From an uncultured Methylococcaceae bacterium (GTDB lineage: Bacteria; Pseudomonadota; Gammaproteobacteria; Methylococcales; Methylococcaceae), in contig CAIWDB010000126.1 of NCBI GenBank assembly GCA_903911305.1, positions 1 through 40,529 on the forward strand: a stretch of 40,529 nt of DNA. Direction: 5' to 3'. This document shows, piece by piece, positions 1 to 40,529 of the stretch; position 1 is the first letter of the stretch; each line of letters opens with the position of its first letter. The notes beneath the pieces are model-generated. The model had not been told where the DNA came from. It made no database searches and worked only from the letters and a program-made list of their open reading frames with translations. The translations under genes were made by a program, and so were the position numbers.

Positions 1-330
1 CCGGGTTCCATATTATTTTGGGACGAACCGGAAGCCAATCTTAACCCTTCCTTACTTGGTTTAGTTGTCGAAACTTTATTGGAATTGCAACGACAAGGGG
101 TGCAGATATTTTTGACTACACACAATTATGTATTGCTCAAAGAGTTTGATTTGGGTAAGAAAAAAGACGATGCCGTCCGCTATATTTCCTTATTTCGTGA
201 GAAGGATTTCGATCCGGTTTCTTCGCATTCTACGGACGAATACTTCGCCATCAATCCTAATGCAATTGCTGGAACATTCAGTGATCTTTATAAACGAGAT
301 ATCAGTCGCGCTTTGCAGGTAAGCCAATAA
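1..330 (+). CDS. AAA/ABC-type ATPase, C-terminal fragment
   Basis: The frame is open from the first base, so the N-terminus lies outside the window and 109 residues are visible. They begin in the Walker B strand (SILFWDEPEANLNPS), with an Asp-Glu pair and an ABC-like D-loop. The segment FLTTHNYVLLKEF follows, resembling the sensor/H-loop of AAA_21/AAA_15 (OLD-like, SMC-like) ATPases. Such ATPases are common in restriction and phage-defence cassettes, usually with a nuclease partner. The stop codon overlaps the start of the next gene by one base (TAATG), so the two are very probably translated together. The Walker A part cannot be checked here. The ATPase call is firm and the biological role is inferred. 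Confidence 0.8.
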   Translation, partial: PGSILFWDEPEANLNPSLLGLVVETLLELQRQGVQIFLTTHNYVLLKEFDLGKKKDDAVRYISLFREKDFDPVSSHSTDEYFAINPNAIAGTFSDLYKRDISRALQVSQ

Positions 331-860
331 TGCTTATGCGAGAAGGCGAACTAGAATTTGATTTTGTTGATGTGCTGTCAGAACGACTCGATGAGAAACA
401 AAAGTCAAAACCCCATGGATTGCAGCTTGTAGATTTCATTATTGAAGAACCCAAAAGAATATTAATGGTTGAAATCAAAGACCCTTCTTGTAAGCCTAAG
501 GGAAATGATGAGAAAGCATTGGCTGGAATCAACAGTCAGCGCCAGCAATTTGTCACTAAAATTAATAATGGCGAATTGATTAATCATGAACTGGTGCCAA
601 AAGCACGAGATAGCTATACATATCTCCACTTAATGGAACGATGCGACAAACCAATTTTGTATGTCTTTGTATTGGGCGCAGAGCAGCTTGTTATAGACAT
701 ACCTAACTTTTTAGTTGAATTTAAGCGAGAATTGCTTGCTAGATTACGCCAAGAAGCCGAACAACCATGGGCAAGACGTTATGTGTCTGATTGCTTGGTT
801 CTTACCGAAAAAACATGGTTAGAGACATTTCCACAATATACTTTGGCTAGAATATCTTAA
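330..860 (+). CDS. ATPase-coupled protein with PD-(D/E)XK-like motif
   Basis: This 176-residue protein starts on an ATG that shares its A with the upstream ATPase stop codon. It has no signal peptide or membrane segment. Residues 35-51 show an Asp after a hydrophobic strand, then 12 residues later MVEIKD, giving D35, E48 and K50. This spacing matches the PD-(D/E)XK nuclease core. The C-terminal half (RDSYTYLHLMERCDKPILYVFVLG) looks like further alpha/beta core, with several acidic and aromatic residues but no second recognised domain. I do not recognise the family by name. The tight coupling to an AAA ATPase suggests an ATPase-nuclease pair, possibly defensive. The motif is short, so the nuclease assignment is an inference. 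Confidence 0.6.
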   Translation: MLMREGELEFDFVDVLSERLDEKQKSKPHGLQLVDFIIEEPKRILMVEIKDPSCKPKGNDEKALAGINSQRQQFVTKINNGELINHELVPKARDSYTYLHLMERCDKPILYVFVLGAEQLVIDIPNFLVEFKRELLARLRQEAEQPWARRYVSDCLVLTEKTWLETFPQYTLARIS

Positions 861-912
861 TTCAATTGTTTCAGGCCACCGATTTTCTTTTCATTTCCCT
901 ATTTACTCATTT

Positions 913-1569
913 ATGTTCACCGGCATCATACAATCCATAGGCACACTAGCCAACATCGAATCAAAAGGCGGGGATGCCCGTCTGACCATAGCCACTGGCA
1001 AACTACCGTTAGGCGAGGCACAACTCGGCGATAGCATCGCCGTCAGCGGTGTGTGCCTGACGGCGGTGGAACTCGGCAACGGTCGGTTTTCTGCCGACGT
1101 GTCCCGCGAGACCTTGAGCCGCACCACATTAGGCTTTCTCAAACCCGGCTCCTGCGTCAATTTGGAATTGGCCCTGACCCCAACAACCCGGCTAGGCGGG
1201 CATATCGTTTCCGGCCATGTGGACGGAGTGGGCGAGGTGGTCAGTCGCAGTGCCGATGCTCGCTCTTGGCGTTTCATCATCGAAGCCCCTGCAAACCTGG
1301 CGAAATATATTGCCGAAAAAGGTTCGATTTGTGTGGACGGGGTCAGCCTGACCGTCAATGGTGTGGATGGCAAGCGTTTTGATTTGAACATCGTACCGCA
1401 TACTCTGGCTGAGACGACGATGGGCGAATTCCAACCAGGACGCAAAGTCAATTTGGAAGTGGACTTGTTGGCTCGGTATTTGGAAAGGCTGCTGCTGGGT
1501 GAAAAAGCGGCTTGTTCTTCTGGGGGCATCACGGAGGAATTACTTGCCAATAGTGGCTTTATCAAGTAA
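913..1569 (+). CDS. ribE: riboflavin synthase, alpha subunit
   Basis: This 218-residue protein matches riboflavin synthase, which dismutates two 6,7-dimethyl-8-ribityllumazine molecules to riboflavin and a pyrimidinedione. It opens with the typical MFTGIIQSIG. It has two homologous lumazine-binding barrel repeats, with VSGVCLT and SGHVDGVG in the first (about residues 1-95) and ICVDGVSLTVNG in the second. The length is normal (about 210-220). The ATG at 913 has no clear Shine-Dalgarno sequence, and the 52-base gap to the preceding ATPase partner shows no riboswitch. The gene is also called ribC in E. coli. Its substrate is made by RibH, encoded at 8.9 kb on the same strand. Confidence 0.96.
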   Translation: MFTGIIQSIGTLANIESKGGDARLTIATGKLPLGEAQLGDSIAVSGVCLTAVELGNGRFSADVSRETLSRTTLGFLKPGSCVNLELALTPTTRLGGHIVSGHVDGVGEVVSRSADARSWRFIIEAPANLAKYIAEKGSICVDGVSLTVNGVDGKRFDLNIVPHTLAETTMGEFQPGRKVNLEVDLLARYLERLLLGEKAACSSGGITEELLANSGFIK

Positions 1570-1595
1570 CAAAGTATTAGCAAGGTGCATATGTA

Positions 1596-2123
1596 ATGGG
1601 CAAGCCACTCAACGCCTATAGGCGGTCTGGCGCGCTCGGGAAAATCGGCTTTTGGGGTTCAGTGGCATCCCTCGTAAGCCTGTTCATTATGTTTGTGCCG
1701 CAAAACAGTGGTTCGCAAACTGCCCCAGAACCCCAACTTCATCAAGATGGACAAGGTGGACATAATCAGGCTATTGTCATTCAAGGTAATGACAATAAAA
1801 TCAATTTACCAGATGGTAAAGACGAAGTTGCAGAATTAATCGAAATTCTGGAACTTAGAAGAAAAGAAGTCAACCACACTATTGATGCAAATATAATAAA
1901 TCTTCCTAAATCGGATGCCGAATTTATGCTGCAATTTCAGAGAAGATTCAATAATTTAATTGATGATCTTGTCAAAGCAGAAACCCATCATCAATTTATT
2001 TTAGCGCATGAAATTACTATAAAAATTCATCAGCTAGGTTTTGAACTCACACAAACAAAAAATCGAATTTATGAATTGGTCGGTAAAGAGATGAGCACGA
2101 AGAAAAGGAATGATATAGCATGA
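1596..2123 (+). CDS. membrane-anchored protein of unknown function
   Basis: This is a 175-residue protein I do not recognise. A basic N-terminus (KPLNAYRRSGALGK) precedes one membrane segment at about residues 17-34. A Gly/Asn/Gln-rich linker with HNQAIVIQGNDNKINL (about 56-71) follows, then a charged, probably helical C-terminal region with heptad-like spacing. The linker resembles the short beta-forming GDN-x-IQG-x-N-x-I stretches seen ahead of helical modules in some bacterial conflict proteins, which is an inference from pattern. The start is the second ATG of ATGTAATG, because the first is followed at once by a stop. The last four bases (ATGA) overlap the PIN gene, so the two are probably one transcriptional unit. 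Confidence 0.65.
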   Translation: MGKPLNAYRRSGALGKIGFWGSVASLVSLFIMFVPQNSGSQTAPEPQLHQDGQGGHNQAIVIQGNDNKINLPDGKDEVAELIEILELRRKEVNHTIDANIINLPKSDAEFMLQFQRRFNNLIDDLVKAETHHQFILAHEITIKIHQLGFELTQTKNRIYELVGKEMSTKKRNDIA

Positions 2124-2605
2124 TTGAAGCCCCATGCGTCTACATCGAAACCTCGATTGTAAGCTATCTTACTGCACGGGACAGCCCTTCTTTGGTTGGT
2201 GCGGCTCGTCAATTACTCACGCGGAAATGGTGGAATAGCCGTAACAAATTCCGGTTGTTCGTGTCCGATGTTGTTCTCCGCGAATGCCGTGCGGGTGATC
2301 CTATCGCAGCCGCTCGCAGATTGGACTCGTTGCATGGCCTACCGTCCCTTGCCACCACTGAACAATGCGCCGACATTGCTGAATCGCTGATCAAGTTGAA
2401 AATTTTGCCTTTGAAGGCGGCTGAAGATGCCCTGCATATAGCTGTTGCCACCGTTCATGGCATGGACATATTATTGTCATGGAATTGCAAGCATATTGCC
2501 AATCCCATTGTACAATCAGAAATCGCTAACTATCTCAAAACAATTGGCTTGTTGCTTCCATTTATTTGCACCCCCGAAGAATTACTAGGAGAAGAGGATG
2601 AATGA
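2120..2605 (+). CDS. PIN-domain toxin (VapC-like)
   Basis: This 161-residue protein has the PIN ribonuclease pattern. The first strand is CVYIETSIVSYL, with Glu in place of the usual Asp. It continues with SDVVLREC, then LKAAEDALHIAVA and HGMDILLSWNCKHIANP. E10, E55, D103 and D116 are the likely metal ligands. The YIETSI and LLSWNCKH variants are typical of a VapC-like subfamily found in cyanobacteria and gammaproteobacteria. VapC toxins usually cleave tRNA or rRNA, but the target of this subfamily is not evident here. It overlaps the upstream membrane protein gene by four bases and the downstream small gene by eight, so translation of all three is probably coupled. Toxin-first order is less usual for vapBC loci. 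Confidence 0.85.
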   Translation: MIEAPCVYIETSIVSYLTARDSPSLVGAARQLLTRKWWNSRNKFRLFVSDVVLRECRAGDPIAAARRLDSLHGLPSLATTEQCADIAESLIKLKILPLKAAEDALHIAVATVHGMDILLSWNCKHIANPIVQSEIANYLKTIGLLLPFICTPEELLGEEDE

Positions 2606-2795
2606 CGAGATTATTGATGAAGTTAGGTCTATCAAAGAATCCTTGGCTGAAGAGTTTGGCTTTGATATTCGCCGCATTTTCGAGGACATTAAACGCTCCG
2701 AAGTCCAAACCGAGTTGGAAGGCTGGCATCATGTCCAACCGACAGCGGTTTTGTCTGAGTCGGCATTTCGGAGAGTCCGGTTTGCCCGTGATTGA
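2598..2795 (+). CDS. putative antitoxin of the PIN toxin
   Basis: This 65-residue acidic protein begins inside the 3' end of the PIN gene (8-base overlap) with a good ribosome site, GGAGAAGAGG. Its first 40 residues (MNDEIIDEVRSIKESLAEEF, then FDIRRIFEDIKRSE) form a charged amphipathic helix pattern. This resembles the small proteins that habitually accompany this PIN subfamily. It has no recognisable DNA-binding fold, so if it is an antitoxin it probably works by wrapping the toxin. The antitoxin role rests on gene position and known pairing, not on a motif. The tail after about residue 50 is poorly conserved in type and may be disordered. Confidence 0.65.
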   Translation: MNDEIIDEVRSIKESLAEEFGFDIRRIFEDIKRSEVQTELEGWHHVQPTAVLSESAFRRVRFARD

Positions 2796-2871
2796 ATTTC
2801 AGCGTTTTCCTGTTCTAATTTGTAATAGTATGATTTTTAACAAAATAACTCAGATATTGAAAACACTGTAA

Positions 2872-3981
2872 ATGAACACTATCGAAGAAATCATCGAAGA
2901 TATACGAATAGGCAAGATGGTTGTCATTATGGACGATGAGGACCGCGAAAACGAGGGCGACTTGGTGATGGCGGCTATCCATACGAGGCCGGAAGATGTC
3001 AATTTCATGGCTCGCTATGGGCGAGGTTTGATTTGCCTGACTCTGACTCGGGAACGCTGCCAGCAATTGCGTTTGCCGTTGATGGTGAACGAGAACAAAA
3101 CGCCGCATTCCACCAATTTCACTGTCTCGATTGAGGCGGCAACGGGTGTCACCACCGGCATTTCCGCCGCTGACCGGGCGCGAACCATCCAATGTGCGGT
3201 TGCCCCGCAAGCCAAGCCGGATGATTTGGTTCAACCGGGCCATGTGTTTCCACTCATGGCGCAACCGGGCGGTGTGTTGAACCGGGCTGGTCATACCGAG
3301 GCCGGTTGCGACTTGGCCCGTTTGGCGGGTTGCGAACCGGCTGCGGTGATCGTGGAAATCCTCAATGAAGAAGGTTCGATGGCACGTCGGCCTGAATTGG
3401 AAGTTTTTGCCAAGCAGCATGGTTTAAAAATCGGCACCATTGCCGATTTGATCCATTACCGCATACAAAACGAACAAACGATAGAACGCATCTGCTCATG
3501 TGATTTCCCAACCGAATTTGGACAGTTCAGACTCCATGCCTATCAGGATTTGATTGACAATAATCTGCATTTGGCGCTCACAATGGGGCAGGTTTCGGGT
3601 GACGAGCCTGTGTTGGTGCGAGTCCATGGAAGAAGTTTGTTGTGCGATTTGTTCAGTGGCAAGCGCGAGGTGACGGCCTTTCCGTTACGCAAGGCCATGC
3701 AAAAAATTGCCGAGGAGGGCCGTGGTTTGTTGGTGGTCATCCGCAAGGAAGAAGATGCAAAATCCTTGGTCGAACGCATCCATCAGTACAGCATGGAGGA
3801 TATTGGCGTGGAGATTCCCGCAGGCGATGCAGACCGCGACGATTGGCGCACGACTGGCACGGGCGCACAAATTTTGGCTGATTTAGGTGTGCGCAAGCTT
3901 CGCGTGATGGGCTCGCCCAAAAAATACCTTGGACTATCAGGGTATGGATTGGAAGTGGTTGAAAATGTCGTATTTGATTGA
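2872..3981 (+). CDS. ribBA: DHBP synthase fused to degenerate GTP cyclohydrolase II-like domain
   Basis: Residues 1 to about 205 are 3,4-dihydroxy-2-butanone 4-phosphate synthase, which turns ribulose 5-phosphate into the four-carbon riboflavin precursor. Hallmarks are IMDDEDRENEGDLVMAA, RYGRGLICLTL, GVTTGISAADRA and GHTEAGCDLARLAG. Residues from about 206 to 369 resemble GTP cyclohydrolase II (GTGAQILADLGV, GLSGYGLEVVENV). The zinc site, normally C-x10-C-x-C, is absent: the aligned stretch VHGRSLLCDLFSGKREVT has a single Cys in the wrong place. The EGRGIGL-type loop is also lost. This matches the RibBX type described in Shewanella and related bacteria, in which only the first domain is active. 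A separate ribA must supply the cyclohydrolase. The annotation label ribBA is kept for continuity. Confidence 0.93.
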   Translation: MNTIEEIIEDIRIGKMVVIMDDEDRENEGDLVMAAIHTRPEDVNFMARYGRGLICLTLTRERCQQLRLPLMVNENKTPHSTNFTVSIEAATGVTTGISAADRARTIQCAVAPQAKPDDLVQPGHVFPLMAQPGGVLNRAGHTEAGCDLARLAGCEPAAVIVEILNEEGSMARRPELEVFAKQHGLKIGTIADLIHYRIQNEQTIERICSCDFPTEFGQFRLHAYQDLIDNNLHLALTMGQVSGDEPVLVRVHGRSLLCDLFSGKREVTAFPLRKAMQKIAEEGRGLLVVIRKEEDAKSLVERIHQYSMEDIGVEIPAGDADRDDWRTTGTGAQILADLGVRKLRVMGSPKKYLGLSGYGLEVVENVVFD

Positions 3982-6900
3982 ATTCTTGAGTCAATTGGCA
4001 GAAAGTTTGAGGCTGGGCGTTGTTCACGCTTCCGACCGGCTGTGGGTATTAATACCTGATTGGCTGTTGCTGGTATTCTTGCTCATGTTAGGTTTGAGCT
4101 TTGCATTGTTGCAAGCAAAGCGAACGCGAACGGAATTGTCCCGACAAGAGTTGCAGGAACGTTTTCGCAAGATTTCCAGCCGTGTTCCCGGCGTCGTTTA
4201 TCAATATCGCTTGCGTCCTGACGGCTCGTCCTGTTTCCCTTATGCCAGTGATTGCATACGTGATATATACCGGGTTGATCCTGATGAAGTCAAAGAAGAT
4301 GCCTCAAAAGTATTTGCGATTCTACACCCTGATGATGTAGATGCAGTCACTGAATCCATTTTGGCGTCAGCAAAAACGCTGACGCCTTGGCAATATGAAT
4401 ATCGGGTCAAATTTGACGATGATACCGTGCATTGGTTGTATGGAAATGCTTTACCACAAGCCGAAGCCGATGGCTCGGTATTGTGGCATGGATTTATCAC
4501 GAATATTACTGAACGCAAGCAGATTGAGGAAAAGTTAAGCCAAAGCGAAATCCATTACCGTGGGATTTTTGAAAACTCGGCGGACACGCTACTCGTTATT
4601 GGCATGGATGGCCGAATTATAGATGCCAGCCCTAATTGCATAGTGCTTTATGGTTATGTCCGTTCCGAAATGATCGGTATGGATATAACTGAGCTTATTC
4701 GACGCGATCACCAAAACAAAGTCAAGGAAGGTATGGATGCCGTCACTCAAGGCCAACGCTATTACGTGGAATCGGTTGATCTGAAAAAAGACGGAAGTCT
4801 TGTACCGGTTGATGTGTGCGCTTCGCCATTTAACCACGAAGGTAAACCAGCAATTATATGTTCAATCCGTGATATTTCGGAGCGAAAAAAAACAGAAGAG
4901 TTACTGCACAAAAGCCAAGAATTGTTTTCTCTATTTATGCGCTACTCGCCCATTTATGCATTTATAAAGGAAGTGACATCTACGGAAAGCCGGGTTATCC
5001 AAGCCAGTGAAAATTTTCAGCAGATGATCGGTATTTCGGCTTCGGATATGAAGGGAAAGAATATGTATGAGCTTTTCCCTGGCGAATTAGCTGAGAAGAT
5101 TTCGGCAAACGACTGGACCGTTGTCAGTAATGGTGAGGTGCTGAGGCTTGATGAACATTTCAACGGTCGCGACTATTCAACGATCAAATTTCCAATCTTC
5201 CAAGGGAATAGACGTTTGCTGGCGGGTTATAGCATTGACATAACCGATCGCAAACTCATTGAAAATGCGCTGAAAGAGAGCGAACACCGCTTTCGCACAA
5301 TGGCCGATAATGCGCCAGTGTTGATTTGGATTTCCGGTTTGGACAAACTGTGCTTTTTTTTCAACAAAGTCTGGTTGGATTTCACCGGTAGAACTTTGGA
5401 ACAGGAAATGGGCAACGGGTGGGCGGAAGGGATCCATCCAGACGATTTCCAGTATTGTCTGGACATTTATGTGTCTTCCTTTGACGCACGCCGGCCCTTT
5501 TCGATGGAGTACAGGCTACGCCGGTACGATGGTGAGTTTCGCTGGATACTTGACAACGGCGTGCCCCGGTTTGACGAAGATGGGGTTTTTCTGGGCTATA
5601 TCGGGTCTTGCATGGATATAACCGAACTCAAGCAATTGAACCAAAAACTCTCCGAAAGCCAGCAACGTTTGGAGCTGGCTTTGGACGGCGGTGACATGGG
5701 AATGTGGGATTGGCATATACCGAGTGGCAAGGTTCTATTTAATGAACGGTTTTGCAAGATGCTAGGGTATTCTCTTGAAGAAATCGAGCCACATGTCAGC
5801 AGTTGGCAACAACGGGTGCATCCTGACGATTGGCCTGCCATCAATCAATCGTTAGAACCGCATTTGAGAGGGGAATCCCTAGCCTACGAATCCGAACATC
5901 GAATGCGGCATAAGGATGGTCATTGGATATGGGTGCAAGACAGTGGCAAGGTAGTCGAGCGTGACCATGAAGGCAAAGCCCATCGTGTGGTTGGCACACA
6001 TATCGACATTAGCGAGCGCAAGCAAGTCGAGTCCGCTCTGCTTCAGGCTAAGGAGTTTGCCGAGGAAGCGGCCAAGGCCAAGGCAAGTTTCCTAGCTATT
6101 ATGAGTCATGAAATCCGCACACCTTTGAATGCCATCATGGGCATGGCTTACCTTGCCCAGCAGACTCAACTGACACCCCGCCAAAGCAATTATTTGGAAA
6201 AAATCCATTTTTCCGGGCAACATTTACTAGGCATCATTAACGATATTTTAGACTTTTCAAAAATTGAAGCAGGCAAGTTGTCAATCAATTCCACAGACTT
6301 CATTTTGGATAATGTTTTCTCAATCGTTCAGAACATTATGAATGAAAAGATTAGTGCCAAGGGCTTGAAACTTATCGTCAATATCAGTTCTGACGTTCCC
6401 CATGAACTGGTCGGCGACCCACTACGCATAAGCCAAGTGTTGGTCAATTATGTAGGTAATGCGGTTAAGTTCAGCGAATCAGGGGATATCTTATTGTTGG
6501 TCAGTTTGGTCGAAGAGCGTGAACAGGATGTGGTGTTGCGTTTCTCGGTGACGGATCAAGGGATTGGTCTGACGCAGAAACAGCAAAATGTTTTATTCCA
6601 GTCCTTCACTCAAGTGGATATGTCCAACACTCGTTTGTATGGGGGAACCGGTCTAGGTTTGGTTATCAGTAAAAACTTGGCCGAGATGATGAGTGGTACG
6701 GTAGGTGTGGAAAGTGAATTTGGGAAGGGTTCCACTTTTTGGTTTACTGCCCGATTTGGCAGAGGAAGCATTCGTTACAATAACGATACCTACAAGAATG
6801 ACTTTTCCCCGAAGCCTAATTTTTCAGGGACGGTAATGGAGGCTAAGGCAGCTTTGGAAAAATTGGAAATCATCAGCGGCGCTCGGGTTTTGTTAGTGGA

Positions 6901-7660
6901 AGACAATGAGATCAACCAGGAAGTGGCGATAGATCTTCTGGTGGGGGCTGGATTGGTTGTGGAATTGGCTGAAAACGGTCGGCTGGCCTTGGAGAAAGTC
7001 GCAAGCAAACCGTATGATCTCATTCTAATGGATATGCTAATGCCGGAAATGGATGGACTTACGGCGACACGTGAAATTCGGAAAAATAAGCGTTTTAAGG
7101 ATTTGCCTATCGTGGCGATGACGGCCAATGCCATGCCATCTGATCGGGAGCAATGCCTTCAAGCCGGCATGAATGACCATTTGGCGAAGCCCGTTGTTCC
7201 AAGTCAGTTATATGCCATGTTGTCAAAATGGATTAAGCCATCCTGCAACAAAGTTGTGCCATCTTTGGAAACCATGACTGAATCCGCACCAACACCAGCC
7301 ATTTTGCTCGAAGACATTCCGGGTATCAATGTAGAGATTGGTATGAATCAAGTGATGGGTAAGCGCGATCTGTATTATCGGATACTCCACAAATTCGTCG
7401 CAAACTATACTGATGTGGTTGAACAGATAAGAGCTTGTTTAGACAAACATGAATATGAAAATGCCCATCGTTTGGCTCATACCTTAAAAGGAGTTTGTGG
7501 CGCCATTGGGGCTACCGAATTGCAAGAACAGGTGGCGAAATTAGATAAGGCCATCAAACAAGAAGATACACTCGACCAGATTGATGATCTGTTGGAAATA
7601 ATTAGCCCTAGATTGAATGAATTGACTAAAAACATCATCCAATGTTTGGGTAATGTTTAG
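3965..7660 (+). CDS. hybrid sensor histidine kinase, five PAS, HisKA, REC, HPt
   Basis: This is a 1231-residue kinase from the ATG at 3965, chosen because GGAAG lies 8-10 bases upstream. A TTG at 3929 and an ATG at 3944 lie further upstream in frame. A membrane segment at about residues 28-48 is followed by five PAS/PAC units ending in ITERKQ, ISERKK, ITDRKL, ITELKQ and ISERKQ. The HisKA box is [11 protein letters not shown], with His at about 715. The HATPase domain has GGTGLGLVISK. The receiver has LILMD at about 1023 and the acidic DN pair in LVEDNEIN. A C-terminal HPt has AHTLKG, with His at about 1172. Phosphate can therefore pass His-Asp-His to a separate receiver, and the HD-GYP protein 26 bases downstream is the obvious candidate. 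The start overlaps ribBA by 17 bases. The signal sensed is unknown. Confidence 0.93.
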   Translation: MSYLIEFLSQLAESLRLGVVHASDRLWVLIPDWLLLVFLLMLGLSFALLQAKRTRTELSRQELQERFRKISSRVPGVVYQYRLRPDGSSCFPYASDCIRDIYRVDPDEVKEDASKVFAILHPDDVDAVTESILASAKTLTPWQYEYRVKFDDDTVHWLYGNALPQAEADGSVLWHGFITNITERKQIEEKLSQSEIHYRGIFENSADTLLVIGMDGRIIDASPNCIVLYGYVRSEMIGMDITELIRRDHQNKVKEGMDAVTQGQRYYVESVDLKKDGSLVPVDVCASPFNHEGKPAIICSIRDISERKKTEELLHKSQELFSLFMRYSPIYAFIKEVTSTESRVIQASENFQQMIGISASDMKGKNMYELFPGELAEKISANDWTVVSNGEVLRLDEHFNGRDYSTIKFPIFQGNRRLLAGYSIDITDRKLIENALKESEHRFRTMADNAPVLIWISGLDKLCFFFNKVWLDFTGRTLEQEMGNGWAEGIHPDDFQYCLDIYVSSFDARRPFSMEYRLRRYDGEFRWILDNGVPRFDEDGVFLGYIGSCMDITELKQLNQKLSESQQRLELALDGGDMGMWDWHIPSGKVLFNERFCKMLGYSLEEIEPHVSSWQQRVHPDDWPAINQSLEPHLRGESLAYESEHRMRHKDGHWIWVQDSGKVVERDHEGKAHRVVGTHIDISERKQVESALLQAKEFAEEAAKAKASFLAIMSHEIRTPLNAIMGMAYLAQQTQLTPRQSNYLEKIHFSGQHLLGIINDILDFSKIEAGKLSINSTDFILDNVFSIVQNIMNEKISAKGLKLIVNISSDVPHELVGDPLRISQVLVNYVGNAVKFSESGDILLLVSLVEEREQDVVLRFSVTDQGIGLTQKQQNVLFQSFTQVDMSNTRLYGGTGLGLVISKNLAEMMSGTVGVESEFGKGSTFWFTARFGRGSIRYNNDTYKNDFSPKPNFSGTVMEAKAALEKLEIISGARVLLVEDNEINQEVAIDLLVGAGLVVELAENGRLALEKVASKPYDLILMDMLMPEMDGLTATREIRKNKRFKDLPIVAMTANAMPSDREQCLQAGMNDHLAKPVVPSQLYAMLSKWIKPSCNKVVPSLETMTESAPTPAILLEDIPGINVEIGMNQVMGKRDLYYRILHKFVANYTDVVEQIRACLDKHEYENAHRLAHTLKGVCGAIGATELQEQVAKLDKAIKQEDTLDQIDDLLEIISPRLNELTKNIIQCLGNV

Positions 7661-7686
7661 TTTAACTTTATTTATGGTTTGAACCA

Positions 7687-8799
7687 ATGAAAGACTTAAA
7701 TACTAACTCACTTGATGTCAAGACTGTACTGGTTGTCGATGACGCACCTGAAAACTTAATGTTGATGAGTGATTTGCTCGAAGACCATTATCGAGTCAAA
7801 TTGGCCAAGGACGGCAAAACAGCATTGACTATCGCGAACTCCATTGACAAACCTGACTTAATCCTCCTTGACATCATGATGCCGGGTATGGATGGCTACG
7901 AGGTTTGCCTGAGGTTGAAGCGAGACAAATCCACATCCGCCATTCCTGTCATATTTTTGACAGCCAAATCTGACCCTGAAAGCGAGGCGTATGGTTTGGA
8001 TATTGGTGCGGTAGATTACATTGTCAAGCCAATCAGCCCGCCGATTGTGTTGGCTAGGATCAAGGCCCAGTTGCAAATCAAGGTAGCGAACGACTTTCTG
8101 TTGGATAGGGGTGCTTTCCTTGAACAGGAAGTGATCAGGCGAAGTGTGGAGGTCTCCGCCATCCACGAGCTTTCCATTATTGCCATCTCTTCATTGTCGG
8201 GTTCCCAGTCCTTTGAAACTGGCAGACATCTGTGTTGTACCCAATATTTCATCAAAGCCTTAGCCGAAAGAATAAAATTTCACCCACGATTTGTTGGTTT
8301 TCTTTCCGATTACAATATTAATCGATTATTTTGGGCAGCGCCCTTGCATGATATAGGTATGCTTGCGATTCCAAGTGAAATACTCCTCAAAGGATTCGAT
8401 AAACTGTTAACCGGGGAAGAATATGAATTGATCAAGACTCATACCACACTCGGATTCAATGCTATTCTACGGTCAGAAAAAGCCTTGAATATTAAAGGGG
8501 ACTTGCTTTCCATTGCTAAGGAAGTCATCCTCTGCCATCATGAGAGAATGGATGGCAGTGGTTATCCAAACGGGCTTGTCGGGGATGAAATTCCTATTTC
8601 GGCGCGTTTAATGGCGGTGTCCGATGTGTATGACGCACTAGTGGGCGAACGTATTTACAGAGAAAGCATACCGCATGAAAAAGCAGTCAAAAACATCATT
8701 GCAGACAAGGGGTATCTTTTCGATCCTGATGTCGTGGATGCTTTTTTGGATATTCAAGACGAGTTTCGTGAGATTAAACAACGCTTTAAAGGTATGTAG
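7687..8799 (+). CDS. response regulator with REC and HD-GYP output
   Basis: This 370-residue protein starts with a receiver (LVVDDAPENL; phosphoacceptor D62 in LILLDIMMPGMDG; K114 in VDYIVKPIS). It ends with an HD-GYP domain, a family that degrades cyclic di-GMP. Metal-ligand positions are present: H181, H221-D222, H252, HHE at 284-286 and DGSGYP at 289-294. The Lys of the usual HDIGK motif is Met (HDIGM, residue 225), so activity may be altered. It follows the hybrid kinase by 26 bases on the same strand and is its likely phospho-acceptor. The next gene (ribH) appears to have its own promoter, so this kinase-regulator pair probably ends the upstream transcript. Confidence 0.92.
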   Translation: MKDLNTNSLDVKTVLVVDDAPENLMLMSDLLEDHYRVKLAKDGKTALTIANSIDKPDLILLDIMMPGMDGYEVCLRLKRDKSTSAIPVIFLTAKSDPESEAYGLDIGAVDYIVKPISPPIVLARIKAQLQIKVANDFLLDRGAFLEQEVIRRSVEVSAIHELSIIAISSLSGSQSFETGRHLCCTQYFIKALAERIKFHPRFVGFLSDYNINRLFWAAPLHDIGMLAIPSEILLKGFDKLLTGEEYELIKTHTTLGFNAILRSEKALNIKGDLLSIAKEVILCHHERMDGSGYPNGLVGDEIPISARLMAVSDVYDALVGERIYRESIPHEKAVKNIIADKGYLFDPDVVDAFLDIQDEFREIKQRFKGM

Positions 8800-8848
8800 A
8801 ATTAAACGACAATCGTTTCATGAATTTGGATATTTACCATTGCCTGTG

Positions 8849-8877
8849 TTTTGCCTTCAAAAATAATCGCTTATAAT
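8849..8877 (+). promoter_or_regulatory. predicted sigma-70 promoter upstream of ribH
   Basis: A perfect TATAAT lies at 8872-8877. Upstream, TTTTGC at 8849-8854 (17-base spacer) or TTGCCT at 8851-8856 (15-base spacer) can serve as the -35 box. A start site near 8884 would leave a leader of about 19 bases before the ribH ATG at 8903. It would place the alternative TTG at 8891 too close to the mRNA end. No FMN riboswitch would fit in this leader. Confidence 0.5.
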
Positions 8878-8902
8878 TCAATTTCTGAAATTGGGAATCA
8901 AA

Positions 8903-9382
8903 ATGTCAACTATAAAAACTTACGAAGGACACTTCAATGCGGCTGGAATGCGTTTTTGCATAGTCGCGTCCCGCTTTAACAGCTTCATTGTCGATCAGTT
9001 GGAATCCGGTGCAATAGATGCGCTAGTACGCCATGGCGCATCCATTGATGACATCCAAATCGCCAAGACACCGGGGGCATTCGAGTTGCCATTGGCTGTG
9101 CAAGCTGCGGCGGTTAGCAAACGCTATGATGCCATCATTGCTGTCGGAGCGGTGATTCGTGGTTCCACCCCGCATTTCGATTATGTGGCGGGTGAATGTG
9201 TCAAGGGCATCAGCAGTGTCTCGTTAAAACATGGCATTCCGGTAAGCTTTGGCGTGTTGACGGTCGATACCATCGAGCAAGCCATTGAACGGGCAGGCAC
9301 CAAAGCAGGTAACAAAGGGGCGGAAGCGGCGCTTTCCGCCATCGAAATGGTTAACCTGCTACGTGGATTGGAAAATCAATGA
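8903..9382 (+). CDS. ribH: 6,7-dimethyl-8-ribityllumazine synthase
   Basis: This 159-residue protein matches lumazine synthase, which joins the butanone phosphate made by RibB to the ribitylamino-pyrimidinedione. Visible motifs are [31 protein letters not shown] and [17 protein letters not shown], the last carrying the catalytic His. The C-terminal [18 protein letters not shown] is also typical. The ATG at 8903 is preferred over an in-frame TTG at 8891 because GGGAATC lies just upstream and a promoter predicts a start site near 8884. Its last four bases overlap nusB (ATGA), as in many gammaproteobacteria. The product feeds ribE at 913. Confidence 0.96.
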
Positions 9383-9816
9383 ATCGATCTCAAACGAGAA
9401 TACTTGCGCGTCGCAGTGCAATGCAAGCCATTTACCAATGGCAATTGACCGGGTATGACCTGACTGAAATCGAACGCCAGTTTATCGAAGAACACGGATT
9501 GGGGTATGCCGATCAGGCTTATTTCAACGAATTATTGCATAAAATCCCCAAAAATCTGGATATCATCGACGCCGCTTTGGCTGAGTTTACTGATCGCCCA
9601 ATCGGCGAAATTGATCCAGTGGAAAGGGCTGTGCTACGCATAGGTGTCTATGAATTGCTTTACCGCCCAGAACTCCCGTTTAAAGTGATCCTCAACGAAA
9701 ACATAAATTTGGCCAAGGCATTCGGGGCAGCCCATGGACATAAGTTCGTCAATAGTATTTTGGACCGTGTCGCCCACAAAAAGAGAGCAGTGGAAATTGC
9801 CGCTTTCAAAAAGTAG
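9379..9816 (+). CDS. nusB: transcription antitermination factor NusB
   Basis: This 145-residue all-helical protein matches NusB, which binds boxA RNA with S10 (NusE) in rRNA antitermination. The N-terminal [16 protein letters not shown], the central [18 protein letters not shown] and the C-terminal [20 protein letters not shown] are family hallmarks. The length is typical (about 140). The start overlaps ribH by four bases and no terminator separates the two, so they are translationally coupled, as is common for ribH-nusB. Confidence 0.96.
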
Positions 9817-9861
9817 TTGGGATATGAGTTTCCAATTTACATATAATTGCGGGTAATACCG

Positions 9862-10833
9862 ATGCCTATTGGCGAATTTGAATTGATCAGACGTTTTTTC
9901 ACACGTCCGCCACGTCGTTTTGATGTAGTTCAAGGCGTTGGGGACGACTGTGCCTTGTTAAAGCCTCAAAAGGGCAATTGTTTGGCGATTACGACGGATA
10001 CCTTGGTGGAAGGGGTTCACTTTTTAAGTGGGACTCACCCTGAAAGTCTTGGGCACAAAGTTTTGGCTGTCAGTCTAAGCGATTTGGCCGCCATGGGTGC
10101 AACGCCTGCTTGGGTAAGCTTGGCACTTACCCTGCCAAGCGCAGACGAAAATTGGTTGGCAGCTTTCTCCGGGGGGTTCGCAGCATTAGCGGATCAATAT
10201 GGAGTCGAACTAGTTGGTGGAGACACCACCCGTGGCCCGCTATCCATTACGGTGCAAGCCATCGGATTCGTAGCTGAGGAGGGGGCTTTGCGCCGTTCAT
10301 CGGCCCGTTGGGGTGATGGAATTTACTTAACTGGGGATTTGGGTCTGGCTGGGCTTGGGCTTGAGATATTACTCGGAAAATCGACCCAGCATGCCCCATC
10401 TGCCGTGTCAAAATTGGAAAGGCCACAACCCCGTGTCAACGAGGGTATTAGTCTGGCAGGGTTTGCAAATGCTTGCATTGACATTTCAGATGGCTTGGCT
10501 GCGGATTTGAGCCACATATTGCGAGAAAGCGGCGTTGGCGCAATGTTAGATTGGACTGCTTTGCCGTTGCCTTCGGCAGTTCGGCAATACATCGAGTCGG
10601 GCGGCGACCAATGGATGCCCTTACGCGCAGGTGACGATTACGAACTTTGTTTCACCGTTTCTGCTGAACGCGAAATTGAACTGGTAAGCCGAATGGCAGA
10701 ATTCGGTTGCTCCTGTGTTCGCATTGGACACATTGAACAGCAATTGGGCTTGCGTTTAAGGCATGATGGTATCGTTTTTGACTTGGCCGAGTTGGGTTAT
10801 CAACATTTCTCCAGCGAGTCGCAACAGTTATGA
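9862..10833 (+). CDS. thiL: thiamine-monophosphate kinase
   Basis: This 323-residue protein matches ThiL, which phosphorylates thiamine monophosphate to the diphosphate cofactor. The N-terminal PIGEFELIRRFF is typical. VVQGVGDDCALL and TTDTLVEGVHF carry Mg/ATP-binding acidic residues. SLSDLAAMGATPAW, VGGDTTRGPLSITVQAIG and ISDGLAADLSHI follow in the family order. The ATG at 9862 fits the family start (E. coli MACGEFSL) better than the in-frame TTG at 9847. The nusB-thiL-pgpA order is common in gammaproteobacteria. The final ATGA overlaps pgpA. Confidence 0.96.
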   Translation: MPIGEFELIRRFFTRPPRRFDVVQGVGDDCALLKPQKGNCLAITTDTLVEGVHFLSGTHPESLGHKVLAVSLSDLAAMGATPAWVSLALTLPSADENWLAAFSGGFAALADQYGVELVGGDTTRGPLSITVQAIGFVAEEGALRRSSARWGDGIYLTGDLGLAGLGLEILLGKSTQHAPSAVSKLERPQPRVNEGISLAGFANACIDISDGLAADLSHILRESGVGAMLDWTALPLPSAVRQYIESGGDQWMPLRAGDDYELCFTVSAEREIELVSRMAEFGCSCVRIGHIEQQLGLRLRHDGIVFDLAELGYQHFSSESQQL

Positions 10834-11327
10834 CCGGCAAGCGGGAAAAAATTCCGGCCAAATATGTGTTAGGAAATCCAGTTTGTTTCCTTGCTTTTGG
10901 TTTTGGCTCAGGACTCGCCCCGAAAGCACCCGGCACCTTTGGAACGATTATGGCAGTTCCGTTTTACTTGCTCTTCGCCAATCTGCCAATGCCTGCCTAT
11001 CTTGCATTGATTTTTCTGTTGTTCTGTCTTGGTGTTTGGGTGTGTGGTCGTTGCGAGCAAATTTTAAACATTCACGACCATTCAGGGATTGTCTGGGACG
11101 AGTTCGTTGGTCTTTTCATCACACTGACTGGTGTTCAAGCTTCGGCATTGTCTGTGATTGCTGGGTTTTGCCTATTCCGCTTATTCGACATATTCAAACC
11201 ATGGCCCATCAGTTGGCTAGACCGCCGCGTTCATGGAGGACTCGGCATCATGCTAGACGATGCCGTGGCTGGGGTATTTGCTTGGTTAAGCTTGCAAATC
11301 CTGCTTAAATTTTGGTTTACGGTGTGA
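10830..11327 (+). CDS. pgpA: phosphatidylglycerophosphatase A
   Basis: This 165-residue inner-membrane phosphatase is of the PgpA family, which removes phosphate from phosphatidylglycerol phosphate in phospholipid synthesis. Motifs are GSGLAPKAPGTFGT near residue 28, HDHSGIVWDEFVG with the metal-binding acidic pair, and the C-terminal VHGGLGIMLDDAVAG. Hydrophobic segments (about 40-70 and 95-120) indicate several membrane spans. It overlaps thiL by four bases. Confidence 0.95.
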   Translation: MTGKREKIPAKYVLGNPVCFLAFGFGSGLAPKAPGTFGTIMAVPFYLLFANLPMPAYLALIFLLFCLGVWVCGRCEQILNIHDHSGIVWDEFVGLFITLTGVQASALSVIAGFCLFRLFDIFKPWPISWLDRRVHGGLGIMLDDAVAGVFAWLSLQILLKFWFTV

Positions 11328-11332
11328 AATCC

Positions 11333-12070
11333 ATGCTGAGACTCTCAAATCGCCTGTCACGCCGGTTGGTGTTGGTGCTTTTGTTGACCAGCCTCAGTGC
11401 TTGTGTCTGGATACGCTTATTGGAACTGAAAAACCAATTGGCAAACTTTGATGAAAATATTACGACCGAATCGAGCGACCATTTCACCTTGGTATTCAAA
11501 AATCCGGTTCTAATAAATGACGATTTCGTCACCCTGGCAAAACTGCAACCCACCAGCAAACAACAAACCCCCACAGGAAGCCGCTGGATTCAAGCCTTCC
11601 ATAAAATCGACGGGAAAGGCAACTTACAGCCGGGGATTGAGTTTTTTTTCACCTTGGATTTTGACCAAGACGATCGCTTGACCCGCTGGGATTTTTCTAA
11701 ATTATTCATGACCATGGTGCCGGCGCAGTTCTTTGAGGATTCGATCCGGTCACTCGCCAAGGGGAAAGTCGATGAAGCTAATCATCGCTTTAAAGTTGAC
11801 CCAAAAGACCGGGCGAAAATTTCTGTGAAACCGCCCACTTTGCAACAAATCAAAGATGCCATGGGCGAACCGGTGGATACCGGCAAAGATGATGGCAAAA
11901 ATGTTTACGTTTACCGTTTTTTGGTCGATTCGCCTTGGATAGACCCCGATTACCAAGACCGCCGTATTACCAATGTATATCTTTATTTCGACCCAAAGTC
12001 CAATGAATTGACCCGGATGGGTGGGCGTTTTATTGGGCTTAAGATCAACATCAATTTGGTAAAAGATTGA
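11333..12070 (+). CDS. predicted lipoprotein of unknown function
   Basis: This 245-residue protein has an N-terminal basic stretch (RLSNRLSRR), a hydrophobic core and a lipobox LSAC at about residues 19-22, so it is a probable lipoprotein. The start at 11333 gives a clean signal peptide; in-frame TTG 11312 and GTG 11324 would lengthen the charged part and overlap pgpA. The mature part is rich in beta-prone and charged residues (for example TESSDHFTLVFKNPVLINDD, then YLYFDPKSNELTRMG). I see no catalytic motif and no known family. It follows pgpA by five bases and may be the last gene of that operon. Confidence 0.75.
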   Translation: MLRLSNRLSRRLVLVLLLTSLSACVWIRLLELKNQLANFDENITTESSDHFTLVFKNPVLINDDFVTLAKLQPTSKQQTPTGSRWIQAFHKIDGKGNLQPGIEFFFTLDFDQDDRLTRWDFSKLFMTMVPAQFFEDSIRSLAKGKVDEANHRFKVDPKDRAKISVKPPTLQQIKDAMGEPVDTGKDDGKNVYVYRFLVDSPWIDPDYQDRRITNVYLYFDPKSNELTRMGGRFIGLKININLVKD

Positions 12071-12092
12071 TCGGCTGATGTTTGTTTTAGTT

Positions 12093-12119
12093 GGGCGAAT
12101 AATTTTCTTGATTTCGCCC
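12093..12119. terminator. possible intrinsic hairpin between convergent genes
   Basis: A 7-bp perfect stem, GGGCGAA (12093-12099) with TTCGCCC (12113-12119), has a 13-base loop. It sits between the lipoprotein gene and the convergent kinase gene, where a bidirectional terminator is expected. Neither side has a clear T-run, so termination efficiency is doubtful. Confidence 0.35.
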
Positions 12120-12137
12120 GGATTCGCCGATTAAATC

Positions 12138-14915
12138 CTAATGGTTATTGGGTGCGTCGCCAACCGAATCGATAGAGGATGGCAACCATTTGAGCAAAAT
12201 GGCATAGAGGATTTCCGGGTCCACAGGTTTGGAAATGAAATCGTTCATGCCCGCTTCAAGGCAATCCTTGCGATCATCATCAAAGACATTGGCGGTCATG
12301 GCGAGAATGGGGACCTGTTGGCGGTTCTGTAGGAAGCGAATTGCCCGTGTCGCTTCCAAACCATCCATTTCAGGCATTTGCATATCCATTAAGATGAGAT
12401 CGTAGGCAGTGGTCTCCGCCATCTCCACAGCCTGTCGGCCATCCTCGGCGACATCCACCACCAACCCCGCATCCTCCAATAGTAGCAAAGCCACTTCTTG
12501 GTTTATTTCATTATCCTCGGCTAACAATAAGCGGGCACCAGAGTGCTGGCTTCGCAACTCGGCTTCGGCATGTTCTAAGGATATGTTCGAATCTAAGGGG
12601 ACACCCACTTGCCCGCGTTGGAGTCGGACGGTAAACCAGAAGGTGCTGCCTTGACCCAGTTCGCTTTCCACCCCGGCTACTCCGCCCATCAGGCGGGCCA
12701 GCTTTCGGGTGATGGAGAGGCCCAATCCCGTGCCGCCATACTTGCGGGTTGTCGAGCTATCGACCTGTTCAAACTCATCAAACAATCTATCCAATTTATC
12801 GGGTGTGATCCCCATCCCCGTGTCTTGAACCTCGAAACGAACCAGCAAATCACCTGCTTCCTCTCCGAGAAGAATCGCTCGCAAGCTGACCTTACCCTTT
12901 TCGGTAAACTTTATTGCATTGCTTGCAAAGTTAAGCAGGGCTTGGCGTAGCCGGGTAGGATCGCCGTTAAGCCATAAGGGCACATCATCGCCGTCAATCT
13001 CGACCGCAAGGTTCTTGGCTTTTGCCTGTTCGTTAATTAAAGAATGCACATGATCCAATATGGATTCCAAGGGAAAATTGACATGCTCCAATTCCACCCG
13101 ACCGGCTTCGATTTTGGAAATGTCGAGGATATCGTTGATGATGGATAGGAGATGCCGAGCGGCCCCCTCGATTTTGTGCAGGCGTTCTAGTTGCTCAGGG
13201 GTAGGCTGAGCTACTTTGAGTAGATGGGTCAAGCCAACTATCGCGTTCAGGGGGGTGCGGATTTCATGGCTCATGTTGGCGAGGAATGAACTCTTGGCAC
13301 TATTCGCCAATTCTGCCATTTTTTTGGCATTGGCTAGTTCAATGGTACGTGCTTCCACCAAATTTTCCAAGCTATTCTGATAGTCCTTAAGTTCTGTTTC
13401 CTTGAGCTTTAGGTCATGGATGTCAGTGCAAGTGCCGAACCATTTTCCGATGTTTCCCGCATCATCCAACACAGGCACGCCACGGACTAGCCACCAGCGG
13501 TAGATGCCATCGTTGCGCCGCAACCGGCATTCAAGCGAATAGGTAGCATTCTGATTGACCGCGTTTTGCCAAGCATTCCACGCTATTTGTCGGTCTTCAG
13601 CATGGAAGGGGATATTCCAGCCGTGACCGTGGCTTTCTTCAAGAGTCAGCCCAGTGTATTCCACCCATTGCTGGTTGAAATAGGTGTTCCAACCGTCTGC
13701 CCGAGTGACCCAGACGATTTGGGGCATGGCTTCGGCAAGCAGACGGAATTCCTGTTCGCTAGCCCTCAATGCATTCTCCATCTGTTTGCGTTCTGTGATG
13801 TCTTGGACAATGCCTACCAATGCCGCAGATTGCCTCTTCTCATCCCTTTTGTAAAATCCTTTGGCCCATATCCAGCGGATTGCATCGTCGGTGCGACGAA
13901 TCCGGCACTCAAAATCCCAAACCGTCTGAGCGGCGGTTGCTTCGTGGAAACACTGATCGACTTTAGAGCGATCCTCAAGCAATACATGAGAAAGAAAAAT
14001 TTCGTAAGTCCATTCAGGTAACAAATTTGGGTAGCCAAAAATCCGATCATGCAAAAGCGTCCGATATGCAGTGTGATTTTGCAAATCGAGTTCCCAAGCA
14101 CCGGCTGTTAGGGTTTCCAAAGCAAAATTCAATTGCCGTTCTCTTTCTTGCAATCGATTTTCTATTCGCTTTTGTTTGGTGATATCAATGACGATACCAC
14201 GATAATTGCTGGGGCTACCCTGTTCGTCGAACAAAGGCTGTCCTCGCGACATCAGCCAGCGTTCATTGCCAGAGGGTAGGTTTGCCACTCGCCATTCAAG
14301 ATATACTTCCTCACCCGACTCAGCCATCTTATGTAATTTGGACTTTACGCTATCAAGATCATCTGGGCGTATGCTTTTTGCCCAATTTTCATAGGATGCT
14401 TTGCAGCTTTTGGGTGGTAAGCCATAGAGGTTCCAGATATTGTCCGACCATTCAACTTCGTTAGTTTTTACATTCCATTCCCACAATCCGGCATCTGCCC
14501 TATGCAATGCGAACTTTAGGCGATTCTGCTTTGCTTCTAAATCCAAGGCATAGAAACGTTGGAGTTCTGCTGTCAAATTCATCTGTCGTTGATGCACCCA
14601 ACCGAACATTACTCCCATTGGGATAAAAATGGCGAAGCTATAGTAGTTTTCAGGATCGGCTATTTCCCAAGACAATTGTGGAGGGATGAAAAAAAACCAA
14701 ACCAGCGCTACCGATAAGGCAGTGGCGATCATGCCTCCATAAAGCCCGCCTTTCCACGCACTGAAAAAAACCGCTGGATAAAAAAATAACCAAATATACG
14801 AGGGCAGATATGGCCATATCAACCATTGGAGACCGCAGGCTAACAACGGGAGAGAAATCCCCCAAAGCAATGAGTGGGAAATGGGAGGATTTGTAGGATA
14901 GATGGTGGAAGTCAT
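12138..14915 (-). CDS. hybrid sensor histidine kinase, DUF4118, three PAS, HisKA, REC
   Basis: This 925-residue kinase has an N-terminal block of about four membrane helices (residues about 15-115; [20 protein letters not shown]), characteristic of KdpD-like DUF4118 sensor regions. Three PAS/PAC units ending DITKQKR, DITERKQ and DIHDLKL follow, then a coiled coil. The HisKA box [11 protein letters not shown] has His at about 550. The HATPase domain contains [14 protein letters not shown]. The C-terminal receiver has LAEDNEIN and phosphoacceptor D844 in [13 protein letters not shown]. There is no HPt domain, unlike the kinase at 4-7.7 kb, so an external phosphotransfer protein would be needed for relay onward. 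It lies 20 bases after the YejF-type ATPase on the same strand and may be co-transcribed with the transporter. Its signal is unknown. Confidence 0.92.
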
Positions 14916-14935
14916 GTCTATGTGAGAAGAAGGAG

Positions 14936-16570
14936 TTATTGTTGTAGTATTAACCTTCGCTGCCGATCGCCTGGCACTGCCTCCAATAGTTTTCGAGTGT
15001 AATCTTGTGAGGGCTTGAACAATACTTGCTCGACTGGTCCGATTTCCACGATCTTGCCACCTCGCATCACTGCCACGTGGTCGGCCAGTTCGGCAACCAC
15101 GGCAAGGTCATGGCTAATAAATAAATAGCTTAAGCCTTGCCGTTTGCGCAAGTCTTTTAGCAAGTTCAGAATTTGTTTTTGTACAGAGACATCCAAGGAG
15201 CTTGTGGGTTCGTCGCAGACAATCAATCTTGGATTGACTGCCAAGGCACGGGCAATGCATATTCGCTGCCTTTGCCCACCAGAAAACTCATGCGGGTAAC
15301 GTAAGCGTACATCTTTTGTCATGCCTACTGCTTCCAGCAATTCTTCCGAGCGTTCCCGGCGTTGCTGCTCGGTCAATTCGGGTTGTAAAGCCCTGATCCC
15401 TTCTTCAATGATGTCGCCGACGACCATGCGTGGATTCATGGATGAAAAAGGATCTTGAAAAATAATTTGCATCGCCTTGCAACGTTGGCGGCGTGCCTCG
15501 CCGGAGGAACCCGTCACATCCAAGCCGTCAAAGATTACCCTTCCCCCGGAACTAGCGATAAGATTAAGGATTGCTTTGCCGAGTGTGGTTTTGCCACAGC
15601 CCGACTCGCCTACCAAAGCCAATGTTTGGCCTTGCGGCAGCGAAAAAGAAACTCCGTCAACTGCCCGAACGTGATCGACTACGCGCTGAAACAAACCTTT
15701 CTTGATCGGGTAGTAAACTTTGAAGTCCTGAACTTCCAGTAATGCTGGAAGGTTTTCAGATTGCTTACGACCAAGGCAACTTGTTAGACTAGGTCTTGCA
15801 TCAAACAATTGTTGGCTGTAGGGATGTTGTGGTTTTTCAAAAAATGGGCCGCTGTCTGCCGCTTCGACAATTTCCCCTGTTCGCATTACGGCGACCCTGT
15901 CGGCAATCGTGGATACGATGCCAAGGTCATGGGTGATCAACCAGAGCGCCATGCCGGTCTCTTGTTGCAGACGTTTTAACAGAGCTAATATTTGTGCTTG
16001 GATGGTTACATCCAAGGCCGTGGTGGGTTCGTCAGCAATGAGTAAGTCGGGTTCGCCGGCCAACGCGATGGCTATCATCGCACGTTGCCTCATCCCACCG
16101 GAGAATTGATGAGGATATTCGTCGAAGTGCTGAGTCGGTCGGGGCATTCCAACTTGTCGCAGCAGTTCAATGGCGCGCGATTTCAAGTCTGCGCCGTTAA
16201 GTCCAAAATGCAAGCGTAACACTTCGCCAATCTGCTGGCCGATAGTCATGACGGGATTCAAAGAACTCATTGGGTCTTGAAATATGATCCCAATGCGCCT
16301 ACCCCTAACATCACACATTTCGTATTCTGGCATGTTGAATAAATCAACACCATCCAGTTTGGCAGTGCCAGCGATTATTTTTCCGCCCAATGGTAATAGT
16401 CTTAGCACCGACAAAGCAGTGACTGATTTGCCAGAGCCGGATTCACCAACCAAGGCAAAAGTTTCTCCTTGATGAATGTCAAAGCTAATGCCTTTGACGG
16501 CAGATACCTGTTCAACGCCTTGGCGAAAGGCAACATGTAGGTTTTCAACCGAGAGCAGAGGTGTGTCCAT
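14936..16570 (-). CDS. peptide ABC transporter, fused double ATPase (YejF-type)
   Basis: This 544-residue protein contains two complete ABC ATPase domains, as in E. coli YejF (about 529 residues). The first (1-260) has Walker [10 protein letters not shown], signature FSGGMRQR and Walker [13 protein letters not shown]. The second (about 280-544) has [18 protein letters not shown] and [11 protein letters not shown]. Both carry the oligopeptide C-terminal extension pattern ([24 protein letters not shown]). It would power the two permeases encoded upstream on the same strand. A DUF1015 gene and a repeat element lie between them. It begins 22 bases after the DUF1015 stop. Confidence 0.93.
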
Positions 16571-16592
16571 TTTATTATCTGTATGCTGACTG

Positions 16593-17924
16593 CTATGGGG
16601 TTATCTTTCTACATTCCAAGTAGAACCGCTTTTCATCCGCTTCACCCATGGAAAATGTTTTACGTGGCAATGCGCCATCTTTGGCAATGCTTTTGAACAA
16701 ACTGAACTTAGAAAGGGCAGGGAGGAGAAAACCGATGGAATCCGGCTTGCCACTCAACTCCAAAACCGCGTCTTCCCCATGAATATAATCCAATTCCGCC
16801 GAAAAACTATGCTTCAGGAAATTATCTAGAAATGCTTGCAAAGAAGCTACCTCTAAGGTTAATGTTGGGTGCTGGATTAAGGCTACCCCGAAACTGCCTT
16901 GAGCCATGAAGGGTATTGCATGGGTTTTTCCATTGGTTTCTGACGCGGCAATTTTTTTCGCTTCTTCGATGGATGTACAAGCTTTGAAAAAGGGTTCCAT
17001 CCCACCCTCAAGAAAGAATCGCTCCATGCGTTCCAATACTTTTTCAGGGGAGATTTTAAACAGGACTCTGTGAATGGCCTCAAATTCCAATCCTTCGTCA
17101 TGGAGGTTGACTAATTCAACCAAGGCATAACGTGAAGGATGCTCCATAATGGAATCATCCGTGGCTTCAGCCTTGTTCTTTTCCCAGATGGCTTTAGCCG
17201 TGGCAAATGAATGGTTTCCATCTCCCATTGCAAATAGCAAAATGTCGCGTTCATCGACTGCATTATTGATATCCGAACCCGCCAAGTTGGTTATGGCCTT
17301 GGCAATGGCGTTGATATGGTTCGGGTTGTCAATCATATACCCTTGAATATGTCCTCCATTCAACATTAAATCAAAGTCATATACTTTTTCCAAGTCAAGC
17401 TGGAATAATGGTTCGATGACGGTTTTTTCCGGGTCGTCAATCAGTACCATAATGTGAGGAAGCTCGATTTTTGCATTCTCGCGCACTTTGATTCTAGGCG
17501 GCAAGCGTTCTACGATGGTGCCTTCTGTGGCTCTGATCAGGCTTTTGGAATTAGCGCTGTAATCATAATGTTCCAAGTCGAGTGCGACAATCAAGCCTTT
17601 GCGAGAAGCGGCATGGGTGGTTTTCCTATCCACTAAAATAAATCCAGATTTTTGTTCCTTTAGTGTGCCATCACCCAGATACTGTTCCATCGTTTGGTTA
17701 ATTTTGCTGATGCGTTCTTCCTTGTCACTGTCTTCTAGGTAAATTTCAGGGAAAGTCAGCCTTAACGTCGATGGCGCATCGGCTACAATCTCCTTTACTT
17801 GGTTCCAATAATCTGCCTGTGAGGTATATTGGTCACAGGCTATGACTGCCCATCGGCTCAGGTCGATTTCAGGATTGGGCAACAGGATGGTGGGTATGTT
17901 TAGACCTATGTTATTTAAGTTCAT
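16593..17924 (-). CDS. DUF1015 family protein
   Basis: This 443-residue soluble protein matches the DUF1015 family (PF06245) along its length. It shows the N-terminal RWAVIACDQYTSQADYW and LLFAMGDGNHSFATAKAIWE, a highly conserved GDGNHSF loop likely to be catalytic or ligand-binding. FSAELDYIHGEDAVLELS lies near the C-terminus. The family's biochemical function is not established to my knowledge. It sits within a peptide ABC transporter operon, between the permease and ATPase genes, which suggests a role in metabolising the imported compound. The start ATG at 17924 is the first in frame and gives a normal family N-terminus. Confidence 0.85.
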   Translation of the reverse strand: MNLNNIGLNIPTILLPNPEIDLSRWAVIACDQYTSQADYWNQVKEIVADAPSTLRLTFPEIYLEDSDKEERISKINQTMEQYLGDGTLKEQKSGFILVDRKTTHAASRKGLIVALDLEHYDYSANSKSLIRATEGTIVERLPPRIKVRENAKIELPHIMVLIDDPEKTVIEPLFQLDLEKVYDFDLMLNGGHIQGYMIDNPNHINAIAKAITNLAGSDINNAVDERDILLFAMGDGNHSFATAKAIWEKNKAEATDDSIMEHPSRYALVELVNLHDEGLEFEAIHRVLFKISPEKVLERMERFFLEGGMEPFFKACTSIEEAKKIAASETNGKTHAIPFMAQGSFGVALIQHPTLTLEVASLQAFLDNFLKHSFSAELDYIHGEDAVLELSGKPDSIGFLLPALSKFSLFKSIAKDGALPRKTFSMGEADEKRFYLECRKITP

Positions 17925-18039
17925 AATGGGTACTGTATTTATGATGTTAAATGATGGATTGGGTGAAAATAGTTAGCCTGAGTGTTAGGAAACCCTTTAA
18001 AGTGTCTTGAATGACAAAAGATTGGAAACTTGTTATCTG

Positions 18040-18169
18040 CCATAGGGTATCTCGAAAAACCATTTCCGTTCATGCTTCGACAGGCTCAGCACGAACGGAA
18101 AGATTGGTTTCATTGGAACCGTTCACGCTGAGCTTGTCGAAGTGCGACGTTTTTCGAGGTGTCCTATGG
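18040..18169. repeat. 130-bp palindromic repeat element (REP/MITE-like)
   Basis: The outer arms at 18040-18060 and 18149-18169 are inverted copies, 17 of 21 bases matching, each ending in CTCGAAAAAC and its complement. Between them are two further inverted copies of a dispersed-repeat core, CTTCGACA-x-GCTCAGC, at about 18076-18092 and 18127-18142. Each core is flanked by GAACGG. The right arm ends four bases before the permease stop codon. The element has no coding capacity and fills most of the gap between the permease and DUF1015 genes. The core is a motif found scattered in many proteobacterial genomes. Confidence 0.7.
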
Positions 18170-18173
18170 AGTC

Positions 18174-19562
18174 TCATTCTGCCCGCCTAGGATCGAAAGC
18201 ATCCCGCACGGCATCGGCAAACAGGTTTGCCGCCAAAACCAGTGCGAACATGAACACAAAAGCGGCAGACAACGACCACCAAACTACGGGTTCACGGGCC
18301 ATTTCCAACCGGGCGCTATTAATCATGTTTCCCCAGCTTTCTGTAGTTGGGTCCACGCCGATATTCACATAGGATAGGACAGCTTCGGCGAGTACTAAAG
18401 AACTGAAATCCAATGCGACAGAGATTAACACTAGATGAAACACATTCGGCATAATGTGACGGAGCAGTATGGTTGACTGATGGACACCCAAGGCGCGAGC
18501 CGCTTGTACATATTCCATTTCACGCAACTTTAAAGTCTCGGCGCGTAATAATCGACATAATCCTGTCCAACTGGTCAACCCGAGAATCAAGCACAAAAAA
18601 AGCAACCGGAAATCGGCGCGCAGGGCCAGGCTGGCAAATTCATCTTCATGCCTAGCCATATACGCTTGCATTAACAACATCGAAGCGGCAATCAGCAACA
18701 CACCCGGAATGGAGTTCAAGGTGGTATAAATATATTGGATAATATCGTCAACCCAACCGCGAAAATATCCGGCTAGTATGCCTAAAGCCAAAGCCAAGGG
18801 CAAGGTGATAAAGGTCGTCAATGTGCCTATCAACAATCCAGTGCGTATGCTTTTCAGGCTTTGGAAAAACACATCTTCACCGACTTTGTCAGTTCCAAAT
18901 ACATGGTATTTCAAACTCAACTCGCCTAAACCAAAGCTTGCCAATAGCAGAAATAATAATGTGATCAGTATTGCCCGCCAAGGTATTTCTGTCCTGCCTT
19001 TCACAATCTCGGTTGCGTATGGGACAAATTGAAGATTGGATGACTTGGATGTTATTAGCGTCAGTAAAGCCGCAAGTACCAACCATGCGAAAAAACCATC
19101 TCGAAAACCTTTAAATCCGGTTTGTAGAATATCGAGAAATTTCCCGTGTTCGGGATCGGCTAAGTGGGCGCCACCATATAGCAGACGTGGATAGGATCGA
19201 CGGGAAACCCCATCTTCACCGATGACGGTTTCGCGAGCAAAGCCATAACTGGCAAACGGCGCAGAATAAGTCTTTTCAGTGCGTTGCCGCAAAGGATTGG
19301 CCCACCAGTCCAGCAGGCTGATGGCTTCGGTCTTAAATGACCCTTCCCCGGCTTGGCTTTCAGTGGGGTGGAAGTGAATCGAATCGAGGATTGCAAAGCC
19401 AAAATAGAAAATTAACACGGTCAGCGAAACCATCGCGCTTTTGCTTCGCGCCACTTTACGCCAAGGTCGGCGCAAATGTTCTTTGCTGCGGGTGCGGATA
19501 ACCGATGCCGCCAGCATGAGCAACAGAATAAAAAACAGGGTGTCGGTCCAGTAAAATATCAT
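18174..19562 (-). CDS. ABC transporter permease, YejE/DppC-like
   Basis: This 462-residue inner-membrane permease is longer than typical YejE (about 340). A first membrane segment (about 3-20) and a second (about 42-60) precede a large periplasmic loop and another segment. The conserved permease domain lies at about 230-455. It contains GTDKVGEDVF, the EAA-like loop YVQAARALGVHQSTILLRHI that contacts the ATPase, and a C-terminal FADAVRDAFDPRRAE like E. coli YejE. It starts one base after the stop of the upstream permease, so coupling is tight. The N-terminal extension is not explained by the family. Confidence 0.92.
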   Translation of the reverse strand: MIFYWTDTLFFILLLMLAASVIRTRSKEHLRRPWRKVARSKSAMVSLTVLIFYFGFAILDSIHFHPTESQAGEGSFKTEAISLLDWWANPLRQRTEKTYSAPFASYGFARETVIGEDGVSRRSYPRLLYGGAHLADPEHGKFLDILQTGFKGFRDGFFAWLVLAALLTLITSKSSNLQFVPYATEIVKGRTEIPWRAILITLLFLLLASFGLGELSLKYHVFGTDKVGEDVFFQSLKSIRTGLLIGTLTTFITLPLALALGILAGYFRGWVDDIIQYIYTTLNSIPGVLLIAASMLLMQAYMARHEDEFASLALRADFRLLFLCLILGLTSWTGLCRLLRAETLKLREMEYVQAARALGVHQSTILLRHIMPNVFHLVLISVALDFSSLVLAEAVLSYVNIGVDPTTESWGNMINSARLEMAREPVVWWSLSAAFVFMFALVLAANLFADAVRDAFDPRRAE

Positions 19563-19563
19563 G

Positions 19564-20541
19564 TCAATTTAAACGGACGCGGGGGTCAACCAAGGTGTAA
19601 GAAATGTCGGTCAACAGTAGTCCTAAAATGTACAATGCCGAACCTAGGAATACCATGGCCCTGACGATGGCGAAATCTTGTTTGTTAATCGCATCAATCG
19701 TATAGCTGCCCAGACCTGGGATGCTGAAAAAGGATTCGGTAATCAAACTGCCAATAAACAGCAATGGTAGTACCACCACAACTCCGGTCAATATCGGTAT
19801 CATCGCATTTTTCAACACATGGGTGAATAGTACATAGGTTTCACTTAAACCTTTAGCCCGTGCAGTCCGCACATAATCCTTCTCGACCTCTTCCAAAAAT
19901 AAAGTTCGATACCAGCGAACCCCGGAGCCTATGCCGGCGATGACGCTGATAATGACTGGCAAGACCAAGAATTTCAGTGCATTCCAGCCTAAATCATACC
20001 CTGAAATGGGGGTGAGTTGCAGCAACTTACCTATGACGAACTGCCCTCCAATGATATAAAACAGCGAAGAAATGGACATCATCGCCACACACAGTGCCAC
20101 CCCCCAAAACTCCAAATAAGTCATGCGGAAAAACACCAGCATCAAGGCAAGGCTGATATGCACCAGCAAACCAACTAACAGGGAAGGCGCGGCTATTGCT
20201 AGTGAGGGCCACATGCGTTGGCTGATGTCCGCGCCGATGTCTTCGCCGTTGTCTGCCCGGCCAAACCTGAACAAAAACAGCCCGACTGATTTTTGATAAA
20301 AAATCGTCTCGGTGAATTGCTTGATGCCCTCGGCTTGATCGTTTTTGAATAGGGGCAAATCATAGCCCCGCTCATGTTTCCATTTTGTCATGGCTTCGAC
20401 GGTGACATGCTTCATCCCTAAATGCATACGCGCCATGTCGTCGGGACTGTTGACGACAAAGAACAGCACGAAGGTAAGAATATTCACGCCGATCAATAAA
20501 GGCACGGCGTATAAAATGCGACGGATGAGGTATTGGATCAT
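19564..20541 (-). CDS. ABC transporter permease, YejB/DppB-like
   Basis: This 325-residue permease begins with the family signature MIQYLIRRILYAVPLLIGVN. It has six predicted helices, the EAA loop (VRTARAKGLSETYVLFTHVL) and the C-terminus TDISYTLVDPRVRLN, as in DppB/YejB proteins. It pairs with the permease at 18.2-19.6 kb. Its substrate-binding partner is probably the lipoprotein at 24.3-26.5 kb, separated from it by an island of unrelated genes. The first periplasmic loop is shorter than in E. coli YejB. Confidence 0.93.
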   Translation of the reverse strand: MIQYLIRRILYAVPLLIGVNILTFVLFFVVNSPDDMARMHLGMKHVTVEAMTKWKHERGYDLPLFKNDQAEGIKQFTETIFYQKSVGLFLFRFGRADNGEDIGADISQRMWPSLAIAAPSLLVGLLVHISLALMLVFFRMTYLEFWGVALCVAMMSISSLFYIIGGQFVIGKLLQLTPISGYDLGWNALKFLVLPVIISVIAGIGSGVRWYRTLFLEEVEKDYVRTARAKGLSETYVLFTHVLKNAMIPILTGVVVVLPLLFIGSLITESFFSIPGLGSYTIDAINKQDFAIVRAMVFLGSALYILGLLLTDISYTLVDPRVRLN

Positions 20542-20584
20542 ATATCTTTTTAAATATGAAAACGCTGTAGTTTTTAAAAAATCT

Positions 20585-20884
20585 TCAAGATAAACGTCTT
20601 ATCCATTTACTCGGACTACTTGCAGTATGGAATACAGCATAGACAATTACTTGATTCCTTGAGTATTCGTAGAAAATCGCATATGGAAATCTTCGAGGCA
20701 AAGCCCTGCGATAATCATCAAATAGTTTTGAGTAGAGCAGAGGATTGCGGCGAATTTTCTCAAAGCAGGCTTCTACACAAGATAAAAACTCCTCTCCTAA
20801 TCCAGATCTATTTAATTCATACCAACCGTAGGTTTCAGCCATATCTTGCCTAGCTTCTTTTGTAATTATTAATTCAGCGAGCAT
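20585..20884 (-). CDS. ParE/RelE superfamily toxin
   Basis: This 99-residue protein matches the ParE/RelE fold. It has a helical N-terminus (ITKEARQDMAETYGWYEL), FEKIRRNPLLYSKLF, and the core strands RRALPRRFPYAIFYEYSRNQVIVYAVFHTASSPSKW. These toxins act on gyrase (ParE) or ribosome-bound mRNA (RelE), and sequence alone cannot decide which. The start overlaps the antitoxin gene by 11 bases. The gene ends 43 bases before the yejB-like permease start. Confidence 0.9.
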   Translation of the reverse strand: MLAELIITKEARQDMAETYGWYELNRSGLGEEFLSCVEACFEKIRRNPLLYSKLFDDYRRALPRRFPYAIFYEYSRNQVIVYAVFHTASSPSKWIRRLS

Positions 20885-21098
20885 TTTGTGCCCGAATCCA
20901 ACGCTTGGTATCTTCCCAGTTCATTGTTGTTGACGGGTCTAGTTGAAAAGCGGCTTTTCTTTTATTCAATTCTTCTTTTTGCCAGTCGTGCAGTGGTACC
21001 GATTCTGGGTGTGCAGAAAGATCATCCCAGAGGTCTTCCACCAATTGGAGTTTTTCCGCTGGGCTTAAATCAAATACCGTAACGATTGATGGGTTCAT
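20874..21098 (-). CDS. addiction module antitoxin (PF09720-like)
   Basis: This 74-residue acidic protein has the pattern of the unstable-antitoxin family: FDLSPAEKLQLVEDLWDDLS near the start, then the DWQKEELNKRKAAF helix and WEDTKRWIRA at the end. It precedes the ParE/RelE toxin gene and overlaps it by 11 bases, the usual order for this family. An AGGAGATAA-type ribosome site lies just upstream of the ATG. Confidence 0.88.
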   Translation of the reverse strand: MNPSIVTVFDLSPAEKLQLVEDLWDDLSAHPESVPLHDWQKEELNKRKAAFQLDPSTTMNWEDTKRWIRAQNAR

Positions 21099-21140
21099 TA
21101 TTTATCTCCTCAAGTTATTAAATATGAGTTTTTCTGTTTA

Positions 21141-21163
21141 CCTCGCTCCAGCGAGGGAACGAT
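21141..21163. repeat. hairpin repeat, copy 1 (CGCTCCAGCG core)
   Basis: The sequence CCTCGCTCCAGCGAGGGAAC folds into a hairpin with an 8-bp stem (CCTCGCT with AGCGAGG) around the centre. It closely resembles the copies at 21501-21525 and 24070-24087. It lies between the toxin-antitoxin genes and the UPF0175-like gene. Such repeats are scattered in many gammaproteobacterial genomes. Confidence 0.6.
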
Positions 21164-21192
21164 AGTAATCGGGTTGGTGTTAGTAACTACCT

Positions 21193-21447
21193 TCATTGGT
21201 GGTTAAGAATATTTTCCACGCTTTCCATGTCTTCAAGTACAGTTTGATCGGCAAGCTTGAAACCAGAGTCAAAATGTTCTTGTAAACGTGATATAAACGC
21301 ATCAAAACTGAGGTCGGATAATGCCGCCGCCGCAGTGAAGCTGATTTTGTGTGAATGGTACAAACTCGCGGCGAGAAAAAAACTAGCTGCTTGGTTTCCA
21401 AGAGGCTCAAATACTTCGTAAAATTCGTTTTTCACTTCTAGATTCAT
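21193..21447 (-). CDS. UPF0175-like small protein, possible antitoxin
   Basis: This 84-residue protein has a central ASLYHSHKISFTAAAALSDL helix-turn-helix-like pattern. It resembles UPF0175 proteins, which often accompany PIN-domain toxins. No toxin gene is adjacent: the neighbours are the ParE/RelE pair (downstream in transcription) and the Toprim gene (upstream). It may be an orphan remnant or a regulator of the island. I am confident it is a gene, less so of the family. Confidence 0.55.
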   Translation of the reverse strand: MNLEVKNEFYEVFEPLGNQAASFFLAASLYHSHKISFTAAAALSDLSFDAFISRLQEHFDSGFKLADQTVLEDMESVENILNHQ

Positions 21448-21500
21448 ATAATTTACTTCTAGCTTACTGTTACGCGGCGATGGAACTCCAAGGTATTCAT

Positions 21501-21525
21501 TCCTACGCTGGAGCGTGGGAACGAC
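21501..21525. repeat. hairpin repeat, copy 2 (CGCTGGAGCG core)
   Basis: The sequence TCCTACGCTGGAGCGTGGGA is an inverted-orientation relative of the repeat at 21141-21163, with the same GGGAACGA flank. It separates the UPF0175-like gene from the Toprim gene and ends 17 bases before the Toprim stop codon. Confidence 0.6.
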
Positions 21526-21541
21526 AGCAAAGCTTAATATA

Positions 21542-22189
21542 TCAGTGTTGTGGCAGCGAGTCTAAAAATAGGGCTAAGCTTTGTTGGTGCTGTTTTGCTT
21601 TTACAAGTACTTTTGGTTTGCGAAATTGACTGCTTAAATTATCATAAGGTCTATATTCTTTTTTGTATTCTATGCCATGTCGATTGGCATCCCTTTCCAA
21701 TTGTTTTGAACAGTTTTTCATTTTACTAGAATGCGTGTTAGATTTAGCGTACAGAGGAAGTAACCAACATTCCAAGGAATGCACAGATATGGCAAATTTG
21801 AACTGACTTTTATATTGTTGATAGCTGACTTGATCGATATGGGATATAATTTTATTGCGAACATCATCAACTAAATCCTCGACCCGTCGGTCTATACCAT
21901 CATGGGTAAGGGGAATACCAAAATTGACATGTTCGCCCATGTCGGTATCAATTTGAATGATGACATAATCATTTTCCATATAGATATCGTCAAAGTTTGC
22001 GTACTTACAAAATTCGAATACTAGTTCCCAATTGCCAAAAGACTCTGCTTGTACTCGGTTTGAATCAGTCGCATCATATAGTGGTTGTAATCCATTGACT
22101 TCGACATCACTTCCATATATTCCAATTAGAATATTTCGCAAAACAGCTTGATCGGTTTTTCCTTCAGTGATAAGAGCAAAGCTAACCAT
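21542..22189 (-). CDS. Toprim-like protein paired with AAA ATPase
   Basis: This 215-residue soluble protein has a Toprim-type signature. ALITEGKTDQAVLRNIL carries the early Glu (E9) and Gly. About 70 residues later comes YVIIQIDTDMGEHV, with the D81-x-D83 pair. Toprim domains of this sort act as metal-dependent nucleases in OLD, RNase M5 and PARIS AriB proteins. The C-terminal half (SVHSLECWLLPLYA, then FRKPKVLVKAKQH) has no known domain. The gene starts two bases after the AAA ATPase stop, so the products probably form one complex. Nuclease activity is inferred from motif and pairing. The family (DUF4435-like or DUF4276-like) is unresolved by eye. Confidence 0.7.
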   Translation of the reverse strand: MVSFALITEGKTDQAVLRNILIGIYGSDVEVNGLQPLYDATDSNRVQAESFGNWELVFEFCKYANFDDIYMENDYVIIQIDTDMGEHVNFGIPLTHDGIDRRVEDLVDDVRNKIISHIDQVSYQQYKSQFKFAISVHSLECWLLPLYAKSNTHSSKMKNCSKQLERDANRHGIEYKKEYRPYDNLSSQFRKPKVLVKAKQHQQSLALFLDSLPQH

Positions 22190-22191
22190 AT

Positions 22192-23391
22192 TTAAAATTC
22201 CTTTGGCAAACCGCCTAAAATGCCGCGCAAGAACATTTCAGAAAGCCTAGTCGGGCGTTCACCTACTGGTGTCTTTCTTTTACTGATACGCTTCATCCTT
22301 GTTGCGCCATTTGCATTTCTCGATATCACAAACAAACGCTGTTCGTCATCATCAAGGTTCAACCCGTCTAGTATTGCCGGATTATGGGTGGTTAAAATGA
22401 CTTGCTTATCATGTTTTTGAGCAAGTCTGACCAATTCAAGCATCAGCTTTTCGCAGAGCTTAGGATTCAACGAAGCATCAATATTGTCAATGGCGAAAAA
22501 CTTGGGTGTCAGCTCGGTGGAGAACAGAGCAAAATAGAACAGCAAAAACAAAAATCCTTCATTGGTGCTTAACTGACCAAAATATTGTTGGTCTTTTTCC
22601 AAGTAGCGGTCTTTGATTTCGATCCGATTCCCTTCAATCGGGTCAGTATTGGTTATCCGCATGTCTCCAAACCAGCCTAAAACCTGTAGGGAATCCTTGA
22701 GTTCCGAAAAAGTTTCGGCGTATTCATGGCTTGATAATACTGAAAGCAATTTGAGCAATCCTTCCCCGTTGATGCCGAGCGGTTCTATTTGGCCTTCGCG
22801 TTGGAAAGTTCGTAAAGCAGAGACTTCTGGAGAAAAAATTAAAAAGCCTTCAATGTATTGGTGAGGTAACAAATCATTTTTTATTTTTTTTATTTCATGT
22901 AGACTTGTGATTAATAAGTTTAGCTTTTCGATTATATTTATTGAATATTTATCAGTATCCTTAAAATTTTTGATGAATCCCTCTATGTCATCAATGTAAT
23001 CATCATTGATTTCTAGTTTCATCTTATCATGAATTTTTTTTCTAGTTTCGGCAGCCGGGTCAACCCATTTTGAATATGGCGTGTTGTTATTTTCTAGTTC
23101 ATATAAATGCAAATCAGATGTGTTGGAATCAAGAGCTATTGAAATTTTGTTCATCGGATTAAACCCCGGAAATGCGGGTCGCATGTAATCCGGTCGAGTT
23201 ACCCGTATACCACGGGAGACTAAAAACTCATTATCCAATTTGTCTTTTGCCGCCGCTCCGGCCAGGGCAATGGCCTCAAGGATATTGCTTTTTCCTGCTC
23301 CATTTTCGCCAATCAAGACATTAATGCGCCCAAGTTCAAACTCTAGCGTATCAATGGATTTGTAGTTTTCTATATGAATTTTTTTAATCAC
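22192..23391 (-). CDS. AAA ATPase (OLD/AAA_21-like) of a two-gene module
   Basis: This 399-residue ATPase has IHIENYKSIDTLEFELGRIN followed by Walker A at residues 28-35 (GENGAGKS). A middle region is rich in Lys/Asp. Walker B at about residue 300 reads FFAIDNIDASLNP, and the H-loop region is VILTTHNPAILDGL. Glu after the Walker B Asp is replaced by Asn, so hydrolysis may use another residue. The layout is that of single-chain SMC-like ATPases in OLD-type and PARIS-type defence systems. It starts with GTG and lies immediately upstream of the Toprim gene. The AT-rich stretch near 22.9 kb suggests recent acquisition. Confidence 0.88.
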   Translation of the reverse strand: MIKKIHIENYKSIDTLEFELGRINVLIGENGAGKSNILEAIALAGAAAKDKLDNEFLVSRGIRVTRPDYMRPAFPGFNPMNKISIALDSNTSDLHLYELENNNTPYSKWVDPAAETRKKIHDKMKLEINDDYIDDIEGFIKNFKDTDKYSINIIEKLNLLITSLHEIKKIKNDLLPHQYIEGFLIFSPEVSALRTFQREGQIEPLGINGEGLLKLLSVLSSHEYAETFSELKDSLQVLGWFGDMRITNTDPIEGNRIEIKDRYLEKDQQYFGQLSTNEGFLFLLFYFALFSTELTPKFFAIDNIDASLNPKLCEKLMLELVRLAQKHDKQVILTTHNPAILDGLNLDDDEQRLFVISRNANGATRMKRISKRKTPVGERPTRLSEMFLRGILGGLPKEF

Positions 23392-23439
23392 GAGTTTGTT
23401 ATAAAGTGCGGAATTATAGTTGGTTAATGAGTAGGTAAG

Positions 23440-24051
23440 TTAATTTGTGTTCTCTTTTATCAGTGCCTGTTTCTCTTCAAAATACGTCCTCACATCCTCA
23501 TTCTCCACCCGCGCATATATCTCCTCAACCGGAACCGTCAAGGCTATGGATTCAAACGTGACTTCATCCCCCATGAAATAATGTTTAGATACCCAACCCT
23601 CTGACCTCCGGCAAACTTCGACATCGACAAAATCCTGTTCGATTAATACATATTCTTTCAGCGTAGGTATCGTTTGGTAGGTCATACGCTTGAGCGTTTC
23701 GTCCCTACGCCTGGTTGATTTTGAAAGTACTTCGACAATGATGGTGGGCGATTGGGTGAAGTAGTCTGAAGACAAATCATCTAGGCAAACCACGGTCACA
23801 TCAGGATAGAAATATTTCGTACCGACTTTCACTTTCATGTCAGAAGTGAAAGGTTCGCAATGAGCATTTTTTAAATGGGTTCGAATTTCGCCATACAAAT
23901 TTCCGGCAATCCGATCATGGTTCTTGCTGGCACCGGACATGGCATAGACATAGCCATCAATATATTCATGCTTGATCTCACTAGTGAGTTCTGCTTTGAG
24001 ATATTCTTCTTCGGTGATAAATGGGCTTTGTTCTTTAAAGTTTGCTGACAT
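23440..24051 (-). CDS. Uma2-family (DUF820) PD-(D/E)XK protein
   Basis: This 203-residue protein matches the Uma2 family (PF05685), with ITEEEYLKAELTSEIKHEYIDG and MSGASKNHDRIAGNL. The restriction-fold core has D84 in YFYPDVTVVCL, E107 and K111 in TIIVEVLSKSTRRRD. Uma2 proteins are abundant in cyanobacteria and some proteobacteria; their physiological role is unsettled. The ATG at 24051 has GGAAG a few bases upstream. A longer open frame to 24210 exists, but its extra 53 codons run through a repeat element and are not family-like. The gene lies 48 bases before the AAA ATPase gene. Confidence 0.88.
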   Translation of the reverse strand: MSANFKEQSPFITEEEYLKAELTSEIKHEYIDGYVYAMSGASKNHDRIAGNLYGEIRTHLKNAHCEPFTSDMKVKVGTKYFYPDVTVVCLDDLSSDYFTQSPTIIVEVLSKSTRRRDETLKRMTYQTIPTLKEYVLIEQDFVDVEVCRRSEGWVSKHYFMGDEVTFESIALTVPVEEIYARVENEDVRTYFEEKQALIKENTN

Positions 24052-24069
24052 GGTTATCTTCCAGTTTTT

Positions 24070-24297
24070 GGTTCCCACGCTGGAGCGCTCATCGTTATAC
24101 ACAAGTCGCGCCGATGAAAATATGCCGTCATTCCAGCAAGGATGCAGGAATCTAGTGCCATGGACGGTAGCTTCCCGTTGCGTAAGTGCTTGATCCAAGG
24201 TACGCACCAACCCGAAGATTCACCTCCCTGTGACTGGATTCCGGCAATCCATGCCGGAATGACGAGCTTCGACCAATTGTGTATAACGATGAGCGCT
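24070..24297. repeat. repeat block with perfect 21-bp inverted repeats (MITE-like)
   Basis: A third hairpin-type repeat copy (GGTTCCCACGCTGGAGCG) covers about 24070-24087. Starting at 24084, a perfect 21-bp inverted repeat frames a 214-bp element: the left arm is 24084-24104 and the right arm 24277-24297. Each arm contains GCGCTCATCGTTATACACAA or its complement. Inside are two copies of a GTCATTCC/GGAATGAC dispersed repeat (near 24126 and 24233-24262). It has no believable coding capacity. It separates the Uma2 gene from the 3' end of the binding-protein gene. Confidence 0.7.
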
Positions 24298-24320
24298 AAC
24301 TGGTATGGCAGAGATGGTAT

Positions 24321-26519
24321 TCACAACGCCGTTCCCCGCTGCCGCTTCCGGTAACTCATCCACGCCGGCATTATCACTAAAATCAATATAACCAAGCCCA
24401 CCAGCAAAGGCCAATAAATCGGTTTGTTCCATTCCGCCCGTTGCTTTGCCCTTTCAATGGCATCGATGCGTTGGTATTTGGTGCGGTTTCTCGCCATTGA
24501 GTTGGGTGCGATGTTTTTGTACCAGTCATGATACAAAGCGAACTTCATCGGATAATAACCAAACAGCCATGGCGAATCCTTGCGAACAATGTCCTGCATT
24601 TGTTCGATGATCGCTTGGCGTTCCGGGCCGTCATCCATGTTTCTCATACGCTCAAACAACTGGTCAAACTCAGGGTTCTTATAATTTGATGCATTTTCCC
24701 CGCCCGCGCCGACTTTTGCATTAGGCCCATTGAGCAGGAAGAAGAAGTTTTCCGGGTCTGGGTAGTCGGCATTCCAACCCCAGGTATACAATTGCATGTT
24801 ACCGGATGCAATTTTTTGCTGGAACTGATTATAATCGGTGGTGCGTAACACTAATTGGATGCCCAGTTTGGCAAATTGCTTGCGATACCAGTTTAACGAG
24901 GATTTACTGTCTGCACCGGCTGCTGTGACATCATAATATAACACCAAGGGCTTGCCAGTCTTCTCGTCCACACCATTAGGGTAACCCGCTTCTGCCAACA
25001 ATTTCTTGGCTTCGTCCAAGGATTTTCGTTTTGGCCTACCATTTTTCCAGTCAAACACATAAGGGTTGATGCCTGCCTCGCCTTCTTGGTAGCCAAAGAT
25101 TCCCGGCGGCAAAACACCTTGTGCAACAATGCCACGTCCATTGGCAAAAATACTGATGAATTCGTCATAATCTACCGCGATGGCAATAGCGCGGCGCAAT
25201 TTGCTTTGGGCTTCACCATATCCACCGACAACAGGATCGAGCATATTGAAGCCCATATAAAAGATCGAGGCTTCCACTTCCGTATCCAGCCTGATGTTTT
25301 TGGCCTTCATTTCAGGAGTCAGTTCAGGCCCGCCTTGACCGGCAAAACTGATGGCTTGGTCGAAGTTGTCTGAGGACAAGCCGGATGCATCGAAATAACC
25401 TTGCTGAAACTTATTCCAGTAGGGAATTGTTTCCTTTTCAAGTATGGAAACCACTTTGTCGATGAAAGGGAGCTTCTTTCCTGCATCTTTCAACAGACCT
25501 TCTTTGGCATCTTCAGGTGAACCGACACTGGGGTAAAAATCGTCATGATAGTTTGGGTTTTTTGCCAACACTATTCTGCGATTTGGGTTGTTCTCCTCCA
25601 TCAAGTAAGGGCCAGTACCGACTGGATACCAGTCTAGGGAAATGTTTTTAGCGATGAGTCCCTTTTGTTTGTAAAACTGGTCCGCTTCCCATGGCACCGG
25701 AGAGAAAAACGTCATCGCTAGCCAATTACGGAATTGCGGATATTTGCCGATGAGCCGAATTTTGAAATGATGCGGGTCGATGACTGTCACACCTTCCAAT
25801 GGATACTCTCGCATATCAAAGAAAGCCGATTTATCGGTACTGGATTTAAAGTCTTTTTCTACCTGTTCGGATAATGCCTTCAAACCGAGTATGTGATCCT
25901 GCATCAAATCGCCAATGGGCGAATGCAATTGCGGATGAACCAGTCGTTTGATGCCATAAAGATAATCGTCGGCAGTGAGTTCGCGGAAGCCTGTTTCTGG
26001 AAAATCGGCAATAGTTTTGATGTTTGCCAAAGCTTCGGCTGTCAGGTCATGGTAGCGAAACTGATTGTCTTGAGTCTTTGCAAAAGCGGGGTGTGGCTGG
26101 TAGCGAATGCCGGGTTTAAGCTGAATATCATATTCGCTAAATGCAATTGATTCGTCAGGCGCGTTTTCTGGCAGGACATTCATGTCACGGTCATAGTAAA
26201 TCACCTTAGGCATTTCCAATGCCGTTAAGGGTTCCAGCGTAAAGGGTTTTTTCAGGTAACTGTATTGCAGCAAAGGTTCGTAAATTTGCGCGATATAGCG
26301 TGCTTCGTCTTCACTATAGGATCGGGCTGGATCGAGATGCTTGGGTCTTTCAGAAAAAGCGGTGTACAGGATGTTTTGTTCAGCCTGATTTTCGGGATAG
26401 GGGTCGTTGGGTGGCTGTTCGCCGCATCCGCTTATCAAAAAGCTTAACCAGCACAGTCCAAAGAAATAAAGGATCAAGCCGGAGGTGTTGAATGGATGGT
26501 TTGCGATGGTTCTTAGCAT
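24321..26519 (-). CDS. family-5 extracellular solute-binding lipoprotein
   Basis: This 732-residue protein matches the OppA/DppA/YejA-type binding family. The mature part has SERPKHLDPARSYSEDEARY near the start, the long LTADDYLYGIKRLVHPQ, VGTGPYLMEENNPNRRIVLAKNPNYH and DYPDPENFFFLLNG near the end. The N-terminal signal ends in LISGC, a lipobox. A hydrophobic stretch at about residues 700-720 (IYWPLLVGLVILILVIMPA) followed by KRQRGT predicts a C-terminal membrane anchor, unusual for this family. The ATG at 26519 is preferred to a TTG at 26546 because the signal peptide then starts at once. It is separated from the two permeases by the 20.6-24.3 kb island and probably serves them. Confidence 0.92.
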   Translation of the reverse strand: MLRTIANHPFNTSGLILYFFGLCWLSFLISGCGEQPPNDPYPENQAEQNILYTAFSERPKHLDPARSYSEDEARYIAQIYEPLLQYSYLKKPFTLEPLTALEMPKVIYYDRDMNVLPENAPDESIAFSEYDIQLKPGIRYQPHPAFAKTQDNQFRYHDLTAEALANIKTIADFPETGFRELTADDYLYGIKRLVHPQLHSPIGDLMQDHILGLKALSEQVEKDFKSSTDKSAFFDMREYPLEGVTVIDPHHFKIRLIGKYPQFRNWLAMTFFSPVPWEADQFYKQKGLIAKNISLDWYPVGTGPYLMEENNPNRRIVLAKNPNYHDDFYPSVGSPEDAKEGLLKDAGKKLPFIDKVVSILEKETIPYWNKFQQGYFDASGLSSDNFDQAISFAGQGGPELTPEMKAKNIRLDTEVEASIFYMGFNMLDPVVGGYGEAQSKLRRAIAIAVDYDEFISIFANGRGIVAQGVLPPGIFGYQEGEAGINPYVFDWKNGRPKRKSLDEAKKLLAEAGYPNGVDEKTGKPLVLYYDVTAAGADSKSSLNWYRKQFAKLGIQLVLRTTDYNQFQQKIASGNMQLYTWGWNADYPDPENFFFLLNGPNAKVGAGGENASNYKNPEFDQLFERMRNMDDGPERQAIIEQMQDIVRKDSPWLFGYYPMKFALYHDWYKNIAPNSMARNRTKYQRIDAIERAKQRAEWNKPIYWPLLVGLVILILVIMPAWMSYRKRQRGTAL

Positions 26520-26750
26520 AGTGGATTGACGGTGATTAAGCCTCAATTAAACCTCAGCATCATGTTTGATATGGACGGTTTAATGCCCTCGTCAGATTTT
26601 ATAACAGTTTAAGCCGTTCTTCTGATTGTTGGTGTTTCAAGTATAAATAGTCTACATTTACCAAAAGACTAATTTCGCCAACCACTCAGTATTGCAACTG
26701 TAACGTGAATGGTGGCGAAATAGTGTAGATAAATCAGATGAGGTTGTCTC

Positions 26751-26957
26751 TCACCAAGGTAGAAACTTTTTTTCCTTTTTCCATACAGTCCATAACCCAT
26801 AGGCTAAACCGGCCCAGGCTGCAATCTTGACCAGAGGCGAAGCCATGATCACCAGTATGCTAATCACGATTATGGTAAGTCCGTCCCACGATGTTCGCTC
26901 TTTCATGCGGTCTTGTACCCAGTCAATCGCTGAATGTAAAAATGATAAATTCGCCAT
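26751..26957 (-). CDS. small membrane protein of unknown function
   Basis: This 68-residue protein has a strong ribosome site (GGAGGTATACCC before the ATG), an amphipathic start and one or two membrane segments at about residues 26-60 (LTIIVISILVIMASPLVK, AAWAGLAYGLWTVW). Its KKEKKFLPW tail is basic. It resembles small membrane proteins of unknown role. Its neighbours are two other small or stress-type genes on the same strand. Confidence 0.7.
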   Translation of the reverse strand: MANLSFLHSAIDWVQDRMKERTSWDGLTIIVISILVIMASPLVKIAAWAGLAYGLWTVWKKEKKFLPW

Positions 26958-27033
26958 GGGTATACCTCCAACAAGTTAGAGTGAAATTGTAATTTTGAAT
27001 TGTTTGAGTAAATCCGTAGTTTGGATAAAGTCA

Positions 27034-27261
27034 TTATCCGTGTTTGATAGCGTTTTCCAATTGTCGCCATTGTCCAGCATCTAGCCATTTTTCACACCAA
27101 GCTGCCAATGCTTCTGGGCTATTGTTCAAGCTGTCAAACTCTTCTTTCGCCTTGGCAGGTTGTTCGGCAGGCCACCATGACAACTGAGCGAATCTTTGTT
27201 TGAGATAGATTTTCACAGCATCCGTGTTTGTTTCATCAATGGGGAATTTTTGTTTTGACAT
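27034..27261 (-). CDS. small soluble protein of unknown function
   Basis: This 75-residue protein is rich in Trp, Ala and Glu (LSWWPAEQPAKAKEEFDSL, LAAWCEKWLDAGQWRQL) and looks like two or three helices. I do not recognise the family. The ATG at 27261 is preferred over GTG at 27273, although neither has a strong ribosome site. It lies 76 bases before the small membrane protein and just after a terminator for the Kbp gene, so it is probably transcribed separately from kbp. Confidence 0.6.
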   Translation of the reverse strand: MSKQKFPIDETNTDAVKIYLKQRFAQLSWWPAEQPAKAKEEFDSLNNSPEALAAWCEKWLDAGQWRQLENAIKHG

Positions 27262-27291
27262 GGTTTGCAACACTTAGCGCAAATTATTCTG

Positions 27292-27317
27292 AAAAACCCC
27301 CGAATGGGCGGGGGTTT
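27292..27317 (-). terminator. rho-independent terminator after the Kbp gene
   Basis: Read on the minus strand, AAACCCCCG (27317-27309) pairs with CGGGGGTTT (27302-27294) around a 6-base loop, and a TTTTT tract follows. It lies 41 bases downstream of the Kbp stop codon. Confidence 0.75.
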
Positions 27318-27357
27318 AAACCTTGGAGAACTATTAAAGCAGTTAACTTAAGTTCGG

Positions 27358-27813
27358 TTATGCGGCTGGAATACGAATCTTTTGGCCTGGGAATATCTTG
27401 TTTGCATCTTTGATAACTTCGCGATTAGCTTCAAAGATGATTGGGTATTTGTTGGGATCACCATAGAAGTGCTTGGCAATTTTGGATAAATTATCACCTG
27501 ATTGGATGATGTAGTACTGAACACCACCTTCAGTTTCGACGGTGTTGGCGCTTACTCCACCCGGCAATTTCAAGCCGTCAACATTCACTTGGGAAACGCC
27601 TCCCGCATTACCGGCTAGTAAGACGGCCTTTTGCACCGCTTCAGCCGACTTGGCATCACCCGAAAGGAAAACGGTTGAATCACGAAACTCGACTTTCAAA
27701 TTGTCAATGCCAGGATTATTGTCATTGATTTCTTTGGCAATCTTTTCTGCTGCGTCTGAATCTTTGGTAAAAAGACGATGGCCAATATCTTTGACAAAAC
27801 TAAATAGACTCAT
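27358..27813 (-). CDS. kbp: BON-LysM potassium-binding-type protein (Kbp/YgaU)
   Basis: This 151-residue cytosolic protein has an N-terminal BON domain (about 20-85; VEFRDSTVFLSGDAKSAEAV) and a C-terminal LysM domain (about 98-150; YYIIQSGDNLSKIAKHFYG, IFPGQKIRIP). The opening MSLFSFVKD matches E. coli Kbp (YgaU), a K+ sensor-like protein of 149 residues; the family role is K+ binding. The ribosome site GAGGAAAA precedes the ATG. There is no signal peptide, as expected for Kbp. It is flanked by a terminator downstream and small membrane-type genes upstream. Confidence 0.92.
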   Translation of the reverse strand: MSLFSFVKDIGHRLFTKDSDAAEKIAKEINDNNPGIDNLKVEFRDSTVFLSGDAKSAEAVQKAVLLAGNAGGVSQVNVDGLKLPGGVSANTVETEGGVQYYIIQSGDNLSKIAKHFYGDPNKYPIIFEANREVIKDANKIFPGQKIRIPAA

Positions 27814-27904
27814 GTTGCTTTTCCTCAGGTTGAATGAAATTAAAAATCAGAAAACGGTTAGATGGTGAAAGTTTATTTTCTTCATCAAACCAATGGTTAG
27901 CATG

Positions 27905-28048
27905 CTAAACAGGACAAAGCTCCCCAAATTCTTGTAAATCTTCCTTGATCAGTGAGGCACTGCCAATGATAGATGAAAACAATGACAAAACGCTACCACA
28001 AAATGCGCCGATCAAAAGAATTCCGAAACTCCTTAAGGATAGGCGCAT
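27905..28048 (-). CDS. candidate 47-residue membrane protein
   Basis: An open frame of 47 codons starts at ATG 28048. After a basic start (RLSLR) it carries a hydrophobic stretch at about residues 8-32 (SFGILLIGAFCGSVLSLFSS) and ends in an acidic tail (KEDLQEFGELCPV). It sits on the same strand between the DUF533 gene and the Kbp gene, 39 bases after the former. It lacks a clear ribosome site, and its first codons overlap a perfect inverted repeat (28001-28009 with 28042-28050). No family is recognised. It may be a real small membrane protein or chance. Confidence 0.35.
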   Translation of the reverse strand: MRLSLRSFGILLIGAFCGSVLSLFSSIIGSASLIKEDLQEFGELCPV

Positions 28049-28087
28049 TTATCATTCGAATGACAAACAGCCAGTGTAAGCAATGCT

Positions 28088-28786
28088 TTAAGAGGCATTT
28101 TTGACTTGTTGTTCAAATTGCAAGGCTAACTCAGTGGGTATGTTGAGGTTAGAAGCCAGTTGATTTAGGTAGGTTCTTTCCTGTTCGTTGGCATCGTCAA
28201 TCACTAGGGCCGACACAAGATAGATTTCAGCGGCAGTGGCTTGTGAATCGGACAAATCAGCTATCGCCTTGGGGTCAAGAGGCTTTGCCACTTCTTCGTT
28301 GATCATGGTTGACGTTGCAATATCCAACCCCAGTTTGGCAACCATGCTTTCAATCTTGGACTTTTCAGCGTCATCAATATGACCGTCGGATTTAGCTGCT
28401 GCAATAATGGCTTTCAGCAAAACCAAGCTTTTCTGATTAGCTTGCGGGGCTGTCAGGGCTTCTGTGGATGTTAAGGGAGCAGCAGACTCAACTGTTCCAT
28501 TTTGTTTTTGCGACCACTCTTGATAGGTCTTATAGGCAATATTGCCTAGGGCAGCCAGTGTGCCAAGTTTTAGTCCCGCACCCGTCACTCCGCGACCTGT
28601 CTTTGTCATAAGCAACAAAGCCAATACCCCTGCTGCGGTTGCACCTTTACCTGCGCTGGCAAGGGCGGCATCACGCTCCGGCCCTTCCGCCGGGATATCC
28701 AATTTACCTTCAGCATAGGTCTTTCCTTGTTCGATAAACTCTTTTCCCGCGCTCAAAAACTCTTCAAGTAAGGCTTTTGTATCCAT
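28088..28786 (-). CDS. DUF533/YebE-family protein (TerB-like)
   Basis: This 232-residue protein matches the YebE/DUF533 family. An N-terminal region contains FIEQGKTYAEGKLDIPAEG. A Gly-rich hydrophobic segment at about 45-85 (GATAAGVLALLLMTKTGRG, then LAALGNIAYKTYQEW) is followed by a C-terminal TerB-like helical bundle (KAIIAAAKSDGHIDDAEKSK). E. coli YebE is 219 residues and is induced by envelope stress; function is unknown. A good ribosome site (GAGGAAGCT) precedes the ATG. It is divergent from tgt, and the 239-base gap between them must hold the promoters for both. Confidence 0.9.
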   Translation of the reverse strand: MDTKALLEEFLSAGKEFIEQGKTYAEGKLDIPAEGPERDAALASAGKGATAAGVLALLLMTKTGRGVTGAGLKLGTLAALGNIAYKTYQEWSQKQNGTVESAAPLTSTEALTAPQANQKSLVLLKAIIAAAKSDGHIDDAEKSKIESMVAKLGLDIATSTMINEEVAKPLDPKAIADLSDSQATAAEIYLVSALVIDDANEQERTYLNQLASNLNIPTELALQFEQQVKNAS

Positions 28787-29022
28787 AGCTTCCTCATAAA
28801 AAGGTGGTGTTAAAACGCGTATACGCTTTCATTTGATGCCGTCTTTTACTAAACAGACGTTGCGAAATAAAAGACGAATTCAAGGTGGATGTCAAGGCGA
28901 TGCCTTTCCCTTTTTCTGTCACCATGGCACAATGCCTCAAAATTATTGGCTTCACCCCCGACTTTTCAAAATACGATATCCCTTTTATAGGGCTTTGGAC
29001 GATAAGTTTACGCTCCCGATAA

Positions 29023-30138
<1,116 letters not shown>

Positions 30139-30177
30139 TAATAAGCGGATTTACAATTTCTGATTAGAGGTCAACCG

Positions 30178-30525
30178 ATGAGTTTTTTCATTGCCGATGC
30201 GCTTGCCGAAGGTGGAGCGCCTGGTGGAGTACCCCCGTCCGCTTTGGAGGCAGCGCTTCCTTTCGTTATTCTAATAGCATTTTTTTTCTTGTTCGCAGTC
30301 CCCCAATGGAAACGGGGAAGAGAGCAGAAGCAGCTTCTAGAATCCCTTGCCAAAGGTTTTGAAGTAGTCACCAATGGTGGGATTTTAGGGCGGATCGTCG
30401 ATATTGATGATAATTTCGTGTTACTGGAAGTGAATGAGAATACCCAGATCAATGTGCAGAAGCATTCCGTGACACAAGTGATGCCGAAGGGTACTTACAA
30501 GGCAAGAAAAAGAACGGAAAAATAA
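30178..30525 (+). CDS. yajC: Sec translocon accessory subunit YajC
   Basis: This 115-residue protein matches YajC. One membrane helix at about residues 25-42 (LPFVILIAFFFLFAVPQW) is followed by KRGREQKQLLESLAKGFEVVTNGGILGRI, the family core. YajC associates with SecDF and the SecYEG channel. The N-terminal region is Gly/Pro-rich (EGGAPGGVPPS), a common variant. It follows tgt by 39 bases with AGAGGTC before the ATG. Confidence 0.95.
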   Translation: MSFFIADALAEGGAPGGVPPSALEAALPFVILIAFFFLFAVPQWKRGREQKQLLESLAKGFEVVTNGGILGRIVDIDDNFVLLEVNENTQINVQKHSVTQVMPKGTYKARKRTEK

Positions 30526-30548
30526 GCCTTATGGCCCGCTTCCCCTCT

Positions 30549-30570
30549 GCCCGACAACGGGCTCTTTTTA
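30549..30570 (+). terminator. terminator-like hairpin between yajC and secD
   Basis: GCCCG (30549-30553) pairs with CGGGC (30558-30562) around an ACAA loop, and TCTTTTTA follows. The stem is only 5 bp, so it would be a weak terminator or attenuator that lowers secDF expression relative to yajC. It lies 23 bases after the yajC stop and 32 bases before secD. Confidence 0.5.
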
Positions 30571-30601
30571 ATTTTAGAAACGATGAGACAGGCTGTTAAA
30601 C

Positions 30602-32446
30602 ATGCGCAACCGCTATCCCGTTTGGAAAAATTTACTCATCCTAACTGTGTTAGCTTTTGGGATGATTTACTCGCTACCTAATTTCTATGGCGAGGATCCA
30701 TCCGTCCAGCTATCCCCTAGCCGGAACGCCAAGATTGATGAAAATGTTGTCCAGCAGATTGAAAAACTGTTAACCGACAATGGCGTGAAAACGAAAGCCT
30801 CCGAATTGAATGACAAGCGGATTTTGCTGCGTTTCAACGACACCGACACTCAGATCAAGGCCGAGGAGTTGCTCAAATCGAATATGGGCAACAATTACAG
30901 CATCGCGCTTAACCTCGCACCGGCAACGCCGGGTTGGTTAAGGGCAATCGGGGCCAAACCCATGTACCTTGGCCTTGACCTTCGCGGCGGTGTGCATTTC
31001 ATGCTTCAGGTGGACATGGAAGCGGCTGTGACGCAGGCACAAGACCGCTACGCAGAAGATATTCGCACCAATTTGCGAGAGGCCAAAATCCGTTATTTGT
31101 CGGTGGAGCGGGATAAGGCGTCAATCATAGTCAAGTTCCAAGACGCACAGACCCTTGCCCAAGGTCGGGAAGTGATTAAAAAGGAAATCCGTGGTTTGCT
31201 TTTAAACGTTTTGGAAAATGATTTGACAATTATCGCAACCATCTCGGAGCAGGAAATCCGAGAAGTGCGTAAGTTTGCCGTGGCGCAAAACATTACCATT
31301 CTGCGCAATCGTGTCAATGAACTGGGTGTGGCAGAGCCAGTCATCCAGCAACAGGGTGAAGACCGCATAGTAGTCCAATTGCCGGGTGTGCAAGATACTG
31401 CCCGGGCCAAAGAAATTCTTGGTGCTACGGCAACCTTGGAATTCCGGTTGGTGGACTCTGAACATGTGATTGGTTCTGATGGCAAAGCCCCTTTGGGTGC
31501 CAAGCTTTACAATGACCGGGCAGGTAGGCCCATTTTGTTGCAGAGGAAAATTATCGTCACTGGTGACCAAGTGGTGGACGCATCCTCTGGACTGGATCAG
31601 CAATCAGGTTCCCCTGCCGTGTTCATTAGCTTGAATGGAACGGGCGCCAAGAAAATGTTAGACACCACCAAGGAAAGCATCGGCAAAGCAATGGCCGTGG
31701 TGTTTATCGAAAACAAGAGTGAAACCAAGGATGTAGGTGGGCAGAAATTGACCACCAAGAAGAAGGTGGAAGAAGTCATCAATGTCGCCACAATCCGTGA
31801 TCGTTTCAGCAAGCGTTTTCAAATCACCGGATTGGACAATACTGAAGAGGCGCGTAATTTGGCTTTGTTATTGCGGGCCGGCGCATTGGCTGCGCCAATG
31901 GACATCGTTGAAGAACGGACTGTTGGCCCAAGCCTGGGTAAAGAAAACATTGCCCAAGGTGAGCGTTCTTTCATTATTGGCTTCGCATTGGTGGCCATTG
32001 TGGTATTGGCCTACTACAAGGTGTTTGGCATCATTGCCAACCTCACCTTGGTGTTTAATATGGCCTTAATCATGGCTATATTGTCTTCATTCCAAGCCAC
32101 CTTGACCTTGCCCGGCATTGCGGGTTTCACTCTGACAGTCGGTATGGCGGTGGATGCCAACGTGTTGATTTACGAGCGCATCAAAGAGGAGCTACGCAAC
32201 GGGAACTCGCCTCAAGCGGCAATTTATGCAGGTTTTGATAGGGCGTTTGCCACCATTTTCGACTCTCATATCACCAACTTGTTGGCGGCAATCATGCTGT
32301 TTGGCATTGGTTCGGGTCCGGTCAAAGGATTTGCTGTCACCCTGACCATAGGTATCATTACTTCACTGTTCACCGCAGTGACCTGCACCCGCATGATGGT
32401 CAATTGGATGTACGGCGAAAAACGCGGCGTTAAACTTTGGATCTGA
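30602..32446 (+). CDS. secD: protein translocase subunit SecD
   Basis: This 614-residue membrane protein has an N-terminal helix (about 8-26) and a large periplasmic part. It shows MYLGLDLRGGVHFMLQVDM, the repeated QNITILRNRVNELGVAEP, and DRIVVQLPGVQDTARAKEIL. Five C-terminal helices contain VGMAVDANVLIYERIKEEL, whose Asp is the proton-relay residue. SecD with SecF uses the proton gradient to pull preproteins across the membrane. The length is close to that of E. coli SecD (615). The stop overlaps or nearly overlaps secF. Confidence 0.97.
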   Translation: MRNRYPVWKNLLILTVLAFGMIYSLPNFYGEDPSVQLSPSRNAKIDENVVQQIEKLLTDNGVKTKASELNDKRILLRFNDTDTQIKAEELLKSNMGNNYSIALNLAPATPGWLRAIGAKPMYLGLDLRGGVHFMLQVDMEAAVTQAQDRYAEDIRTNLREAKIRYLSVERDKASIIVKFQDAQTLAQGREVIKKEIRGLLLNVLENDLTIIATISEQEIREVRKFAVAQNITILRNRVNELGVAEPVIQQQGEDRIVVQLPGVQDTARAKEILGATATLEFRLVDSEHVIGSDGKAPLGAKLYNDRAGRPILLQRKIIVTGDQVVDASSGLDQQSGSPAVFISLNGTGAKKMLDTTKESIGKAMAVVFIENKSETKDVGGQKLTTKKKVEEVINVATIRDRFSKRFQITGLDNTEEARNLALLLRAGALAAPMDIVEERTVGPSLGKENIAQGERSFIIGFALVAIVVLAYYKVFGIIANLTLVFNMALIMAILSSFQATLTLPGIAGFTLTVGMAVDANVLIYERIKEELRNGNSPQAAIYAGFDRAFATIFDSHITNLLAAIMLFGIGSGPVKGFAVTLTIGIITSLFTAVTCTRMMVNWMYGEKRGVKLWI

Positions 32447-32457
32447 TGGGAACCAAC

Positions 32458-33426
32458 ATGAATGCGAACACAAGACTAAATACCCAAAAAAATGAGGCCC
32501 AGCCGCGTTTGTACAAGATTGACTTTCTTGGCAAGCGCCATGTTGCTGTATGGGCTTCTATTATCCTGAGCTTAGCTTCGCTCGTTTCCTTAGGCGTTAA
32601 AGGGCTTAATTTTGCCATCGACTTCACGGGTGGAACCGTAGTCGAAGTCAAATATAAGGAGCCGGCCGATGTGAACCAGATTCGCCTCAATTTGGAAGCT
32701 GACGGGTTCAACAGTCCAATGGTGCAGCAGTTTGGCAGTACCCACGATGTGTTGATTCGTTTGGCCCCTCAATCAGGGGTTAGCGGCAGCGATCTGAGAA
32801 ATCGTGTAATGGGGATTTTGAACAAAGACCCGTCAAACACTGCAGAACTTCATCGCATCGAATTCGTCGGGCCGCAAGTCGGTGACGATTTGGTGACGGA
32901 TAGTGGATTGGCCTTGCTGTATGCCTCCATCGGTATTCTGATCTATGTTGCTTTGCGATTCGAGTACCGATTCGCCTTGGGGGCGATTCTCGCCACCTTG
33001 CATGACGTAGTGATGATTTTAGGTTTTTTTTCCGTGTTGCAATTGGAATTTGACCTGAGCGTGTTGGCAGCCGTTTTGACTATCATGGGTTACTCGCTAA
33101 ATGACACTATCGTCGTGTTTGACCGAATTCGCGAAAATTTCCGTAAACTTCGCCGTGGCGATGTGATTGAGGTGATGAACATTTCGATCAACGAGACCCT
33201 AAGTCGTACCTTGATGACCTCGTTCTTGACTTTGCTGTCAGTTATAGCGATGGCATTCTTTGGAGGGCAAGTCATTCACAACTTCGCCCTCGCCTTGATT
33301 GTCGGCATTGTCGTGGGAACCTACTCCTCCATCTATGTCGCCAGCGCCCTCGCTCTTAAGCTAGGTGTCAGCCGTATGGATTTGATGCCACCCGAGAAAG
33401 AAGGGGTTGTTGATAATCGTCCTTGA
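32458..33426 (+). CDS. secF: protein translocase subunit SecF
   Basis: This 322-residue protein matches SecF. It has an N-terminal helix, FAIDFTGGTVVEVKYKEP, RIEFVGPQVGDDLVTDSG and GYSLNDTIVVFDRIRENFRK, with six helices. The length matches E. coli SecF (323). The ATG at 32458 has GGGAA five bases upstream. An in-frame ATG at 32446 that overlaps the secD stop (TGATG) is also possible. It forms the SecDF complex with the upstream product. Confidence 0.96.
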   Translation: MNANTRLNTQKNEAQPRLYKIDFLGKRHVAVWASIILSLASLVSLGVKGLNFAIDFTGGTVVEVKYKEPADVNQIRLNLEADGFNSPMVQQFGSTHDVLIRLAPQSGVSGSDLRNRVMGILNKDPSNTAELHRIEFVGPQVGDDLVTDSGLALLYASIGILIYVALRFEYRFALGAILATLHDVVMILGFFSVLQLEFDLSVLAAVLTIMGYSLNDTIVVFDRIRENFRKLRRGDVIEVMNISINETLSRTLMTSFLTLLSVIAMAFFGGQVIHNFALALIVGIVVGTYSSIYVASALALKLGVSRMDLMPPEKEGVVDNRP

Positions 33427-33446
33427 CAAAAAGTTCACATCCGACG

Positions 33447-33471
33447 AAAAGGCCGCATCTGCGGCCTTTTT
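33447..33471 (+). terminator. rho-independent terminator after secF
   Basis: AAAAGGCCGC (33447-33456) pairs perfectly with GCGGCCTTTT (33461-33470) around ATCT, and the T-run continues one base. It lies 20 bases after the secF stop and ends the tgt-yajC-secDF transcription unit. Confidence 0.9.
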
Positions 33472-33657
33472 CATAGTTGACTAGTGGGAATATTTAAGTT
33501 GCAATTCTCTGTATTCAAACGCTAAATCCTTGTGCATACAATTATCCTTTTTAGAAAGGGATAGGTGTTTGAGCCAAAGCTAAATTTCAGATTTGGCTAT
33601 CACCTAGAACAACTCATGGCATCTCTTTTTTATCCCTGATAGCTGTTCGAGCGGAAC

Positions 33658-33685
33658 TTGTAGACCCTAAAATAATCCGTATAAT
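33658..33685 (+). promoter_or_regulatory. predicted sigma-70 promoter of the TPR gene
   Basis: TTGTAG at 33658-33663 and a perfect TATAAT at 33680-33685 are separated by 16 bases. The predicted start site near 33692 coincides with an in-frame TTG codon, which therefore cannot be the translation start. This supports the ATG at 33725. Confidence 0.55.
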
Positions 33686-33724
33686 AGACCCTTGATAAAC
33701 CTATTTTATATACAGGTTTCCCCC

Positions 33725-35431
33725 ATGTATGTTTCAAAATTATTCGCTTTTATTCTAGCGTTGTGCTGGCAAATGCCGGCTTATTCACAAATGCAAGCAG
33801 AACCCACAAATGAATGCTCCACCGACTTGGTTCGCGTAGATGATAAAGGCGTATTGTCAACCAGCCAAAGTTGCGGGCTTTCCAGTTATACCGCAAAAGC
33901 CATAGAAGACAAATTTTTCCAACTTCGCCATGATTTAAAACCGTCTTTCGATCAAATGAGTGGCCTATTGGCAGCCGAAAACATCATATTAGGTGCTGTG
34001 TTGAACCCTATGAATTCCGGTGCTGTTAGCTTGGACGGCGTGTTAAACATCTGCCAATTACTGTCCAGTAGAGTGAATTTTGAACCAGCGGCCAATTTAA
34101 TGGCGACGGCTGTTCAATGGAAGGAACATTATGAAAGCTTAATGGAGTCATTGAAAAACCTTGCGGATATAAATAAAGATACAGTTAGTATCGTGCAAGA
34201 GATTTCAACGCTGGATTTGGATCATGCCTCCGCCCTGTTGGATGAGTTGATTGCCATTCAAAATGAAAAAGAAGCCAATGCCGGGTATTTTTATTTAAAG
34301 GCACAAATCCTATTGCTTCAATTCCAACCGCAAAGCGCACTGCCTTTGCTGGAAAAAGCTCATCAAATCCAACCTGAGAATAAAGAATATGGTTTTGCAT
34401 ACGCCAAAGTTATGCAAGAGCAAAACGTAGAAGGGTCCGCAGAAGCCCTGTATGCCTCATTGTTAGAGCAATACCGAACACTCGCGAAACAATACCCCGA
34501 TGTTTACCTTCCCTCGGTTGCGGCAACGCTGAATAATTTGGGCATGCTTTATAATGAATCCAAACGCACAAGTGAAGCGGAAAAAGCCTTCCGTGAAGCC
34601 GTGGACATCCTTCGCAGTCAGGGTAAAGCTGATCCAGCCTCCTTGGCATTGAGTTTAAACAATCTCGCTAATCTTTACCGTGATAGCCAAAAAATGGATG
34701 ATGCGGAAAAAGCTTATCGGGAAACCTTGGAAATTAGGCGCAGTTTGGCTAAGGACGAGCCAGCCGTGTACCAGCGTTCGGTGATGGCAACACTGACAAA
34801 CCTAGGAAATATTTATCGAAGTGACAAGCGACCCGAGGAGGCTGAAAAAGTTTATCAAGAGGCCCTAGGCACTGCCCGCAGTTTGTCCCAAGGCAATCCC
34901 AATATTTTTCGCCCTGATATGGCGGCAATCTTGAGTAATTTGGCAAATCTTTACAACGAATCCAAACGTCCTGCCGAAGCTGAAAAATCTTGGAGTGAGT
35001 CCCGTGACATACAACGTGAACTGGCTCGTACCGACCCAGCCACCTATCAACCTAATTTAGCCATGACGCAGCATAATCTTGGAAATTTATATAGTGATGC
35101 CAAACGTATGGATGAGGCGGAAAAAGCCTACCGTGATGCCTTGGAAATCCGTAGCGCCCTAGCCAAAGACAATCCAAAGACCTATCAGCCAGAGATGGCT
35201 ATCACCTTGAACAACATGGGCGTGATGTACAGCGACAGCCAACATTATAGTGAAGCGGAAAAGGCATATCGTGATGCCTTGGAAATCCAGCGAGAATTGT
35301 ACCGGGCCGACCCGGAAGCTAACGCCGCCAATTTAAAAACCATTCTTTCTGGCGAAGCAGTGTTGATGGAGAAAATGGGTCGTTCGGCTGAGCGGGCAAA
35401 AATAGAAGCTGAGAAATCGCAGATTAAATAG
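33725..35431 (+). CDS. exported tetratricopeptide (kinesin light chain-like) repeat protein
   Basis: This 568-residue protein has a signal peptide (residues 1 to about 22, cleavage after AYS). Its C-terminal half is built from about six tetratricopeptide units spaced about 46 residues apart (about 265-530). Each follows the pattern LNNLGxLYxxSxRxxEAEKAYRxALEI and the longer kinesin light chain-type repeat. The repeats bind partner proteins or peptides; the partner is unknown. The N-terminal 240 residues (ECSTDLVRVDDKGVLSTSQS onward) have no recognised domain. It is followed by an exported cytochrome-like gene on the same strand. Confidence 0.9.
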   Translation: MYVSKLFAFILALCWQMPAYSQMQAEPTNECSTDLVRVDDKGVLSTSQSCGLSSYTAKAIEDKFFQLRHDLKPSFDQMSGLLAAENIILGAVLNPMNSGAVSLDGVLNICQLLSSRVNFEPAANLMATAVQWKEHYESLMESLKNLADINKDTVSIVQEISTLDLDHASALLDELIAIQNEKEANAGYFYLKAQILLLQFQPQSALPLLEKAHQIQPENKEYGFAYAKVMQEQNVEGSAEALYASLLEQYRTLAKQYPDVYLPSVAATLNNLGMLYNESKRTSEAEKAFREAVDILRSQGKADPASLALSLNNLANLYRDSQKMDDAEKAYRETLEIRRSLAKDEPAVYQRSVMATLTNLGNIYRSDKRPEEAEKVYQEALGTARSLSQGNPNIFRPDMAAILSNLANLYNESKRPAEAEKSWSESRDIQRELARTDPATYQPNLAMTQHNLGNLYSDAKRMDEAEKAYRDALEIRSALAKDNPKTYQPEMAITLNNMGVMYSDSQHYSEAEKAYRDALEIQRELYRADPEANAANLKTILSGEAVLMEKMGRSAERAKIEAEKSQIK

Positions 35432-35562
35432 CTTTAGTGAGGCTGAGAGCGACCATCTATTTCTAATGTCGAAAATTTTGCATTTACTTTTTTTTTAACT
35501 TCATACAGAATCCACTATAAGTGTTCCTTTTTTCTGAATTATTTATAATGTGGGGTGGAGTT

Positions 35563-36264
35563 GTGAAATTAAAAAGTGTATTTAGTATCGTATTTCTATT
35601 TTTTATCGTAGATCATGCTTTTGCTATTGATCCGGTCTATGAGGGTGCAAACGGCATTAGGGAAAATGTATTCGCAACCAATTGTCTGTCCTGTCATTCA
35701 TCCGAAGTTAGCGGTCCGGATCGCAACTATGCCCCTGATTCAATTAATTTTGATACCTATGAGGCAACGATATTGAACGTTGACGTAGCTATCTCAGAAG
35801 TTAATGTTGGGGCAATGCCGCCTGCCGATAGCGGTATCCCCCTACTTAACGCGGATCAAAAAACTGCCCTTATTGCGTGGCAAAATGCCGGTTTCCCAAG
35901 AGCAGCGGCGGCTGCTCCCCCTGCCCCCTTAATCAGTCCCAATGGTTCATCGCTGACAATTTCCCTTGTTGCCGGTGCCGGCCTAGGCAAAAACGCTGAC
36001 TGGTGGGTTGTGGCGTATACCCCTTGGGGACACTGGTATTACTATGTCTATCCTAACGTCTGGAAGGATATTGGGACAGATTTGGGTGGCGCTCTTCCTG
36101 CCTATCAAGGCCCGTTAGCGAATATATCTAGTTTGGCGCTATTTGATGTCACGGGCTTACCAAGCGGGAAGTATGTGATCTATTTTGGGGTAGACACTAG
36201 CATGAATGGTCTATTGGATTATAACCAACTTTATTATTCTAGTTTTCAACTGAACGCGCCTTGA
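35563..36264 (+). CDS. exported cytochrome c-like protein with C-terminal unknown domain
   Basis: This 233-residue protein starts at GTG 35563, chosen because GGTGGAG lies a few bases upstream and a signal peptide ending HAFA follows at once. Longer in-frame starts at GTG 35521 and ATG 35548 have no such site. Residues 41-45 are CLSCH, a heme c attachment motif. VGAMPPADSGIPLLNADQ follows, resembling the distal methionine loop of small c-type cytochromes. The region beyond about residue 115 (ADWWVVAYTPWGHWYYYVYP, then LPSGKYVIYFGVDTSMNGLL) is Trp/Tyr-rich and beta-prone. It resembles a C-terminal domain I have seen repeated in proteins of sulfur- and methane-oxidising bacteria but cannot name. 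Confidence 0.7.
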   Translation: MKLKSVFSIVFLFFIVDHAFAIDPVYEGANGIRENVFATNCLSCHSSEVSGPDRNYAPDSINFDTYEATILNVDVAISEVNVGAMPPADSGIPLLNADQKTALIAWQNAGFPRAAAAAPPAPLISPNGSSLTISLVAGAGLGKNADWWVVAYTPWGHWYYYVYPNVWKDIGTDLGGALPAYQGPLANISSLALFDVTGLPSGKYVIYFGVDTSMNGLLDYNQLYYSSFQLNAP

Positions 36265-36584
36265 GCAACAGAGATGGATAATTCAGCGTCTGTTTAGGCA
36301 GTGTTTAACTGATTCCTACACTAGCCTCACATCATGAGGCTCATGAACCCGCACCAGCGCGAAAGCTGAGGCGGGTTTTCATGCGGAAATGCAACGTTGA
36401 CACTAATAGTGGGCTTGGCCTTTGCAATCTCAAGTCAAATCAAGCGTTGACGCAGCAGCCCCTTACCATCTAACTACTTCAGTTAAGTTCCGGTCAATTT
36501 TTATTGTTCAATCGTCCTTCATTCGCTTCCCCTATTCCGGTAAAATGCAACTTTTACAAACTTTCAATAATTTGAGGAGCTACT
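36265..36584. other. intergenic stretch of 320 bases
   Basis: It contains the tandem hairpins at 36323-36377. The remainder (36378-36584) holds no believable gene and no RNA motif I recognise. It should carry the promoter for the downstream cluster; TAAAAT near 36541 is a weak -10 candidate. A strong ribosome site (GAGGAGCT) ends it. Confidence 0.5.
36323..36377 (+). terminator. tandem hairpins after the cytochrome-like gene
   Basis: The first hairpin pairs AGCCTCA (36323-36329) with TGAGGCT (36335-36341). The second pairs AACCCGC (36346-36352) with GCGGGTT (36371-36377), has an inner AGC/GCT pair, and is followed by TTC. The second has the look of a short rho-independent terminator. They lie 59-113 bases after the stop. 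Confidence 0.6.
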
Positions 36585-36995
36585 ATGAGCCAGACTGCCG
36601 ATGCCTTGATTGAATCCTACTATGCTGCCTTCAACGCCGGCGACATGGATAAATTTTTTAGCCTGTTGACTGACGATGTCATTCACGACACCAACCAAGG
36701 TTCCCGCGAAATTGGCAAAGGCCCATTTAAAGCCTTCATGGTAAGGATGAACACCAATTATAAAGAGCAACTCGTCGAAATGGTCATCATGAGTACTGCC
36801 GACGGAACCCGCGCTGCCGCCGAATTTGTGGTGTTGGGCGAATACTTGGTCACGGATGAAGGATTGCCAGAAGCGAAAGGTCAGAAATATCGTTTGCCAG
36901 CCGGTGCTTTCTTCGACATTCGTGATGGCAAGGTCGCCCGCATCACCAATTACTACAACTTGGAAGACTGGATCAAGCAAGTTAGCCAAGGTTGA
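36585..36995 (+). CDS. NTF2/SnoaL-like (ketosteroid isomerase-related) protein
   Basis: This 136-residue protein has the NTF2-fold pattern: ADALIESYYAAFNAGDMDKF, FSLLTDDVIHDTNQG, and the C-terminal DIRDGKVARITNYYNLEDW. The fold forms a cone with a ligand pocket, and many members are enzymes or binding proteins of unknown substrate. An excellent ribosome site (TTGAGGAGCT) precedes the ATG. The stop is four bases before the GNAT start, so the two are coupled. The same trio (NTF2-like, GNAT, nitrilase) occurs together in other proteobacteria, which supports a shared pathway. Confidence 0.85.
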   Translation: MSQTADALIESYYAAFNAGDMDKFFSLLTDDVIHDTNQGSREIGKGPFKAFMVRMNTNYKEQLVEMVIMSTADGTRAAAEFVVLGEYLVTDEGLPEAKGQKYRLPAGAFFDIRDGKVARITNYYNLEDWIKQVSQG

Positions 36996-36999
36996 AGCC

Positions 37000-37608
37000 A
37001 TGAGCGATATTGCCATCAAGCACTTGTCGGGCAACTCGGTGAAACCTTGGATTCCCGATCTTGCAAGACTGCGTATTACGGTCTTTCGTGATTTTCCTTA
37101 TTTGTACGACGGCACAACCGAATATGAGGAAAACTACTTGCAGACCTATGTGAAGTCGCAAGATAGCATTGTCGTATTGGCTTTGGACGGTGATAAAGTC
37201 ATCGGCGCGTCAACCGGATTGCCGATGGAGGATGAAACCACCGAGTTTCAACAGCCTTTTATTGATAGCGGCTATGAGCCGGGCAAGATATTCTATTGTG
37301 CGGAATCAGTGTTGTTAAAAGAATACCGTGGTCGGGGCGTTTATAAACAATTCTTCACCGGACGTGAAGAACATGCCAGAAATTTGGGGTGTTTCGATTG
37401 GCTGAGTTTCTGTTGTGTGCAACGCCAGGCCGATCATCCTCTGCGTCCAACCGATTATGTGCCATTGGATGCCATTTGGACAAAGTTTGGCTATGTTAAA
37501 CATCCCGAGTTACAGGCCAGTTACGATTGGAAGGATGTTGATCAAGCCGATGAAACCGCCCATGACATGGTGTTTTGGTTGAAACCGATACAGGAATCAC
37601 AAGCATGA
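37000..37608 (+). CDS. GNAT-family acetyltransferase
   Basis: This 202-residue protein shows the acetyl-CoA binding core of GNAT enzymes: LALDGDKVIGASTG, a strand with CAESVLLKEYRGRGVYKQFF (residues 100-119) carrying the R-x-x-G-x-G-like loop, and GCFDWLSFCCVQRQ. The ATG at 37000 is four bases after the previous stop, and AAGCC upstream is a weak ribosome site. The open frame extends further 5' only over the previous gene. The acyl acceptor is unknown. The last four bases overlap the next gene (ATGA). Confidence 0.88.
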   Translation: MSDIAIKHLSGNSVKPWIPDLARLRITVFRDFPYLYDGTTEYEENYLQTYVKSQDSIVVLALDGDKVIGASTGLPMEDETTEFQQPFIDSGYEPGKIFYCAESVLLKEYRGRGVYKQFFTGREEHARNLGCFDWLSFCCVQRQADHPLRPTDYVPLDAIWTKFGYVKHPELQASYDWKDVDQADETAHDMVFWLKPIQESQA

Positions 37609-38486
37609 GCGCTGAAAAGGCATTTCGATTGGCAGCGGCGCAATACGACATCGGTTTTCTACAAAATTGGTCGGAATATGCCGCAAAAATTAACCAGTGG
37701 GTTGCCGATGCGGTAGGGCAGGGGGCTAAAATGCTCCTATTTCCCGAATATTTCAGTATGGAGTTGGCTTCCCTTTTCCCCGAAGAAGTCTACAAATCCT
37801 TATCCAAGCAACTTGTCGCACTGCAAACGATATACCCAGATTTTTTGGCGCTCTTTGGGGACTTGGCCAAACGGCATCGGGTTTACATTTTGGCGGGTTC
37901 TTTTCCTGTCCAACAGGACGATGGCAACTACCGTAACCGTTCATGGCTATTTAGACCCGATGGCAGCAGTGATTATCAAGACAAGTTGCAGATGACCCGT
38001 TTTGAAAACGAACAATGGTTGATCACAGCGGGCAAGGAAATCAAGTTGCTGGACACTGAATTTGGGCGGATTGGCGTCAATATTTGTTACGACAGTGAAT
38101 TCCCCATCATTGCCAGACAGCAGGTCGAAGCCGGGGCTGATTTGATCCTCGTACCGAGTTGCACAGACACCATGGCGGGTTATCATCGTGTGCGTATCGG
38201 TTGCCAAGCCCGGGCTTTGGAAAACCAATGCTATGTGGTACAGTCACCCACGGTTGGCCTTGCTCCGTGGTCTGAAGCAGTGGATGTCAACATTGGTGCG
38301 GCCGCCATATACACGCCTGTGGATTATGGTTATCCCGACAATGGTGTGCTGGCAATCGGCGAAATGAATCAGGCGCAATGGGTTTTTGCCGATATTGATC
38401 TTTCCACAATAGCCAAAGTGCGCGAAACGGGACAGGTTTTCAATTATCGCGATTGGCCTGGTCAATTCCACTGTCAGATTCAATAG
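37605..38486 (+). CDS. carbon-nitrogen hydrolase (nitrilase superfamily)
   Basis: This 293-residue amidohydrolase has the Glu-Lys-Cys triad of the nitrilase superfamily: E48 in LLFPEYFSME, K127 in YQDKLQMTRFE and C161 in GVNICYDSEFP. RVRIGCQARALENQCYVVQ near 205-225 is also typical. It hydrolyses an amide or nitrile; the substrate is unknown. ATGA overlaps the GNAT stop, so translation is coupled, and GGAATC lies just upstream. Together with the GNAT and NTF2-like genes it may acetylate and hydrolyse one small molecule. Confidence 0.92.
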   Translation: MSAEKAFRLAAAQYDIGFLQNWSEYAAKINQWVADAVGQGAKMLLFPEYFSMELASLFPEEVYKSLSKQLVALQTIYPDFLALFGDLAKRHRVYILAGSFPVQQDDGNYRNRSWLFRPDGSSDYQDKLQMTRFENEQWLITAGKEIKLLDTEFGRIGVNICYDSEFPIIARQQVEAGADLILVPSCTDTMAGYHRVRIGCQARALENQCYVVQSPTVGLAPWSEAVDVNIGAAAIYTPVDYGYPDNGVLAIGEMNQAQWVFADIDLSTIAKVRETGQVFNYRDWPGQFHCQIQ

Positions 38487-38496
38487 AGGAAATTAA

Positions 38497-40529
38497 GTGT
38501 CGAATCCACCGTTCAATCACACTCCCCCTTCTACTTCCAGTGTCGAAGACTCTGCCTCCGGCATTGAAGACATCCCATCCTCTGTTCATCCTACCCATAA
38601 TTCGGTGACACCGAAAGAGAACGAAAAACCTTGGAAGGTGTTACTTGTCGATGAAGAAATGGATTTGGTCAAATTGACACGGCTTCTCATCAAAAACCAC
38701 ACCTTTCTTCAACGCCGTGTTGAATGTTTAGAGGCATATACGACTGTAGATGCTAGGAAACTCCTTGTAGAACATCCCGACATTGCGGTGGCATTTATTG
38801 ATGTGGCCATGGAAACGCTGGGGGATGAATTAAATCTTGTCGATTATATTCGCAAGAGCCTTGGAAATACCTTGATGCGCATCATCATCCTGACCAAGGA
38901 GACGGGCAGGGTTCCAGAGCGGTACATGATTGAACATTTGGACATTGATGATTATAAGGAAAAGGCTGATCTCAATGAAGACCGGCTCTATAACACACTC
39001 CGTAGCACACTGAAGGCTTATAACGATATCAGCTTTCGTTATCGGGAGGGTGTGGATAGGCGCTTGTCTGGGCTGGTTGCTGACAATGCGGCTGAGGGTA
39101 TCATCATTTGCAATGCCATGAATCGCATAGTCAGTGTCAACCCTTCGTTTACCAAAATGACGGGTTATACCGAGGAAGAAGTCATTGGGCGGAATCCGAA
39201 AATGATGTGTTCAGGGCTTCATGATGCTGACTTTTATCATGAAATGTGGGAGTCTTTGCGTACAGTCGGTGCTTGGCACGGTGAGATTTGGAATCGGCGT
39301 AAAAATGGTGAAATTTATCCACAGTGGCTATCCATCAGTTCCATCAAAAATGAGAGCGGGGAGTTTTTGCAATTTATTGCTTTGTTCACCGACTTGTCGG
39401 AAAGCAAAGCGGCTCAAGAACGCATTTATTTCCTTGCCAATTACGATGAATTGACCAAGCTTCCCAATCGAGTCATGTCCAGGGAACGTTTGGAGAGGGC
39501 GATTCATTCGGCAGTCACTGCACGGGATCAATTGGCGGTCATGCTGCTTGATCTTGACCGGTTCAAAGTCATTAACGAATCCTTGGGGCATAGTGTTGGT
39601 GACGCATTATTGGCAATGGTTGGACAGCGCTTACTGAATAGTGTAAGGGAGCATGACACGGTGGGCAGGCAGGGAGGGGACGAGTTTTTGATGATATTCC
39701 CAAGGGCGGGGATTGATTTTGTCGCTCGTTTAGCCAAGCGAGTCCTCGATAATTTGTCCAAGCCTTTTGATATTAATGGTCATCATCTGGTTGTTTCCCC
39801 CAGTATAGGCATAGCAATCTATCCTAATGACGGTGTCGATGCCGAGATATTGTTAAGAAATGCCGAAGTGGCGATGTATTCCGCCAAGAATTCGGGCCGT
39901 TGCCAATACCAATTCTTCACTATAGAGTTGAACTCAGTTTCTCAATATCGGCATAAGCTGGAAACCGGCTTGAGAAAGGCGTTGGAAGACCAAGATTTCG
40001 TGCTGCATTACCAACCCCAAGTGGAAACAGCAACGGGGCAAATCGTCGGCTGCGAAGCCTTGATTCGATGGGTGACGCCAGAAGGTTTGTATTTCCCCGG
40101 TCAGTTCATCCCGTTGGCGGAAGAAACCGGCTTGATCGTCCCCATCGGTGAATGGGTGTTGAAAACCGCCAGTCAGCAAATTAAAACTTGGCAAGAGAGT
40201 GGCCTGCCGTACATTCCCATCGCTGTCAATTTATCCAGTGTCCAGTTCGCGCAAGCGGACATCCAACAAAAAATTCATGATATTTTGGCATCCACCGGGC
40301 TTGAACCTAAATGGTTGGAACTGGAAATCACTGAAACCGTTTCCATGTCGGATGCGGACTACACCACTGAAACCATCCATGCCCTCAATGAACTAGGCAT
40401 CAGCATTGCCATTGACGATTTTGGAACGGGCTATTCTTCCTTAAGCTACTTGAAGCGGTTCCGAGTCAGCAAGTTGAAGATCGACCGGTCATTTATTCAC
40501 AATGTCCCTCATGACCCGGAAGATTCCGC
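38497..40529 (+). CDS. REC-PAS-GGDEF-EAL cyclic di-GMP turnover protein, 3'-truncated by the window
   Basis: The frame starts at GTG 38497, with AGAGGA six bases upstream, and stays open to the window end, giving 677 residues. After a low-complexity start, a receiver (about 47-165) has LLVDEE and the likely phosphoacceptor Asp in AFIDVAMETLG. A PAS domain follows (about 195-300; FTKMTGYTEEEVIGRNPK). The GGDEF domain has RQGGDEF (GGDEF at 393-397) and an upstream inhibitory-site-like R384-x-x-D387. The EAL domain begins near 485 with E520-A-L in GCEALIRW and reaches VNLSSVQFAQAD and DDFGTGYSSLSYLKRF. Both catalytic motifs look intact. It is 10 bases after the hydrolase stop. Confidence 0.93.
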   Translation, partial: MSNPPFNHTPPSTSSVEDSASGIEDIPSSVHPTHNSVTPKENEKPWKVLLVDEEMDLVKLTRLLIKNHTFLQRRVECLEAYTTVDARKLLVEHPDIAVAFIDVAMETLGDELNLVDYIRKSLGNTLMRIIILTKETGRVPERYMIEHLDIDDYKEKADLNEDRLYNTLRSTLKAYNDISFRYREGVDRRLSGLVADNAAEGIIICNAMNRIVSVNPSFTKMTGYTEEEVIGRNPKMMCSGLHDADFYHEMWESLRTVGAWHGEIWNRRKNGEIYPQWLSISSIKNESGEFLQFIALFTDLSESKAAQERIYFLANYDELTKLPNRVMSRERLERAIHSAVTARDQLAVMLLDLDRFKVINESLGHSVGDALLAMVGQRLLNSVREHDTVGRQGGDEFLMIFPRAGIDFVARLAKRVLDNLSKPFDINGHHLVVSPSIGIAIYPNDGVDAEILLRNAEVAMYSAKNSGRCQYQFFTIELNSVSQYRHKLETGLRKALEDQDFVLHYQPQVETATGQIVGCEALIRWVTPEGLYFPGQFIPLAEETGLIVPIGEWVLKTASQQIKTWQESGLPYIPIAVNLSSVQFAQADIQQKIHDILASTGLEPKWLELEITETVSMSDADYTTETIHALNELGISIAIDDFGTGYSSLSYLKRFRVSKLKIDRSFIHNVPHDPEDS

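Follow-up and report, generated by a model that had tools for sequence, protein, structure and literature searches.

The window, a 40,529-nucleotide stretch of DNA from an uncultured Methylococcaceae bacterium, contains two adjacent genes, here called A and B, which encode an ABC-type ATPase and a protein predicted to be of the Toprim type. The pair itself is already listed as PDC-M31; new here is the replacement of the catalytic Walker-B glutamate in A. With moderate confidence, the two genes are considered to be a mobile anti-phage cassette of the abortive-infection type, belonging to the ABC-ATPase plus Toprim kind and encoding a guarded nuclease. The PDC-M31A guard probably works by binding ATP without much hydrolysis.

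On the minus strand, A is followed by B, and two bases (22190-22191) separate the ORFs. The pair and its accompanying cargo lie between the two halves of an interrupted transporter operon:

24321..26546, minus strand: upstream part of the split transporter operon, presumably a peptide-ABC solute-binding protein (named by similarity); abuts the permease directly in sister genera
23440..24051, minus strand: Uma2-family putative endonuclease, accompanying cargo (Pfam Uma2 7e-31); ORF open upstream to 24210, start picked by comparison with relatives
22192..23391, minus strand: gene A, ABC-type ATPase, PADLOC PDC-M31A (ORF, GTG start, 399 aa)
23287..23310, minus strand: Walker A GENGAGKS, A residues 28-35, conserved in homologues
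22477..22488, minus strand: Walker B D302-N303-I304-D305 of A, Asn at the usual position of the catalytic Glu
22195..22245, minus strand: conserved C-terminal tail of A (LSEMFLRGILGGLPKEF); S384, E385 and G390 in 90/90 homologues
21542..22189, minus strand: gene B, DUF4276/RloB-related Toprim-type protein (predicted), PADLOC PDC-M31B (ORF, ATG start, 215 aa)
22151..22165, minus strand: B E9-G-K-T-D13, putative first acidic motif (Glu for metal A, acid for metal B at +4)
21941..21949, minus strand: B D81-T-D83, putative DxD metal ligands, from residue conservation
21770..21778, minus strand: B S138-L-E140, putative second metal-B motif, matching S478/E480 (Ts) and T506/E508 (Bp)
21659..21661, minus strand: B K177, candidate equivalent of K562 in Bp OLD and K541 in GajA, role by analogy only
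21193..21447, minus strand: UPF0175-like small protein, accompanying cargo (Pfam 21.9 bits, under the cut-off of 27.9)
20874..21098, minus strand: addiction-module component, accompanying cargo (Pfam 4.8e-17)
20585..20884, minus strand: ParE-type toxin, accompanying cargo (Pfam 1.3e-9)
18174..20541, minus strand: downstream part of the split transporter operon, two permeases, which we take to be OppB- and OppC-like

The preliminary description had reported a GENGAGKS ATPase, separated by two bases from a 215-residue partner with an early Glu-Gly (E9-G10) and a D-x-D pair, near a Uma2 nuclease and a toxin-antitoxin pair; ORFs, residues and Pfam matches all agree with it. A promoter scan stays at the level of shuffled sequence (12 vs 9.9, sd 3.4), and a terminator scan lies slightly above it (7 vs 3.7, sd 2.3).

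Against PADLOC-DB, A matches PDC-M31A over residues 1-397 (1.1e-73, 246.6 bits) and the adjacent B matches PDC-M31B (3.8e-9, 34.6 bits), a match at the level of the individual profiles. A PDC-M31B model is matched by 99/99 B proteins. With both A and B named in PADLOC-DB, the pair counts among the defence candidates catalogued there. PADLOC candidates reportedly come from Payne et al. 2024 (bioRxiv preprint). Passages on them in two papers treat these candidates as a class yet to be validated (PMC12988326, PMC11514479). In the open-access papers searched, neither 'PDC-M31' nor 'DUF4276' occurs, and they yielded neither an account of the function, residues or structure of PDC-M31 nor an assay of such a pair for phage defence or toxicity. 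PDC-M31 is a profile name, to which the residue, structure and setting features given here are additional; they make of this catalogue entry a two-gene system that can be tested, with residues, sites of insertion and sources on plasmids and prophages specified.

A and B are inherited as one unit. Relatives of B were taken from the best 80 of 128 genome-contig stretches, and further loci comprise 11 viral contigs found via B and 20 loci found via A, several of which repeat viral contigs (L147, L149 and L150 were counted once with L013, L014 and L015, and L155 once with L084). At 93/98 B ORFs (loci L007-L103, including the identical sequences L095 and L096), a separate A is located directly upstream on the same strand, and the conservation of the pair, on which the preliminary description made its reading depend, is thereby supported. 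These 93 include a truncated A (L025), an A split by a stop (L026) and some A genes cut by contig ends; among the remaining five B ORFs, four begin at a contig start and one is a fused remnant (L039). The gap between A and B ranges from -11 to +23 bases with a median of 1 (n=90), and one locus carries two A-B pairs in tandem (L077). Tree distances of A and B are correlated at 0.79 (FastTree, 86 loci), a value reached by 0/2000 permutations overall and by 0/2000 within phylum, where the highest was 0.64.

Six copies are broken: B only is affected in L071 and perhaps in L082, near a contig end, A only in L026 and L069 (one stop each), and both genes in L025 and L039. They show no one-sided pattern, and nothing in them suggests that loss of A has to follow loss of B; contig-end flags (L013, L016, L076) and differing gene ends (L014, L075, L088) were excluded from this survey. 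In L039, 43 residues from the start of A are joined to B at about its residue 13, and the first acidic motif of B is therefore gone. This locus was rejected as a natural A-B fusion, being a deletion remnant with an altered P-loop.

The pair occurs in at least eight named phyla. Among the best 80 of the 128 loci, 26 belong to Cyanobacteriota, 21 to Bacteroidota, 19 to Pseudomonadota, 8 to Campylobacterota and 2 to Planctomycetota, with one each in Thermodesulfobacteriota, Armatimonadota and Myxococcota and one without phylum. Among named records, MAGs of Methylococcaceae come closest, including Candidatus Methylumidiphilus alinenensis, with B proteins 71, 68 and 62% identical to that of the window. 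A single-sequence search detected B in 1/398 genomes of the window's phylum, which is the window's own, and a full-length A profile match above 500 bits was obtained in 5/101 genomes, own included.

Prophages and plasmids are among the carriers of the pair. In four viral contigs (L099, L101, L103, L114) it sits beside a P2-type portal gene, after which come genes for terminase, scaffold, head and adaptor, and phage records matching this P2-like stretch are annotated as 'capsid portal protein Q' and 'terminase ATPase subunit'. In a fifth P2-like contig (L098), B is located at the contig end, with about 5 kb between it and the portal gene. Relative to L099, identity is 95% for the terminase, 95-96% for the adaptor, 82-84% for the portal, 77-79% for the scaffold and 60% for the major head protein; it is 93, 59 and 42% for A and 99, 53 and 31% for B. 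The place beside the P2-type portal is presumably the old locus on the P2 map. The passages on this locus in one study report that it carries other anti-phage systems (PMC10568477). Phage records contained no match to the window's B, and a single unannotated one partially matches the A of a P2-like prophage contig (49% covered); E. coli genomes contained no match to the P2-like prophage pair. B is also present in seven plasmid records, of which five are smaller than 13 kb and six are predicted to be mobilizable.

These settings bear on a second reading, in which the pair is a stand-alone toxin-antitoxin system for plasmid or locus maintenance, with B as toxin and A as antitoxin, and phage defence is incidental or absent. 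It would fit the small mobilizable plasmids, the other toxin-antitoxin genes beside the pair in the window and the often ordinary genes around it, and passages in PMC10440598 describe AAA/TOPRIM pairs acting as toxin and antitoxin. However, the portal-side placement in four P2-like contigs together with the strong allelic turnover there fits defence better, and the broken copies lack the pattern in which A cannot be lost first. This second reading is regarded as unlikely.

Chromosomal neighbours of the pair look ordinary, and the pair does not as a rule lie in classical defence islands. A sample of the 150 nearest ORFs shorter than 900 aa (74 loci), taken from 492 ORFs of 77 loci, is led by the Pfam families of EamA transporters (10) and M28 peptidases (6). 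At 1e-10, these 150 ORFs match 54 PADLOC models (25 listed), several of them redundant and one being GlgB, as opposed to 6 models matched by 149 control ORFs; the controls were drawn from three genomes belonging to the window's order (20 stretches) and are phylum-unmatched, and the counts are models, not distinct proteins. Each model listed is matched by at most 2 of the 150 neighbour ORFs, as compared to 1 per model in the control. Enrichment of the chromosomal neighbours in defence genes is thus weak. The defence setting proposed by the preliminary description stands as far as P2-like prophages, plasmids and the PADLOC candidate status are concerned, but not in the form of a typical defence island.

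In the window's genus, the pair separates the gene for the solute-binding protein from the permease gene of a peptide transporter (L149, L150); the contig of L147 stops within A. The sets of accompanying Uma2, UPF0175-like and addiction genes vary between L149 and L150. Uma2 is found at the same site in L149, L150 and L151, the UPF0175-like protein in L147, L149 and L150, and the ParE toxin/addiction-module cargo (20585..21098) varies between relatives. The transporter genes touch each other in 2/3 sister-genus loci (L152, L153), with a TPR gene between them in the third (L154). In L151, of the same genus, the pair is not seen at the site, where Uma2 is present and the solute-binding gene was not found; in L148, also of this genus, the pair is not seen at the site in a sequence that ends about 1 kb above the permease.

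The pair evolves fast, yet it is under purifying selection. In comparison with L013, B has a Ka of 0.195 and a Ks of 0.98 (Ka/Ks 0.20), and OppB a Ka of 0.013 and a Ks of 0.78; for A, Ka over the final 117 codons is 0.015. When L014 is the reference, B has a Ka/Ks of 0.11 and A one of 0.15. Several of these Ks values are near or at saturation, L015 is saturated, and an out-of-frame row for the L014 solute-binding protein was dropped.

A belongs to the ABC-type ATPases, as indicated by its Pfam matches to AAA_21 (7.7e-20) and AAA_15 (4e-17); the AriA profile of PADLOC-DB also matches it (1.7e-26). The predicted structure (pLDDT 92.4) has its best structural match in PtuA of Septu (Z 19.4), with SMC heads and also Rad50 heads among the best; AriA and OLD are absent from the 50 structural matches listed, which excludes nothing. 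The SMC and Rad50 heads would suit a role in DNA processing or repair of the SMC/RecF kind, in which A clamps DNA and B nicks it during recombination, not in immunity, and a passage in PMC12409363 states that Toprim domains occur in repair enzymes. The patchy distribution (1/398 genomes, 5/101 by profile), the mobile settings and the fast protein change of B relative to OppB argue against such a role, which is therefore considered very unlikely.

In the Walker A motif of A, G28, N30, G31, G33 and K34 are present in 90/90 homologues, E29 in 84/90, and residue 35 is Ser in 74/90 and Thr in 16/90. N303 of the Walker B motif is Asn in 88/90 homologues and Ser in 2/90, the latter being two similar Acinetobacter plasmid copies (partial or identical A and B rows were excluded from the alignments). 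HMMER aligns N303 to the Glu of DEVD in SMC (1e69) and of DEID in the Ec83 retron ATPase. The D-loop position of A is also Asn. Three more distant relatives (L117, L118, L128/L157) likewise have DN at Walker B, with a Toprim-like partner, judged by eye, downstream of A. By contrast, ATPases encoded near RloB, DUF4276 or DUF4435 genes of the window's class retain Glu in 27/28 cases, L178 and L181 among them (28 readable ATPases from 27/30 loci; L184, L190 and L206 have no ATPase within the stretch examined). The exception has Gln (L188), and loss of the Glu is thus not unique to the PDC-M31A clade. In a tree of 56 ATPases, one branch parts 30 Asn/Ser rows from 26 Glu rows (SH-aLRT 96), which indicates that one change is enough for the PDC-M31A clade. 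This tree comes from a quick search with the Walker-B columns left out and without L188, L178 and L181, and carries long-branch warnings for L179 and L132. No report of Asn at the PDC-M31A Walker B was found in the open-access literature searched; the passages on DndF in PMC10853773 describe an Asn Walker B in that other protein. Judged from these residues, A would hydrolyse little or no ATP.

A Toprim-type assignment of B, as put forward in the preliminary description, is supported by the predicted model, its structural neighbours and a complete metal-ligand pattern, the fold scores alone being ambiguous. The model is confident (pLDDT 94.3, pTM 0.91, 93 sequences). In VIA-align, the top match is PH0156 of Pyrococcus (2p62, Z 8.6), followed by AriB of PARIS (8ux9_A, Z 7.8, rmsd 4.2, 168 residues, 11% identity), with 8v46_D as the other AriB match (Z 7.0). 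The OLD Toprim domain of Bp (6nk8) follows at Z 7.0 and Xcc OLD at 5.8, and GajA has a Z of 5.4, amid unrelated alpha/beta folds that start at 5.5. A Z below 8 is in the ambiguous range and can reflect a common arrangement, so the fold by itself is no proof of Toprim. Foldseek returned nothing at E<=0.001 for B against solved and viral structures (best viral row, an RloB-like protein at E 0.023). Sequence searches of solved structures gave nothing for B better than E 0.16 (single protein) or E 0.39 (profile), and the Toprim case therefore stands on residues and model.

The residues E9, D13, D81xD83, S138xE140 and K177 of B occur in the order of the OLD proteins and with similar spacing, the comparison being one of order and spacing. 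According to PMC7049728, metal A in Ts OLD is bound by E377, D431 and D433 and metal B by D381, S478 and E480, while in Bp OLD the metals are bound by E400, D455, D457 and by E404, T506, E508, with K562 serving catalysis. The corresponding passage on GajA names E379, E383, D432, D434, D511, D513 and K541 (PMC10822852). E9 and D13 are spaced as E377/D381 in Ts OLD and E400/E404 in Bp OLD. Among 99 aligned B proteins, E9, D81 and D83 are each present in 99/99, D13 in 97/99 (Glu in 2), S138 in 82/99, E140 in 97/99 (Asp in 2) and K177 in 98/99; the B alignment includes the row of L025, which is frameshifted in its last part. B thus appears to be a Toprim-type protein carrying all the acidic positions of a two-metal nuclease of the OLD type, and the residue pattern seems stronger evidence for this than the fold scores. 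In a further reading, the pair is degraded or regulatory, with A limited to binding ATP and B devoid of nuclease activity. This reading would suit the missing catalytic Glu and the Asn at the D-loop position of A, but is quite improbable in view of the invariant E9, D81 and D83 in B, the Walker A core kept in 90/90 A proteins and the purifying selection on both genes.

Contrary to the preliminary description, the C-terminal half of B does have recognizable matches, both below the curated cut-offs: the RloB profile of Pfam covers residues 119-201 (19.1 bits, cut-off 31.5) and DUF4276 covers residues 9-190. Of the families it had pointed to, DUF4276 matches at 21.9 vs 30.2 bits, below its curated cut-off, and DUF4435 gave no Pfam match at E<=1. 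Aligned as a profile, B resembles 11 DUF4276 proteins over 164 columns (94.2%, E 1.1e-7) and 11 RloB proteins only locally (63%, 46 columns); a control alignment of B with A gave 0.3%.

Assigned to PDC-M31 by profile, the pair would be expected to work most like PARIS, OLD and the RloB/DUF4276 systems. It shares with PARIS the two genes for an ABC ATPase and a Toprim effector, AriB being the second-ranked structural match of B. It differs from PARIS in that A is far closer to PDC-M31A, and probably also in the missing catalytic Glu of A. PARIS membership was rejected, as B has no match to DUF4435, the family to which AriB presumably belongs, and in PADLOC at E<=1 matches PDC-M31B only. With OLD of classes 1-3, including GajA, the pair has in common an ABC ATPase, a Toprim domain and the series E-x3-D/E, DxD, (S/T/D)xE/D and a late Lys/Arg; it differs by being two chains instead of one polypeptide and by the missing Walker-B Glu. 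A one-chain OLD was likewise rejected, given two ORFs in the window and at 93/98 homologous B ORFs. The earlier label 'PARIS-like or split OLD' is hence retained as a description of how the pair may work, but not as membership in either family. No helicase or retron partner was seen beside the pair in the window. AbiL (AbiLi/AbiLii) and RloB/DUF4276 pairs have the same general build, with the B profile aligning to DUF4276; however, B remains below the RloB and DUF4276 cut-offs, and the AbiLii profile matches 3/99 B proteins only.

For the anti-phage reading, the following were counted in favour: adjacency, tree correlation, the intact B site, structural neighbours, purifying selection, prophage turnover, plasmids, the PADLOC listing and the AAA-TOPRIM toxin-antitoxin precedent. 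Ordinary chromosomal neighbours, ambiguous Z values of 7-8 and the absence of a one-sided broken-copy pattern were counted against it.

Two precedents suggest how an anti-phage cassette of this kind could operate. Passages on PARIS in PMC12409363 describe an AriA hexamer that sequesters AriB until a phage trigger frees it and tRNA is cut. Likewise, passages in PMC10440598 report that AAA proteins neutralise TOPRIM_OLD partners in toxicity tests and that AAA-TOPRIM pairs, similar in general build to A-B, act as toxin-antitoxin in E. coli. By analogy with these, A may serve as guard and sensor and B as effector. A would dimerise or multimerise around ATP, hydrolysing it slowly or not at all, and its ATP-bound form would hold B inactive. 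Once A is opened, whether by a phage product or by an altered nucleotide state, B would be freed or switched on and would cut nucleic acid, either tRNA as AriB does or DNA as OLD and GajA do, and so stop the infected cell.

More tentatively, the PDC-M31A clade may have lost the Walker-B Glu once and kept Asn in its place, with ATP acting as a structural latch instead of a fuel and the Toprim nuclease being released when a phage protein or a fall in ATP opens the latch; this proposal is possible, though doubtful. Within the broad class of ATPase-plus-Toprim immune pairs, a clade that lacks the catalytic Glu and keeps the ATP-binding core and the nuclease site makes it possible to test directly whether a Toprim effector can be guarded without hydrolysis. 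The conserved C-terminal tail of A is possibly its contact to B.

Loss of the Walker-B Glu extends beyond the clade of the window's 399-aa ATPase (A), which has Asn at this position (DN-type). In a survey of ATPases near RloB, DUF4276 or DUF4435 genes, a DUF4276-associated ATPase that is not of the PDC-M31A clade (L188, 253-1468) was found to carry Gln at the Walker-B Glu position (EQPE motif), which indicates that this residue has also been lost elsewhere. Two more DUF4276 genes that score above the cut-off lie on other contigs of the genome from which the window derives (loci L184 and L193), and the DUF4276 gene of L193 (contig C32) is accompanied by an ATPase with the normal Glu.

A Saprospiraceae contig contains a tandem of two divergent pairs of A and its 215-aa Toprim-type partner, B (L077, 4017-7633), and a single contig carries two distinct ATPase-partner pairs (L157, 1035-6217). 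One of the latter is DN-type, the other consists of an ATPase that retains the Glu (DE-type) and a DUF4276-like partner, and the two lie on either side of an apparent threonine synthase gene, as judged by eye. L039 holds a deletion remnant (2005-2739) in which the beginning of A is fused in frame to B over most of its length; the ATPase body and the first acidic motif of B are both missing.

The gaps separating the cargo genes that flank A-B in the window contain REP-like palindromic sequences with the core GCTGGAGCG:

21138-21162, REP-like palindrome
21497-21524, REP-like palindrome
24058-24087, REP-like palindrome

A 21-nt piece of the second palindrome occurs four times in the genome when up to one mismatch is allowed. 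At the same transporter site of a same-genus genome (L148), a transposase-like ORF is located upstream of the permease gene:

L148, 4739-5275, minus strand, ORF resembling by eye a REP-associated (IS200-type) transposase

Where the Uma2 cargo meets the solute-binding-protein gene there is a further repeat, which resembles a small MITE-type element:

24084-24104 and 24277-24297, perfect inverted repeat, 21-nt arms separated by 172 nt

In a second same-genus genome (L149), the insert at this transporter locus includes two further ORFs, both assigned by eye:

L149, 7565-8727, a nuclease-like ORF of 222 aa and a RusA-like ORF of 165 aa
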